A stretch of 41,656 bases of DNA from Candidatus Uhrbacteria bacterium (lineage in GTDB: Bacteria; Patescibacteriota; Patescibacteriia; JACQRZ01): the NCBI GenBank assembly GCA_016186045.1, contig JACPMJ010000001.1:37232-78887 (forward strand). Reading direction: 5' to 3'. Shown piece after piece: positions 1 through 41,656 of the stretch. The translations under genes and the position numbers were made by a program. The notes under the pieces were generated by a model. The model had not been told where the DNA came from and made no database searches. It worked only from the letters and a program-made list of their open reading frames with translations. The stretch's first letter is position 1. Each line of letters starts with the position of its first letter.

Positions 1-952
1 TATCTATACCGTCTTGTACCAGACTTGAAAAATCCATTTTTCCTGCATCATCAATAATCCTTGGCGCTTTCAGATGATATTTGTTGCCAAGTAAAAAATC
101 ATTTGGATCATGTGCTGGTGTTATTTTGAGCGATCCTGTTCCAAAGAGCGGATCCACATATTCATCGGCAATGATAGGCAACTCCCTATTTACAAGAGGC
201 AATAAAGCCACCTTCCCAATACTCTCCTTATATCTCTCATCAGTGGGATTGACCGCTACCGCAGTATCGCCAAACATGGTTTCAGGGCGTGTAGTGGCAA
301 TAGTGAGAAACGTATCCATTCCCTGAATTTTATAACGGATATAATACAATTTTCCATCTTCTTCCGTATGCTGTACCTCATCATCAGCAAGGGTTGATGT
401 GCATCGAGGACACCAGTTCACAATACGATTTCCTCGATAAATAAGCCCATCTTGGTACATTTTTACAAAAATCTCAGATACTGCGCGTGAGAGCCCTTGG
501 TCCAGCGTATATCGTTCTCGAGACCAATCACAGCTTGCGCCAACTTTCCTGATTTGTTTTCGTATGGTACCTCGGGATTGTTCTATATATTCATCCACTC
601 TTTGAAGAAACGCCTCTTTGCCAAGCTGATGACGAGTGAGCCCTTCTTTTGCAAGAATACTCTCTACTTTATTTTGCGTTGCAATGGTCGCATGGTCTGT
701 GCCCGGCAGCCACAGCGTCTTATCTCCCTTCATACGATGATATCGAGTCATAACGTCCTGCAAGGTGAGCGCAAGCGTATGTCCGATATGCAAACTGCCC
801 GTCATATTTGGCGGCGGCATTATGATGGAAAACGACCGTTCGTATTTTTTTGTTGTATCCGGATTGAAATATCCTGATTTTTCCCACATGTCGTAAATTT
901 TATCCTCAAATTCATCGGGGCGATATATTTTTTCAATCATATGGTCTTTCAT
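1..952 (-). CDS. valS: Valine--tRNA ligase, N-terminal part (runs off window)
   Basis: This is the first ~317 codons of a class I aminoacyl-tRNA synthetase that charges tRNA-Val in the cytoplasm; the rest lies before base 1. The reverse-strand translation begins MKDHMIEKIYRPDEFE and carries the HIGH signature at residues 55-58 inside PPPNMTGSLHIGH. That form is typical of ValS; IleS has a GPPYANG-type lead-in. GTDHATIATQ, the WCPRC zinc-like pair and the start of the editing (CP1) region with TTRPET follow. The KMSKS loop lies outside the window. I chose the ATG at 950-952; a second in-frame ATG four codons later is possible. There is no SD before either. It is divergent from the tRNA-Ile gene across an AT-rich 164-bp spacer. 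Identity is very secure. Confidence 0.96.
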   Translation of the reverse strand, partial: MKDHMIEKIYRPDEFEDKIYDMWEKSGYFNPDTTKKYERSFSIIMPPPNMTGSLHIGHTLALTLQDVMTRYHRMKGDKTLWLPGTDHATIATQNKVESILAKEGLTRHQLGKEAFLQRVDEYIEQSRGTIRKQIRKVGASCDWSRERYTLDQGLSRAVSEIFVKMYQDGLIYRGNRIVNWCPRCTSTLADDEVQHTEEDGKLYYIRYKIQGMDTFLTIATTRPETMFGDTAVAVNPTDERYKESIGKVALLPLVNRELPIIADEYVDPLFGTGSLKITPAHDPNDFLLGNKYHLKAPRIIDDAGKMDFSSLVQDGID

Positions 953-1059
953 AGTAAGTGACGAGAAGTTATAGTTTAGAGGGTGTAAGTAAATATATCA
1001 TATTAAAATAAAAATGGTAAAATATCATATCATACTAAAATAGTACACTATAATATTCT

Positions 1060-1088
1060 TTGACAAATTTTTTTTTTCATTTTATTAT
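1060..1088 (+). promoter_or_regulatory. Sigma-70-type promoter for tRNA-Ile
   Basis: TTGACA at 1060-1065, a 17-bp T-rich spacer, then TATTAT at 1083-1088 (5 of 6 matches to TATAAT). The predicted start is near 1095, about 20 bases before the tRNA. The same transcript could read on into the SPFH gene. The rest of the 953-1116 spacer is AT-rich with imperfect ATATCATAT repeats and holds no gene. Confidence 0.7.
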
Positions 1089-1116
1089 ATTTATATTGAT
1101 ATATGGGTGAATATAT

Positions 1117-1192
1117 GGGCCAATAGCTCAGGGGTTAGAGCACCACTCTTATAAAGTGGGGGTCGATGGTTCAAATCCATCTTGGCCCACCA
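1117..1192 (+). tRNA. tRNA-Ile (UAU anticodon), CCA encoded
   Basis: A full cloverleaf folds by eye. The acceptor GGGCCAA (1117-1123) pairs perfectly with TTGGCCC (1182-1188). The D stem is GCTC/GAGC. The anticodon stem is CCACT/AGTGG around loop CTTATAA (1148-1154), giving anticodon TAT at 1150-1152. The T stem is GATGG/CCATC with loop TTCAAAT. The discriminator is A, followed by encoded CCA (1190-1192). The UAU anticodon reads AUA isoleucine codons directly. Most bacteria use a CAU tRNA modified to lysidine by TilS instead. The isoleucine-like body (GGTCGATGGTTC) supports Ile identity. Confidence 0.95.
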
Positions 1193-1262
1193 AAACGTCT
1201 GTCCCATGACATGAACACTAAAATTGTTCAGAGAAATTATTCATAAATATTTTATAAAAAAT

Positions 1263-2003
1263 ATGGAGATTCTTATTGTCGCGCTTATTGTCGTCGGATT
1301 CATTGCAAAGGGATTTCATGTGATCAATCAATTTGAGCGGGGCGTCATTCTTACGCTTGGAAAATACACCGGAACAAAAAAACCGGGACTTATTTGGCTC
1401 GTCCCGATTTTTCAGAAATTATTGCGTGCCGATCTTCGTGTCACAACACTTGATATTCCAAAACAAGAGGTCATCACCAAAGATAATGTGCCGGTGTACA
1501 TTAACGGCGTGGTGTATTTTTTAGTTGAAAAACCGGAAAATGCCATTCTTGGCGTGCAAAACTATGCCTATGCCATATCGCAATATGCGCAAGCCGCGCT
1601 CAGGGATGGTGTTGGCAGGATTGAGCTTGATACCCTTCTTACGGAGCGAGAAGAGGTTGCAAATACCATAGAACGATTAGTGGAGCAGGAGATCAGTGGT
1701 TGGGGCATTAAGATTATTTCAATAAAAATACAAGACATTGAGCTTCCGGCAGATATGAAGCGGATTATGGCGCGGCAGGCGGAGGCGGAACGGGAGCGCA
1801 GGGCGGTGATTATTCAGGCAGAAGGTGAGCTTACTGCATCAGAAAACTTAAAAAAAGCAGCAATAAATCTTACCTCTATACCAGGAGGGCTTTCTTTACG
1901 TGCGCTTACCACTATTGAAAAATCAGAAAAAGCCACTATTTTTGCGGTTCCTTTTGAGATATTTGAAGGGTTTAAAGGGCTGATACATAAAAATGAGGTA
2001 TAA
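1263..2003 (+). CDS. SPFH/stomatin-prohibitin family membrane protein
   Basis: A 246-residue protein with one N-terminal membrane segment (about residues 2-17, rich in Ile and Val). An SPFH (band 7) domain follows: NQFERGVILTLGKY, the RVTTLDIPKQEVITKDNVPV strand pair, and the DTLLTEREEV region. A charged helix with the stomatin hallmark MARQAEAERERRA comes next. Stomatins and prohibitins form oligomeric rings on membrane microdomains and modulate proteases or channels. The usual partner, an NfeD protein, is not adjacent. ATG 1263 is chosen over an upstream TTG (1224) because the membrane segment starts immediately after it. It lies 70 bases after tRNA-Ile and may share its transcript. No SD is visible. 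Confidence 0.9.
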   Translation: MEILIVALIVVGFIAKGFHVINQFERGVILTLGKYTGTKKPGLIWLVPIFQKLLRADLRVTTLDIPKQEVITKDNVPVYINGVVYFLVEKPENAILGVQNYAYAISQYAQAALRDGVGRIELDTLLTEREEVANTIERLVEQEISGWGIKIISIKIQDIELPADMKRIMARQAEAERERRAVIIQAEGELTASENLKKAAINLTSIPGGLSLRALTTIEKSEKATIFAVPFEIFEGFKGLIHKNEV

Positions 2004-2052
2004 TAAAAAGGCGATAGATAACTCGTTACATTACTCATAACACACACTATCA

Positions 2053-2058
2053 TATAAT
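2053..2058 (+). promoter_or_regulatory. Candidate -10 element for the methyltransferase gene
   Basis: A perfect TATAAT ends 11 bases before the ATG at 2070. A start about 7 bases downstream of it would leave a leader of only about 5 bases, so the mRNA would be nearly leaderless. No good -35 is visible at 16-18 bp spacing. Confidence 0.35.
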
Positions 2059-2069
2059 AATACTACTCT

Positions 2070-2633
2070 ATGCCCATGCAAGATGTGAGAGGAGGAACAA
2101 TTCTCCTCAATGTTTTAGAAATCATTAAGAAATTGGATATTAAAGAATCATATGTCATTGCGGATCTTGGATGTGGCGGCGCCGGACATTTTGTAGGTCC
2201 ACTTGCCAGACTTACGGGAAAAACAGGGAAGGTCTACGCGCTTGACGTGCAAAAAGGAGTTCTTGAGGTAGTAAAAGGGAAGATGGCACAGCAAAATATC
2301 ACAAACGTGGAATATGTGTGGTCTGATTTGGAAACATACGGAGCCGCGGCAATACCAGACGGTTCGTGCGATCTTACATTTCTTGTCAATGTTCTTTTCC
2401 AAAATACCGATCATGCGGCGATTCTGAAGGAGAGCGCGCGTTTCTTGCGTATTGGCGGACGGCTTGTTATCATTGATTGGAGACATATTGCGTCTCCTTT
2501 TGGACCGCCACAACATATCCGCGTTGATCCAAAAAAAATAAAAGACCTTGGATTTTCGCTCGGACTTGCTTGGTTTGATGAGTTTGATGCGGGGCCGTAT
2601 CACTTTGGTCTTGTTTTTAGAAAAGATTCTTAA
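2070..2633 (+). CDS. Class I SAM-dependent methyltransferase (UbiE/Methyltransf_11-like)
   Basis: A 187-residue soluble protein with the Rossmann-like methyltransferase core. Motif I (SAM-binding loop) is VIADLGCGGAGHF near residue 30. The acidic end of strand 2 is VYALDVQ. The order DGSCDLTFLVNVLFQ then LRIGGRLVIIDWR matches motifs post-I to III. The substrate cannot be told from sequence. The closest style is UbiE/ArsM-type small-molecule methyltransferases, but there are no arsenic-binding cysteines and no quinone genes nearby. It is followed 17 bases later by a small membrane protein gene, so the two are probably co-transcribed. The start context is CTCTATG with no SD. Confidence 0.85.
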   Translation: MPMQDVRGGTILLNVLEIIKKLDIKESYVIADLGCGGAGHFVGPLARLTGKTGKVYALDVQKGVLEVVKGKMAQQNITNVEYVWSDLETYGAAAIPDGSCDLTFLVNVLFQNTDHAAILKESARFLRIGGRLVIIDWRHIASPFGPPQHIRVDPKKIKDLGFSLGLAWFDEFDAGPYHFGLVFRKDS

Positions 2634-2650
2634 GTTGTTATCTCTACTCT

Positions 2651-3073
2651 ATGAACATACAACAGTTTTTTGAGATATCCTTTTGGCTCACCCCGCATCC
2701 CGGACCCATTGACATACAAACAACGATCTTTTTTCTCGTATTATTTGGGAGTGGCATTGTGGGGAAAATTGGACTTAAAATTTTTGGAAAACAACGTAAG
2801 ACAATTCTCACAAAACCGGAGAAAAAACTTTTTTCAAAAATTGAAAGTCTCTGTCTGACCATGGGATCGCTTGGTCTTGCTTGGCTCTTTTTCGCTTATG
2901 AAAATATTTCTTTCCTCTCAGGAAGATATTTCTTTGTCCTCTGGTGTGTCTCGCTTGGTATCTGGATCTATCTCATCTGGCATTACTATGACACGGAAAT
3001 GCGGCCGGAGATAGCTGTTTTAAAAGAACGGGAACAGCTGGAAAAGTATTTGCCGAAGAAGAGGGGTATATAG
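2651..3073 (+). CDS. Small membrane protein of unknown function
   Basis: A 140-residue protein that I do not recognise. Three hydrophobic segments can be seen: about residues 26-45 (FFLVLFGSGIVGKIG), 70-90 (LTMGSLGLAWLFFAYE) and 98-118 (FFVLWCVSLGIWIYLIW). It ends in a charged tail (EMRPEIAVLKEREQLEKYLPKK) that looks helical and cytoplasmic. It sits 17 bases after the methyltransferase gene and shares the same CTCTATG start context without an SD. A palindromic repeat follows it. No catalytic motif is evident. Confidence 0.75.
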   Translation: MNIQQFFEISFWLTPHPGPIDIQTTIFFLVLFGSGIVGKIGLKIFGKQRKTILTKPEKKLFSKIESLCLTMGSLGLAWLFFAYENISFLSGRYFFVLWCVSLGIWIYLIWHYYDTEMRPEIAVLKEREQLEKYLPKKRGI

Positions 3074-3082
3074 TTTTTCATC

Positions 3083-3167
3083 TGTCATCCCGAGCAAAGT
3101 CGAGGGATCTGCGTGCAATGTATATCTACGCAGATTCCTCCACTCCTTACAGTCGGTCGGAATGACA
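3083..3167. repeat. Palindromic intergenic repeat (TGTCATCCCGAGC family)
   Basis: An 85-bp element bounded by TGTCAT (3083-3088) and its inverse ATGACA (3162-3167). The inner arms are CCGAGcaaagTCGAGGGATC and, near the far end, AGTCGGTCGGAATGAC. The centre is an 8-bp hairpin, ATCTGCGT (3107-3114) with ACGCAGAT (3128-3135). It belongs to the same TGTCATCC/GGATGACA class seen at 6247-6275 and 22028-22123. No coding capacity. Confidence 0.8.
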
Positions 3168-3264
3168 CAAGGACGATTTTTTGATGTTTCTTCACCAGCC
3201 TTATATTCTCTATGGTGTCCAAAAAAACATTCCCTCTGTTCCGCAATAAAATTTTTATTTTTGT

Positions 3265-3651
3265 ATGTCTCAAAAAACACCCAAACAGATACTTGGAGCG
3301 CGCGGAGAACGGCTTGCGGCAGAATATTTACAAAACAAAGGATACACTATCCTTGAAAAAAATTTTAGCGTCCATAAGATCGGAGAAATAGATCTCATCG
3401 CTCAAAAAGGCGATGAGATTGTTTTTATAGAGGTGAAAACGCGCACCGGCAATCAATATGGTTATCCGGAAGAGGCGGTGGATTATTGGAAGGCAAAAAA
3501 GATCTCTCGCGCGGCGCGGCACTTTCTTTATCTGCGACAGCTTGACAATACGTATGTAAGATTTGACATCATTTCCGTGCATATTGATGAGAAAAATAAC
3601 GTCCATACAATACGGCACAATGAAAACATTCCGCTTGCTCTCAACTATTGA
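3265..3651 (+). CDS. yraN: YraN/UPF0102 family endonuclease-like protein
   Basis: A 128-residue protein with the YraN pattern: an N-terminal helix GARGERLAAEYLQNKGY, then GEIDLIA (residues 40-46) and FIEVKTR (54-60). Together these give the E...D...ExK arrangement of the restriction-endonuclease-like fold. The family has been suggested to act in Holliday-junction or DNA processing, but its role remains poorly defined. In many bacteria it sits near rnhB and lepB; neither is here. Length is normal for the family (about 115-130). ATG 3265 follows a T-rich stretch without an SD. The stop is TGA. Confidence 0.92.
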   Translation: MSQKTPKQILGARGERLAAEYLQNKGYTILEKNFSVHKIGEIDLIAQKGDEIVFIEVKTRTGNQYGYPEEAVDYWKAKKISRAARHFLYLRQLDNTYVRFDIISVHIDEKNNVHTIRHNENIPLALNY

Positions 3652-3681
3652 CAGAATTTCTAAAGATGTGGATAACCCCCC

Positions 3682-3710
3682 CTGAAATGTTCTTTGAAAT
3701 ATGCTATGCT
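3682..3710 (+). promoter_or_regulatory. Extended -10 promoter of the surface-protein locus
   Basis: CTGAAA at 3682-3687 (4 of 6 to TTGACA), 17-bp spacer, TATGCT at 3705-3710 preceded by TGC, which makes an extended -10. The predicted start near 3717 gives a leader of about 130 bases before the ATG at 3849. It is the best promoter candidate in the 3652-3848 gap. Confidence 0.5.
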
Positions 3711-3720
3711 TACTTATGAA

Positions 3721-3804
3721 GATGTGGAGAAGTCCGCATCAAGAATTTTTTGACTATGCTTTCTGCGCGTGTTTAACAAGGGTCGAACCAAATACGCACA
3801 GAAA
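3721..3804 (+). promoter_or_regulatory. Structured 5' leader with two hairpins
   Basis: The first hairpin lies right at the predicted mRNA start: GATGTGGA (3721-3728), loop GAAG, TCCGCATC (3733-3740), 8 bp with one G-U pair. It is followed by AAGAATTTTTT. The second is TTTCTGCGCGT (3760-3770) with ACGCACAGAAA (3794-3804), 10 bp with one mismatch and a 23-base loop. They could stabilise the message or act as a control leader for the abundant surface protein that follows. No known riboswitch was recognised. Confidence 0.4.
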
Positions 3805-3848
3805 AAAAGCGAAATAATAAATAAACTTAATAAAGATTTCATAATTCT

Positions 3849-5138
3849 ATGAAACATACACTTTACAGGATCGTAACAAAGGTTACGATTTTCGCCACAG
3901 TATTTCTCACGGTGCTCGGTGCCATCACGCCAAGCGCGTATGCGGCTGCGACAGCTTTTGATAGTGTCCTTATGCAACTAAGCAGAGTACAGGCATCAAC
4001 CATAACAAGTAGTACATTTACTATAAACCTTCCTGATAGCGGTACTGGTTGGGATGCGACAACCGCGTCTGATACTATATCCATAACTTTTGCCACGGGT
4101 ACGAATAATTGGACGATAGGTGCTAATTGGACGGGTACTGATTTTACTATACTTGATGGGAGCACCTCTGTAACAGTAAGCGCGGGAAATGTTGCCACAT
4201 CTGCAACGGCAGGAACTCAACCGACATATAACGCTTGCCTAACAGCAGGTAATGATTATGCCACTGTTTTTGTTAACTCTGCGGACCGCAAGTTTTGGTT
4301 TCGACGCTGTGGAGGAGGTGGAGGAACGGCTCCTAATACAAATGGTGGAAATATTATTATCACGATCGAAAGCGGAGGCACTGGCAGTATTACAACTCCT
4401 GCAGCTGGGAATAATTATCTTGTAACACTTGACATGGCGGATGAAGATACGCTATACGACATAACTAGACAAGTTGCGACCTCTATCATCGCATCAGATG
4501 CTGCCGGTCCCTCGGGCGTGCAAGCAACGGCGCCAACGCTTACGTTTGTAGTAGCGCAAGATACTACGGGTACCGGTGGTGCTACGTGCAGTGGATTTTC
4601 TGCTATAACTGCGACAACTACATTTGGGTTTAATACCTTAGTTTCGACTCAAGTGAATAATGCTACCAGTACTATTTGTACGACGGTCTCTTCTACTAAT
4701 TCATCTCTTACTGTGCGAGTGTACATCTCGTCACAATATGGAGGACTCAATAGAAGCTCGGGGAGTAATTTTATCAATAACGCCGGTACCGGTGGATCAG
4801 CGTACTCTTCTGCAACGCAAAAAACACTTACAGTAGGGACAAATACTGATGATGGTATATGCGTGATGGATTCGGGAGATACTGGAGCCTCAGATACAGG
4901 GACTATTACATCTATATCCCCATATAACGGAACATGCAACTATACGAGTATGACTGGAACTGAAACACTTGGGACAATTCCAACACTTGCTACAGGAGGT
5001 CTTCAGCCAGTTTGGACCGCTACCGTAAGTAGTAATTCAGCGGCAACACATCTTCTTCCGCGTGTCGCAATAAGCGCGGCAACTACGGCAGGCACCTATA
5101 CTGATACCTATTACATTACGGCAGCAGCTACTTTCTAA
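3849..5138 (+). CDS. Exported beta-rich surface protein (signal peptide, no anchor)
   Basis: A 429-residue protein with a Sec signal peptide (residues 1 to about 32, ending PSAYA). The mature part is almost free of Lys and Arg and very rich in Thr, Ser, Gly and Ala, typical of beta-sandwich surface layer or fibre proteins. A few Cys (for example near YNACL, RRCGGG, GATCSG, TICTT, GICVMD, GTCNYT) could form disulfides. It ends in GTYTDTYYITAAATF, a terminal beta strand like the last strand of WxL or spore-coat-U/pilin-type domains. No C-terminal membrane anchor is present. It is the first gene of the surface locus and a paralogue of the frameshifted gene at 6284-7382. The product could be an S-layer or fibre subunit; this is inference. 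Confidence 0.8.
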   Translation: MKHTLYRIVTKVTIFATVFLTVLGAITPSAYAAATAFDSVLMQLSRVQASTITSSTFTINLPDSGTGWDATTASDTISITFATGTNNWTIGANWTGTDFTILDGSTSVTVSAGNVATSATAGTQPTYNACLTAGNDYATVFVNSADRKFWFRRCGGGGGTAPNTNGGNIIITIESGGTGSITTPAAGNNYLVTLDMADEDTLYDITRQVATSIIASDAAGPSGVQATAPTLTFVVAQDTTGTGGATCSGFSAITATTTFGFNTLVSTQVNNATSTICTTVSSTNSSLTVRVYISSQYGGLNRSSGSNFINNAGTGGSAYSSATQKTLTVGTNTDDGICVMDSGDTGASDTGTITSISPYNGTCNYTSMTGTETLGTIPTLATGGLQPVWTATVSSNSAATHLLPRVAISAATTAGTYTDTYYITAAATF

Positions 5139-5175
5139 ATATATTAAATAATTCGCATAACCCCATGCTGTGTAT

Positions 5176-6093
5176 ATGAAAAAATATATATATCTCGGAT
5201 TCATTGTGATTGCCGGGTTACTTCTGTGGACTCATGATACTCATGCGCTCACCATACAACCGGTAACACTTGATGAGCTCACATTAAGTCCAGGAGAGTC
5301 AATAACAAAAAATATTAAATTAACGAATGATGGCTCTTCTCCTGTAACCGTCCAGCCAACATTCTATCAGGCTGAGGCAGCACTTTCAGAGGACGGATCC
5401 GCAAGTTATACAAAAGCGACATCAGAATCCACGCTTGCAAACTGGATTGTATTAAAAGATGGCGGGCAAGTGACATTACAGTCAAAGGAATCAAAGCTTG
5501 TTCCGCTATTCATTAGTATTCCACAAGATGCTCCTCCAGGTGGTCATTTTGCAATGATCGGGTGGGGAATACCGTCTTCTGTTGGAGACACTGGAGTTGG
5601 CATTTCAGGGCTTACCGGCGTGAATGTAGCTCTTGATGTGCGAGGGCAGACAGTAGAAAAAGGTGAGGTCACCTACTTTGGTACTGAAAACGGTGTCACA
5701 AAGTTTGATAAGCTTCCGATTACCTTTTTAGCTCGGTTTAATAATGGAGGGAATCGTCACTTCAAGCCGCAGGGTGATGTGAAGATTAAAAACATGTTTG
5801 GCAGTATCGTGACCGTGCTTCCATTTAACAATCTTCCGGGGACGGGAAATGTCTTACCGCGAAGTAATCGAGAGTATAAAGTCGTATGGGATTCAGGATT
5901 TGCCTTTGGCAAGTATACCGCGCTCTTTGATGTATCCATGGGCGGAGCGGGAAGCGCATCCAAAACATTTACCTTCTGGGTGCTCCCAACCGGACTTCTC
6001 GTTCTTTGGCTTATTATCGCGCTCGTTATTGTAGTAATTCTTGTTCTTCTTATCAAGAAGATGCTTGAGTCGGCGGGAACGATAAAGAAGTAA
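5176..6093 (+). CDS. DUF916-like membrane-anchored surface protein
   Basis: A 305-residue protein with a signal peptide (about 1-24, ending DTHA) and a single strong C-terminal membrane segment (about 272-297, LLVLWLIIALVIVVILVLLI) followed by KKMLE. The ectodomain has the immunoglobulin-like logic of DUF916/WxL-interacting proteins: LSPGESITKNIKLTNDG, then ANWIVLKDGGQVTL, then VPLFISIPQDAPPGGHFAMIGW. In Firmicutes such proteins sit beside WxL wall proteins and bind them. Here it lies between two genes for related beta-rich exported proteins. ATG 5176 is preferred to GTG 5170. It is followed by a clear terminator. The family assignment is by pattern only. Confidence 0.75.
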   Translation: MKKYIYLGFIVIAGLLLWTHDTHALTIQPVTLDELTLSPGESITKNIKLTNDGSSPVTVQPTFYQAEAALSEDGSASYTKATSESTLANWIVLKDGGQVTLQSKESKLVPLFISIPQDAPPGGHFAMIGWGIPSSVGDTGVGISGLTGVNVALDVRGQTVEKGEVTYFGTENGVTKFDKLPITFLARFNNGGNRHFKPQGDVKIKNMFGSIVTVLPFNNLPGTGNVLPRSNREYKVVWDSGFAFGKYTALFDVSMGGAGSASKTFTFWVLPTGLLVLWLIIALVIVVILVLLIKKMLESAGTIKK

Positions 6094-6121
6094 TTTCCTG
6101 ATAAAAAAGTCTGATATACAA

Positions 6122-6152
6122 AAAACTCTCGGGTTCTTTCTCGAGAGTTTTT
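6122..6152 (+). terminator. Rho-independent terminator after the DUF916-like gene
   Basis: AAAACTCTCG (6122-6131), a 10-base loop, CGAGAGTTTT (6142-6151). The U-run forms the end of the stem. It ends the first part of the surface locus 28 bases after the stop codon. Confidence 0.8.
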
Positions 6153-6246
6153 ATGATATACTGAAAAGAGAAAATAACTCTCAAATATATAATTGCAAGG
6201 AAATAGAATGATCGTGGCAATTCTATAAATTGATCATGGCTCCACT

Positions 6247-6275
6247 GGGATCCCCACGCTTCGCTCGGGATGACA
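6247..6275. repeat. Half copy of the TGTCATCCCGAGC palindromic repeat
   Basis: GGGATCCCCACGCTTCGCTC followed by GGGATGACA is the reverse complement of a TGTCATCCCGAGCGAAGCG arm. Only one arm is visible. It sits just before the start of the frameshifted exported-protein gene, and the downstream reading frame stays open back through it (to 6230), though the likely start is ATG 6284. Confidence 0.65.
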
Positions 6276-6283
6276 GAACTATT

Positions 6284-7382
6284 ATGCAAAAACTCTTGCT
6301 TATTATATCAAAAACTCTTATTGGGTTTACGATATTTTTGTCGGTGTTTTTTCCTCATGCTCAATATGTATACGCCGGAGAGATAACCAACGCAAACGAT
6401 ACGCTGACCCGCCAAAAACAAAATACCGCGTCTCAACATACCATAGATTTTCGCCTTGCAAGTGGCTTTGACTTTGACGCGAGTGGAGGCAAGGATGTGC
6501 TCGCCATCCAATTTCCCACGACCTTTTCTTCCAGCGGCACATGGATCACCGGAGATCTTACCTTTTGGCAAGATCAGACCGGAAGTTCCGCCTCCACACT
6601 CACGCAAGTGACTATTGCGCAAGTAGTCTCCGGTGCAGGCACCTCCACAGGTTCCCTTACCTGTGATACAAATAATCAAGTAGGTATCGCCATTGATACG
6701 ACAAGCCTTATCTTTCGCGTCCAACCTTGTACCACCACCTATACGGCCTCTGATACCGGCGGCACAAACATTGGCGCCATGCGCCTCATCATCCTGAATG
6801 ATAGTGCAAACGGAGAATTCACAAATCCCGCGTCTGCGGACGTCACCGACATTTACCTTTGCGCTTACCACATCTACAACCCTCGCCACATGCCCAAGTA
6901 CCAGTCAATCCTCCGAGGGAACGATCAATTTTCCGAATCCTCTTTCATCGGGGGTTATTAATATAGCACAAACATATATCTGTACATACACCTTCACAAA
7001 TTCAGGAAACTCAACAAAGGCGACTATCTATGCCGCATCTGCAAACGCAAGCCTTACCGTATCCTCCTATCGCATACCGGATACCGCGTACACCTCAAAC
7101 TCTTCGCTCACGCTCTCCGCAGGCACTGAAAATTATGGCATCTGCATGGTAAGCAGTGGAGGAAGCTCAAATGCCACTGCGATATCGCCGTTTAATGGCA
7201 CCTGTACGACGTCAAGTTCTGACACAAGCGCGGGAGCCCTCACAACATCCATAGCCCCTCTCTGGAATACCACCGCAAATACCGCGTATGCGAATATTCT
7301 CACAAAACTTGCGATATCCTCAAATACCGAGGCGGGCACCTATACCGATACTATTTATGTTGTTGCCGCAGGAACGTTTTGA
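6284..7382 (+). pseudogene. Frameshifted paralogue of the 3849-5138 exported beta-rich protein
   Basis: Two overlapping frames together encode one exported protein. Frame A runs from ATG 6284 (signal peptide MQKLLLIISKTLIGFTIFLS, ending about YVYA) and loses sense after about 6845, then stops at 6961. Frame B is open to 7382, and from about 6845 it gives SPTFTFALTT and onward. Frame B matches the 3849-5138 product: its APTLTF corresponds to SPTFTF here, GICMVSSG to GICVMDSG, ISPFNGTC to ISPYNGTC, and both end AGTYTDT.YV/I..AA.TF. Comparison suggests a net loss of about 5 bases (or a gain of one) near 6841-6846. There is no homopolymer there, so a routine slippage site is unlikely. It may be a true pseudogene or an assembly error. 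The mature N terminus shares DTLTRQKQNTASQHTIDF with the next protein. Confidence 0.8.
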
Positions 7383-7397
7383 TGAGTTAAAATAATT

Positions 7398-9338
7398 ATG
7401 AAAAAACACATCATTCTTATTACTTTGATCGTTTTTGGACTTTGTGGATACGCGCAGAGTGTTTTTGCCTTGCCACTTACGCAAGTGTCAGATACCATGA
7501 CCCGGCTTCGTACAGATACGCCGGCTGATCACGAAATTCAATTTACTGTCATCAACGGCGTTGGACTTCCAGGAAAAGGAGATACTATACTCATTAATTT
7601 TGGTGACGCGGTATCAAGCACAAATAGTATATCCTACGAAGACATAAGTCTTCGATATGGTACCTTGGGACAAGAACTCTCACAGGCATTGTATACGATA
7701 TCGGGTCCAAACGTATGGGGAGCAAGCGTCAATACTCAAAGAAAACTTCTCACACTCACCTTCCCCACATCAAACGGTACGCCTATTACCACCAGCCAGC
7801 GAGTGATTATAAAAATCGGAACAAATGTACGAAGTAACGCGAATCAGCTTATCAACGGCTCAATGTCAGGAAGTCATGTCATAGAAATTCTTGCGGGAAA
7901 TTACGACTCAAAACAAGTCGCCATCGTGCTCCTTCAAAATGACGCGGTCGGCGCCGGCGGTCCGGTGGCAGAACAGCCACCTCCGCAAAGTAATATGGTG
8001 ATCCTTCCGTTGTCCGCCCCTGCTGTGGCAACACCACAAGCTCCTGCTCCCGTAGAAGTACAACCCAGCCAGCCGGCACAAGCGCCTGCTATTAAACAGC
8101 CTACTCCTATTGCCAAAGCTCCCGCGCCGGCTCCCGCAGAAGTACAGCCCAGCCAGCCGGCACAAGCGCCTGTAGAACAGCCTGTTGCGGCAGAAGCCCC
8201 TGCTGTGACCACACCACAAGCTCCCGCACCGGCTCCCGCAGAAATACAGCCCAGTCAGCCAACACAAGCGCCTGCGCTCGCGCCAACACCTACAATTGTT
8301 GTCGTTTCTCTTGGCGCGCCTGCAAACGTTCGAATTCAAGCAGATAAGGTGTCTTCCGCAAGTGTTGTAAACACTGACGCAAGCGGTCAAATAACCGGAA
8401 TTTTTGCCGAGATTGAGGAGAATACCGTAGCAGAAGATGGTAGAGTATCTATTGAGTCGATTTCCTTAACGCAAGTGTCAAATGTGGATAGTGAAATTCG
8501 CATTCCATCGGGGAAAGACGTTCCTGATAAGGTGTTTTATAAAATCAACATCAGTACAAAAGTGGAAAAACCAATCCGCATTACCATCAAATATAATCCT
8601 GATTTTCTTGCAGGCCTTGATCCGTCAAGCCTAAAAATTAATTACTGGGATGGCGAACAGGGCAAGTGGATCCCGCTTGAAGACACTGTCATTGATAAGG
8701 AACAGCACACATTGAGCGCGCATGTCATTCCGCAAACAATTTTTGCCGCGTTTGCCACTATCACTTCACGAGAAGCTCTTCGGCAGAGAGAGCAGGTTAT
8801 CTTAAAATCTTCTGTCAAATTTATTCCGAGAAGCTCTGGCATTTCGCAAACTGATCTTGCATTTACGGGAAAGACAGACTCAGAACCTGTCCGGTTTGTG
8901 AACTATGATTTTTACACATCTGGCGCGCAGGAAATGAAACTTTGCATAAAGGAAAAGCTTTTTTTGCGGTCGGTTGCGTCCGTGCTTCTCGAATTCATGA
9001 ATAAACAGCAAAAATTGTTTTACAACAAAACATTCAAGTGCTTTGGCGGATTTATCACATCTCCCATAGAAGAGGGCACCTACCCCATGAAATTAAAAGT
9101 TATTTATAAAGACGATTATTCAGAAAGCATTTCGCCAAATTTGGTAGTCACTACGCCACTTCAGGCGTTCGTAAAACCAATCATGCGATGGATCATTGAA
9201 GACGTGCAGTCATCACCCCTTGCAACAGCAGGAGTATACGGGTCGCTTACGCTTTTGGCGCTTGGCATATGGTTTGGCATTGCCCGTCGTGTGCGAAAGT
9301 TTCGATCTATGCCCCTGCTTTCTCTGTCAAAAAAATAG
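7398..9338 (+). CDS. Membrane-anchored multidomain surface protein with Pro/Ala linker
   Basis: A 646-residue protein. The signal peptide is residues 1 to about 24 (ending SVFA). An N-terminal beta module (about 25-185) contains DTMTRLRTDTPADHEIQF and ISYEDISLRYGT. Next comes a Pro/Ala-rich linker (about 192-305) with three near-identical units around APAEVQPSQPAQAP. Two more beta modules follow: one with LKINYWDGEQGKWIPLED, one with FYTSGAQEMKLCIKEKLFLR and CFGGFITSPIEEGTY. A C-terminal membrane helix (about 612-632, VYGSLTLLALGIWFGIA) precedes a basic tail RRVRKFR. The Pro linker probably spans the cell envelope. It is a clear paralogue of the next protein in both its N- and C-terminal modules. 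It lies 15 bases after the frameshifted gene. Function is unknown; an adhesion or envelope scaffold role is inferred. Confidence 0.8.
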   Translation: MKKHIILITLIVFGLCGYAQSVFALPLTQVSDTMTRLRTDTPADHEIQFTVINGVGLPGKGDTILINFGDAVSSTNSISYEDISLRYGTLGQELSQALYTISGPNVWGASVNTQRKLLTLTFPTSNGTPITTSQRVIIKIGTNVRSNANQLINGSMSGSHVIEILAGNYDSKQVAIVLLQNDAVGAGGPVAEQPPPQSNMVILPLSAPAVATPQAPAPVEVQPSQPAQAPAIKQPTPIAKAPAPAPAEVQPSQPAQAPVEQPVAAEAPAVTTPQAPAPAPAEIQPSQPTQAPALAPTPTIVVVSLGAPANVRIQADKVSSASVVNTDASGQITGIFAEIEENTVAEDGRVSIESISLTQVSNVDSEIRIPSGKDVPDKVFYKINISTKVEKPIRITIKYNPDFLAGLDPSSLKINYWDGEQGKWIPLEDTVIDKEQHTLSAHVIPQTIFAAFATITSREALRQREQVILKSSVKFIPRSSGISQTDLAFTGKTDSEPVRFVNYDFYTSGAQEMKLCIKEKLFLRSVASVLLEFMNKQQKLFYNKTFKCFGGFITSPIEEGTYPMKLKVIYKDDYSESISPNLVVTTPLQAFVKPIMRWIIEDVQSSPLATAGVYGSLTLLALGIWFGIARRVRKFRSMPLLSLSKK

Positions 9339-9378
9339 TGGTAGTATACTACTGGGAGTCAGGTACTGTGAACTTATT

Positions 9379-12300
9379 ATGATTATGCGCATTCGTCCGC
9401 AGTATTTCTTCATTCTTGCGACACTTTTTTCCCTTGCCATCCTTGGCATGTCTGTTTTTGCTGCCAATGTATACAATATCCAATATCGTGTTCAGCCGCA
9501 AACCATAGGAGAAGCTGCCAATCATACCATCTATTTTCAATCCCGTACCGCGATTTCATCCGGCACTATCGTTTTGAATTTACAAAATCTTGTCTCAAGT
9601 GTCGGAAGCGTCGCGTTCACGGATGTGGATCTTTCATATGGAACATCAGCGACCTCCGCGCAAACTCAGCTTACGCTGGCTGCGGGAAATGGAAATGCCA
9701 TTTGGGGAGTGGCGATAGATGCTGCAAATAAAAGAATTACATTTTCATATCCGTCCAGCGGCAGTGGGACTATCCCCGCAGATCAGGTCATCACCATAAA
9801 AATCGGCACGCACGCTACTGAAGGCGCTAATGGCGCAAATCGCATGACCAATGCCGCGGCGGTGTCATCAGGTGGAAAAATCGTCTCCATTGTCGCAGGG
9901 AGCGAAGTTGGCACCATAAGTGTTCCGCTTGTCACGTCGGCAACAGTTTCGTCTGGTGCAACAGCGCCGGTGCAAAACACTGCTCCGGCAATAGCGCTGA
10001 CCGGAACTATATCCACAGCGGCAACGCAAACCGTGGCAAGCTATGTGACGATTTCATACACCGCTACAGATGCGGAGAATAATACGGCAAGCCTTGCTTC
10101 ATACCAATATTCTCTTGACAACACCACATGGCAAACCATGACGCAAAAATCAGGGGCGGGCAGTAGTGGTACAAGTAATCTCGCATTTACGGCCGCAGGT
10201 GCGGCACTGATATTTGTCTGGGACAGCGCTACGAATATTCCTAATACGCAAGACAGTACTGTGTATGTGCGGCTGAAGGCAAATGATGGGACTGTTGACG
10301 GTAGTTTTGCAACAAGCGCCGCATTTGGCGTTGATACAAATCCGCCGGCATCAGCAGTAGTGGTCGTGGCTCCTGCGCCTGCTCCCGCTCCTGCGCCTGC
10401 TCCCACTCCCACTCCCGCTCCTGCGCCTGTGCCTTCAGCGCCCGCATCAACCCAGACAACGCAGCCAACTCAGACATCAGAGCCAGCGCCTTCCTTGCGA
10501 ACGAAAGAAGAGCCAAAGCAAGCTGAAATAAAAACAGAAGAAAAATCGCCGGAGCCAAAAAAAGAAGAGCAACCTGTGCAAAAAGATACCACGCCGCCGG
10601 TTTCATCCATCGATATTCGAGGAACTGCCGGCCAAAACAATTGGTATGCCAGCAGTGTTATACTGTCGCTTCTTGCCAGTGATGACAGTGGAGTTGCTCC
10701 TGCGCTATATTATCGTATTGGCGCATCCGGAGAATTTGTAGCCTACAAAATTCCTCTTGCCATTTCAGCCGAAGGAGAAAAGACGATTCAATACTATGCG
10801 AGCGATGCCGCAGGGAACAAGGAGGCGCAAAAATCATTCCTGCTCCGCATAGATACCATTGCGCCCACAGGCTCTGCAGTGTTGAATAATGGAAACACTG
10901 CAAGCAACACAAGAACTATTCCCATTTCACTTCAATGCGCTGATGCCGGATCATCGTGTTCTGCGGTGGAATTATCACAAAATAATACCTCTTGGACGTC
11001 ATGGCAAACACTGCGCGATATCGCGCCCATACAATACTCATCTGATGGTAAAAAAACACTTTTTGTGAAATTTAAAGATGCGGCAGGAAATGAAAGTCAG
11101 ATTATCAGCCCCCAGGAAATTCTTATTGACACCACAAAGCCTACGGTCCTTGCGGATGTCACGTCAAGGCAAAATCCCGGAGAAGAAAAAACAATCAAAG
11201 CAGTGGCATCTGACGCACTTTCTCAAATCTCGTCATTTCAGTGGGAGATCATTCAGCAACCGGAAGGTGGAGATCTCGTAATTGACAATTCCGCCATACA
11301 ACAGATTCAAGTGAGCGCGACAGTTCCGGGCACGTATATACTCCGCGTCACTGTTACTGATGCCGTTGGGAATAAGACGGTATCGGATGAGACGAAAATT
11401 ATTATTCTTGATCAAAATAGGAAGATTACCGCGCAGGAATTCAAACAAAGGAACTTTGATATCAAAGACGCTCCCAAGACAGTGAGGGAGGTCATGAGCC
11501 CGGATGCGAAAAATTTTGCGAGCAGTGAAACAGCATCAATAGAGCTTGAGGCCGGAACATTTAATTTGAGTGCGATGCAGTCTCTGCGGGCGAAGCCTGT
11601 TTCCGCAAGCGAGGGAGCTCAACAAGCAGGTGGAGGAGTTACTCAACAGACAGGCACAGGAGGCGAAGTAAGTACGCCAAGTGCACAAAATATAAGTGGA
11701 GGCGGAGGGTATAGTGTCCAAGCAACAAACGAGCAAGGCCGCATCACAATAGAGCTTTCAAAACTTCCTTGCAATATCGCAAGTGAAACCGCCGGGACAG
11801 ATATTTTGGCAGTATCGCCGCCCAAGACAAAGCTTATGGGATGCGCAGTTGATCGCGTTACGGCAAGTCTTAAACTTGACGGAAGCGTCAGACAACCATC
11901 TGCGCTTATTCCGTCCAATGAACAGTCTATCCACAGTATTCCACGGCAAGAGTCACTTTCTTTGGGCGCGCGCATCATGCGATTTTTCGCGCATATGGAC
12001 AGTATGCCGGCATTTGCACAAACAGAACCCCAGCCAGAGCAATCTTCTCAGACACTTCGGTTTTATCCGGTGTATCAAAAGGTCATTCCACTCACGGAAT
12101 TCGAAAAAAAGCCGACTCTTACATTTTACTATAGTCAAAAAGAAGCGAGTTCGATCTATGTGGACACTATCCGTCTCTACGCATGGGACGCGGAAACAAA
12201 TAGATGGGTTCCTGAAGAAGAGGTTGCTCATAAAAAAGAGGAAAACGCCGTTGTCGCAAAAGTGGACCATCTTTCGCTTTTTGGTTTGTTTGCAGAACCG

Positions 12301-13851
12301 ATTCCGCTTCCCCGCCGTCTCAGAGAAGAAGTGGTGTATACTGCCGCGCCAGGACAATTTGAACAGCCAAAGATACTTTTGGAAAACCAGGATCTTGGAC
12401 TGGTGCAGGCAGACACTGGGAAACTCCTGTCATTCGCAGACAGTGAATTTTACGTTTCTGGAGATGTGCGTATTGACATATGTGTCCCCGCAAAACTTTT
12501 TCAGCAGAAAGCAATCAAAAAAATGGCGCTTTCAAGCGCCGGGGAGCGCACCACGCTTTTCTATGACAAGTCAAAAGCATGTTATGCCGGACATTTTCAG
12601 ACACCACAGAAAAAGGGAACATATGATGTTGTTTTAAAAATCATTTACGGAGACGATGTGGTTCAAACCGTACCTCTTGCCATGAGTGTCACATCCGTTG
12701 CTCAAGCGCAAGTACTCGCAGTGGTCGCTCCTTCGATCAAGGAGGTGCAAAAGGCTGCCGCTATCGTGAATACAGAGACGAAAAAGGCGGTGGAAGTGTC
12801 AGAGCCGGCTCTACAAGCATCGGTTGCCGTGTCTGTGCCTGCGATTGCCGTGGCAAATCCTGCGATTGCCGTAAATACCGTCCAGTGGTACTACTATATC
12901 AACTATCTTTTTTCATGGATTCTGTCGTTGGTTGGATTGCGCAAACGTAGAAAGCCATGGGGCGTGGTTTATGACGCGATCACAAAAAATCCCATTGATC
13001 TCGCCATCGTTCGCCTTATTGATGGGAAGACAAAAAAACTCATTGAGACTCAAGTAACCGATAAAAACGGACGATTTAGTTTTGTTCCTATTCCCGGAGA
13101 ATATACTCTCACCGCCACAAAACAGGAATTTGTTTTTCCGTCAAAACTTATTACGGAAACAGTGGATGGAGAATATGCGAATATTTATCACGAGGGAGCC
13201 ATTACCATAAAAAGTGCAGAAGAAACGATCCGGTTGAGCATTCCTCTCGATCAAAAAGCGCCCGCGACATTTCAAAAAAAGACGCTTAGAACCCTTACAA
13301 AGGAATTAATTAGTAGATATGCGCTTGTATCTTTGATAATAAGCATGACCGTTAGCATAGCGCTGACAACGTATGTACCAAGTACCATTAATGCGCTGTT
13401 CCTTCTTATCAATGGCGTATTCGTCATGTCTCAAGTCATGCTTATGGCACATGAGCAAAAGCCATGGGGTATTGTATTTAGTGCACTCAATCTCAAACCA
13501 GTGCCATTGGCTGCCATTGCGATTTTTGACGCAAAACAACAAAAGCTCCTGCGTAGCAGGCTCACAGACTATTATGGCAGATTTAATTTTCTCACTCCGG
13601 CAGGAGAGTTTATTCTCTCTGTTTCAAAGGAACAGTACGCATTTCCCGCGCATAAAGATGCTCATATCAAAAAATATAAGCACCTGTACTTTGGCGGCAC
13701 GATCCAAGTAAAGAAAGGGAATGAGATCGTACGGACCAATATCCCGCTTGAGGAGAAACAAGGGACAGTACAACCGACAACTTCACAGATAGTTCAACCC
13801 CTACCACAGATTTCTTCACCATCCCCCGAGTCTCCACGACCACCCTCTTGA
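9379..13851 (+). CDS. Giant membrane protein: Ig-like ectodomain, paired carboxypeptidase-regulatory-like domains
   Basis: A 1490-residue protein. The signal peptide is 1 to about 28 (ending MSVFA). An N-terminal beta module is shared with the upstream protein (VDLSYGT, WGVAIDAANKRITFSYP, VITIKIGT). A cadherin/Ig-like domain follows, then a Pro/Ala linker and a Glu/Lys-rich stretch. Next are tandem Ig-like repeats with the DTTPPVSS, DTIAPTGS and DTTKPTV boundaries and SDAAGN/KDAAGN loops. A PKD-like domain and C-terminal beta modules (YAWDAETNRWVPEEE, FYVSGDVRIDICVPAKLF) come after. The first TM is about 1171-1188, then RKRRKPWG. Two related carboxypeptidase-regulatory-like domains begin KPWGVVYDA (1192) and KPWGIVFSA (1361), separated by two TM segments (about 1315-1356). 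The upstream frame is open to 9196, but only ATG 9379 (or 9385) precedes a signal peptide. The stop is TGA, followed by a terminator. Confidence 0.82.
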   Translation: MIMRIRPQYFFILATLFSLAILGMSVFAANVYNIQYRVQPQTIGEAANHTIYFQSRTAISSGTIVLNLQNLVSSVGSVAFTDVDLSYGTSATSAQTQLTLAAGNGNAIWGVAIDAANKRITFSYPSSGSGTIPADQVITIKIGTHATEGANGANRMTNAAAVSSGGKIVSIVAGSEVGTISVPLVTSATVSSGATAPVQNTAPAIALTGTISTAATQTVASYVTISYTATDAENNTASLASYQYSLDNTTWQTMTQKSGAGSSGTSNLAFTAAGAALIFVWDSATNIPNTQDSTVYVRLKANDGTVDGSFATSAAFGVDTNPPASAVVVVAPAPAPAPAPAPTPTPAPAPVPSAPASTQTTQPTQTSEPAPSLRTKEEPKQAEIKTEEKSPEPKKEEQPVQKDTTPPVSSIDIRGTAGQNNWYASSVILSLLASDDSGVAPALYYRIGASGEFVAYKIPLAISAEGEKTIQYYASDAAGNKEAQKSFLLRIDTIAPTGSAVLNNGNTASNTRTIPISLQCADAGSSCSAVELSQNNTSWTSWQTLRDIAPIQYSSDGKKTLFVKFKDAAGNESQIISPQEILIDTTKPTVLADVTSRQNPGEEKTIKAVASDALSQISSFQWEIIQQPEGGDLVIDNSAIQQIQVSATVPGTYILRVTVTDAVGNKTVSDETKIIILDQNRKITAQEFKQRNFDIKDAPKTVREVMSPDAKNFASSETASIELEAGTFNLSAMQSLRAKPVSASEGAQQAGGGVTQQTGTGGEVSTPSAQNISGGGGYSVQATNEQGRITIELSKLPCNIASETAGTDILAVSPPKTKLMGCAVDRVTASLKLDGSVRQPSALIPSNEQSIHSIPRQESLSLGARIMRFFAHMDSMPAFAQTEPQPEQSSQTLRFYPVYQKVIPLTEFEKKPTLTFYYSQKEASSIYVDTIRLYAWDAETNRWVPEEEVAHKKEENAVVAKVDHLSLFGLFAEPIPLPRRLREEVVYTAAPGQFEQPKILLENQDLGLVQADTGKLLSFADSEFYVSGDVRIDICVPAKLFQQKAIKKMALSSAGERTTLFYDKSKACYAGHFQTPQKKGTYDVVLKIIYGDDVVQTVPLAMSVTSVAQAQVLAVVAPSIKEVQKAAAIVNTETKKAVEVSEPALQASVAVSVPAIAVANPAIAVNTVQWYYYINYLFSWILSLVGLRKRRKPWGVVYDAITKNPIDLAIVRLIDGKTKKLIETQVTDKNGRFSFVPIPGEYTLTATKQEFVFPSKLITETVDGEYANIYHEGAITIKSAEETIRLSIPLDQKAPATFQKKTLRTLTKELISRYALVSLIISMTVSIALTTYVPSTINALFLLINGVFVMSQVMLMAHEQKPWGIVFSALNLKPVPLAAIAIFDAKQQKLLRSRLTDYYGRFNFLTPAGEFILSVSKEQYAFPAHKDAHIKKYKHLYFGGTIQVKKGNEIVRTNIPLEEKQGTVQPTTSQIVQPLPQISSPSPESPRPPS

Positions 13852-13885
13852 CGAAAAAATCTTTTTATCATATACTTTCAATATT

Positions 13886-13912
13886 GGATAGTTTGCATAA
13901 ACTATCCTTTTT
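13886..13912 (+). terminator. Terminator ending the surface-protein locus
   Basis: GGATAGTTT (13886-13894), loop GCAT, AAACTATCC (13899-13907), then TTTTTA. A perfect 9-bp stem with U-run, 34 bases after the stop of the giant surface gene and 20 bases before nusA. It cleanly separates the two units. Confidence 0.88.
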
Positions 13913-13932
13913 ATTTACTTGTTTTTTTGCAT

Positions 13933-15168
13933 ATGAATAATCCCATTGCATCGGCAATCAAGCAAATTTGCGATGACAAAAACATTCCACAGGACCAGGT
14001 CATAGAGGCGCTTGAAGCGGCGCTTGCGGCGGCATATCGGAAGGATTTTGCGGAAAAAAACCAGAATATTAAGTGTGAATTTGACATAAAAACAGGGAAT
14101 TCTCGATTTTTTGACGTAAAAAAAGTAGTTGAAGATTTGCCACCTGAAGAAGACGCTCCTCAAGGAAAAGGAAAATCAGATGAGCCTCAGCAAACACCTT
14201 CCAAAGAGGAGACAGGATCACCTTCTGAAGAGTCTGAAAAACGCAAATTCAATCCAAAAACAGAAATTACGCTTTCAGAGGCGCGGCAAACCTATCCCGA
14301 TATTCAGCTTGATGAGGATATACGGACAGAGCTATCCATACCGGCAGAATTTGGCCGCATGGCGGCGCAGACCGCAAAACAAGTTATTATCCAAAAGATT
14401 CGCGAGGCAGAACGAGGCACTTTGTACCAAGGATTCAAAGACAAGGAAGGAAGCCTTATGATCGGAACGATCCAGCGCAGGGAGGAACAGCGCGTATTGG
14501 TGGATTTTGGAAAGGTTACCGCCATCTTGCCTGCAAGCGAGCATGTGCCGCGGGAACGATACAATCCCGGAGAACGAATCAAGGTGTATGTCATGTCAGT
14601 GGAGATGAGCACCAAGGGGCCGGAAATTATCGTTTCGCGCACACATCCGTTGTTTGTAAAAAAAATATTTGAAGCTGAAATTCCTGAAGTTGCAAATGGC
14701 GCGATAGAAATAAAGGCGATCAGCAGGGAGGCGGGCCAGCGTTCAAAGGTTGCGGTTTTTTCCCATAATGAAAATATTGACCCAATCGGTTCTTGCATTG
14801 GCCAGCGGGGAAACAGGATACAGACGATTATTGCGGAGCTTGGCGGAGAAAAAGTGGATATCATCCAATATGATGAGGATACGCAGTTGTTCATTGCACA
14901 CGCGCTTAAGCCGGCAGAAATAGCACATATCACACTCCATGAAGAAACAAAAACCGCAGTAGTCGCGGTGCAGGAGGACCAACTCTCCCTTGCAATTGGA
15001 AAGATGGGGCAAAACGTGCGCCTTGCTTCACAGCTCACCGGCTGGAATATTGAGGTCGTCTCGCAAGCAGGAACAAACAAAAAATCCGCACAAGAGAAAG
15101 ATCCGGAAGAACATTCCGCAGAAGAACAAAAAGAAAAAACATCCAAAGAAGTATCAGCAGAAGAATAA
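13933..15168 (+). CDS. nusA: Transcription termination/antitermination factor NusA
   Basis: A 411-residue protein. The N-terminal RNA-polymerase-binding domain (about 1-150) has EALEAALAAAYRKDF and later EITLSEARQTYPDIQLDEDI. The S1 domain (about 172-240) contains LVDFGKVTAILPASEHVPRERY. Two KH domains follow, with DPIGSCIGQRGNRIQTI and QLSLAIGKMGQNVRLASQLT. The tail is Glu/Lys-rich. A charged, low-complexity insertion (about residues 68-106) interrupts the N-terminal domain, making it longer than usual there. ATG 13933 is used; an upstream TTG gives only two more residues. No SD. NusA binds RNA polymerase and controls pausing, termination and rRNA antitermination. It heads a run of core genes, but rimP and infB, its usual neighbours, are absent. 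Confidence 0.96.
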   Translation: MNNPIASAIKQICDDKNIPQDQVIEALEAALAAAYRKDFAEKNQNIKCEFDIKTGNSRFFDVKKVVEDLPPEEDAPQGKGKSDEPQQTPSKEETGSPSEESEKRKFNPKTEITLSEARQTYPDIQLDEDIRTELSIPAEFGRMAAQTAKQVIIQKIREAERGTLYQGFKDKEGSLMIGTIQRREEQRVLVDFGKVTAILPASEHVPRERYNPGERIKVYVMSVEMSTKGPEIIVSRTHPLFVKKIFEAEIPEVANGAIEIKAISREAGQRSKVAVFSHNENIDPIGSCIGQRGNRIQTIIAELGGEKVDIIQYDEDTQLFIAHALKPAEIAHITLHEETKTAVVAVQEDQLSLAIGKMGQNVRLASQLTGWNIEVVSQAGTNKKSAQEKDPEEHSAEEQKEKTSKEVSAEE

Positions 15169-15201
15169 AAAATAATTTATCATGCATTGATAGTATATTC
15201 T

Positions 15202-17187
15202 ATGGCACAAGAACTTATATTCGCGCTTTCAGCAAGCATCGTTTCCATTCTCTATGGCTTGTTTCTCATCCGATTTATCATGCGGCAGCCAAGCGGGGAT
15301 GAAAAAATGAAATCCATTGCCGCCGCGATTCAAGATGGCGCGCAAGCATATCTGAATCGCCAATACCGCACTATTGGCATTGTCGCGGTTATTGTGGCGC
15401 TATGTATCGGCTACTTTTTAAACATAAAAACCGCAGTCGCATTTCTTATTGGCGCAGTACTCTCGGGAGCGGCCGGCTATATTGGCATGCATATTTCAGT
15501 GCGCGCCAATGTTCGCACCGCAGAAGCGGCAAAAAGTGGCATGAAAAAGGCTTTGGATGTGGCGGTAAAGGGCGGCATGGTCACCGGGCTTTTGGTTGCT
15601 GGTCTCGCACTTCTTGGCGTTACGGGATTTTATGCCGCAACGCAGGATATCCATGCGCTTGTCGGGCTTGGATTTGGCGGAAGCCTTATCTCGGTATTTG
15701 CCCGTCTTGGCGGTGGCATTTATACCAAAGCGGCTGATGTGGGCGCAGACTTGGTGGGAAAAGTAGAGGCGGGCATTCCAGAGGATGATCCGAGAAATCC
15801 GGCTGTCATTGCGGACAATGTCGGCGACAATGTCGGCGATTGCGCAGGCATGGCCGCTGATCTTTTTGAAACCTATGTTGTTACCATGATTGCCGCAATG
15901 CTATTGGGTACGTTCTCATTTCCGGATTTTCCGCAAAGCGCGCTTTATCCTCTCGCCATGGGTGGCATCTCCATTTTTTCCGGCATTGTCGGCGGTTTTT
16001 TCATTCGCTTAGGAAAGAAAAAAAATATTATGGCGGCATTGTATAAGGGCCTCGCGGTAAGCGCACTGCTTTCTGCGGCGCTCTTTTATCCACTCACACA
16101 GTATCTCATGAAAGACAATGGCGTTATTCCTTTTCTCTCACTCTATCTTTCTTCATTTGTTGGACTTGCGGTCACAGCGCTTTTTGTCATAATTACTGAA
16201 TTCTATACGTCAACAAAATTTTCTCCGGTGCAAAGCATTGCTCGCGCATCGCAAACCGGTCATGCCACAAATATCATTGCAGGGCTCGGGCTTTCCATGA
16301 AAGCGACTGTGCTTCCGGTGATTGTGATTTGCGCAGGAATTTTTGCCGCATTTCAGCTTGCAGGGCTTTATGGTATTGCGGTAGCCGCTGTTGCCATGCT
16401 TTCCATGGCAGGTATTATCGTTACTATTGACTCATACGGTCCGATCACGGATAATGCAGGAGGCATTGCGGAGATGGCAAATCTTCCTAAAGATGTCCGC
16501 AATGTTACGGATCCGCTTGATGCGGTGGGAAATACCACCAAAGCTGTGACAAAAGGATATGCCATAGGATCCGCAGGGCTTGCGGCGCTCGTGCTTTTTG
16601 CGGATTATACGAATACATTGGGAAGCTCTACGCTATTTCTTATCAATGATTATCGCGTGCTTATCGGCCTGTTTATTGGGGGGCTCTTACCATATTATTT
16701 TGCGGCGCTCTGCATGGAGGCGGTAGGAAAAACCGGTGGAAAAGTAGTGGATGAAGTGCGCAGGCAGTTCCGTGAAATCAAGGGGATTATGGATGGCACT
16801 GCAAAGCCGGATTACGCAAAAACCGTGGATATTGTCACACAAGCGGCATTGCGCCAGATGATCATCCCTGCGCTTATTCCGGTGCTTGCGCCGATCATTA
16901 TTTGGAAGCTTTTGGGACTTGAAGCGCTCGGTGGGCTGCTTATTGGATCCATTATTACCGGATTGTTTATCGCCATTTCCATGACATCCGGTGGCGGCGC
17001 ATGGGACAATGCCAAAAAATTCATTGAAGAAGGAAATTTTGGCGGCAAGGGATCCCTTGCACACCAGGCGGCCGTGACCGGCGACACTGTGGGCGATCCG
17101 TACAAGGACACGGCGGGTCCGGCCATCAACCCCATGATAAAAATTTTGAACATTGTTGCGCTTCTTATTGTGGTGTTCATAAAATGA
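15202..17187 (+). CDS. hppA: Membrane-bound proton-pumping pyrophosphatase (K+-independent type)
   Basis: A 661-residue, multi-pass (about 15-16 TM) membrane protein. It couples pyrophosphate hydrolysis to ion pumping. The substrate-binding signature starts [11 protein letters not shown] at residue 179 and continues [20 protein letters not shown] and [12 protein letters not shown]. The second acidic motif near the C terminus is [19 protein letters not shown]. Position 447 is Lys in [16 protein letters not shown]. In this family Lys here marks K+-independent H+ pumps, whereas Ala marks K+-dependent ones. Length is typical (about 660-700). The start context is TTCTATG without SD. It probably allows energy recovery from PPi in an organism with limited metabolism. 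Confidence 0.96.
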
Positions 17188-17264
17188 ATTTTGAAAATAA
17201 AATTTTTTAAAATTCATCCCAAGTCCAATCGCATTTATTCATAACTTAATTCATAATCATTCGT

Positions 17265-18476
17265 ATGCAGACAGACAATCAAAAAGATATCGCAGTAAAA
17301 ACAGCATATAAGCAACTCATGGAAGATCACGGTGCGCATCTTCCAAAAATAGGAGACGTTGTCACGGGCAACGTCATGAGCGTAGGGAAAAATGAAGTCT
17401 ACGTGGACGTTGACGGCATTGCCACCGGCATTGCGCGCGGATATGAGCTCATTGACGAGTCCGGAGATTATTCTCATTTGGCAGTGGGCGACGAGGTGTC
17501 TGCGACAGTTCTTGAGATGGATAATGAATATGGCGTACTTGAACTCTCATTCCGTTCCGCAGGGCATAAAAAAGCATGGGATCGGCTGAGCCAGCTTCAA
17601 AACGAGCATATCATCATTCAAGCAAAAATCACTGAAGCGAACAAAGGCGGACTCATGGTAACGTATGGCAATGTCCATGGTTTTATGCCGGTTTCCCAGC
17701 TTTGTCCGGACCATTATCCGCGCATTCAGGGAGGCGATAAAAATAAAATTCTTGAAAAGCTCAAAAGCTATATTGGCCAGACATTTGACGTCAAGGTCAT
17801 CGATGTCAATGAAGAAGAACAAAAACTTATCGTATCAGAAAAAGCCGCATGGGAAGACCGCCAAAAAGACGTCATATCCAGCTATAAGCCGGGTGATGTC
17901 ATTGAGGGCACCGTCACGGTTATTACGGATTTCGGCGTATTTGTAAAATTCGGCAAAGGCCTTGAAGGATTGGTCCATATTTCCGAGCTTGCATGGCAAC
18001 GTATTGATGATCCCAAAGATTTCATTCAGCCTGGACAGCGGATTAAGGCGTCCATTATCAAAATTGACGGGTCAAAGATATTCCTGTCCATGAAAAAATT
18101 AGTTGATGATCCGTGGAGACATGTATCGGAACGATACAAAATCGGACAAAAAGTGCGGGGAAAAGTATTGAAAGTGAATCCGTTTGGTTTGTTTGTTGAG
18201 CTGGATCCTGAAATTCATGGGTTGGCCCATATTTCCGAACTTTCACATAAACAAATTTCAGATCCGCATCAGATTGCTCAGCCGGGAGATGATCTCGATT
18301 TCATTGTGGTATCCGTTGAGCCACAAGATCACCGGCTTGGCTTAAGCATCAAGGCACTTACTCGCCAGCAAGAGCAAAAACAAGAGGAGCAAGCGCCGGA
18401 ACAGCCCCAAGAATTAAAAGAAGAACCATCTGAAGAAAAAGAACAACAAGAAAAACAGCCAGACCAAGCATCATAA
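17265..18476 (+). CDS. rpsA: S1-domain RNA-binding protein (ribosomal protein S1-like)
   Basis: A 403-residue protein with four S1 (OB-fold) repeats at about 28-97, 112-185, 206-275 and 292-365. Repeats 3 and 4 are the most canonical (GDVIEGTVTVITDFGVFVKF with GLEGLVHISELAW; GQKVRGKVLKVNPFGLFVEL with HGLAHISEL). The tail is Gln/Glu-rich and low complexity (about 366-403). Escherichia coli S1 has six repeats; four-repeat forms occur in Gram-positive and CPR-like genomes. S1 helps load mRNAs, which would matter here since most genes in the window lack an SD. The 77-bp gap upstream holds only an AT-rich hairpin, ATGAATTTT/AAAATTCAT (17184-17217). ftsH follows after 22 bases. Confidence 0.88.
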   Translation: MQTDNQKDIAVKTAYKQLMEDHGAHLPKIGDVVTGNVMSVGKNEVYVDVDGIATGIARGYELIDESGDYSHLAVGDEVSATVLEMDNEYGVLELSFRSAGHKKAWDRLSQLQNEHIIIQAKITEANKGGLMVTYGNVHGFMPVSQLCPDHYPRIQGGDKNKILEKLKSYIGQTFDVKVIDVNEEEQKLIVSEKAAWEDRQKDVISSYKPGDVIEGTVTVITDFGVFVKFGKGLEGLVHISELAWQRIDDPKDFIQPGQRIKASIIKIDGSKIFLSMKKLVDDPWRHVSERYKIGQKVRGKVLKVNPFGLFVELDPEIHGLAHISELSHKQISDPHQIAQPGDDLDFIVVSVEPQDHRLGLSIKALTRQQEQKQEEQAPEQPQELKEEPSEEKEQQEKQPDQAS

Positions 18477-18498
18477 TTTCACGACCATATTTCACTCT

Positions 18499-20316
18499 AT
18501 GAAGCCTCTCTTAAAAAATGGGATTATTTTTCTGTGCGCCGTGTTTCTTATCGCAGGATTCTTCAGTCTTTATTCTCGGTCATCGGTCCAAAAAGAAGAG
18601 AAGATCGGCATTGCAACATTTCTTGAAGAAGTAGCCGATGAAAAAATAGAGCGCGTTGAATTGCAGGAAAATACCATTCTCATCACCCTGAAAGACGGGA
18701 AAAAACAGACAGCAACCAAAGAACCGAATGATTCCTTGGGCACATTGATGAAAAATTTCAATGCAGATCCGGAGAAGATGAAAAAATTCAAGATAGATAT
18801 CAAGGAAAACAGCTCCGGATTTTTATTGAACGCATTTTTCACCATCATATTGCCATTTCTCATCTTGGGATTTTTTATTTTTCTCATGATCCGGCAGATT
18901 CAGGGAGCAAACGCGCGCGCTATGAATTTTGGCATGAGCCGTGCGCGACAGTTTGACGGGAAAAAAGAGGAAAATCGCATAACATTCAAGGATGTTGCCG
19001 GCGCGCGGGAAGCAAAAGAAGAACTTCAGGAGGTGATTGAATTTCTCCGTGATCCAAAAAAATTCACGAATGTAGGAGCAAAGATTCCCAAAGGAGTCAT
19101 GCTCGTTGGCGCCCCGGGAACCGGCAAAACACTCTTTGCAAAAGCAGTTGCCGGAGAAGCGGATGTTCCGTTTTTTCATGTATCAGGATCTGAATTCATT
19201 GAAATGTTCGTGGGCGTGGGCGCAAGCCGCGTGCGTGATCTTTTTACGCGCGCCATGAAAAACGCTCCCTGTATTGTGTTTATTGATGAAATTGACGCGG
19301 TAGGGCGGCAACGAGGGGCGGGGCTTGGTGGATCGCATGACGAACGCGAACAAACGCTCAATCAAATCCTTGTTGAATTGGACGGCTTTGATCCGTCAAC
19401 AAATGTTATTGTGCTTGCCGCGACAAACCGGCCGGACGTACTTGATCCCGCGCTTTTGCGGCCGGGCCGCTTTGATCGCAGAGTGGTCATAGACCTTCCG
19501 TCCATTGAAGACCGAACTGCCATTCTTGAGGTGCACGCCAGAAACAAGCCGCTTGCATCTGATGCTGACTTGCGGAAAGTGGCGGAGCGCACGCCGGGAT
19601 TTTCCGGTGCAGACCTTGCAAATGTTCTGAACGAAGCCGCGATTCTTGTGGCGCGGCGCAATGCCTCACAGATCACTTTGGATGATATTTTTAAGAGCAT
19701 AGAAAAAGTCATTCTGGGTCCGGAGCGCAAAAGCCATGTCATGTCTGAAAAAGAAAAGAAAATCACAGCGTATCATGAAGCTGGCCATGCGCTCGTGTCT
19801 CATCTCTTGCCTGATGCGCCGCCTGTGCAAAAAATATCCATTATCGCGCGCGGACAAGCCGCAGGATACACGCTTAATCTGCCTACGGAAGATCGTCAAT
19901 TTCGGACAAAAAAGGAATTCCTAAGCGAGCTTGCGGTACTGCTGGGAGGGTTTGTGGCGGAAAAAACAGTTTTTGAGGATGTTACCACCGGCGCAAGCAA
20001 TGATTTGAAAAAAGCAACACGTTTGGCAAAAAATATTGTCACGGTCTATGGTATGAGCGAGCATCTTGGCCAGCGCACGTTTGGCGATCGGGAGGAGATG
20101 ATATTTTTGGGCAGGGAAATCACGGAACAGCGGGATTATAGCGAAAAAACCGCGGAACATATTGATGAGGAAATTACAAATTTTTTCAATGGCGCATACG
20201 CACAGGCGGAGCGTCTCATTACGACCTATAGAGAAAAAATAGAAACTATTGTACAATTACTCTTAGAAAAGGAGACCATAGAACGCGAAGCGTTTTTGGC
20301 AATTTTTGCCGAGTAA
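18499..20316 (+). CDS. ftsH: ATP-dependent zinc metalloprotease FtsH
   Basis: A 605-residue membrane AAA+ protease that extracts and degrades membrane and short-lived cytosolic proteins. Two TM segments flank a small extracytoplasmic domain (TM1 about 5-24, TM2 about 111-131). In the AAA domain, Walker A GAPGTGKT is at 204-211, Walker B is [10 protein letters not shown], and the second region of homology is [20 protein letters not shown]. The pore motif is FVGVGASR. In the protease domain the zinc site HEAGH is at 426-430, and the third ligand lies in [14 protein letters not shown]. Length is typical. The start is CACTCTATG, with no SD. pilB follows after only 10 bases. Confidence 0.97.
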
Positions 20317-20326
20317 ACATACATAC

Positions 20327-22015
20327 ATGTCGCCACAAGACAGCTCTCATATCTCCCAATTGAGTGCAAAGGGCGCTGATGAAAAATTCTCTCAGAAACT
20401 GAAGGATATTGAACTCAAACAAAAGGAAGACCAGACACAGATGCAAGCATACAGTCTGGGGTTGACCTATATTAATCTTTCCCGCAAAGCAATTCCGCCG
20501 GGCATTTTGGAATTGATTCCTGAAACAGATGCAAAACAGTTTAAGATAGTTTGTTTTCTGGAGAAGGCTGGTGAGAGGCATATCGCGTTCGTAGACCCTA
20601 ATATTGAAGGGCTTGACGCATATCTGTCTGAATTTGAAAAGAAGCATGCCGCAAAGGCGGTGCGTTATCTCATGTCTGAATCGAGTTTTGAAAAAGCGCT
20701 CAGACTCTATGCTCAGCTTCCAAAAATCATTGAGGAGGTGAAGGGAGTGCAGATCACGCAAGAAGACATAGAAAAATACGGTACGGAAAATGTAGACATC
20801 CGAAAAGTAAATGAGCAGGTCAAGGGCGCGTCGCTTTCCGAGGTTATCACTATTATTGTCGCAATCTCGCTCAAATCCCGTTCGTCGGATATTCATATTG
20901 AAGCAGAAGAGAAAGAAGTAAAAGTGCGCCTTCGCATTGATGGTGTACTTCATGAAGTCGCCTCACTGCCTCATGAATCGTGGCCAAAAATAATCTCGCG
21001 CGTCAAGCTTTTATCCGGGCTGAAAATAAATGTTGCAGATCGGCCACAAGACGGCAGGTTTACCATTTCATTGGACAAAGATAAAGTAGATGTTCGCGTC
21101 TCCACACTGCCTACGAGTTATGGAGAAAGTGTGGTCATGCGTCTCCTCCGTTCATCCGCGGCAAGCTTGGATTTTGATGCGCTTGGACTTTCTCAGTACA
21201 ATTACAAACGTCTCAAAACGGAAATAGACAAGCCAAATGGCATGATTATCACCACGGGCCCTACCGGGTCAGGAAAAACCACTACATTGTATGCCATTCT
21301 TAATTATCTCAATTCTCCGGAATTGAAAATAATCACTCTGGAAGATCCGGTGGAATACAAACTTGCGGGTATTAGTCAAAGTCAGATTGATTCAGCAAAG
21401 CATTATACGTTTGCAGACGGTTTGCGATCTATCTTGCGTCAAGATCCGGATATTGTGATGGTGGGTGAAATTCGAGACCTTGAGACGGCGGAAATTGCCA
21501 TCAATGCGGCGCTTACCGGACATTTGGTGATTTCCACTATTCACACGAATAGCGCGGCGGGAGCCATTCCGCGTTTTCTCGCCATGGGCGCAAAGGGATT
21601 TCTCCTTGCTCCGGCTCTTAATGTGATTATGGGTCAGCGACTCTTGCGTCGACTCTGTCCAAAGTGCAAAAAAGAAGTAACGCTTGAGCCAGAACTTTTG
21701 AAACGTGTCACCGATTTTCTTTCTTCTATTTCTCCGGCAAGCGGTATCACGGTGAATATGAATAATTTGCATTTCTGGGGACCCGGAGGATGCGATGCAT
21801 GCAACGGCATTGGGTTTAAGGGACGTATTGGCATTTACGAGATTATGAACATGAACAAAGAAATCGAAACGCTTATTTTATCTGAAAAAGTTTCTGAATA
21901 TTCCATAGAAGAAATTGCCATTAAAAACGGCATGCTGAAAATGGTGCAGGACGGGCTTTTGCGTACCATTGAAGGCGTAACATCCGTGGAAGAGGTGTTT
22001 GAGGCGGCGGACTAA
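20327..22015 (+). CDS. pilB: Type IV pilus assembly ATPase PilB (GspE family)
   Basis: A 562-residue secretion ATPase that powers pilus extension at the inner face of the membrane. There is an N-terminal MshEN-like region (about 1-150). The catalytic part has Walker A GPTGSGKT at 311-318, an Asp box ITLEDPVEY, Walker B LRQDPDIVMVGEIRD, and a His box GHLVISTIHTN. A C-terminal zinc-binding tetracysteine (C444, C447, C489, C492) marks it as PilB/GspE rather than PilT. ATG 20327 is chosen; an upstream TTG would overlap ftsH. The partners pilC, pilT, pilM and pilins are not in the window. A palindromic repeat and terminator follow. Confidence 0.95.
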   Translation: MSPQDSSHISQLSAKGADEKFSQKLKDIELKQKEDQTQMQAYSLGLTYINLSRKAIPPGILELIPETDAKQFKIVCFLEKAGERHIAFVDPNIEGLDAYLSEFEKKHAAKAVRYLMSESSFEKALRLYAQLPKIIEEVKGVQITQEDIEKYGTENVDIRKVNEQVKGASLSEVITIIVAISLKSRSSDIHIEAEEKEVKVRLRIDGVLHEVASLPHESWPKIISRVKLLSGLKINVADRPQDGRFTISLDKDKVDVRVSTLPTSYGESVVMRLLRSSAASLDFDALGLSQYNYKRLKTEIDKPNGMIITTGPTGSGKTTTLYAILNYLNSPELKIITLEDPVEYKLAGISQSQIDSAKHYTFADGLRSILRQDPDIVMVGEIRDLETAEIAINAALTGHLVISTIHTNSAAGAIPRFLAMGAKGFLLAPALNVIMGQRLLRRLCPKCKKEVTLEPELLKRVTDFLSSISPASGITVNMNNLHFWGPGGCDACNGIGFKGRIGIYEIMNMNKEIETLILSEKVSEYSIEEIAIKNGMLKMVQDGLLRTIEGVTSVEEVFEAAD

Positions 22016-22027
22016 CTACCTTTTAAT

Positions 22028-22123
22028 TGTCATCCTCGGGCTTGACCCGAGGATCCATCTTGAAAAGAACTAAATACTGGATCCGTCCTCGGACTTGATC
22101 CGAGGATCTAGTCTGGGATGACA
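22028..22123. repeat. Double-palindrome repeat bounded by TGTCATCC/GGATGACA
   Basis: The outer inverted ends are TGTCAT (22028-22033) and ATGACA (22118-22123). Inside are two related hairpins: CCTCGGG-CTTGA-CCCGAGG followed by ATCC, then, after a 30-base centre, CCTCGGA-CTTGA-TCCGAGG. This TCATCCTCGGGCTTGACCCG type is a widespread bacterial intergenic palindrome (general knowledge). It lies between pilB and a shared terminator. Confidence 0.85.
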
Positions 22124-22135
22124 AAATAATAAAAG

Positions 22136-22168
22136 AACCGAGAACTTTGTGTCTCGGTTTTATTGTTT
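22136..22168. terminator. Bidirectional terminator between pilB and the AsnRS-like gene
   Basis: AACCGAGA (22136-22143), 8-base loop, TCTCGGTT (22152-22159), then TTTATTGTTT on the plus strand. On the minus strand the arm is followed by CTTTTATTATTTTG. It therefore serves convergent pilB (+) and the minus-strand gene that ends at 22174. Confidence 0.85.
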
Positions 22169-22173
22169 ATTCC

Positions 22174-23250
22174 CTAGAATGGAAGGATGACGTCGGAGGC
22201 GAGCACGAACTGAAGCACTCGCGCCATTCCCTTGCCATCTCCACAGCGAGGGATTTCTTCCCGATCGCGGAACACGTGGAGATACTCCGTTTCGAAGTCC
22301 TCCAGCACCTTCGAGGAGTCCCATCCGCGCATTGTGTACTCTTCGCGCATCTGCCTGAGCATATCGGATTGTTCGAGCCGCTCAAGAAGGATATCGAGTT
22401 TTTCCTCTCGAGCGCTTCCACCAACCGACTCTCCGGAGTAGGGAAGGAGCACATCCATGGCGTCCACACAGCCCCGATGTTCTTCTTCACGGCTTCTGCG
22501 CATATTGAAGAACTTGATCCTCTCGGGGAAGTGGGTGACGATCACGGGACCATAGAACATGGTGAGTACGTGTTCGTGTTCCCGCTTCAGGTCATCGCCC
22601 CATGCGATCTTGGATCCTCTGCTCTGAAGAAACGCGATCGCATCGGTGTAGGTGATTGCCGCATCACCAGATGCGACACGCTTTTTGAATGTCTGGAACC
22701 AGTGATCAAGCCGCCGCCGCCGCGCAGGACTCAAAAGTCGCTGATCCTGCATGAGCAACTCGAACAAGGAGATAAAGTAGTCCACGTTGTACTCGATCAG
22801 CTTTGAAAGACCCCGATTTCTGACCTCATACTCGACGAGCTCGAACTCGCTGTGGTGTCTGCCATCGGTATTGTCTTCTTGGCGGAAAGAGCGCCCAGTC
22901 GTCCATACGCGATCGTAATCGAGCTGAACAAGGATTCGCTCCATGTCGAGTTGGGCGGTTTGGCGAAGATTACTCCGCCGATCGCTCTTCTCCACTCCCT
23001 CCATGACTCGAAACACGTTCCGGCGCTGTTCACAGCTTCCGGTAACGCCGGTAATCTCATCTATGTAGAGACGAGCGCACCCCTTCTCCTTCATCCACGC
23101 CCGGGTGTAGTCTTCCATGAGCTCCTTGATATAGTGAAGGTCCTTTTCGAACCTTCCGTCGTTTACCGGTAGCGGAACCGGTGCGAGATGCGCCGGATAC
23201 TCCAGCCCAAAGGCGGACTGCTCCATTTTGGGGGCTACTGCCACTGCCAT
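22174..23250 (-). CDS. AsnRS-like class II catalytic core without anticodon-binding domain
   Basis: A 358-residue protein matching the catalytic domain of asparaginyl-tRNA synthetase. Motif 2 is TGRSFRQEDNTDGRHHSEFE. The conserved WGDDLKREHE and MDVLLPYSGESVGGSAREE blocks are present. The motif 3 equivalent is CGDGKGMARVLQFVL. The N-terminal OB-fold anticodon-binding domain (about 100 residues) is missing. Archaea have similar truncated AsnRS paralogues that act as ammonia-dependent asparagine synthetases, so this may make asparagine rather than Asn-tRNA. It is not the E. coli AsnA sequence type. The start at 23250 is fixed by GAGGAGGA at 23261-23268. Its own promoter, SD and more GC-rich codons differ from its neighbours. 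Function is inferred. Confidence 0.8.
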   Translation of the reverse strand: MAVAVAPKMEQSAFGLEYPAHLAPVPLPVNDGRFEKDLHYIKELMEDYTRAWMKEKGCARLYIDEITGVTGSCEQRRNVFRVMEGVEKSDRRSNLRQTAQLDMERILVQLDYDRVWTTGRSFRQEDNTDGRHHSEFELVEYEVRNRGLSKLIEYNVDYFISLFELLMQDQRLLSPARRRRLDHWFQTFKKRVASGDAAITYTDAIAFLQSRGSKIAWGDDLKREHEHVLTMFYGPVIVTHFPERIKFFNMRRSREEEHRGCVDAMDVLLPYSGESVGGSAREEKLDILLERLEQSDMLRQMREEYTMRGWDSSKVLEDFETEYLHVFRDREEIPRCGDGKGMARVLQFVLASDVILPF

Positions 23251-23301
23251 GTTTCTTTCTTCCTCCTCACTGTATTGTAGAGAACGTGCACACTGCAAAG
23301 C

Positions 23302-23330
23302 AGGATACCTGTTTTACATATCCTTGTCAA
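23302..23330 (-). promoter_or_regulatory. Sigma-70 promoter of the AsnRS-like gene
   Basis: On the minus strand, TTGACA (23330-23325), 17-bp spacer, TATCCT (23307-23302). The leader is about 45 bases and includes the SD GAGGAGGA at 23268-23261, about 10 bases before the ATG. Confidence 0.75.
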
Positions 23331-23373
23331 GGGTCTTAATAAAATACCTCCTGTGAATATCTTTCAATATCCG

Positions 23374-24327
23374 TTACACCTCTTCCTGCACCAATTCAGT
23401 GACCTCTTTCACGATTCGTTTGATGTGTATATGCGATTTCCAAAAGAAATAAAGGACGATACAAAATGTTACAAGTGGGGAGACCCATGCAGGTACATGC
23501 ACGCCAAATGCGTCTGAAATCATCACGCATCCCAAAAAAAGTACCGAATACATGGCGCCATTTTTTAGAAAAACATATTTTTTTATTCTGTTGATATTTC
23601 GCACGGTGAGTTCTCGCACCACAAAGGCGCCAATGCCGTTTCCGATTAAAATAAGCGGCACAGAGAGTGTAAATGCAAATGCGCCAAGCACGCCATCTAT
23701 GGAAAATGTCGCGTCAATAATTTCAAGATAAAAAATCTTACTGATATCGGACATGTGTCCGGACATCAGCTGCTTTTCCGCGCGCTCCGCGTTTTCTTTA
23801 AACCCATGCATCACAAAAAACGCGGTAGAACCGATCACCGCGCCAAATGCCATAAATGGATTTATTTTTAATGCAAACCAGACGGTCATGGCAAGAATGA
23901 GTGAGATGACCGCAAAAAACCACACGCCATTTTTTTCAAAAAATTTCTCCGCGGTAAGACCATAGTGTTTTGGCTCAATGAACAGCCAATGAAAAAAGAG
24001 AAAGATCAAAAATATGCCACCACCCGCCAAAAGAACCGGCGCGGACGCCTCTACCGCCTCCAGTACATGCGGATCATTACTGAATGTCGCGGTAAAGGCG
24101 CCAATCGGCCCAAGTGACGGCGTAGCTACCCATACAATGAGCCATGGCAACACCCCGCGAACAAGAAACACGGCAAACAAAAGCCCCCATACTAAAAACC
24201 ATCTGCGCATGCGTGCGCTTTTCATGGTAGAAAGTACCTCCGCATTGATAATGCCATTATCAATACTGCTGATAACTTCAAAAAGTACGAGTCCGGAGAC
24301 AATAATTATTATTGAAAATATGTCCAT
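23374..24327 (-). CDS. DUF475 / TerC-like integral membrane protein
   Basis: A 317-residue polytopic membrane protein with about 8-9 TM segments. The two TerC-superfamily acidic motifs are present: FEVISSIDNGIINAEVL at about residues 16-32 and EIIDATFSIDGVLGAFAF near 200. GNGIGAFVVRELTVRNI follows. Alx/TerC/YkoY relatives are linked to manganese export and metal loading of exported enzymes; DUF475 members themselves are little studied. Length is near normal for the family. It shares its direction with the AsnRS-like gene, but that gene has a separate promoter. yjbQ starts upstream, 56 bases away. There is no SD at ATG 24327. Confidence 0.88.
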   Translation of the reverse strand: MDIFSIIIIVSGLVLFEVISSIDNGIINAEVLSTMKSARMRRWFLVWGLLFAVFLVRGVLPWLIVWVATPSLGPIGAFTATFSNDPHVLEAVEASAPVLLAGGGIFLIFLFFHWLFIEPKHYGLTAEKFFEKNGVWFFAVISLILAMTVWFALKINPFMAFGAVIGSTAFFVMHGFKENAERAEKQLMSGHMSDISKIFYLEIIDATFSIDGVLGAFAFTLSVPLILIGNGIGAFVVRELTVRNINRIKKYVFLKNGAMYSVLFLGCVMISDAFGVHVPAWVSPLVTFCIVLYFFWKSHIHIKRIVKEVTELVQEEV

Positions 24328-24383
24328 AGATTATCGATTACTTCCCTCTTCCTATTGTAGCGAAAAACAGAAGCGACGGCAAT

Positions 24384-24812
24384 TTATAAAATAATCACCT
24401 CAATACTTCTTTCTTTGCGCGCGCCATCCAACTCCGCAAAAATAATCGCCTGCCATGTGCCTAAAGAAATCTTCCCATCCACAATCGCTACGGTTACCTC
24501 CGACCCCAACAGTATGGCACGCAAGTGTGATACCGCATTTACGCGTTCGCTCTCATCAGATCCTCTGTGGTAAAAATCATCATGACGGTAATACACATCG
24601 CGCGGAACCATCTTCTCCATCCATACCTCAAGATCATACAAAAGCCCCGCCTCTTTTTCATTAAGGAATATCGCGGTGGTGGTGTGATTTGTTTTCACAA
24701 TAGCGATACCATCCTGAATGGCGTGTACATCAATAATTTTCTGCACATCAGGCGTTAAGTCGTAAAATTCTGTCTTTTTTTGCGTGTCTTTTGTGATGAG
24801 CTCGCGTATCAT
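24384..24812 (-). CDS. yjbQ: YjbQ family (UPF0047) protein
   Basis: A 142-residue protein with the UPF0047 pattern: an N-terminal KKTEFYDLTPDVQKII; the conserved TNHTTTAIFLNE; YRHDD followed by ERVNAVSHLRAILLG; and the C-terminal ISLGTWQAIIFAELDGARKER. The conserved His, Asp and Glu residues are thought to form a metal or active site. Some members have weak thiamine-phosphate-synthase activity, but the physiological role is unclear. ATG 24812 gives the usual family length. The longer frame from a TTG at 24875 adds a non-conserved extension and was not used. It is divergent from livK. Confidence 0.9.
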   Translation of the reverse strand: MIRELITKDTQKKTEFYDLTPDVQKIIDVHAIQDGIAIVKTNHTTTAIFLNEKEAGLLYDLEVWMEKMVPRDVYYRHDDFYHRGSDESERVNAVSHLRAILLGSEVTVAIVDGKISLGTWQAIIFAELDGARKERSIEVIIL

Positions 24813-24903
24813 ACGCCATGTGGTATTTAAAAAAATAAAAACACTTCTATTGGTATATGAGAATGAGTATAGCAAAAATTATATATCCACACAATGATTG
24901 TAC

Positions 24904-24931
24904 TTGTCAAAAAGAATGCATATGATAATGT
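24904..24931 (+). promoter_or_regulatory. Weak candidate promoter for the liv operon
   Basis: TTGTCA at 24904-24909, 16-bp spacer, TAATGT at 24926-24931 preceded by TGA (extended -10 style). It lies in the 155-bp divergent gap between yjbQ and livK. No other clear element is seen in that gap. Confidence 0.3.
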
Positions 24932-24967
24932 ACTGGTGTCCATTATTACTCTTAATAATAAACAATT

Positions 24968-26086
24968 ATGGACCGATCAAAAAAGATATGGCTGATTGTA
25001 GTAGCCGTCGCGCTTTTTGGCACGGGCTATTACATGGGGAAGAATTCCAGCCTGCAAAAAGAAGATACTCGGCAAAAAACAAGCGAGCAAGCGCTCAAGA
25101 TAGGATTTATGGGGCCGCTTACCGGAGATGCGGCAAGCTATGGAGAGAGCATTAAAAAGGGAATTGAGCTTGCAAAAAAAGAATCGAATATTAAAAACCT
25201 TGAGATCATCTATGAAGATACTAAGTGTGAGGGCAAGGACGCGGTCAATGCGGTCAATAAGCTTATTTCGGTGGACAAGGTGATCGCCATTATCGGTGAT
25301 GTCTGTTCCGGCGCAACGCTCGCGGCAGCTCCTGTTGCACAGGAAAAAAAGGTGGTTCTGGTAAGCGCCGCATCCACGAGTCCTAAAATCACTGATGCGG
25401 GAGACTATGTGTTTCGTGTTGTGCCAAGTGATGCTTTGCAAGGGGATTTTGGTGCACAGCTTGTCTACAACAAGGGATACAAAAAACTTGCTATTCTTTA
25501 TAGCAATGAAGAGTACGGCGTTGGGTTCCAGGAGGTGTTGAAAAAAAGTTTTGAGAAGCTTGGGGGCAAGGTGGTAAAACAGGAGGCATTCAATCGCAAT
25601 GTCACCGATGTGCGCACTCAGCTCGTGAAAATACGGGGGCAAAAGCCAGCCGCGCTTTTTATCATCAGCAATTCTCCCGCATCTTCTGTTGCCGCGCTCA
25701 AACAAATCAAAGCTTTTGGCATGAAGATCGCGCTTTTTGGCTCTGAAGGACTCAAAAGTTCGGATATTTTGAGTGGCGCAAAAGATGCCGCAGACGGCCT
25801 AATCCTCACGTCCGTCTCATCCGGAACAACGGAATTTACGGAAAAGCACAAAAAAGAATACAATGCGGATCCGGGTCCGTTCAGCGCGCAAGGATATGAC
25901 GCGTTCATGGTACTTGCAAAAGCATTCGAAAAAGAAGCAAAGACCAGCGATGATATCAAGGAGGCGTTGAAAGGGACCGATCTTGCCGGCGCGTCAGGGA
26001 AGATCATATTTGACTCAAACGGAGACGTGACGGGAAATTATGACGTGTATATCGTCAAGAACGGGTCATTTGAATTGAGCAAATAA
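24968..26086 (+). CDS. livK: Branched-chain amino acid-type ABC substrate-binding protein
   Basis: A 372-residue periplasmic-binding-fold protein (type I, LivK/ANF family). The N-terminal hydrophobic segment (about 7-22, IWLIVVAVALFGTGYY) lacks a lipobox Cys. It is therefore probably a membrane-tethered rather than lipid-anchored receptor, suiting a cell without a normal periplasm. The hallmarks are KIGFMGPLTGDAASYGESIKKGIELA, VIAIIGDVCSGATLAAAPVAQ, VLVSAASTSPKITD, and FSAQGYDAFMVLAKA. It binds an amino acid or related small solute; the ligand cannot be read from sequence. It is the first gene of a five-gene operon and overlaps livH by one base (TAATG). Confidence 0.93.
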   Translation: MDRSKKIWLIVVAVALFGTGYYMGKNSSLQKEDTRQKTSEQALKIGFMGPLTGDAASYGESIKKGIELAKKESNIKNLEIIYEDTKCEGKDAVNAVNKLISVDKVIAIIGDVCSGATLAAAPVAQEKKVVLVSAASTSPKITDAGDYVFRVVPSDALQGDFGAQLVYNKGYKKLAILYSNEEYGVGFQEVLKKSFEKLGGKVVKQEAFNRNVTDVRTQLVKIRGQKPAALFIISNSPASSVAALKQIKAFGMKIALFGSEGLKSSDILSGAKDAADGLILTSVSSGTTEFTEKHKKEYNADPGPFSAQGYDAFMVLAKAFEKEAKTSDDIKEALKGTDLAGASGKIIFDSNGDVTGNYDVYIVKNGSFELSK

Positions 26087-26949
26087 TGGACAGCGCGCTA
26101 CAAATCATTGTCAACGGACTTATCGCGGGATCGCTCTACGCATGCATTGCGCTTGGGTTCAATCTTATTTTCAGCGTGACGAAATTTTTTAACCTTGCGC
26201 ACGGCGGCATGGTGCTTATAGGCGCGTACACTACGCTTGCATTGAGAAATTCATATGGTGTGTCGCTTATTCCGGCGTTGTTTGCGGGAGTAGCTGTTGC
26301 GGCACTTGCAGGCATGATTCTTGAAAAAATACTTTTTTCAAAGCTCCGCAAACGCCATGCATCACACATGGTGTTTCTTGTTGCTTCATTGGGCGCGTAT
26401 ACGGCGATCCAAGCAGGCATTGCACTGATATTTTCCAGCCAATTCTTTTCTATTCCGCTTTCATTTGAACCGCCGCTCATTCATATGGGCCCTGTCAGTA
26501 TTACCGGCCTTCAGCTTCTCATCATGATCATAACCGTGTGTGTGTTTCTCCTCCTTGTTTTTTTCATGCGAAAAACAACGCTTGGAAAATCATTTGTCGC
26601 ATGTGCTGACGACAGCGAGGTTGCGCGCATTGTCGGCATTGATACGGACAGAATACTGCTCATTGCGTTTGCGGCAGGGTCGGCGCTTGCCGGACTTGGC
26701 GGCATACTTACCGGTCTTGATACCGGTATTGAGCCCACAGCAGGCCTTTCGATCCTTTTGAAAGCCATTATTGCCGCGGTTATTGGCGGCACAGGCAGTA
26801 TCAGCGGCGCATTTGTCGGATCATATGTCTTGGGACTTGTTGAAAATATCGGTATTTGGGGGTTGGCGGCCGCATGGAAAGACGCCATTGCATTTCTTCT
26901 ATTGATTCTTTTTCTCATATTCCGGCCCCAGGGATTATTCAAGCGATAG
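26086..26949 (+). CDS. livH: LivH-type ABC transporter permease
   Basis: A 287-residue, multi-spanning permease. The N-terminal LIVONGLIAGSLYACIALGF-type block is seen as IIVNGLIAGSLYACIALGFN and the conserved KFFNLAHGGMVLIGAY follows. The C-terminal coupling region is AAVIGGTGSISGAFVGSYV. The conserved EAA-like region near VARIVGIDTDRILLIAFAAGSALAG contacts the ATPases. It is translated by stop/start overlap with livK. It forms the channel with LivM. Confidence 0.94.
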   Translation: MDSALQIIVNGLIAGSLYACIALGFNLIFSVTKFFNLAHGGMVLIGAYTTLALRNSYGVSLIPALFAGVAVAALAGMILEKILFSKLRKRHASHMVFLVASLGAYTAIQAGIALIFSSQFFSIPLSFEPPLIHMGPVSITGLQLLIMIITVCVFLLLVFFMRKTTLGKSFVACADDSEVARIVGIDTDRILLIAFAAGSALAGLGGILTGLDTGIEPTAGLSILLKAIIAAVIGGTGSISGAFVGSYVLGLVENIGIWGLAAAWKDAIAFLLLILFLIFRPQGLFKR

Positions 26950-26963
26950 GTCTCTTGTACACT

Positions 26964-27830
26964 ATGGATTACCTTATTCATCTTGCAATTCTTTTTTCAA
27001 TCTATGCCATGCTTGGCATTACACTGAATGTTCTTGTGGGATATACCGGACTCCTCTCTGTTTCCCATGCGTCATTTTTTGGTATTGGCGCCTACGGAAC
27101 AGCTCTCCTCATGGTTGATGCCCACTGGAATTTTTTTCCCGCACTTATGCTTGCAAGTATTGTTGGTGGGATGATTGCGTACATGATTGGATGCGTGTTA
27201 AGCCGTTTTCGTGATGATTATTACGCGCTCGGATCGCTTGGTTTGAATGTGATTATTTTTTCATTTTTTCTCAATCTGCAAACTATCACGCGCGGCCCAC
27301 TCGGCATTCCGGGCATTGTCCGGCCAAACATTGGCTCGTTTCATTTTTCTGAAAACAGTATGTTTCTCGCGCTTGTTCTCTGCGCGCTGGCTCTCCTGTG
27401 GATGTTCTTTCATCATGTCACACGATCCTCCTTTGGCATGGTTTTGCGAGCCATACGGGAAGATGAAGACGCAATTCAGGTATTTGGATACCGTACGCAT
27501 TTTTTTAAACTCGCGATTTTTGTTTTAAGCGCTATGGGAGCAAGCATTGCCGGAGCATTTTTTGCGTCATATATTTCATACATTGATCCTTTTTCATTTA
27601 CCGTGAATGAGTCTGTGTTTTTACTCGCCCTTATTATCCTTGGCGGACTTGCAAGCCATACCGGATCAGTGCTTGGCGCTCTCATCTTTGTTCTTCTGCC
27701 GGAAGCATTGCGGTTTGTGGGATTTCCGCAGGAATATGCCGCCCAGATGCGGCAGCTTGTATATGGCGTCCTTCTCATCATACTTGTACTCTACCGCCCG
27801 CGAGGCATAGCAGGAACATATACGTTTTAG
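26964..27830 (+). CDS. livM: LivM-type ABC transporter permease
   Basis: A 288-residue second permease subunit. The hallmarks are LVGYTGLLSVSHASFFGIGAY near the N terminus, GSLGLNVIIFSFFLNLQTITRGPLGIPGI in the centre, and LRAIREDEDAIQVFGY for the cytoplasmic coupling loop. LIILGGLASHTGSVLGA and the closing YGVLLIILVLYRPRGI follow. ATG 26964 is used, 14 bases after livH. The frame is open upstream into livH, but those residues are not family-like. It pairs with LivH. Confidence 0.94.
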   Translation: MDYLIHLAILFSIYAMLGITLNVLVGYTGLLSVSHASFFGIGAYGTALLMVDAHWNFFPALMLASIVGGMIAYMIGCVLSRFRDDYYALGSLGLNVIIFSFFLNLQTITRGPLGIPGIVRPNIGSFHFSENSMFLALVLCALALLWMFFHHVTRSSFGMVLRAIREDEDAIQVFGYRTHFFKLAIFVLSAMGASIAGAFFASYISYIDPFSFTVNESVFLLALIILGGLASHTGSVLGALIFVLLPEALRFVGFPQEYAAQMRQLVYGVLLIILVLYRPRGIAGTYTF

Positions 27831-27845
27831 TAACCTTTCATAGAT

Positions 27846-28583
27846 ATGCGTCCATCGTGCACTCTCCAATCAGCAGTAAAAACATTCGGCGGCGTATGCG
27901 CGGTTGATAATGTGACGTTATCATTTCCCTTTGGTATGATCACAGGCATTATCGGACCGAATGGATCGGGGAAGAGCACGATCGTACATGGGATGAGCGG
28001 AGTCGTTCCCTTTGATTCAGGGATAGTGCATATCGGCGGCATCGCACTGCCAATATCTTCTCCTTATGACGCCTACCAGCGCGGGATATGCCGCACATTC
28101 CAAGAAGTACGGGTATTTGAGCATATGACTGTGAGAGAAAATCTTTTACTTATGCTCGCACAGCGGACTATAGGAGGTTCGCTGTGTGAACACACCCATA
28201 CGACTCTTACAAAAAAAGTGGATGATGCGCTCTCTCGCGTGGGATTGGATGGAAAACAACACGAATATGCGGAAAAACTTTCCTATGGCCAACGCAAGCT
28301 TTTGGAAATTGCGCGCATTCTTCTCTTGGACGCGAGCGCTGTCGTACTTTTTGATGAGCCATTTGCCGGATTGTTCAAGGTAAGTATTGAAAAAGTAAGG
28401 GAGATTATTTTGGAATTAAAAGATCAGGGAAAGGCGATTGTACTTATAGAGCATAATATGGAGCTTATTCGGGAGCTTTCCGATCATCTCGTGGTCATGG
28501 ATGGCGGGATCGTGCTTGCGCAAGGGATCCCACATGAAGTGCTTTCTTTGCCTCGTGTTATTGAGGCGTATATAGGGAAATAA
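27846..28583 (+). CDS. livG: LivG-type ABC transporter ATP-binding protein
   Basis: A 245-residue ABC ATPase. Walker A is GPNGSGKST, the Q-loop region is GICRTFQEVRVFEHMTVREN, and the signature is LSYGQRKLLEIAR. Walker B is AVVLFDEPFAGL, and the H-loop is VLIEHNMELI. The LivG-like spacing and the closing VIEAYIGK are typical. It energises the LivHM permease together with LivF. The start ATG 27846 lies 15 bases after livM and has no SD. Confidence 0.94.
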   Translation: MRPSCTLQSAVKTFGGVCAVDNVTLSFPFGMITGIIGPNGSGKSTIVHGMSGVVPFDSGIVHIGGIALPISSPYDAYQRGICRTFQEVRVFEHMTVRENLLLMLAQRTIGGSLCEHTHTTLTKKVDDALSRVGLDGKQHEYAEKLSYGQRKLLEIARILLLDASAVVLFDEPFAGLFKVSIEKVREIILELKDQGKAIVLIEHNMELIRELSDHLVVMDGGIVLAQGIPHEVLSLPRVIEAYIGK

Positions 28584-28585
28584 AT

Positions 28586-29299
28586 ATGCCAATTCTTGAA
28601 ATGCAAAAAGGCGATGTATGGTATGGCGGCGTGCATGCGCTTGATACGGTAGATGTGCGTATTGAGGCGCATGCCATCACTGCAATTATGGGGCCGAATG
28701 GCGCGGGAAAATCAACAGTTCTCAAAGGGCTTTTCGGTCTTATTCCCATGCGTTCCGGAGATATATTTTTTGAAGGAAAAAAAATAATACCCATACCGCA
28801 TGAGATGGCGCGCCGCGGCATGTCATGCGTTCCACAAGGAAGGAGGGTGTTTCGCTCACTGACCGTTGAAGAAAATATTTCCCTTGGCGCGCTCCATGTA
28901 TCGCCTTTGGAACGGCACAGTCGCATTGATGCGCTCTATGATATCTTTCCGGCGCTCAAACACAAGCGGAAAGATCAAGCAGGTACGTTGTCTGGCGGAC
29001 AGCAGCAGATGCTCGCCATATGCCGCGGACTTATCAGCCAGCCGCGCGTTCTTCTACTTGATGAGCCAACCCTTGGACTTACCCCAAAATTTGTGAGCGA
29101 GATATTCGCCTGCATACAGGACATCCGGCTAAAATTCGAGACAACAATCGTGATTGTGGAGCATAATCTGAAGACGCTTTTTTCAATCGCTGATTATGCG
29201 TATGTGCTTGAAAAAGGCAGAGTCTATGCGCAGGGAAAGCCGGACGAGCTTTTGCATACATCGGTACTGCAAAAAGTATTTCTTGCCATCCATGAATAG
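28586..29299 (+). CDS. livF: LivF-type ABC transporter ATP-binding protein
   Basis: A 237-residue ABC ATPase. Walker A is GPNGAGKST, and the LivF-typical CVPQGRRVFRSLTVEEN block follows. The signature is LSGGQQQMLAICR, Walker B is VLLLDEPTLGL, and the H-loop is IVEHNLKTL. It begins two bases after the livG stop, so the two are translationally linked. It is the last gene of livKHMGF and is followed by a strong palindromic terminator. Confidence 0.94.
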   Translation: MPILEMQKGDVWYGGVHALDTVDVRIEAHAITAIMGPNGAGKSTVLKGLFGLIPMRSGDIFFEGKKIIPIPHEMARRGMSCVPQGRRVFRSLTVEENISLGALHVSPLERHSRIDALYDIFPALKHKRKDQAGTLSGGQQQMLAICRGLISQPRVLLLDEPTLGLTPKFVSEIFACIQDIRLKFETTIVIVEHNLKTLFSIADYAYVLEKGRVYAQGKPDELLHTSVLQKVFLAIHE

Positions 29300-29321
29300 A
29301 TCCATGTAAAAAAGACAACAA

Positions 29322-29344
29322 AAAAAACAGCAGTGCTGTTTTTT
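29322..29344. terminator. Bidirectional terminator between livF and tRNA-Arg
   Basis: AAAAAACAG (29322-29330), loop CAGTG, CTGTTTTTT (29336-29344). The symmetrical A/T flanks give a U-run in both directions, so it can end livF (+) and tRNA-Arg (-). Confidence 0.9.
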
Positions 29345-29354
29345 AAATTTTTCT

Positions 29355-29426
29355 TGCCCCCGTGAGGAATCGGACCTCAATTTTAAGCTTAGAAGGCTCA
29401 CGTTCTATCCATTGAACTACAGGGGC
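29355..29426 (-). tRNA. tRNA-Arg (UCU anticodon), CCA not encoded
   Basis: Read on the minus strand. Acceptor GCCCCTG pairs with CGGGGGC (one T-G). The D stem is GTTC/GAAC. The anticodon stem is TGAGC/GCTTA with loop CTTCTAA, giving anticodon TCT for AGA/AGG codons. The T stem is TGAGG/CCTCA with loop TCCGATT. The discriminator A is followed by AGAAA, so CCA must be added after transcription, unlike the other two tRNAs in this window. Confidence 0.95.
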
Positions 29427-29454
29427 ACTGGCCATAATAACACATATGAGATTG

Positions 29455-29484
29455 TCCGGCGGAGCCGGATCCGCCTTTGGCGGA
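29455..29484. repeat. Twin adjacent 15-base triloop hairpins (REP-like)
   Basis: TCCGGC-GGA-GCCGGA (29455-29469) is followed without a gap by TCCGCC-TTT-GGCGGA (29470-29484). Each has a perfect 6-bp stem and a 3-base loop. The 105-bp gap between tRNA-Arg and the recombinase gene also has AATAACA-type inverted flanks. It resembles paired REP elements. Confidence 0.8.
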
Positions 29485-29530
29485 AACTACAAGGGCATAT
29501 GAGGTATGTTATTGGAATTTTTTAAAAAAA

Positions 29531-30454
29531 TCAAGGGTGTGTATGGATATCACGCAATTGTCGGTTTGTGATGCGCGCATAGATTTGCGTTGTCGTAATA
29601 CTCGCATGTCCAAGGAGCGATTGTACCGATCTCATATCCGTTCCTTTTGTAAGGAGGTCTGTGGCAAATGAGTGGCGCATGACGTGTGGTGTCACCTTTT
29701 TTGTGAGACCTGCAATGCGGGCATATCGCCGGACAAGGCGCTGGATACTGCGCGGTGTGAGATGATGTTCTCCTTCATCCTGTTTTGACTGTTTTGCGTT
29801 AAATGCGCGATCATGACGAATAAAGAGCGGATTGAGGGAGTCTTTCCGCGCGTCAAGATATGTACGAAGACACTCCTTTCCGCGCGGAGAAAGAAACACA
29901 ACGCGGTATTTTTTGCCCGTACCCTTGACTGTGAATTCGTCTTTTGAAAGATTGACAGAGCCGCGGCACAGGCCGGCAAGTTCAGATACGCGAAGCCCGG
30001 TGCTAAATAGCATTTCCAAAATTGCCTGATCCCGTTTTTGTATGATGTTCGGCTCCTGTGTGCGGGATGGCGCGGTAAGAAAACGATTCAGGTCATCGCC
30101 TTCAAGAAACGCTACAGTGCGCTGGGGTATTTTTGCGAGCTCTATCTTTTTTGGCGCGAGTGTTTTAATATCTCGCTTTGCGAGATATTTCAAAAATGAT
30201 CGGATCGCAATGGTATGATAGTTTTGCGTATTTTTCTTGAGGGGCTTTTCTTTGTGAAGGCGATTGAGCCAGAGCCGATATGCACGCATACCATCGAGTG
30301 TGAGTTGTTCTGGTTTTGTGATGTTTTGTATTTTTGTCCAATCAAGAAATCGCCTCAAATAACATGCATAATTTTCCACTGTTTTCCCGGAGCGGTTTTT
30401 TTCACTCTCAATATATTCAAGGAATTGGTGAACAAGATTTTTAAGTACAAGCAT
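29531..30454 (-). CDS. xerC: Tyrosine recombinase, XerC/XerD type
   Basis: A 307-residue site-specific recombinase. An N-terminal SAM-like core-binding domain (about 1-95) has SGKTVENYACYLRRFLDW. The C-terminal catalytic domain carries all expected residues: R155 in STGLRVSEL, K177, H257 and R260 in HVMRHSFAT, H283 in LLGHASITTTQ, and nucleophile Y292 in IYARI. Length and layout fit chromosomal Xer proteins that resolve chromosome dimers at dif. Whether it is XerC, XerD or a single XerH-like enzyme cannot be decided; the symbol is provisional. It lies 104 bases from tRNA-Arg. ATG 30454 lacks an SD. Confidence 0.9.
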   Translation of the reverse strand: MLVLKNLVHQFLEYIESEKNRSGKTVENYACYLRRFLDWTKIQNITKPEQLTLDGMRAYRLWLNRLHKEKPLKKNTQNYHTIAIRSFLKYLAKRDIKTLAPKKIELAKIPQRTVAFLEGDDLNRFLTAPSRTQEPNIIQKRDQAILEMLFSTGLRVSELAGLCRGSVNLSKDEFTVKGTGKKYRVVFLSPRGKECLRTYLDARKDSLNPLFIRHDRAFNAKQSKQDEGEHHLTPRSIQRLVRRYARIAGLTKKVTPHVMRHSFATDLLTKGTDMRSVQSLLGHASITTTQIYARITNRQLRDIHTHP

Positions 30455-30510
30455 AAAAAGTGAATATGTGGTATATATAATCTATTGTACGACTCTTTTC
30501 TTTGAAACGC

Positions 30511-30537
30511 AAAAAAAGAGAATGCGCGTGCATTCTC
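30511..30537 (-). terminator. Terminator of the 30548-30997 orphan gene
   Basis: On the minus strand, GAGAATGC (30537-30530), loop ACGC, GCATTCTC (30525-30518), then TTTTTTT (30517-30511). A perfect 8-bp stem and 7-U tail, 10 bases past the stop codon. Confidence 0.92.
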
Positions 30538-30547
30538 TGATACCCAA

Positions 30548-30997
30548 TTATGTTGAAAGTTTCATGAGCTCTGAGTAGGAGCGGAGCATTCCATCGTCAG
30601 CAATCAAAAACAATTTGAATGCATCCCAGATCTCCTGATTTTCAATAGATTTGAACGTGGGAAGCCCCTCAACGGCATCTTTTGCCGTTGGTACTCCATT
30701 GATCTCTATGATTTTCCAGAGGTAGGTCTTAGTGAAGACGCTTTCTCCCTCCCGGTTTTTGCAGACATCTGCAATCGTTACAAGAAAGCGTTCTTCATAG
30801 GGAAACTCTGGTATGAGAGCGATGTCCGCGTACGTCTTGTACTGTACTGTGAGGATGATTCCTTTCATGTCACGAACATGTCCTAGCGCACATGAAAATG
30901 AGATTTTGTCCGGATAGATGTTGAATGCATTGCCGGTATAGTGGATGCGCTGTACGCATGATATCCATGGAGTAGTTTTCTGAGGACGTGATTCCAT
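30548..30997 (-). CDS. Orphan 149-residue protein of unknown function
   Basis: A soluble protein of 149 residues that I do not recognise. It begins MESRPQKTTPWISCVQRIHY and has no signal peptide or membrane segment. The composition is mixed alpha/beta with aromatic-rich stretches (IALIPEFPYEERFLVTIADV, TKTYLWKIIEINGV). The start at ATG 30997 is fixed by a very strong SD (AAAGGAGGAG at 31010-31001, about 5 bases spacing); the preceding in-frame TTG is too close. The gene has its own consensus promoter and terminator, making it an isolated one-gene unit between xer and rmlC. That gene grammar is unlike most neighbours and suggests separate acquisition; no function is assigned. Confidence 0.8.
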   Translation of the reverse strand: MESRPQKTTPWISCVQRIHYTGNAFNIYPDKISFSCALGHVRDMKGIILTVQYKTYADIALIPEFPYEERFLVTIADVCKNREGESVFTKTYLWKIIEINGVPTAKDAVEGLPTFKSIENQEIWDAFKLFLIADDGMLRSYSELMKLST

Positions 30998-31038
30998 CAA
31001 CTCCTCCTTTGAGAGGTATGCGTGTGGGTATGCAAGAA

Positions 31039-31067
31039 ACTATATACTATTGCAGAAGATGTGTCAA
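31039..31067 (-). promoter_or_regulatory. Consensus sigma-70 promoter of the 30548-30997 gene
   Basis: On the minus strand, TTGACA (31067-31062), exactly 17 bp, TATAGT (31044-31039; 5 of 6). The leader is about 35 bases and ends with the SD AAAGGAGG. It overlaps the upstream region of divergent rmlC. Confidence 0.88.
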
Positions 31068-31091
31068 TTATGTATGGTGATAGAGTGATAT

Positions 31092-31667
31092 ATGATTACA
31101 GAAATGTATCTTAGAGGAGTTTTTTTGATAGAGCCCAAGGTGTTTGGAGACACGCGTGGGTATTTTTTTGAATCGTATAATAAAAAAGAGATGAACGAGG
31201 CTGTGGGGCGATGCAATGAATTTGTCCAGGACAACAGATCGTATTCCATGTTCGGGACGTTGCGCGGATTACATTTTCAAAAGCCGCCACATGCGCAGGC
31301 GAAAATCGTCACAGTATTAAAGGGACGCGTATTGGATGTCGCAGTGGATATTCGAAAAGGTTCGCCGACGTTTGGGAAACATATTGCCGTTGAGCTCACG
31401 GAAGAAAATAAGCTCCAGATATATATTCCCCGCGGTTTTGCGCATGGATTTGTCGTGCTCAGCGAGTCAGCGGAATTTTTTTATAAGTGTGATAATGGGT
31501 ATGAGCCTGCGTCTGAAGAAGGAATAGCATATAACGATTCCATACTTGGGATTGATTGGGGAATTCCACATGATCAGCTTGTTATTTCTGAAAAAGACAA
31601 AAGATGGAGATCATTAGGAGAATTAGATGCCCCTTTTTATTATGAAGAGCAGATGTATGGAACATAA
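31092..31667 (+). CDS. rmlC: dTDP-4-dehydrorhamnose 3,5-epimerase
   Basis: A 191-residue cupin epimerase of dTDP-L-rhamnose synthesis. The conserved parts are IEPKVFGDTRGYFFESYN, TLRGLHFQKPPHAQAK (catalytic His61, Lys71), VLDVAVDIRKGSPTFG, and IYIPRGFAHGFVVLSE. The tyrosine at about 131 (FFYKCDNGY) is the usual general acid. Length is normal. It overlaps the start of rmlD. RmlA and RmlB, needed for the first two steps, are not in the window. The product rhamnose would go into cell-surface polysaccharide. No SD. Confidence 0.95.
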   Translation: MITEMYLRGVFLIEPKVFGDTRGYFFESYNKKEMNEAVGRCNEFVQDNRSYSMFGTLRGLHFQKPPHAQAKIVTVLKGRVLDVAVDIRKGSPTFGKHIAVELTEENKLQIYIPRGFAHGFVVLSESAEFFYKCDNGYEPASEEGIAYNDSILGIDWGIPHDQLVISEKDKRWRSLGELDAPFYYEEQMYGT

Positions 31668-32580
31668 AAAAATAATTCTTGTGACAGGTGCAAACGGACA
31701 GCTTGGGTCTGAACTGCAAGAAATTTCAAAAAGAAATACATCATACACGTTTCTCTTTTCAGAAGTTTTTTGTTCAAAGAATTTCTGTGATTACAGCATA
31801 CTTGATATCACGGATGAAAATGCTGTTCAAAGTTTTTTTCAAGATCATGTGATTGATATATGCATAAACACAGCTGCGTATACCGCGGTGGATGCGGCCG
31901 AGACACATGAAGAGGTTGCGCGAAAGGTAAATGTGAACGGCGGTGAAAATTTGGCGCGTGCATGTAAAAAACACGGCGCATTATTCGTGCATATGTCGAC
32001 TGACTTTGTTTTTGACGGGCTTCAAAGTGTGCCATATACGGAAGAAGATATCCCGCGTCCACTCAATATGTACGCGCAGACGAAATATGAGAGTGAGCAG
32101 TGCGCGCTTAAGGAATGTGAGCAGACGATTATTCTTCGCACCGCGTGGCTGTATTCCCATTTTGGAAAAAACTTTGTCAAAACGATTTTGGAAAAAGGGA
32201 AGGAGCAGGGAAAACTTTCTGTGGTTACGGATCAAATAGGTACGCCCACCTATGCGGCAGACCTTGCGGAAGCGCTTCTACGGATCATTTCAGTATATGA
32301 TGCGGCTGATCAGGAAGAAAAAAAAACGTTTTATGGGGTCTATCATTATACAAATGAGGGTGTGGCAAGCTGGTATGATTTCGCACAGGCGATCATTGAA
32401 TATAGCGATATTGCGTGCGAAATTACACCTGTCAGTTCAGTGGAGTATCTGTTGCCAGCCCGCAGACCCGCCTTTAGCGTACTCAATAAAAAGAAAATAC
32501 GGGATCGATTTGGAATCGTTGTTCCTCATTGGCGTGAGAGCTTAAAGAAATGTATACTGAAGATGAATGCGTCTTCATAA
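31657..32580 (+). CDS. rmlD: dTDP-4-dehydrorhamnose reductase
   Basis: A 307-residue short-chain dehydrogenase that performs the last step to dTDP-L-rhamnose. The nucleotide-binding loop is ILVTGANGQLGSEL at the N terminus. INTAAYTAVDAAETHEE, the serine/threonine HMSTDFVFDG and the YxxxK motif in YAQTKYESE are all present. It closes with RPAFSVLNKKKI. ATG 31657 is chosen because the family starts a few residues before the GxxGxxG loop; it overlaps the rmlC stop by 11 bases. Upstream ATGs at 31627 and 31642 are possible. It is followed 9 bases later by the coiled-coil protein gene. Confidence 0.95.
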   Translation: MEHKKIILVTGANGQLGSELQEISKRNTSYTFLFSEVFCSKNFCDYSILDITDENAVQSFFQDHVIDICINTAAYTAVDAAETHEEVARKVNVNGGENLARACKKHGALFVHMSTDFVFDGLQSVPYTEEDIPRPLNMYAQTKYESEQCALKECEQTIILRTAWLYSHFGKNFVKTILEKGKEQGKLSVVTDQIGTPTYAADLAEALLRIISVYDAADQEEKKTFYGVYHYTNEGVASWYDFAQAIIEYSDIACEITPVSSVEYLLPARRPAFSVLNKKKIRDRFGIVVPHWRESLKKCILKMNASS

Positions 32581-32589
32581 AAGAGAAAT

Positions 32590-34413
32590 ATGAGAAAAAA
32601 ATCACCAGAAAATTTTTCCATCACAGATGGACAGCAAGAGCGGAAACAGATGCCAGAGAAAAAAAAGAACTCGGAAACAGAAAAACAGAGAGAGCAAAAA
32701 GAACGCCCAACAAAAATTGAGGGGCGTATTTCCCAGTACATTAAAAATTTGGAAGAGCGGGAAGATACGGTAGAGAAATTTTTGGATGCGAAAAAAAACG
32801 CGCACCATACCGTGGATGTTGCGCAGGCGCGGAATCAAGTTCCTGATCGTGAACACGAAAAACGGAAAAAGAAAGACTATCAGTCATATGAAAAAGAGTT
32901 TGAAAAGAGGAAGACAGACAGTGACGCGCAGATTGAACAGCTAAAAAAAGAAGAGCAGACATTATCTCGACTATATAAAGAGGGGCCAAAGGACGCGCGA
33001 GAAGCGCTTGCGGTAAAACGTAATCGTGAAGGTGGTGCTTTGCCTGCCGGGGTGCTGGGAAAACTTGGAGATCGGCTTATGCTTGCATTTCAAGGACATG
33101 CCATACAAAAGGAGGCACAGGCGCTCTTGCAAAAAGAAAAAAAAGACATGAGAGATACAGAGACACCGGATACACTACTGGATATCCGAGATAAGATACA
33201 AAATCTTCAAAAAGAAAAAGAAGGAATTTCTCGTTCTGAAAGCTATAAAGATGAGGTTGAAAAGAACCGAAAAGAAGAAAAAGATTTTTTTCTTAAACAT
33301 ACAGAAGAACAATTTCCGAAACTCGCTTTATTTTTAAAAATGGACAAAGATGCTATTAGTCAAAAACTGCAGGATCCTTCTCTAAAAGACAATGATCTTT
33401 TTTCACTCATGGAAGATATTGGCGATGCGCGCGCGGAGCTTACTAAACGGCATCAGGCGACAGATAAGGCGTTAGAGCGAACACGATATGGATATCTTTT
33501 GGCGCAGGAGGGAAAAGACTCTCCCAAAGCAGATGATGCTTTTGGTAAAAAAATTGGAGCAGTGGCAGAGGCGATAGAAGAGACGTTTAAAAATCGCATG
33601 TTCCACTCTCGTTCCAAGGCGCTTGATAATACCGACCTACGATATCTGACCGATAATGATATTAAAAAAATAGCAACGGCTGAGGCGAACATTTCCAAAA
33701 GTGATAAGCAATTTGCTCAAGAACAAAAAAAAATAGTAGAAGAACTTATTGAAGATAGGGAAAAAGCCCACGCAGAGGCCGAGCGCGCACAGCATGAGGT
33801 CGTTTTCCATACGTCTCGGCAAGATAATTTTTTGAAGATTCTTGAGGATCAGCTTTATTCAATGCGCGCGCTCCGGGCGACACATCCGGAAAAAGCCTCT
33901 GGCGCGCAATCTACATCTCATGATGACAAATATATTTTTTTCCAGCCGGATGTTCCGGCGAGCGGGTATGGAGCTGGTGGCGAGAAAGGATCCGCGATTT
34001 GCGGATTTGCGACGGTTGAGGGTTTTCTTATGAAGTCTGCGCTGACTACGGATACCGGAGCAAATCCCGGAAGGCCTGAAGTCGCGGTTCTTGGAGTTGA
34101 CGGAGCCGCTACCGTCATGGAACCAAGTGGCTTTGTCGCCTATATGCCTGAAAGCGTATGGAAAAAGGCACGGCCGATTATCGCCGAAAAATACAGAGAT
34201 GCCGCTCCTCCTGAAATAGTTGTGTATCAGGACGCGCTTTTACAAGACAGGTCAGAAGAAGGAGTTAGTAAGGCGACAGAAGAAATTGCGCGTCTTGTCA
34301 AAGAACGAGTGCAAGAGATTCAAAAAAGAGGCGGATATCCCGTGGAATCTGGCGGTATTCGAACAACGCCGGACGGGTATCAGTATTATGAGGAAGATTC
34401 CAATGCATGGTAA
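32590..34413 (+). CDS. Large charged coiled-coil protein of unknown function
   Basis: A 607-residue protein that I do not recognise. The first about 450 residues are extremely rich in Lys, Glu, Gln, Asp and Arg and should form long coiled coils (for example KEEQTLSRLYKEGPKDAREA, EQKKIVEELIEDREKAHAEA). The last about 150 residues look globular, with Gly/Ala-rich strands: DKYIFFQPDVPASGYGAGGE, ICGFATVEGFLMKSAL, and VAVLGVDGAATVMEPSGFVA. A tail of PVESGGIRTTPDGYQYYEED follows. No signal peptide or membrane span. It lies 9 bases after rmlD in the same direction. The layout is that of a cytoplasmic scaffold or filament-like protein with a C-terminal domain; this is inference. Confidence 0.75.
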   Translation: MRKKSPENFSITDGQQERKQMPEKKKNSETEKQREQKERPTKIEGRISQYIKNLEEREDTVEKFLDAKKNAHHTVDVAQARNQVPDREHEKRKKKDYQSYEKEFEKRKTDSDAQIEQLKKEEQTLSRLYKEGPKDAREALAVKRNREGGALPAGVLGKLGDRLMLAFQGHAIQKEAQALLQKEKKDMRDTETPDTLLDIRDKIQNLQKEKEGISRSESYKDEVEKNRKEEKDFFLKHTEEQFPKLALFLKMDKDAISQKLQDPSLKDNDLFSLMEDIGDARAELTKRHQATDKALERTRYGYLLAQEGKDSPKADDAFGKKIGAVAEAIEETFKNRMFHSRSKALDNTDLRYLTDNDIKKIATAEANISKSDKQFAQEQKKIVEELIEDREKAHAEAERAQHEVVFHTSRQDNFLKILEDQLYSMRALRATHPEKASGAQSTSHDDKYIFFQPDVPASGYGAGGEKGSAICGFATVEGFLMKSALTTDTGANPGRPEVAVLGVDGAATVMEPSGFVAYMPESVWKKARPIIAEKYRDAAPPEIVVYQDALLQDRSEEGVSKATEEIARLVKERVQEIQKRGGYPVESGGIRTTPDGYQYYEEDSNAW

Positions 34414-34510
34414 AAAAGCGATCTTCTTTTTTTCTATGCAATGAGATATTGAGTTGCCATACTATGGACAACGGGGTCGGTAAAAAGAGGCACGGGTTAA
34501 TATCAGCGGC

Positions 34511-34539
34511 TTGACAAGAAAATGATGATAAGATAGGGT
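34511..34539 (+). promoter_or_regulatory. Candidate promoter upstream of typA
   Basis: A perfect TTGACA at 34511-34516, 17-bp spacer, weak -10 TAGGGT at 34534-34539. The predicted start is near 34546. The rest of the 199-bp gap (34414-34510) shows no other feature. Confidence 0.45.
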
Positions 34540-34571
34540 ATGGTAGGAAGGTGCAGAGCCATTATTTATTC

Positions 34572-34612
34572 AGCCTCGCTTTCAGTATGATTGCGCGAGG
34601 CTTATTATTTTT
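34572..34612 (+). terminator. Terminator-like hairpin abutting the typA start codon
   Basis: AGCCTCGC (34572-34579), 15-base loop, GCGAGGCT (34595-34602), then TATTATTTTT up to base 34612, directly before the typA ATG at 34613. It could be a terminator for the upstream gene, an attenuator of typA, or the end of a roughly 65-base small RNA from the promoter at 34511. Confidence 0.65.
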
Positions 34613-36412
34613 ATGGAGATACGAAATATCGCGATTATCGCACATGTGGATCATGGAAAGACACGTCTGACGGACGCGCTGATGCGCCAAACCGGCATGG
34701 TGAAGGACGATTCCGTGAGTATGGACTCAAACGCGCTTGAAAAAGAGCGTGGTATTACCATTTACTCAAAAAACACCTCTGTTTTTTATAAGGATACAAA
34801 AATAAATATCGTGGATACGCCGGGACACGCGGACTTTGGCTCTGAGGTGGAGCGGGTGTTACGTTCTATTGACTCTGTTCTTTTGATAGTAGACGCGCAA
34901 GAGGGACCGATGCCGCAGACAAAATTTGTTCTCAAAAAATCTTTGGAGTTGGGACTGAGGCCCATTGTCGTCATCAATAAGATAGACAAGCCGGCGGCGC
35001 GGCCGGACTGGACGCATGAAAAAATATTGGAACTTTTTATGGACCTTGGCGCGAATGACGAGCAACTGAACTTTACTACCGTCTATGCGATCGCGAAAGA
35101 CGGTATTGCAAAAAAAACGCTTACGGATGATTCAGGAGATTTGACCCCTCTGCTTGATACGATTATAGAGCATGTTCCGCCGGCAAAAGGTGATGTGACG
35201 CTTCCATTTTCATTTCAGCCATTTAATCTGGCATACGATAATTATCTTGGCCGCTTAGGTATTGGCAGAATGTATCAGGGTACCCTCAGTGAGGGTGAGA
35301 CGGTATTCATAAAGAAACATTCCGGAGAGATTTCATCCGGAAAAATAACCCGCATCTATACGTTTGAGGGTCTCCAGCGAAAGGAAGTAAAGCAAGCTTT
35401 TGCAGGAGATATTGTGATGATCGTGGGACTTCCTGAAATCTATATCGGAGATACTATTTGTGCGCAACAAGATCAGGAATTATTGCCGGCGATTAAGATT
35501 GATGAACCTACTATTTGCCTGAATTTTTTGGTAAACAATTCTCCATTTGCGGGACGTGAGGGAAAATTTGTGACAAACAGACAGATCAAAGAACGGCTTG
35601 AAAAAGAGCTCGAGGTAAACGTGGGACTCAAGATAGATTTTTCTCCGGTTGAATTCTATAAAGTGAATGGGCGAGGGGAGCTGCATATTGCAATTCTTCT
35701 GGAGACTATGCGGAGAGAGGGGTATGAACTGCAGGTATCTCAACCACAGGTGATCATTAAAAAAATTGACGGGGTCGCGTGCGAGCCGTTTGAGGAGGTG
35801 ACTATTGATGTACCGCAAGAGCAGTGCGGGACGGTGATTGAAAAAATGGCAAAACGAAAGGGGCAGATGCGCGAGATGCGTCCGGAGCACCATCATACGC
35901 GGCTGATCTATGAGATTCCCATGCGCGGCCTTTTGGGATACCGAAATGAATTTATCATAAATACGCGCGGCGAGGGAATCTTGTGCAGTGAGGGAGTGGG
36001 ATTCAGACCGCACGTCGGGGAGATAGAAAAACATGATACCGGTTCCATGATATCCGGAGAGACGGGTAAGGTACTTGGATATTCTCTGTCAAATCTGCAG
36101 GAGCGCGGAGTGCTCTATGTGGGGCCGAATGTGGAGGTATATGCGGGACAGGTGATTGGCAGTGCGGCGAAGGGATATGATATGGTGGTGAATCCTATCA
36201 AAGGAAAAAAACTGACGAATATGCGCGCGTCAGGCGCGGATATCGCAATACAACTCACTCCGCCGCTGGAGCTCACGCTTGAGCGGGGACTGGAGATGAT
36301 CGCGGATGATGAATATCTGGAAATCACGCCGCAAAGTATTCGTCTTAGAAAACAAGTATTGACTGAAGAGGATAGAATACGGCTGGGGCGAAAAAGCAGA
36401 AAAGAAGAATAA
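34613..36412 (+). CDS. typA: Ribosome-associated GTPase TypA/BipA
   Basis: A 599-residue translational GTPase of the EF-G family. G1 is IIAHVDHGKTRL at residues 8-19, the G2/switch I region is KERGITIYSKN, G3 is DTPGHADFGSEV, and G4 is NKIDKPAARP. Domain II has SFQPFNLAYDNYLGRLGIGR. Domain III and the BipA-specific C-terminal part follow, with RPEHHHTRLIYEIPMRGLLG, VGFRPHVGEIEKHDTG and TNMRASGADIAIQLTPPLEL. It helps ribosome assembly and stress responses. Length is typical (about 600-615). The ATG immediately follows the U-run of a hairpin. It ends 6 bases before convergent yvcK, with no clear terminator between them. Confidence 0.96.
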   Translation: MEIRNIAIIAHVDHGKTRLTDALMRQTGMVKDDSVSMDSNALEKERGITIYSKNTSVFYKDTKINIVDTPGHADFGSEVERVLRSIDSVLLIVDAQEGPMPQTKFVLKKSLELGLRPIVVINKIDKPAARPDWTHEKILELFMDLGANDEQLNFTTVYAIAKDGIAKKTLTDDSGDLTPLLDTIIEHVPPAKGDVTLPFSFQPFNLAYDNYLGRLGIGRMYQGTLSEGETVFIKKHSGEISSGKITRIYTFEGLQRKEVKQAFAGDIVMIVGLPEIYIGDTICAQQDQELLPAIKIDEPTICLNFLVNNSPFAGREGKFVTNRQIKERLEKELEVNVGLKIDFSPVEFYKVNGRGELHIAILLETMRREGYELQVSQPQVIIKKIDGVACEPFEEVTIDVPQEQCGTVIEKMAKRKGQMREMRPEHHHTRLIYEIPMRGLLGYRNEFIINTRGEGILCSEGVGFRPHVGEIEKHDTGSMISGETGKVLGYSLSNLQERGVLYVGPNVEVYAGQVIGSAAKGYDMVVNPIKGKKLTNMRASGADIAIQLTPPLELTLERGLEMIADDEYLEITPQSIRLRKQVLTEEDRIRLGRKSRKEE

Positions 36413-36418
36413 TTTTTT

Positions 36419-37408
36419 TTATTTCATAAGCAGATTTTTGAAAAAATCCTGTATTTTTTTACTGTCATGGCGGAGCGGTGCGCGCGGAACCGTATCGTGC
36501 TCATTTTGTCCATGAATGACTTCTGATACGAGATCCGCTGTCGTGAGCGATATGTCAAGATGCGAAAGCATACGCACATCCTCCTCCGTAATTCTTGTCA
36601 CTTCAAATCTGTCTTGTAACTGCCGAATAATTCGCGCGGGTATTTTTTTATTTACCACGATCATATCAAATGGGCGCGTGCCGAGTTTTTGAGAAAACCA
36701 CGCGAGGTAGTCTTTGAGCGTGTAAAAACTGTCTTGACCGCGATGGGCGAGGAGATTGAAAAAGAGTATTTTTTGCGCTTTGCTTTTTTTCCACTCCTCT
36801 CCGAATCCTTTGACAAAAATATGCGGCAAGATACTGCTGAAAAAATTTCCCGGGGCAAAAGCGAGATAATCAGCGGTACGGATGGCGGTGCGCGCCTCGG
36901 GACTGAGCCGCGCGTTTTTACTGAGATGCATGGACTTTATTGCCGCCTTTGAAAAACTGTAATATGATTGAATCTGATCTTGACTGGTAAGTGTCGTTTT
37001 ATTTGTAAGATGCGCGCAGAGCTGGGCATAGTCATAGGAGACCGGAATGACGGCATTTGTGAGGCCAAGTATTTTATGAAGCTGGAGTACGCCATGCCGC
37101 TGAGTTTTTGCGCACTGCAGACATGCTTTAATCAGGAGGTTGCCGACATTGATACCATAAAAACTTCCGCGTCCAAAACGATAGTCAATGACTTTTTTGA
37201 GGGTCTCGTCAAGATCGGTACTTGCGAAAAGACACTGTCGCAGATCGCCCAGCGCGATACCGCGATAATCTCTCCGAATCGCGCCGGTGGAACCGCCATC
37301 ATCAAAGGTACTGACGATAGTAGAGAGCTGGATGGGCAGGTTCTTTAATGCGCGCGTAAACGTGGATGAGCCCACTCCGCCGCCGATGAGAACGATATGT
37401 GTGTGCAT
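36419..37408 (-). CDS. yvcK: YvcK/CofD-like gluconeogenesis factor
   Basis: A 329-residue CofD-superfamily protein. The glycine-rich nucleotide-sugar-binding N terminus is IVLIGGGVGSSTFTRAL; most YvcK proteins have GGGTG, so the Val is a small variation. The family blocks STFDDGGSTGAIRRDYRGIA, LGDLRQCLFA, VGNLLI and LAFAPGNFFSSILPHI are all present. YvcK binds UDP-GlcNAc and links carbon metabolism with cell-wall synthesis in Firmicutes and mycobacteria. Its usual neighbours whiA and rapZ are absent. It is divergent from zwf-gnd and convergent with typA. Confidence 0.9.
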   Translation of the reverse strand: MHTHIVLIGGGVGSSTFTRALKNLPIQLSTIVSTFDDGGSTGAIRRDYRGIALGDLRQCLFASTDLDETLKKVIDYRFGRGSFYGINVGNLLIKACLQCAKTQRHGVLQLHKILGLTNAVIPVSYDYAQLCAHLTNKTTLTSQDQIQSYYSFSKAAIKSMHLSKNARLSPEARTAIRTADYLAFAPGNFFSSILPHIFVKGFGEEWKKSKAQKILFFNLLAHRGQDSFYTLKDYLAWFSQKLGTRPFDMIVVNKKIPARIIRQLQDRFEVTRITEEDVRMLSHLDISLTTADLVSEVIHGQNEHDTVPRAPLRHDSKKIQDFFKNLLMK

Positions 37409-37492
37409 ACTTTTTATGGTATTCGTGTATACTAATCATATCGTGCTTCATGAGCATGTCAATTCGATTATCTTATTCTTTACCTCTATGAT

Positions 37493-39892
37493 ATGAAAAA
37501 ACAACGTATTGATATCCCCACTATCCTTGTCATTCTTGGCGCGACGGGAGATCTTATGGAAAAAAAGATCGTGCCGGCGCTATTTCATCTTTTTGAAAAA
37601 GGAGAGCTTCCGGTTCATTTTAAGATTGTTGGATTTTCTCGAAGAGCATGGACACGTCAAGATTTTCATACGCATATTACCGATCTTTTGAAAAAACATA
37701 GAGACATATCGCAGGTATCGTCTGAAAATCTCACGGCATTTCTCAATCTTTTTGTGTTTCAGCAGGGAGTTTTTGAGCGCGCAGAGGATTATCAGGCATT
37801 GGCGCAGACTATTCAGGGTATAGATGACACATGGAAGATCTGCACAAACAAGCTTTTTTATCTTGCGGTTCCGCCTCAGTATTTTCGTGAGATATTTCAG
37901 CAACTTTCAGACTCTGGTCTGACTCGCGGGTGTGGCCCTGAGGAGGGGTGGACACGTGTGATTGTGGAAAAACCTTTTGGCGATGATCTTCCTACCGCCG
38001 AGGCGTTGGACGAGCTTATGGGGAGACTTTTCAAAGAAGAGCAGATTTATCGGATTGATCATTATTTGGCGAAAGAGATGCTCCAAAATATTCTCACCTT
38101 TCGTTTTTCGAATGCTCTTTTTGAGCATATGTGGAATAAGGAGCATATTGAGTCTATTCATATAAAAATATGGGAGTCGCTCGGCGTGGAGGGGCGCGGC
38201 GCATTTTATGATAAGGTAGGTGCGCTGAGAGATGTGGGACAGAATCATCTGCTCCAGATGCTCGCGCTCGTGACCATGGAGCATCCTCACACCTATACTG
38301 CCGCCTCTATTCGCGCGGAACGGACAAAGCTTTTGGAGCAGTTGAACGTACCATCACAAGAAGAGATTAAGCGGTATACCTATCGCGCGCAATATCAGGA
38401 GTATCAGGCGATAAAAAATGTTGATCCAGAGTCTCAAACGGAGACATATTTCAAAGTACGCGCATTTCTTGAGTCGCCACGCTGGAAGGGAGTTCCTATT
38501 TTTATTGAGAGCGGCAAACGCATAGGGGAGCAGAGAAAAGAGGTAACGGTAACATTCAAATCTCCCGCATCCTGCCTGTGTCCCTCTGACGGAACATCAT
38601 ACCAAAATAAAGTAGTCTTTCGATTTGAGCCGTCTGAAGAGATTGTCGTGCATTTTTGGGCGAAGAAACCCGGATTTTCCTATGAACTCGAGGAGCGGAC
38701 ACTTCATTTTTCACTTAGAGAGGCTTCGGAAAAGAGGCAGTATACCGAGGAGTATGAAAAACTTATCCTCGACTGCATTAGCGGCGATCAGACATTATTT
38801 ATCAATACGCATGAGGTGCGGGCGATGTGGCGATACACCGATCCGATCGTACGCGCATGGAAAGAGGGAGTGGTGGCGCTGGATACCTATACGCCGGATT
38901 CATGTGAGGCGGTGGAAAAGTCTTCCCATATCATTGGATCGGAGAGATCGGGATTTTCATGGAGTACCTCGGTATTTCATGAGAAAAAAGATATTGGGAT
39001 AGTGGGACTTGGGAAGATGGGAGGAGGCATCGCGCGGCGTTTGGCGGAAAAAGGATGGCGTGTGCATGGATGGAATCGGACATTTGCAGTAACGCAGGAT
39101 TTGGAAAAAGATGGAATCATTCCCTATGAAGAGTTAAAAAAACTCATAACTAATCTTCAAACTCCTCGCGTCATTTGGCTCATGATTCCCGCAGGAAAGC
39201 CCGTGGACGAGATGCTTTTTGGGACGGAGGGTATTTTCCAGTATCTTTCAGAAGGAGATATTATTATTGATGGGGGTAATTCTTTGTATAAAGAAAGTAT
39301 CGTGCGCGCAAAGAAGCTGAGCGAGTATGGCATCCGATTTTTGGATGTGGGTACCTCTGGCGGACCGGATGGCGCGCGTTTTGGGCCATGTCTTATGATC
39401 GGGGGAGATACGGATACATTTCATAAAACAGAGCGACTCTTTTTTGAGCTTGCGCGTGAAGATGGGTATCAGTTTTTTGAGGGAGCCGGAGCGGGGCATT
39501 TTGTCAAAATGATTCATAATGGCATTGAATATGGCATGATGCAGGCACTCGCCGAGGGTTTTGATATTATGAAACACGCGCCCTATGAGTTGGATCTTAC
39601 CCAAGTTGCGCGGATATATAATAAAGGAAGTGTCGTAGAGTCTCGATTAGTCCAGTGGCTATACGCGGCATTTCTCAAAGATAGCACGGAGCTTTCCGGT
39701 ATTTCAGGATCGGTACAGCACACCGGAGAGGGAATGTGGACGGTCCAGACCGCGCACGAGCTGGGAATCCCCGCAAAGATTATCGAGGGCGCGCTTCAGT
39801 TTCGCATAGAATCCGAAAAAAATCCCTCATACGCTGGGAAAGTACTTTCTGCTTTACGTGGACAGTTTGGCAAACATCCCGTCTCGGAATGA
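37493..39892 (+). CDS. zwf-gnd: Fused glucose-6-phosphate dehydrogenase / 6-phosphogluconate dehydrogenase
   Basis: One uninterrupted 799-residue frame holds two enzymes of the oxidative pentose phosphate pathway. Residues 1 to about 480 are Zwf: the NADP loop is LVILGATGDLMEKKIVPAL, VIVEKPFGDD follows, and the catalytic RIDHYLAKE is at 187-195. From about 497 on it is Gnd: the dinucleotide loop is GIVGLGKMGGGIARRL, then GWNRT (an NADP-favouring NRT). DGGNSLYKES, VGTSGGPDGARFGPCLMIGG and the catalytic GAGHFVKMIHNGIEYGMM follow. The Gnd half is the short (about 300-residue) type. The middle enzyme, 6-phosphogluconolactonase, is not included. ATG 37493 overlaps the stop of a tiny ATG-ATA-TGA frame that starts at 37488. 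Confidence 0.93.
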   Translation: MKKQRIDIPTILVILGATGDLMEKKIVPALFHLFEKGELPVHFKIVGFSRRAWTRQDFHTHITDLLKKHRDISQVSSENLTAFLNLFVFQQGVFERAEDYQALAQTIQGIDDTWKICTNKLFYLAVPPQYFREIFQQLSDSGLTRGCGPEEGWTRVIVEKPFGDDLPTAEALDELMGRLFKEEQIYRIDHYLAKEMLQNILTFRFSNALFEHMWNKEHIESIHIKIWESLGVEGRGAFYDKVGALRDVGQNHLLQMLALVTMEHPHTYTAASIRAERTKLLEQLNVPSQEEIKRYTYRAQYQEYQAIKNVDPESQTETYFKVRAFLESPRWKGVPIFIESGKRIGEQRKEVTVTFKSPASCLCPSDGTSYQNKVVFRFEPSEEIVVHFWAKKPGFSYELEERTLHFSLREASEKRQYTEEYEKLILDCISGDQTLFINTHEVRAMWRYTDPIVRAWKEGVVALDTYTPDSCEAVEKSSHIIGSERSGFSWSTSVFHEKKDIGIVGLGKMGGGIARRLAEKGWRVHGWNRTFAVTQDLEKDGIIPYEELKKLITNLQTPRVIWLMIPAGKPVDEMLFGTEGIFQYLSEGDIIIDGGNSLYKESIVRAKKLSEYGIRFLDVGTSGGPDGARFGPCLMIGGDTDTFHKTERLFFELAREDGYQFFEGAGAGHFVKMIHNGIEYGMMQALAEGFDIMKHAPYELDLTQVARIYNKGSVVESRLVQWLYAAFLKDSTELSGISGSVQHTGEGMWTVQTAHELGIPAKIIEGALQFRIESEKNPSYAGKVLSALRGQFGKHPVSE

Positions 39893-39919
39893 TATTTTTT
39901 ATCAGTCTCATGATATGTT

Positions 39920-39994
39920 TCGAGGGTCGTCTAATGGCAAGACGCCGTGCTCTGAACACGGATATGAGTGGTTCGAATCCCTCTCCTCGAGCCA
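39920..39994 (+). tRNA. tRNA-Gln (CUG anticodon), CCA encoded
   Basis: Acceptor TCGAGGG (39920-39926) pairs with TCCTCGA (39984-39990). The D stem is GTCT/AGAC. The anticodon stem is CCGTG/CACGG with loop CTCTGAA, giving anticodon CTG. The discriminator is G, then CCA (39992-39994). The T arm is unusual: GAGTGG faces CCCTC, which pairs well only if one T is bulged out (GAG.GG with CC.CTC). All other parts are canonical and resemble other tRNA-Gln genes. Confidence 0.88.
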
Positions 39995-40003
39995 GAACAT
40001 ACT

Positions 40004-40591
40004 ATGAAAAAAATTCTTACGCAAAAATTTTTTAATCGCGATACGAGGAATGTGGCGAAAGAACTGCTGGGAAAATATCTCGTGCGAAACATAGGAGATA
40101 GGGAAATTTCCGTGATGATTGCAGAAACAGAGGCGTATGATGGCTTTCATGATAAGGCGAGCCACGCGTCAAAAGGAAAGACCGCGCGAACAGAGGTGAT
40201 GTTTGGCGAGCCGGGAATTTTTTATGTGTATCTGTGTTATGGCGTATATTTTATGCTTAATATCGTTACTCGGGAGGCACACTATCCGGCGGCGGTACTC
40301 ATTCGAGGCGGGATAGGTGAAGATCCGGATAGACGGATACTTGATGGTCCGGGCAAACTAACACGATTTCTTTTCATAGATAAAAATTTCAATAATAAAA
40401 AAGCGAAGAGAGCGACCGGTCTTTGGTTTGAAGATAGGGGAGTGCAGATAGACGAAAAAAACAACCAGAGAACTCCACGTATTGGTGTTTCGTATGCGGG
40501 ATCACTATGGTCTGCGAAAAAATTTCGTTTTGTGCTAAAAAATAGTCTCACGTATCTTTCTAGAGGACCCTCCTTGACATATAAACTCTAG
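40004..40591 (+). CDS. mpg: 3-methyladenine DNA glycosylase (AAG/MPG family)
   Basis: A 195-residue monofunctional DNA glycosylase that removes alkylated purines. The N-terminal VAKELLGKYLVRNI leads to IAETEAYDGFHDKASHASKGKTART, whose Glu (TEAY) is the catalytic base. YVYLCYGVYFMLNIV carries the conserved Tyr for base flipping, followed by AVLIRGG. DGPGKLTRFL and TPRIGVSYAG close the fold. Length is normal for bacterial members. The frame is open upstream into the tRNA, but ATG 40004 matches the family start. It lies only 9 bases after tRNA-Gln CCA and is probably released by tRNA processing. Confidence 0.93.
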   Translation: MKKILTQKFFNRDTRNVAKELLGKYLVRNIGDREISVMIAETEAYDGFHDKASHASKGKTARTEVMFGEPGIFYVYLCYGVYFMLNIVTREAHYPAAVLIRGGIGEDPDRRILDGPGKLTRFLFIDKNFNNKKAKRATGLWFEDRGVQIDEKNNQRTPRIGVSYAGSLWSAKKFRFVLKNSLTYLSRGPSLTYKL

Positions 40592-40602
40592 TATGCTACC
40601 AT
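40574..40602 (+). promoter_or_regulatory. Sigma-70 extended -10 promoter of the 40672 gene
   Basis: TTGACA (40574-40579), 17-bp spacer, TACCAT (40597-40602; 4 of 6) preceded by TGC, which gives an extended -10. The -35 box lies inside the last codons of mpg. The leader is about 63 bases. Confidence 0.8.
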
Positions 40603-40610
40603 ATGGTCAT

Positions 40611-40633
40611 AATCTAGGCATGGTGCTTAGATT
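40611..40633 (+). promoter_or_regulatory. 5' end hairpin in the leader of the 40672 gene
   Basis: AATCTAGGCA (40611-40620), loop TGG, TGCTTAGATT (40624-40633). A 10-bp stem with one G-U pair starts within a few bases of the predicted mRNA start. It could protect the mRNA 5' end or act as a protein-binding site. The SD AGGAG at 40658-40662 is left free. Confidence 0.6.
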
Positions 40634-40671
40634 GGTCGTACTTCATATATATAAGATAGGAGACTTCAAAG

Positions 40672-41448
40672 ATGAGAAGGGCTATCCTTTTCTTGATAGG
40701 GGTCAGCATGGTGCTGTGGTGCACTGTCCATGATGCGATGGCAACGACGGTGTCTTGGGATCTGGTGAAGGATCGGATTCTTCCAAACATCGTTTCACAG
40801 GACTACGGCAGGGGAATGTTTGGCCGTAACTACCTGGCATATCGGGTAATCTACCAATACGACAAGAACATTGTCGCGAGTTGGGAGATGGATACGTGGA
40901 AGGTAAGTCAAGCACAACTCGACAAGACAGCAATGGCAAATTTGAGAAAGTTTGCCGGAACGCTGTACGTAGCAAGTGAGGCTGGGGTTGGTGGCTGGGA
41001 CGTTCCTGCGCGCGATGAAAAGACAAAGGCAGAAATGGAGAAGATCGATCGGCAGCTCCAAGACAATGAACAACGGTTGTTCCCTGGTACCGCGTATATG
41101 CGGAGTCGTGATGAGAATCTCGATGAAAATGTCGCGAGTCTACTCCTTGCGCCAGATATGCTTACGAACTTCATCAAGAAGTCTCGTGAGCCGTTGGCGA
41201 AAGATCTCAAGAAGGCTCAAAAAGTTTTCGTAGGGGCGTCATTGCGTTCTTCGCTCCAGCTCGTTCCTTCTGTTGACGGCATAACCGTAAGTCTCTTCAA
41301 AGAAGCTTTCAGAGGAGAAGCGGCGGGATTCATGATGACAGTAGGATTGGTGGGGAACTCTTCACAACGTGCGCGGGCACGTAAGATGATTCTCTCGCCC
41401 GCGAATGTGTACACGTTGAAGGGAAAGACTCTCGCTCTTCCTCAATAG
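40672..41448 (+). CDS. Secreted or membrane-tethered protein of unknown function
   Basis: A 258-residue protein with a Sec signal peptide (about 1-25, ending DAMA). The mature part begins TTVSWDLVKDRILPNIV. The block YRVIYQYDKNIVASWEMD followed by TWKVSQAQLDKTAMANLRK loosely resembles the DUF1444/YtpQ pattern (acidic strand, then W.VS...L...A..NL). This is a weak, unverified hint. The start is set by the SD AGGAG 9 bases upstream. Own promoter, 5' hairpin, SD and terminator make it an isolated one-gene unit. Its lysines are mostly AAG, unlike the AAA-rich neighbours. No enzyme motif is seen. Confidence 0.82.
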   Translation: MRRAILFLIGVSMVLWCTVHDAMATTVSWDLVKDRILPNIVSQDYGRGMFGRNYLAYRVIYQYDKNIVASWEMDTWKVSQAQLDKTAMANLRKFAGTLYVASEAGVGGWDVPARDEKTKAEMEKIDRQLQDNEQRLFPGTAYMRSRDENLDENVASLLLAPDMLTNFIKKSREPLAKDLKKAQKVFVGASLRSSLQLVPSVDGITVSLFKEAFRGEAAGFMMTVGLVGNSSQRARARKMILSPANVYTLKGKTLALPQ

Positions 41449-41460
41449 CAAAAAAATAGT

Positions 41461-41499
41461 AACCTATTGATTGATAAAAATCTTTCAATAGGTTTTTTA
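41461..41499 (+). terminator. Terminator of the 40672 gene
   Basis: AACCTATTGA (41461-41470), 14-base loop, TCAATAGGTT (41485-41494), then TTTTA. A perfect 10-bp stem, 12 bases past the stop codon. Confidence 0.92.
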
Positions 41500-41581
41500 T
41501 TTGACTTGTCTCCCCCTTATCCCCCAAACTGTGTATAACTTTCTCCACCCCCGCAGATATTTTCCCTCAAAAAAATCTTCT

Positions 41582-41630
41582 CCCTGTGGATATCCCCACG
41601 GGGATTTTTTTCTTCGTGAGAAGAAAAAAA
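41582..41630 (+). terminator. Overlapping hairpins with terminator character
   Basis: CCCTGTGG (41582-41589) pairs with CCACGGGG (41596-41603; one T-G), followed by A and seven Ts. Those Ts also start a second perfect hairpin, TTTTTTTCTTC (41605-41615), loop GTGA, GAAGAAAAAAA (41620-41630). The two folds compete. No gene ends just before it on the plus strand. The remaining 41500-41656 gap is pyrimidine-rich and holds no gene. Confidence 0.6.
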
Positions 41631-41656
41631 ATAAAAAGAACAGCGCCGTCATTCTG

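Follow-up and report, generated by a model that had tools for sequence, protein, structure and literature searches.

WxLIP proteins are known in Firmicutes as the partners of WxL proteins (PMC10599100). On the basis of AlphaFold2 prediction, WxLIP was proposed to insert a hairpin strand into WxL, completing its sandwich, and its helix was argued to enter, possibly, the host membrane (PMC10599100). A motif, NQIDKxxxYFDLK, is conserved near the start of the WxLIP PGBD (PMC10599100).

The building of the cell surface and the contact with hosts are largely unknown in Patescibacteria. The locus described here lies in a window of 41,656 nucleotides (the whole stretch of DNA analysed) from a Candidatus Uhrbacteria bacterium, and its nearest named relatives are also Candidatus Uhrbacteria (L164, L165). 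Positions 3849–13851 comprise five exported-type genes on the plus strand, in the order S1, P, S2, L1, L2. Since four of the products share an N-terminal module (N module) and adjoin a relative of WxLIP (P), the locus is probably responsible for a protein assembly at the cell surface. The best explanation, to which we assign a probability of about 0.58, is a WxL-like cluster in which P would hold the proteins with a C-terminal SC domain, L1 and L2 would be membrane-anchored, and the N modules would pack together.

Locus organization

The features of the locus are collected in Table 1. The first-pass annotation described four exported proteins with a common N-terminal module; these four do carry it, and the fifth gene, P, exported, located mid-locus and devoid of the module, had been overlooked and is the most informative of all. 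The TM helix of L1 was assigned by eye and lies below the automatic threshold. The SC domain is common to S1 and S2 and is strictly C-terminal, and the Z region, present in 22 proteins of the fetched loci, is common to L1 and L2.

Table 1. Genes, domains and hairpins of the surface locus (window positions)
Feature	Position	Strand	Description
Hairpin upstream of S1	3721..3740	+	terminator-like; z -5.0
S1	3849..5138	+	secreted, 429 aa; signal peptide, N module, C-terminal SC domain
S1 N module	~3963-4508	+	
S1 SC	~4509-5135	+	
P	5170..6093	+	WxLIP-like; GTG start; signal peptide, two Ig-like domains, C-terminal TM helix, basic tail
Hairpin 3' of P	6121..6152	+	intrinsic-terminator-like; 13-bp stem, U tract; RNA fold -17.5 kcal/mol, z -5.8
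S2	6284..7382	+	second small protein, disrupted; domains in different frames
S2 N module	6380-6841	+	
S2 SC	~6843-7382	+	
L1	7398..9338	+	646 aa; signal peptide, N module, Pro/Ala-rich linker, Z region, likely C-terminal TM helix, basic tail
L1 N module	7476-7979	+	
L1 Z region	~8388-9242	+	~residues 331-615
L1 TM helix	~9225-9287	+	
L2	9379..13851	+	1490 aa from ATG at 9379; open frame from 9196; N module, Ig/PKD, OmpL47-type repeat, Z, TM helices, CarbopepD_reg-like
L2 N module	9466-9981	+	
L2 CarbopepD_reg-like	~12961-13119	+	
Hairpin between L2 and nusA	13886..13907	+	terminator-like; z -4.9

The hairpins upstream of S1, 3' of P and 3' of L2 suggest two transcription units, S1–P and S2–L1–L2, upstream of nusA. 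Promoter-like matches were at chance level (20 found, 19.7 expected in shuffled sequence) and were left unused. The sequence GGATCCCCACGCTTCGCTCGGGATGACA (6248–6275, just 5' of S2) was considered as a dispersed or genomic repeat and rejected, as it occurs once in the genome.

The product read from 6284 carries the N module, as the first-pass annotation held, though its gene is not intact. The S2 module matches the family profile up to model position 139 of 361, where the frame changes, and ~35 conserved residues are missing between the module and SC. A simple one-base frameshift was rejected, because the profile alignment shows this loss besides the frame change. The gene is thus disrupted, in that it lacks an internal stretch and changes frame. 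A real deletion and an assembly fault are both possible; either at least one subunit is dispensable in this genome or the assembly is wrong. In the relatives L063 and L069 an intact second small-protein gene stands at this place, after P.

The two N-SC genes flanking the WxLIP-like gene of L063 (4100–5293 and 6349–7542) are identical over 1,194 bases, and the identity extends 17 bases upstream, which points to a recent duplication, gene conversion or an assembly effect.

WxLIP-like protein and the SC domain

Profile comparison relates P to WxLIP, which is anchored in the membrane and partners WxL proteins. P matches Pfam PF06030 (WxLIP_PGBD) with E 2.9e-5, under the gathering cut-off, and 25 of 30 P-family members match this model (E up to 0.1). 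The P profile matches the solved EfmWxLIP1 in PDB (E 6.4e-7); its alignment to seven Firmicute WxLIP proteins spans 247 columns, which include both Ig domains (hhalign 98.3%, E 1e-14). The TM helix and basic tail are present in the P-family alignment. Thus a WxLIP protein with PGBD and HBD Ig domains and a C-terminal TM helix is found in the locus. The P helix could be placed in the membrane of the cell itself, which we take as a simpler reading than entry into a host membrane.

WxLIP-like genes occur in other settings as well. One is encoded outside Patescibacteria and Firmicutes, on a plasmid of Deinococcus psychrotolerans (L237:4868–10614), where it adjoins a ~1,060-aa protein and small hypothetical proteins that look secreted. 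Kaiserbacteria and related Paceibacteria (L168–L226, e.g., L192 and L195) often have two adjacent WxLIP-like genes, some of ~550 aa, and in several of these loci a separate N protein of ~620 aa lies near the pair.

The SC domain stands at the extreme C-terminus in all 116 SC proteins, which is also the position of WxL domains, and the final residue is F or Y in 101 of them. The genome of the window encodes one further SC-domain protein (ORF call, 254 aa, positions 3636–4400 of L238 on contig C18); this contig (6.7 kb) has no P gene.

The locus could be a WxL cluster in the strict sense, with WxL domains too far diverged to be recognised, a possibility that is compatible with the best explanation, differs from it on the ancestry of SC, and is judged somewhat unlikely. 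It would account for the same gene order, the homologous WxLIP and the strictly C-terminal SC, and the only stretch of SC that aligns with WxL is the last strand, in register (AGxYsxTLTf in SC, AxxYsTTLTW in WxL). Several observations argue against it. SC as a divergent WxL domain is unsupported by profile-profile comparison (hhalign probability 3.7%, no better than for unrelated pairs), a W-x-L motif, which 14 of 14 Firmicute WxL domains contain, occurs in one of the 116 SC domains, and the NQIDKxxxYFDLK motif is absent from the P-family alignment (A3). In these comparisons fetched sequences were used; a separate WxL probe served only to locate annotated WxL genes. PF13731 (WxL domain) had no match above cut-off in 38 genomes, and the two or more WxL-domain proteins (PF13731, two W-x-L motifs) that mark a WxL cluster were not seen in the locus. 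PDB, searched by sequence, gave no structure of a WxL domain. The locus would work like a WxL cluster; given the presence of WxLIP and the gene order and the lack of a detectable WxL domain and the PGBD motif, it is not filed as one. The missing sequence link between SC and WxL also speaks against the WxL-like cluster of the best explanation.

Gene order in relatives

The genomes sampled are mostly metagenome assemblies, and the gene calls in relatives are longest-ORF picks, uncurated. In the class, 240 genomes were searched: 79 have the N module, 95 have a member of the S family (N or SC) and 143 have P. Of 287 genomes sampled across the phylum, 135 have P and 34 have N. A WxLIP-like gene is therefore present in about half of the sampled genomes. 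P occurs in 75 of the 79 class genomes with an N module (co-presence in class genomes, Fisher p 6e-17), and in 70 of the 79 the module lies at most 7 kb from P, where chance would give an order of 2%.

The order small SC protein, WxLIP-like protein, large module protein recurs across Patescibacteria, and it matches the order small WxL, WxLIP, large protein of Firmicute clusters (from plasmids). By our own count, 23 of 33 loci have an SC gene immediately before P, and 19 of 33 have an N or Z gene as the next gene after it. Of 69 additional loci, nearly all from named Patescibacteria, 38 have an SC gene ahead of P. In L066, L070–L072 and L074 P adjoins an N-Z protein where no SC gene is present, and P must therefore serve more than SC; L083, L086, L216, L218 and L219 have SC and P without N. 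Tandem N-SC genes also occur, with several per locus in L079 and L241 and three of them adjacent in L241.

It had been proposed that the locus builds one multi-protein surface structure. This is supported by the conserved synteny of module, SC and WxLIP-like proteins across the class and phylum, and by the pairing of WxLIP with WxL proteins in Firmicutes.

N-terminal module

The similar segment noticed after the signal peptide of S1, S2, L1 and L2 is a homologous module of ~165–185 residues. In BLASTP, computed with signal peptides included, the N-terminal regions of L1 and L2 share 26% identity over 205 aa (E 4e-17), those of S1 and S2 25% over 194 aa (E 6e-5), and S2 matches L1 with E 7e-8. 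The search alignments (A1–A3) contain window sequences; the leave-out profiles do not, being built from relatives only with window sequences and signal peptides removed, against bias and circularity.

The leave-out small-protein module profile scored 63.4 bits for S1, 82.2 for S2, 64.2 for L1 and 33.7 for L2, with a best score of 7.3 bits among 1,000 shuffled sequences. The large-protein module profile gave 142.5 bits for L1, 146.1 for L2 and 35.3 for S2; S1 was not recovered by this profile alone. On these scores the S1 copy is the most diverged of the four and is tied in via the small-protein family, where the leave-out S-family profile scores S1 at 109 bits over its full length and the leave-out SC profile scores its SC domain at 46.0 bits. 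The small- and large-protein module profiles align with each other (probability 99.6%, E 6e-25). This alignment and the leave-out scores establish that all four products carry the N module; the profile check set by the first-pass annotation thus ended in recovery of 4 of 4 products (34–82 bits).

The motif WG....N.R.LTF.YP, previously pointed out, exists in a loose form and not as an exact one, the actual sequences being WGASVNTQRKLLTLTFP and WGVAIDAANKRITFSYP. Sequence searches of Pfam, NCBIfam and PDB gave no convincing match to the N module or to SC, and no curated Pfam or NCBIfam model scored above cut-off for either in the window proteins.

The N module is internal in proteins of the relative G009 (L101:5928–15953, L100:8685–10970; ~residues 1200–1600 or 400–580), where it is followed directly by SC at the C-terminus. 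Thus, the N-SC pair can move as a unit.

Fold of the module

The AlphaFold2 model of the L1 module (alignment of 22 sequences; pLDDT 92.6, pTM 0.86) is an all-beta sandwich of ~ten strands. In the S1 model (20 sequences, pLDDT 75.6) the N half has the strand order of the L1 module, by strand-order comparison, and the C half is a second all-beta domain. Unrelated folds, which would speak against a shared module, were not seen; the strand order is the same in the two modelled modules (L1, S1) of the four. In structure the module comes closest to adhesin and pilin domains (GBS SAK_1440, EbpB, CNA, SdrD and Sgo0707), and weak PDB neighbours common to the L1-module and S1 models are SAK_1440, Sgo0707, TTHA1873, BslA, CNM N2 and CLIPPER. 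No meaningful Foldseek match was found among viral structures. As modelled, the N module is a beta-sandwich surface domain, and with a best TM-score of 0.51 (E 3e-4, in the comparison with DEv-IgG/CNA domains) the assignment stops there, with no finer class.

The N module could be a shared structural or ligand-binding tip domain (adhesin head) that has been duplicated, the proteins being co-located for co-expression and not co-assembling. The adhesin and pilin neighbours (TM-score ≤0.51) agree with this, and duplication is active in the family, as seen from the identical S copies in L063 and the three adjacent genes in L241. However, the module is linked to P more tightly than duplication of a tip adhesin requires, and it is common to soluble P-adjacent and membrane-anchored proteins, which is also beyond the needs of such a duplication. 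We regard this explanation as rather unlikely and retain the WxL-like cluster.

It is still more improbable that the small N-SC proteins polymerise by strand exchange into a fibre or S-layer, with P as chaperone or base and L1 and L2 as anchors. The donor would be either the first strand of the mature N module (consensus DTLSR), whose conservation is among the highest, or the last strand of SC, likewise conserved; SC is always terminal and usually ends in an aromatic residue, and tandem N-SC genes (L079, L241) would fit. But no strand is obviously missing, since the first one is already confidently placed in the isolated module (AlphaFold2, pLDDT ~96), and fimbrial donor-strand proteins are weak, low-TM matches only.

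Proposed assembly

In the WxL-like cluster that we prefer, P would sit in the cytoplasmic membrane through its C-terminal helix, displaying its two Ig-like domains. S1, and S2 when intact, would be secreted without a membrane anchor, and from the homology of P to WxLIP and the position of SC we infer that P holds their SC domains at the cell surface. The means would probably be a strand from the first domain of P that completes the sandwich of SC, in the way predicted for WxLIP with WxL. L1 and L2 would be anchored in the membrane by their C-terminal helices with the N module at the distal, N-terminal end, which would place the N modules of the S and L proteins to meet. These modules may pack together, or with P, tying the parts into one layer or stalk that may have a role in host attachment. 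The loci in which P accompanies N-Z without SC, or SC without N, complicate this model, and the broken S2 also counts against it.

That the N module itself mediates subunit assembly, as first suggested, is plausible; by analogy, the WxLIP precedent would point first to SC, and not to the N module, as the anchored part. A more specific and rather doubtful proposal is a dedicated two-tier surface assembly shared by Patescibacteria, in which N modules and SC domains, neither of them named before, would stand on a WxLIP-like base and form the outer protein layer or a host-contact structure.

Comparison with known systems

No SLH or other curated S-layer anchoring domain (Pfam, NCBIfam) was found, as would be present in an SLH-type S-layer. 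MSCRAMM and sortase-pilin domains (SAK_1440, EbpB, CNA) resemble the N module distantly in structure (Foldseek E 3e-4 to 2e-3, TM-score ≤0.51), but differ from it in sequence, with no detectable homology. Among the papers listed in a literature search that left most subscription journals uncovered, none linked WxL or DUF916 with Patescibacteria, an absence that is weak evidence; a surface assembly of this kind appears to be undescribed in Patescibacteria.

The WxL/WxLIP (DUF916-DUF3324) cluster of Firmicutes is alike in its homologous WxLIP, with two Ig domains and C-terminal membrane anchoring, in the order small secreted protein, WxLIP, large surface protein, and in small proteins that carry a dedicated domain at their extreme C-terminus. 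The Patescibacteria locus differs in having no detectable WxL domain or W-x-L motif, in the N-terminal module shared by its small and large proteins, and in the TM helices that its large proteins have in place of a C-terminal WxL domain. The link of a WxLIP-like gene to two domain families with no curated-model match above cut-off in the window proteins defines a concrete set of surface proteins for testing, and WxLIP-type anchoring would be extended far past the Firmicutes orders in which it was originally described.
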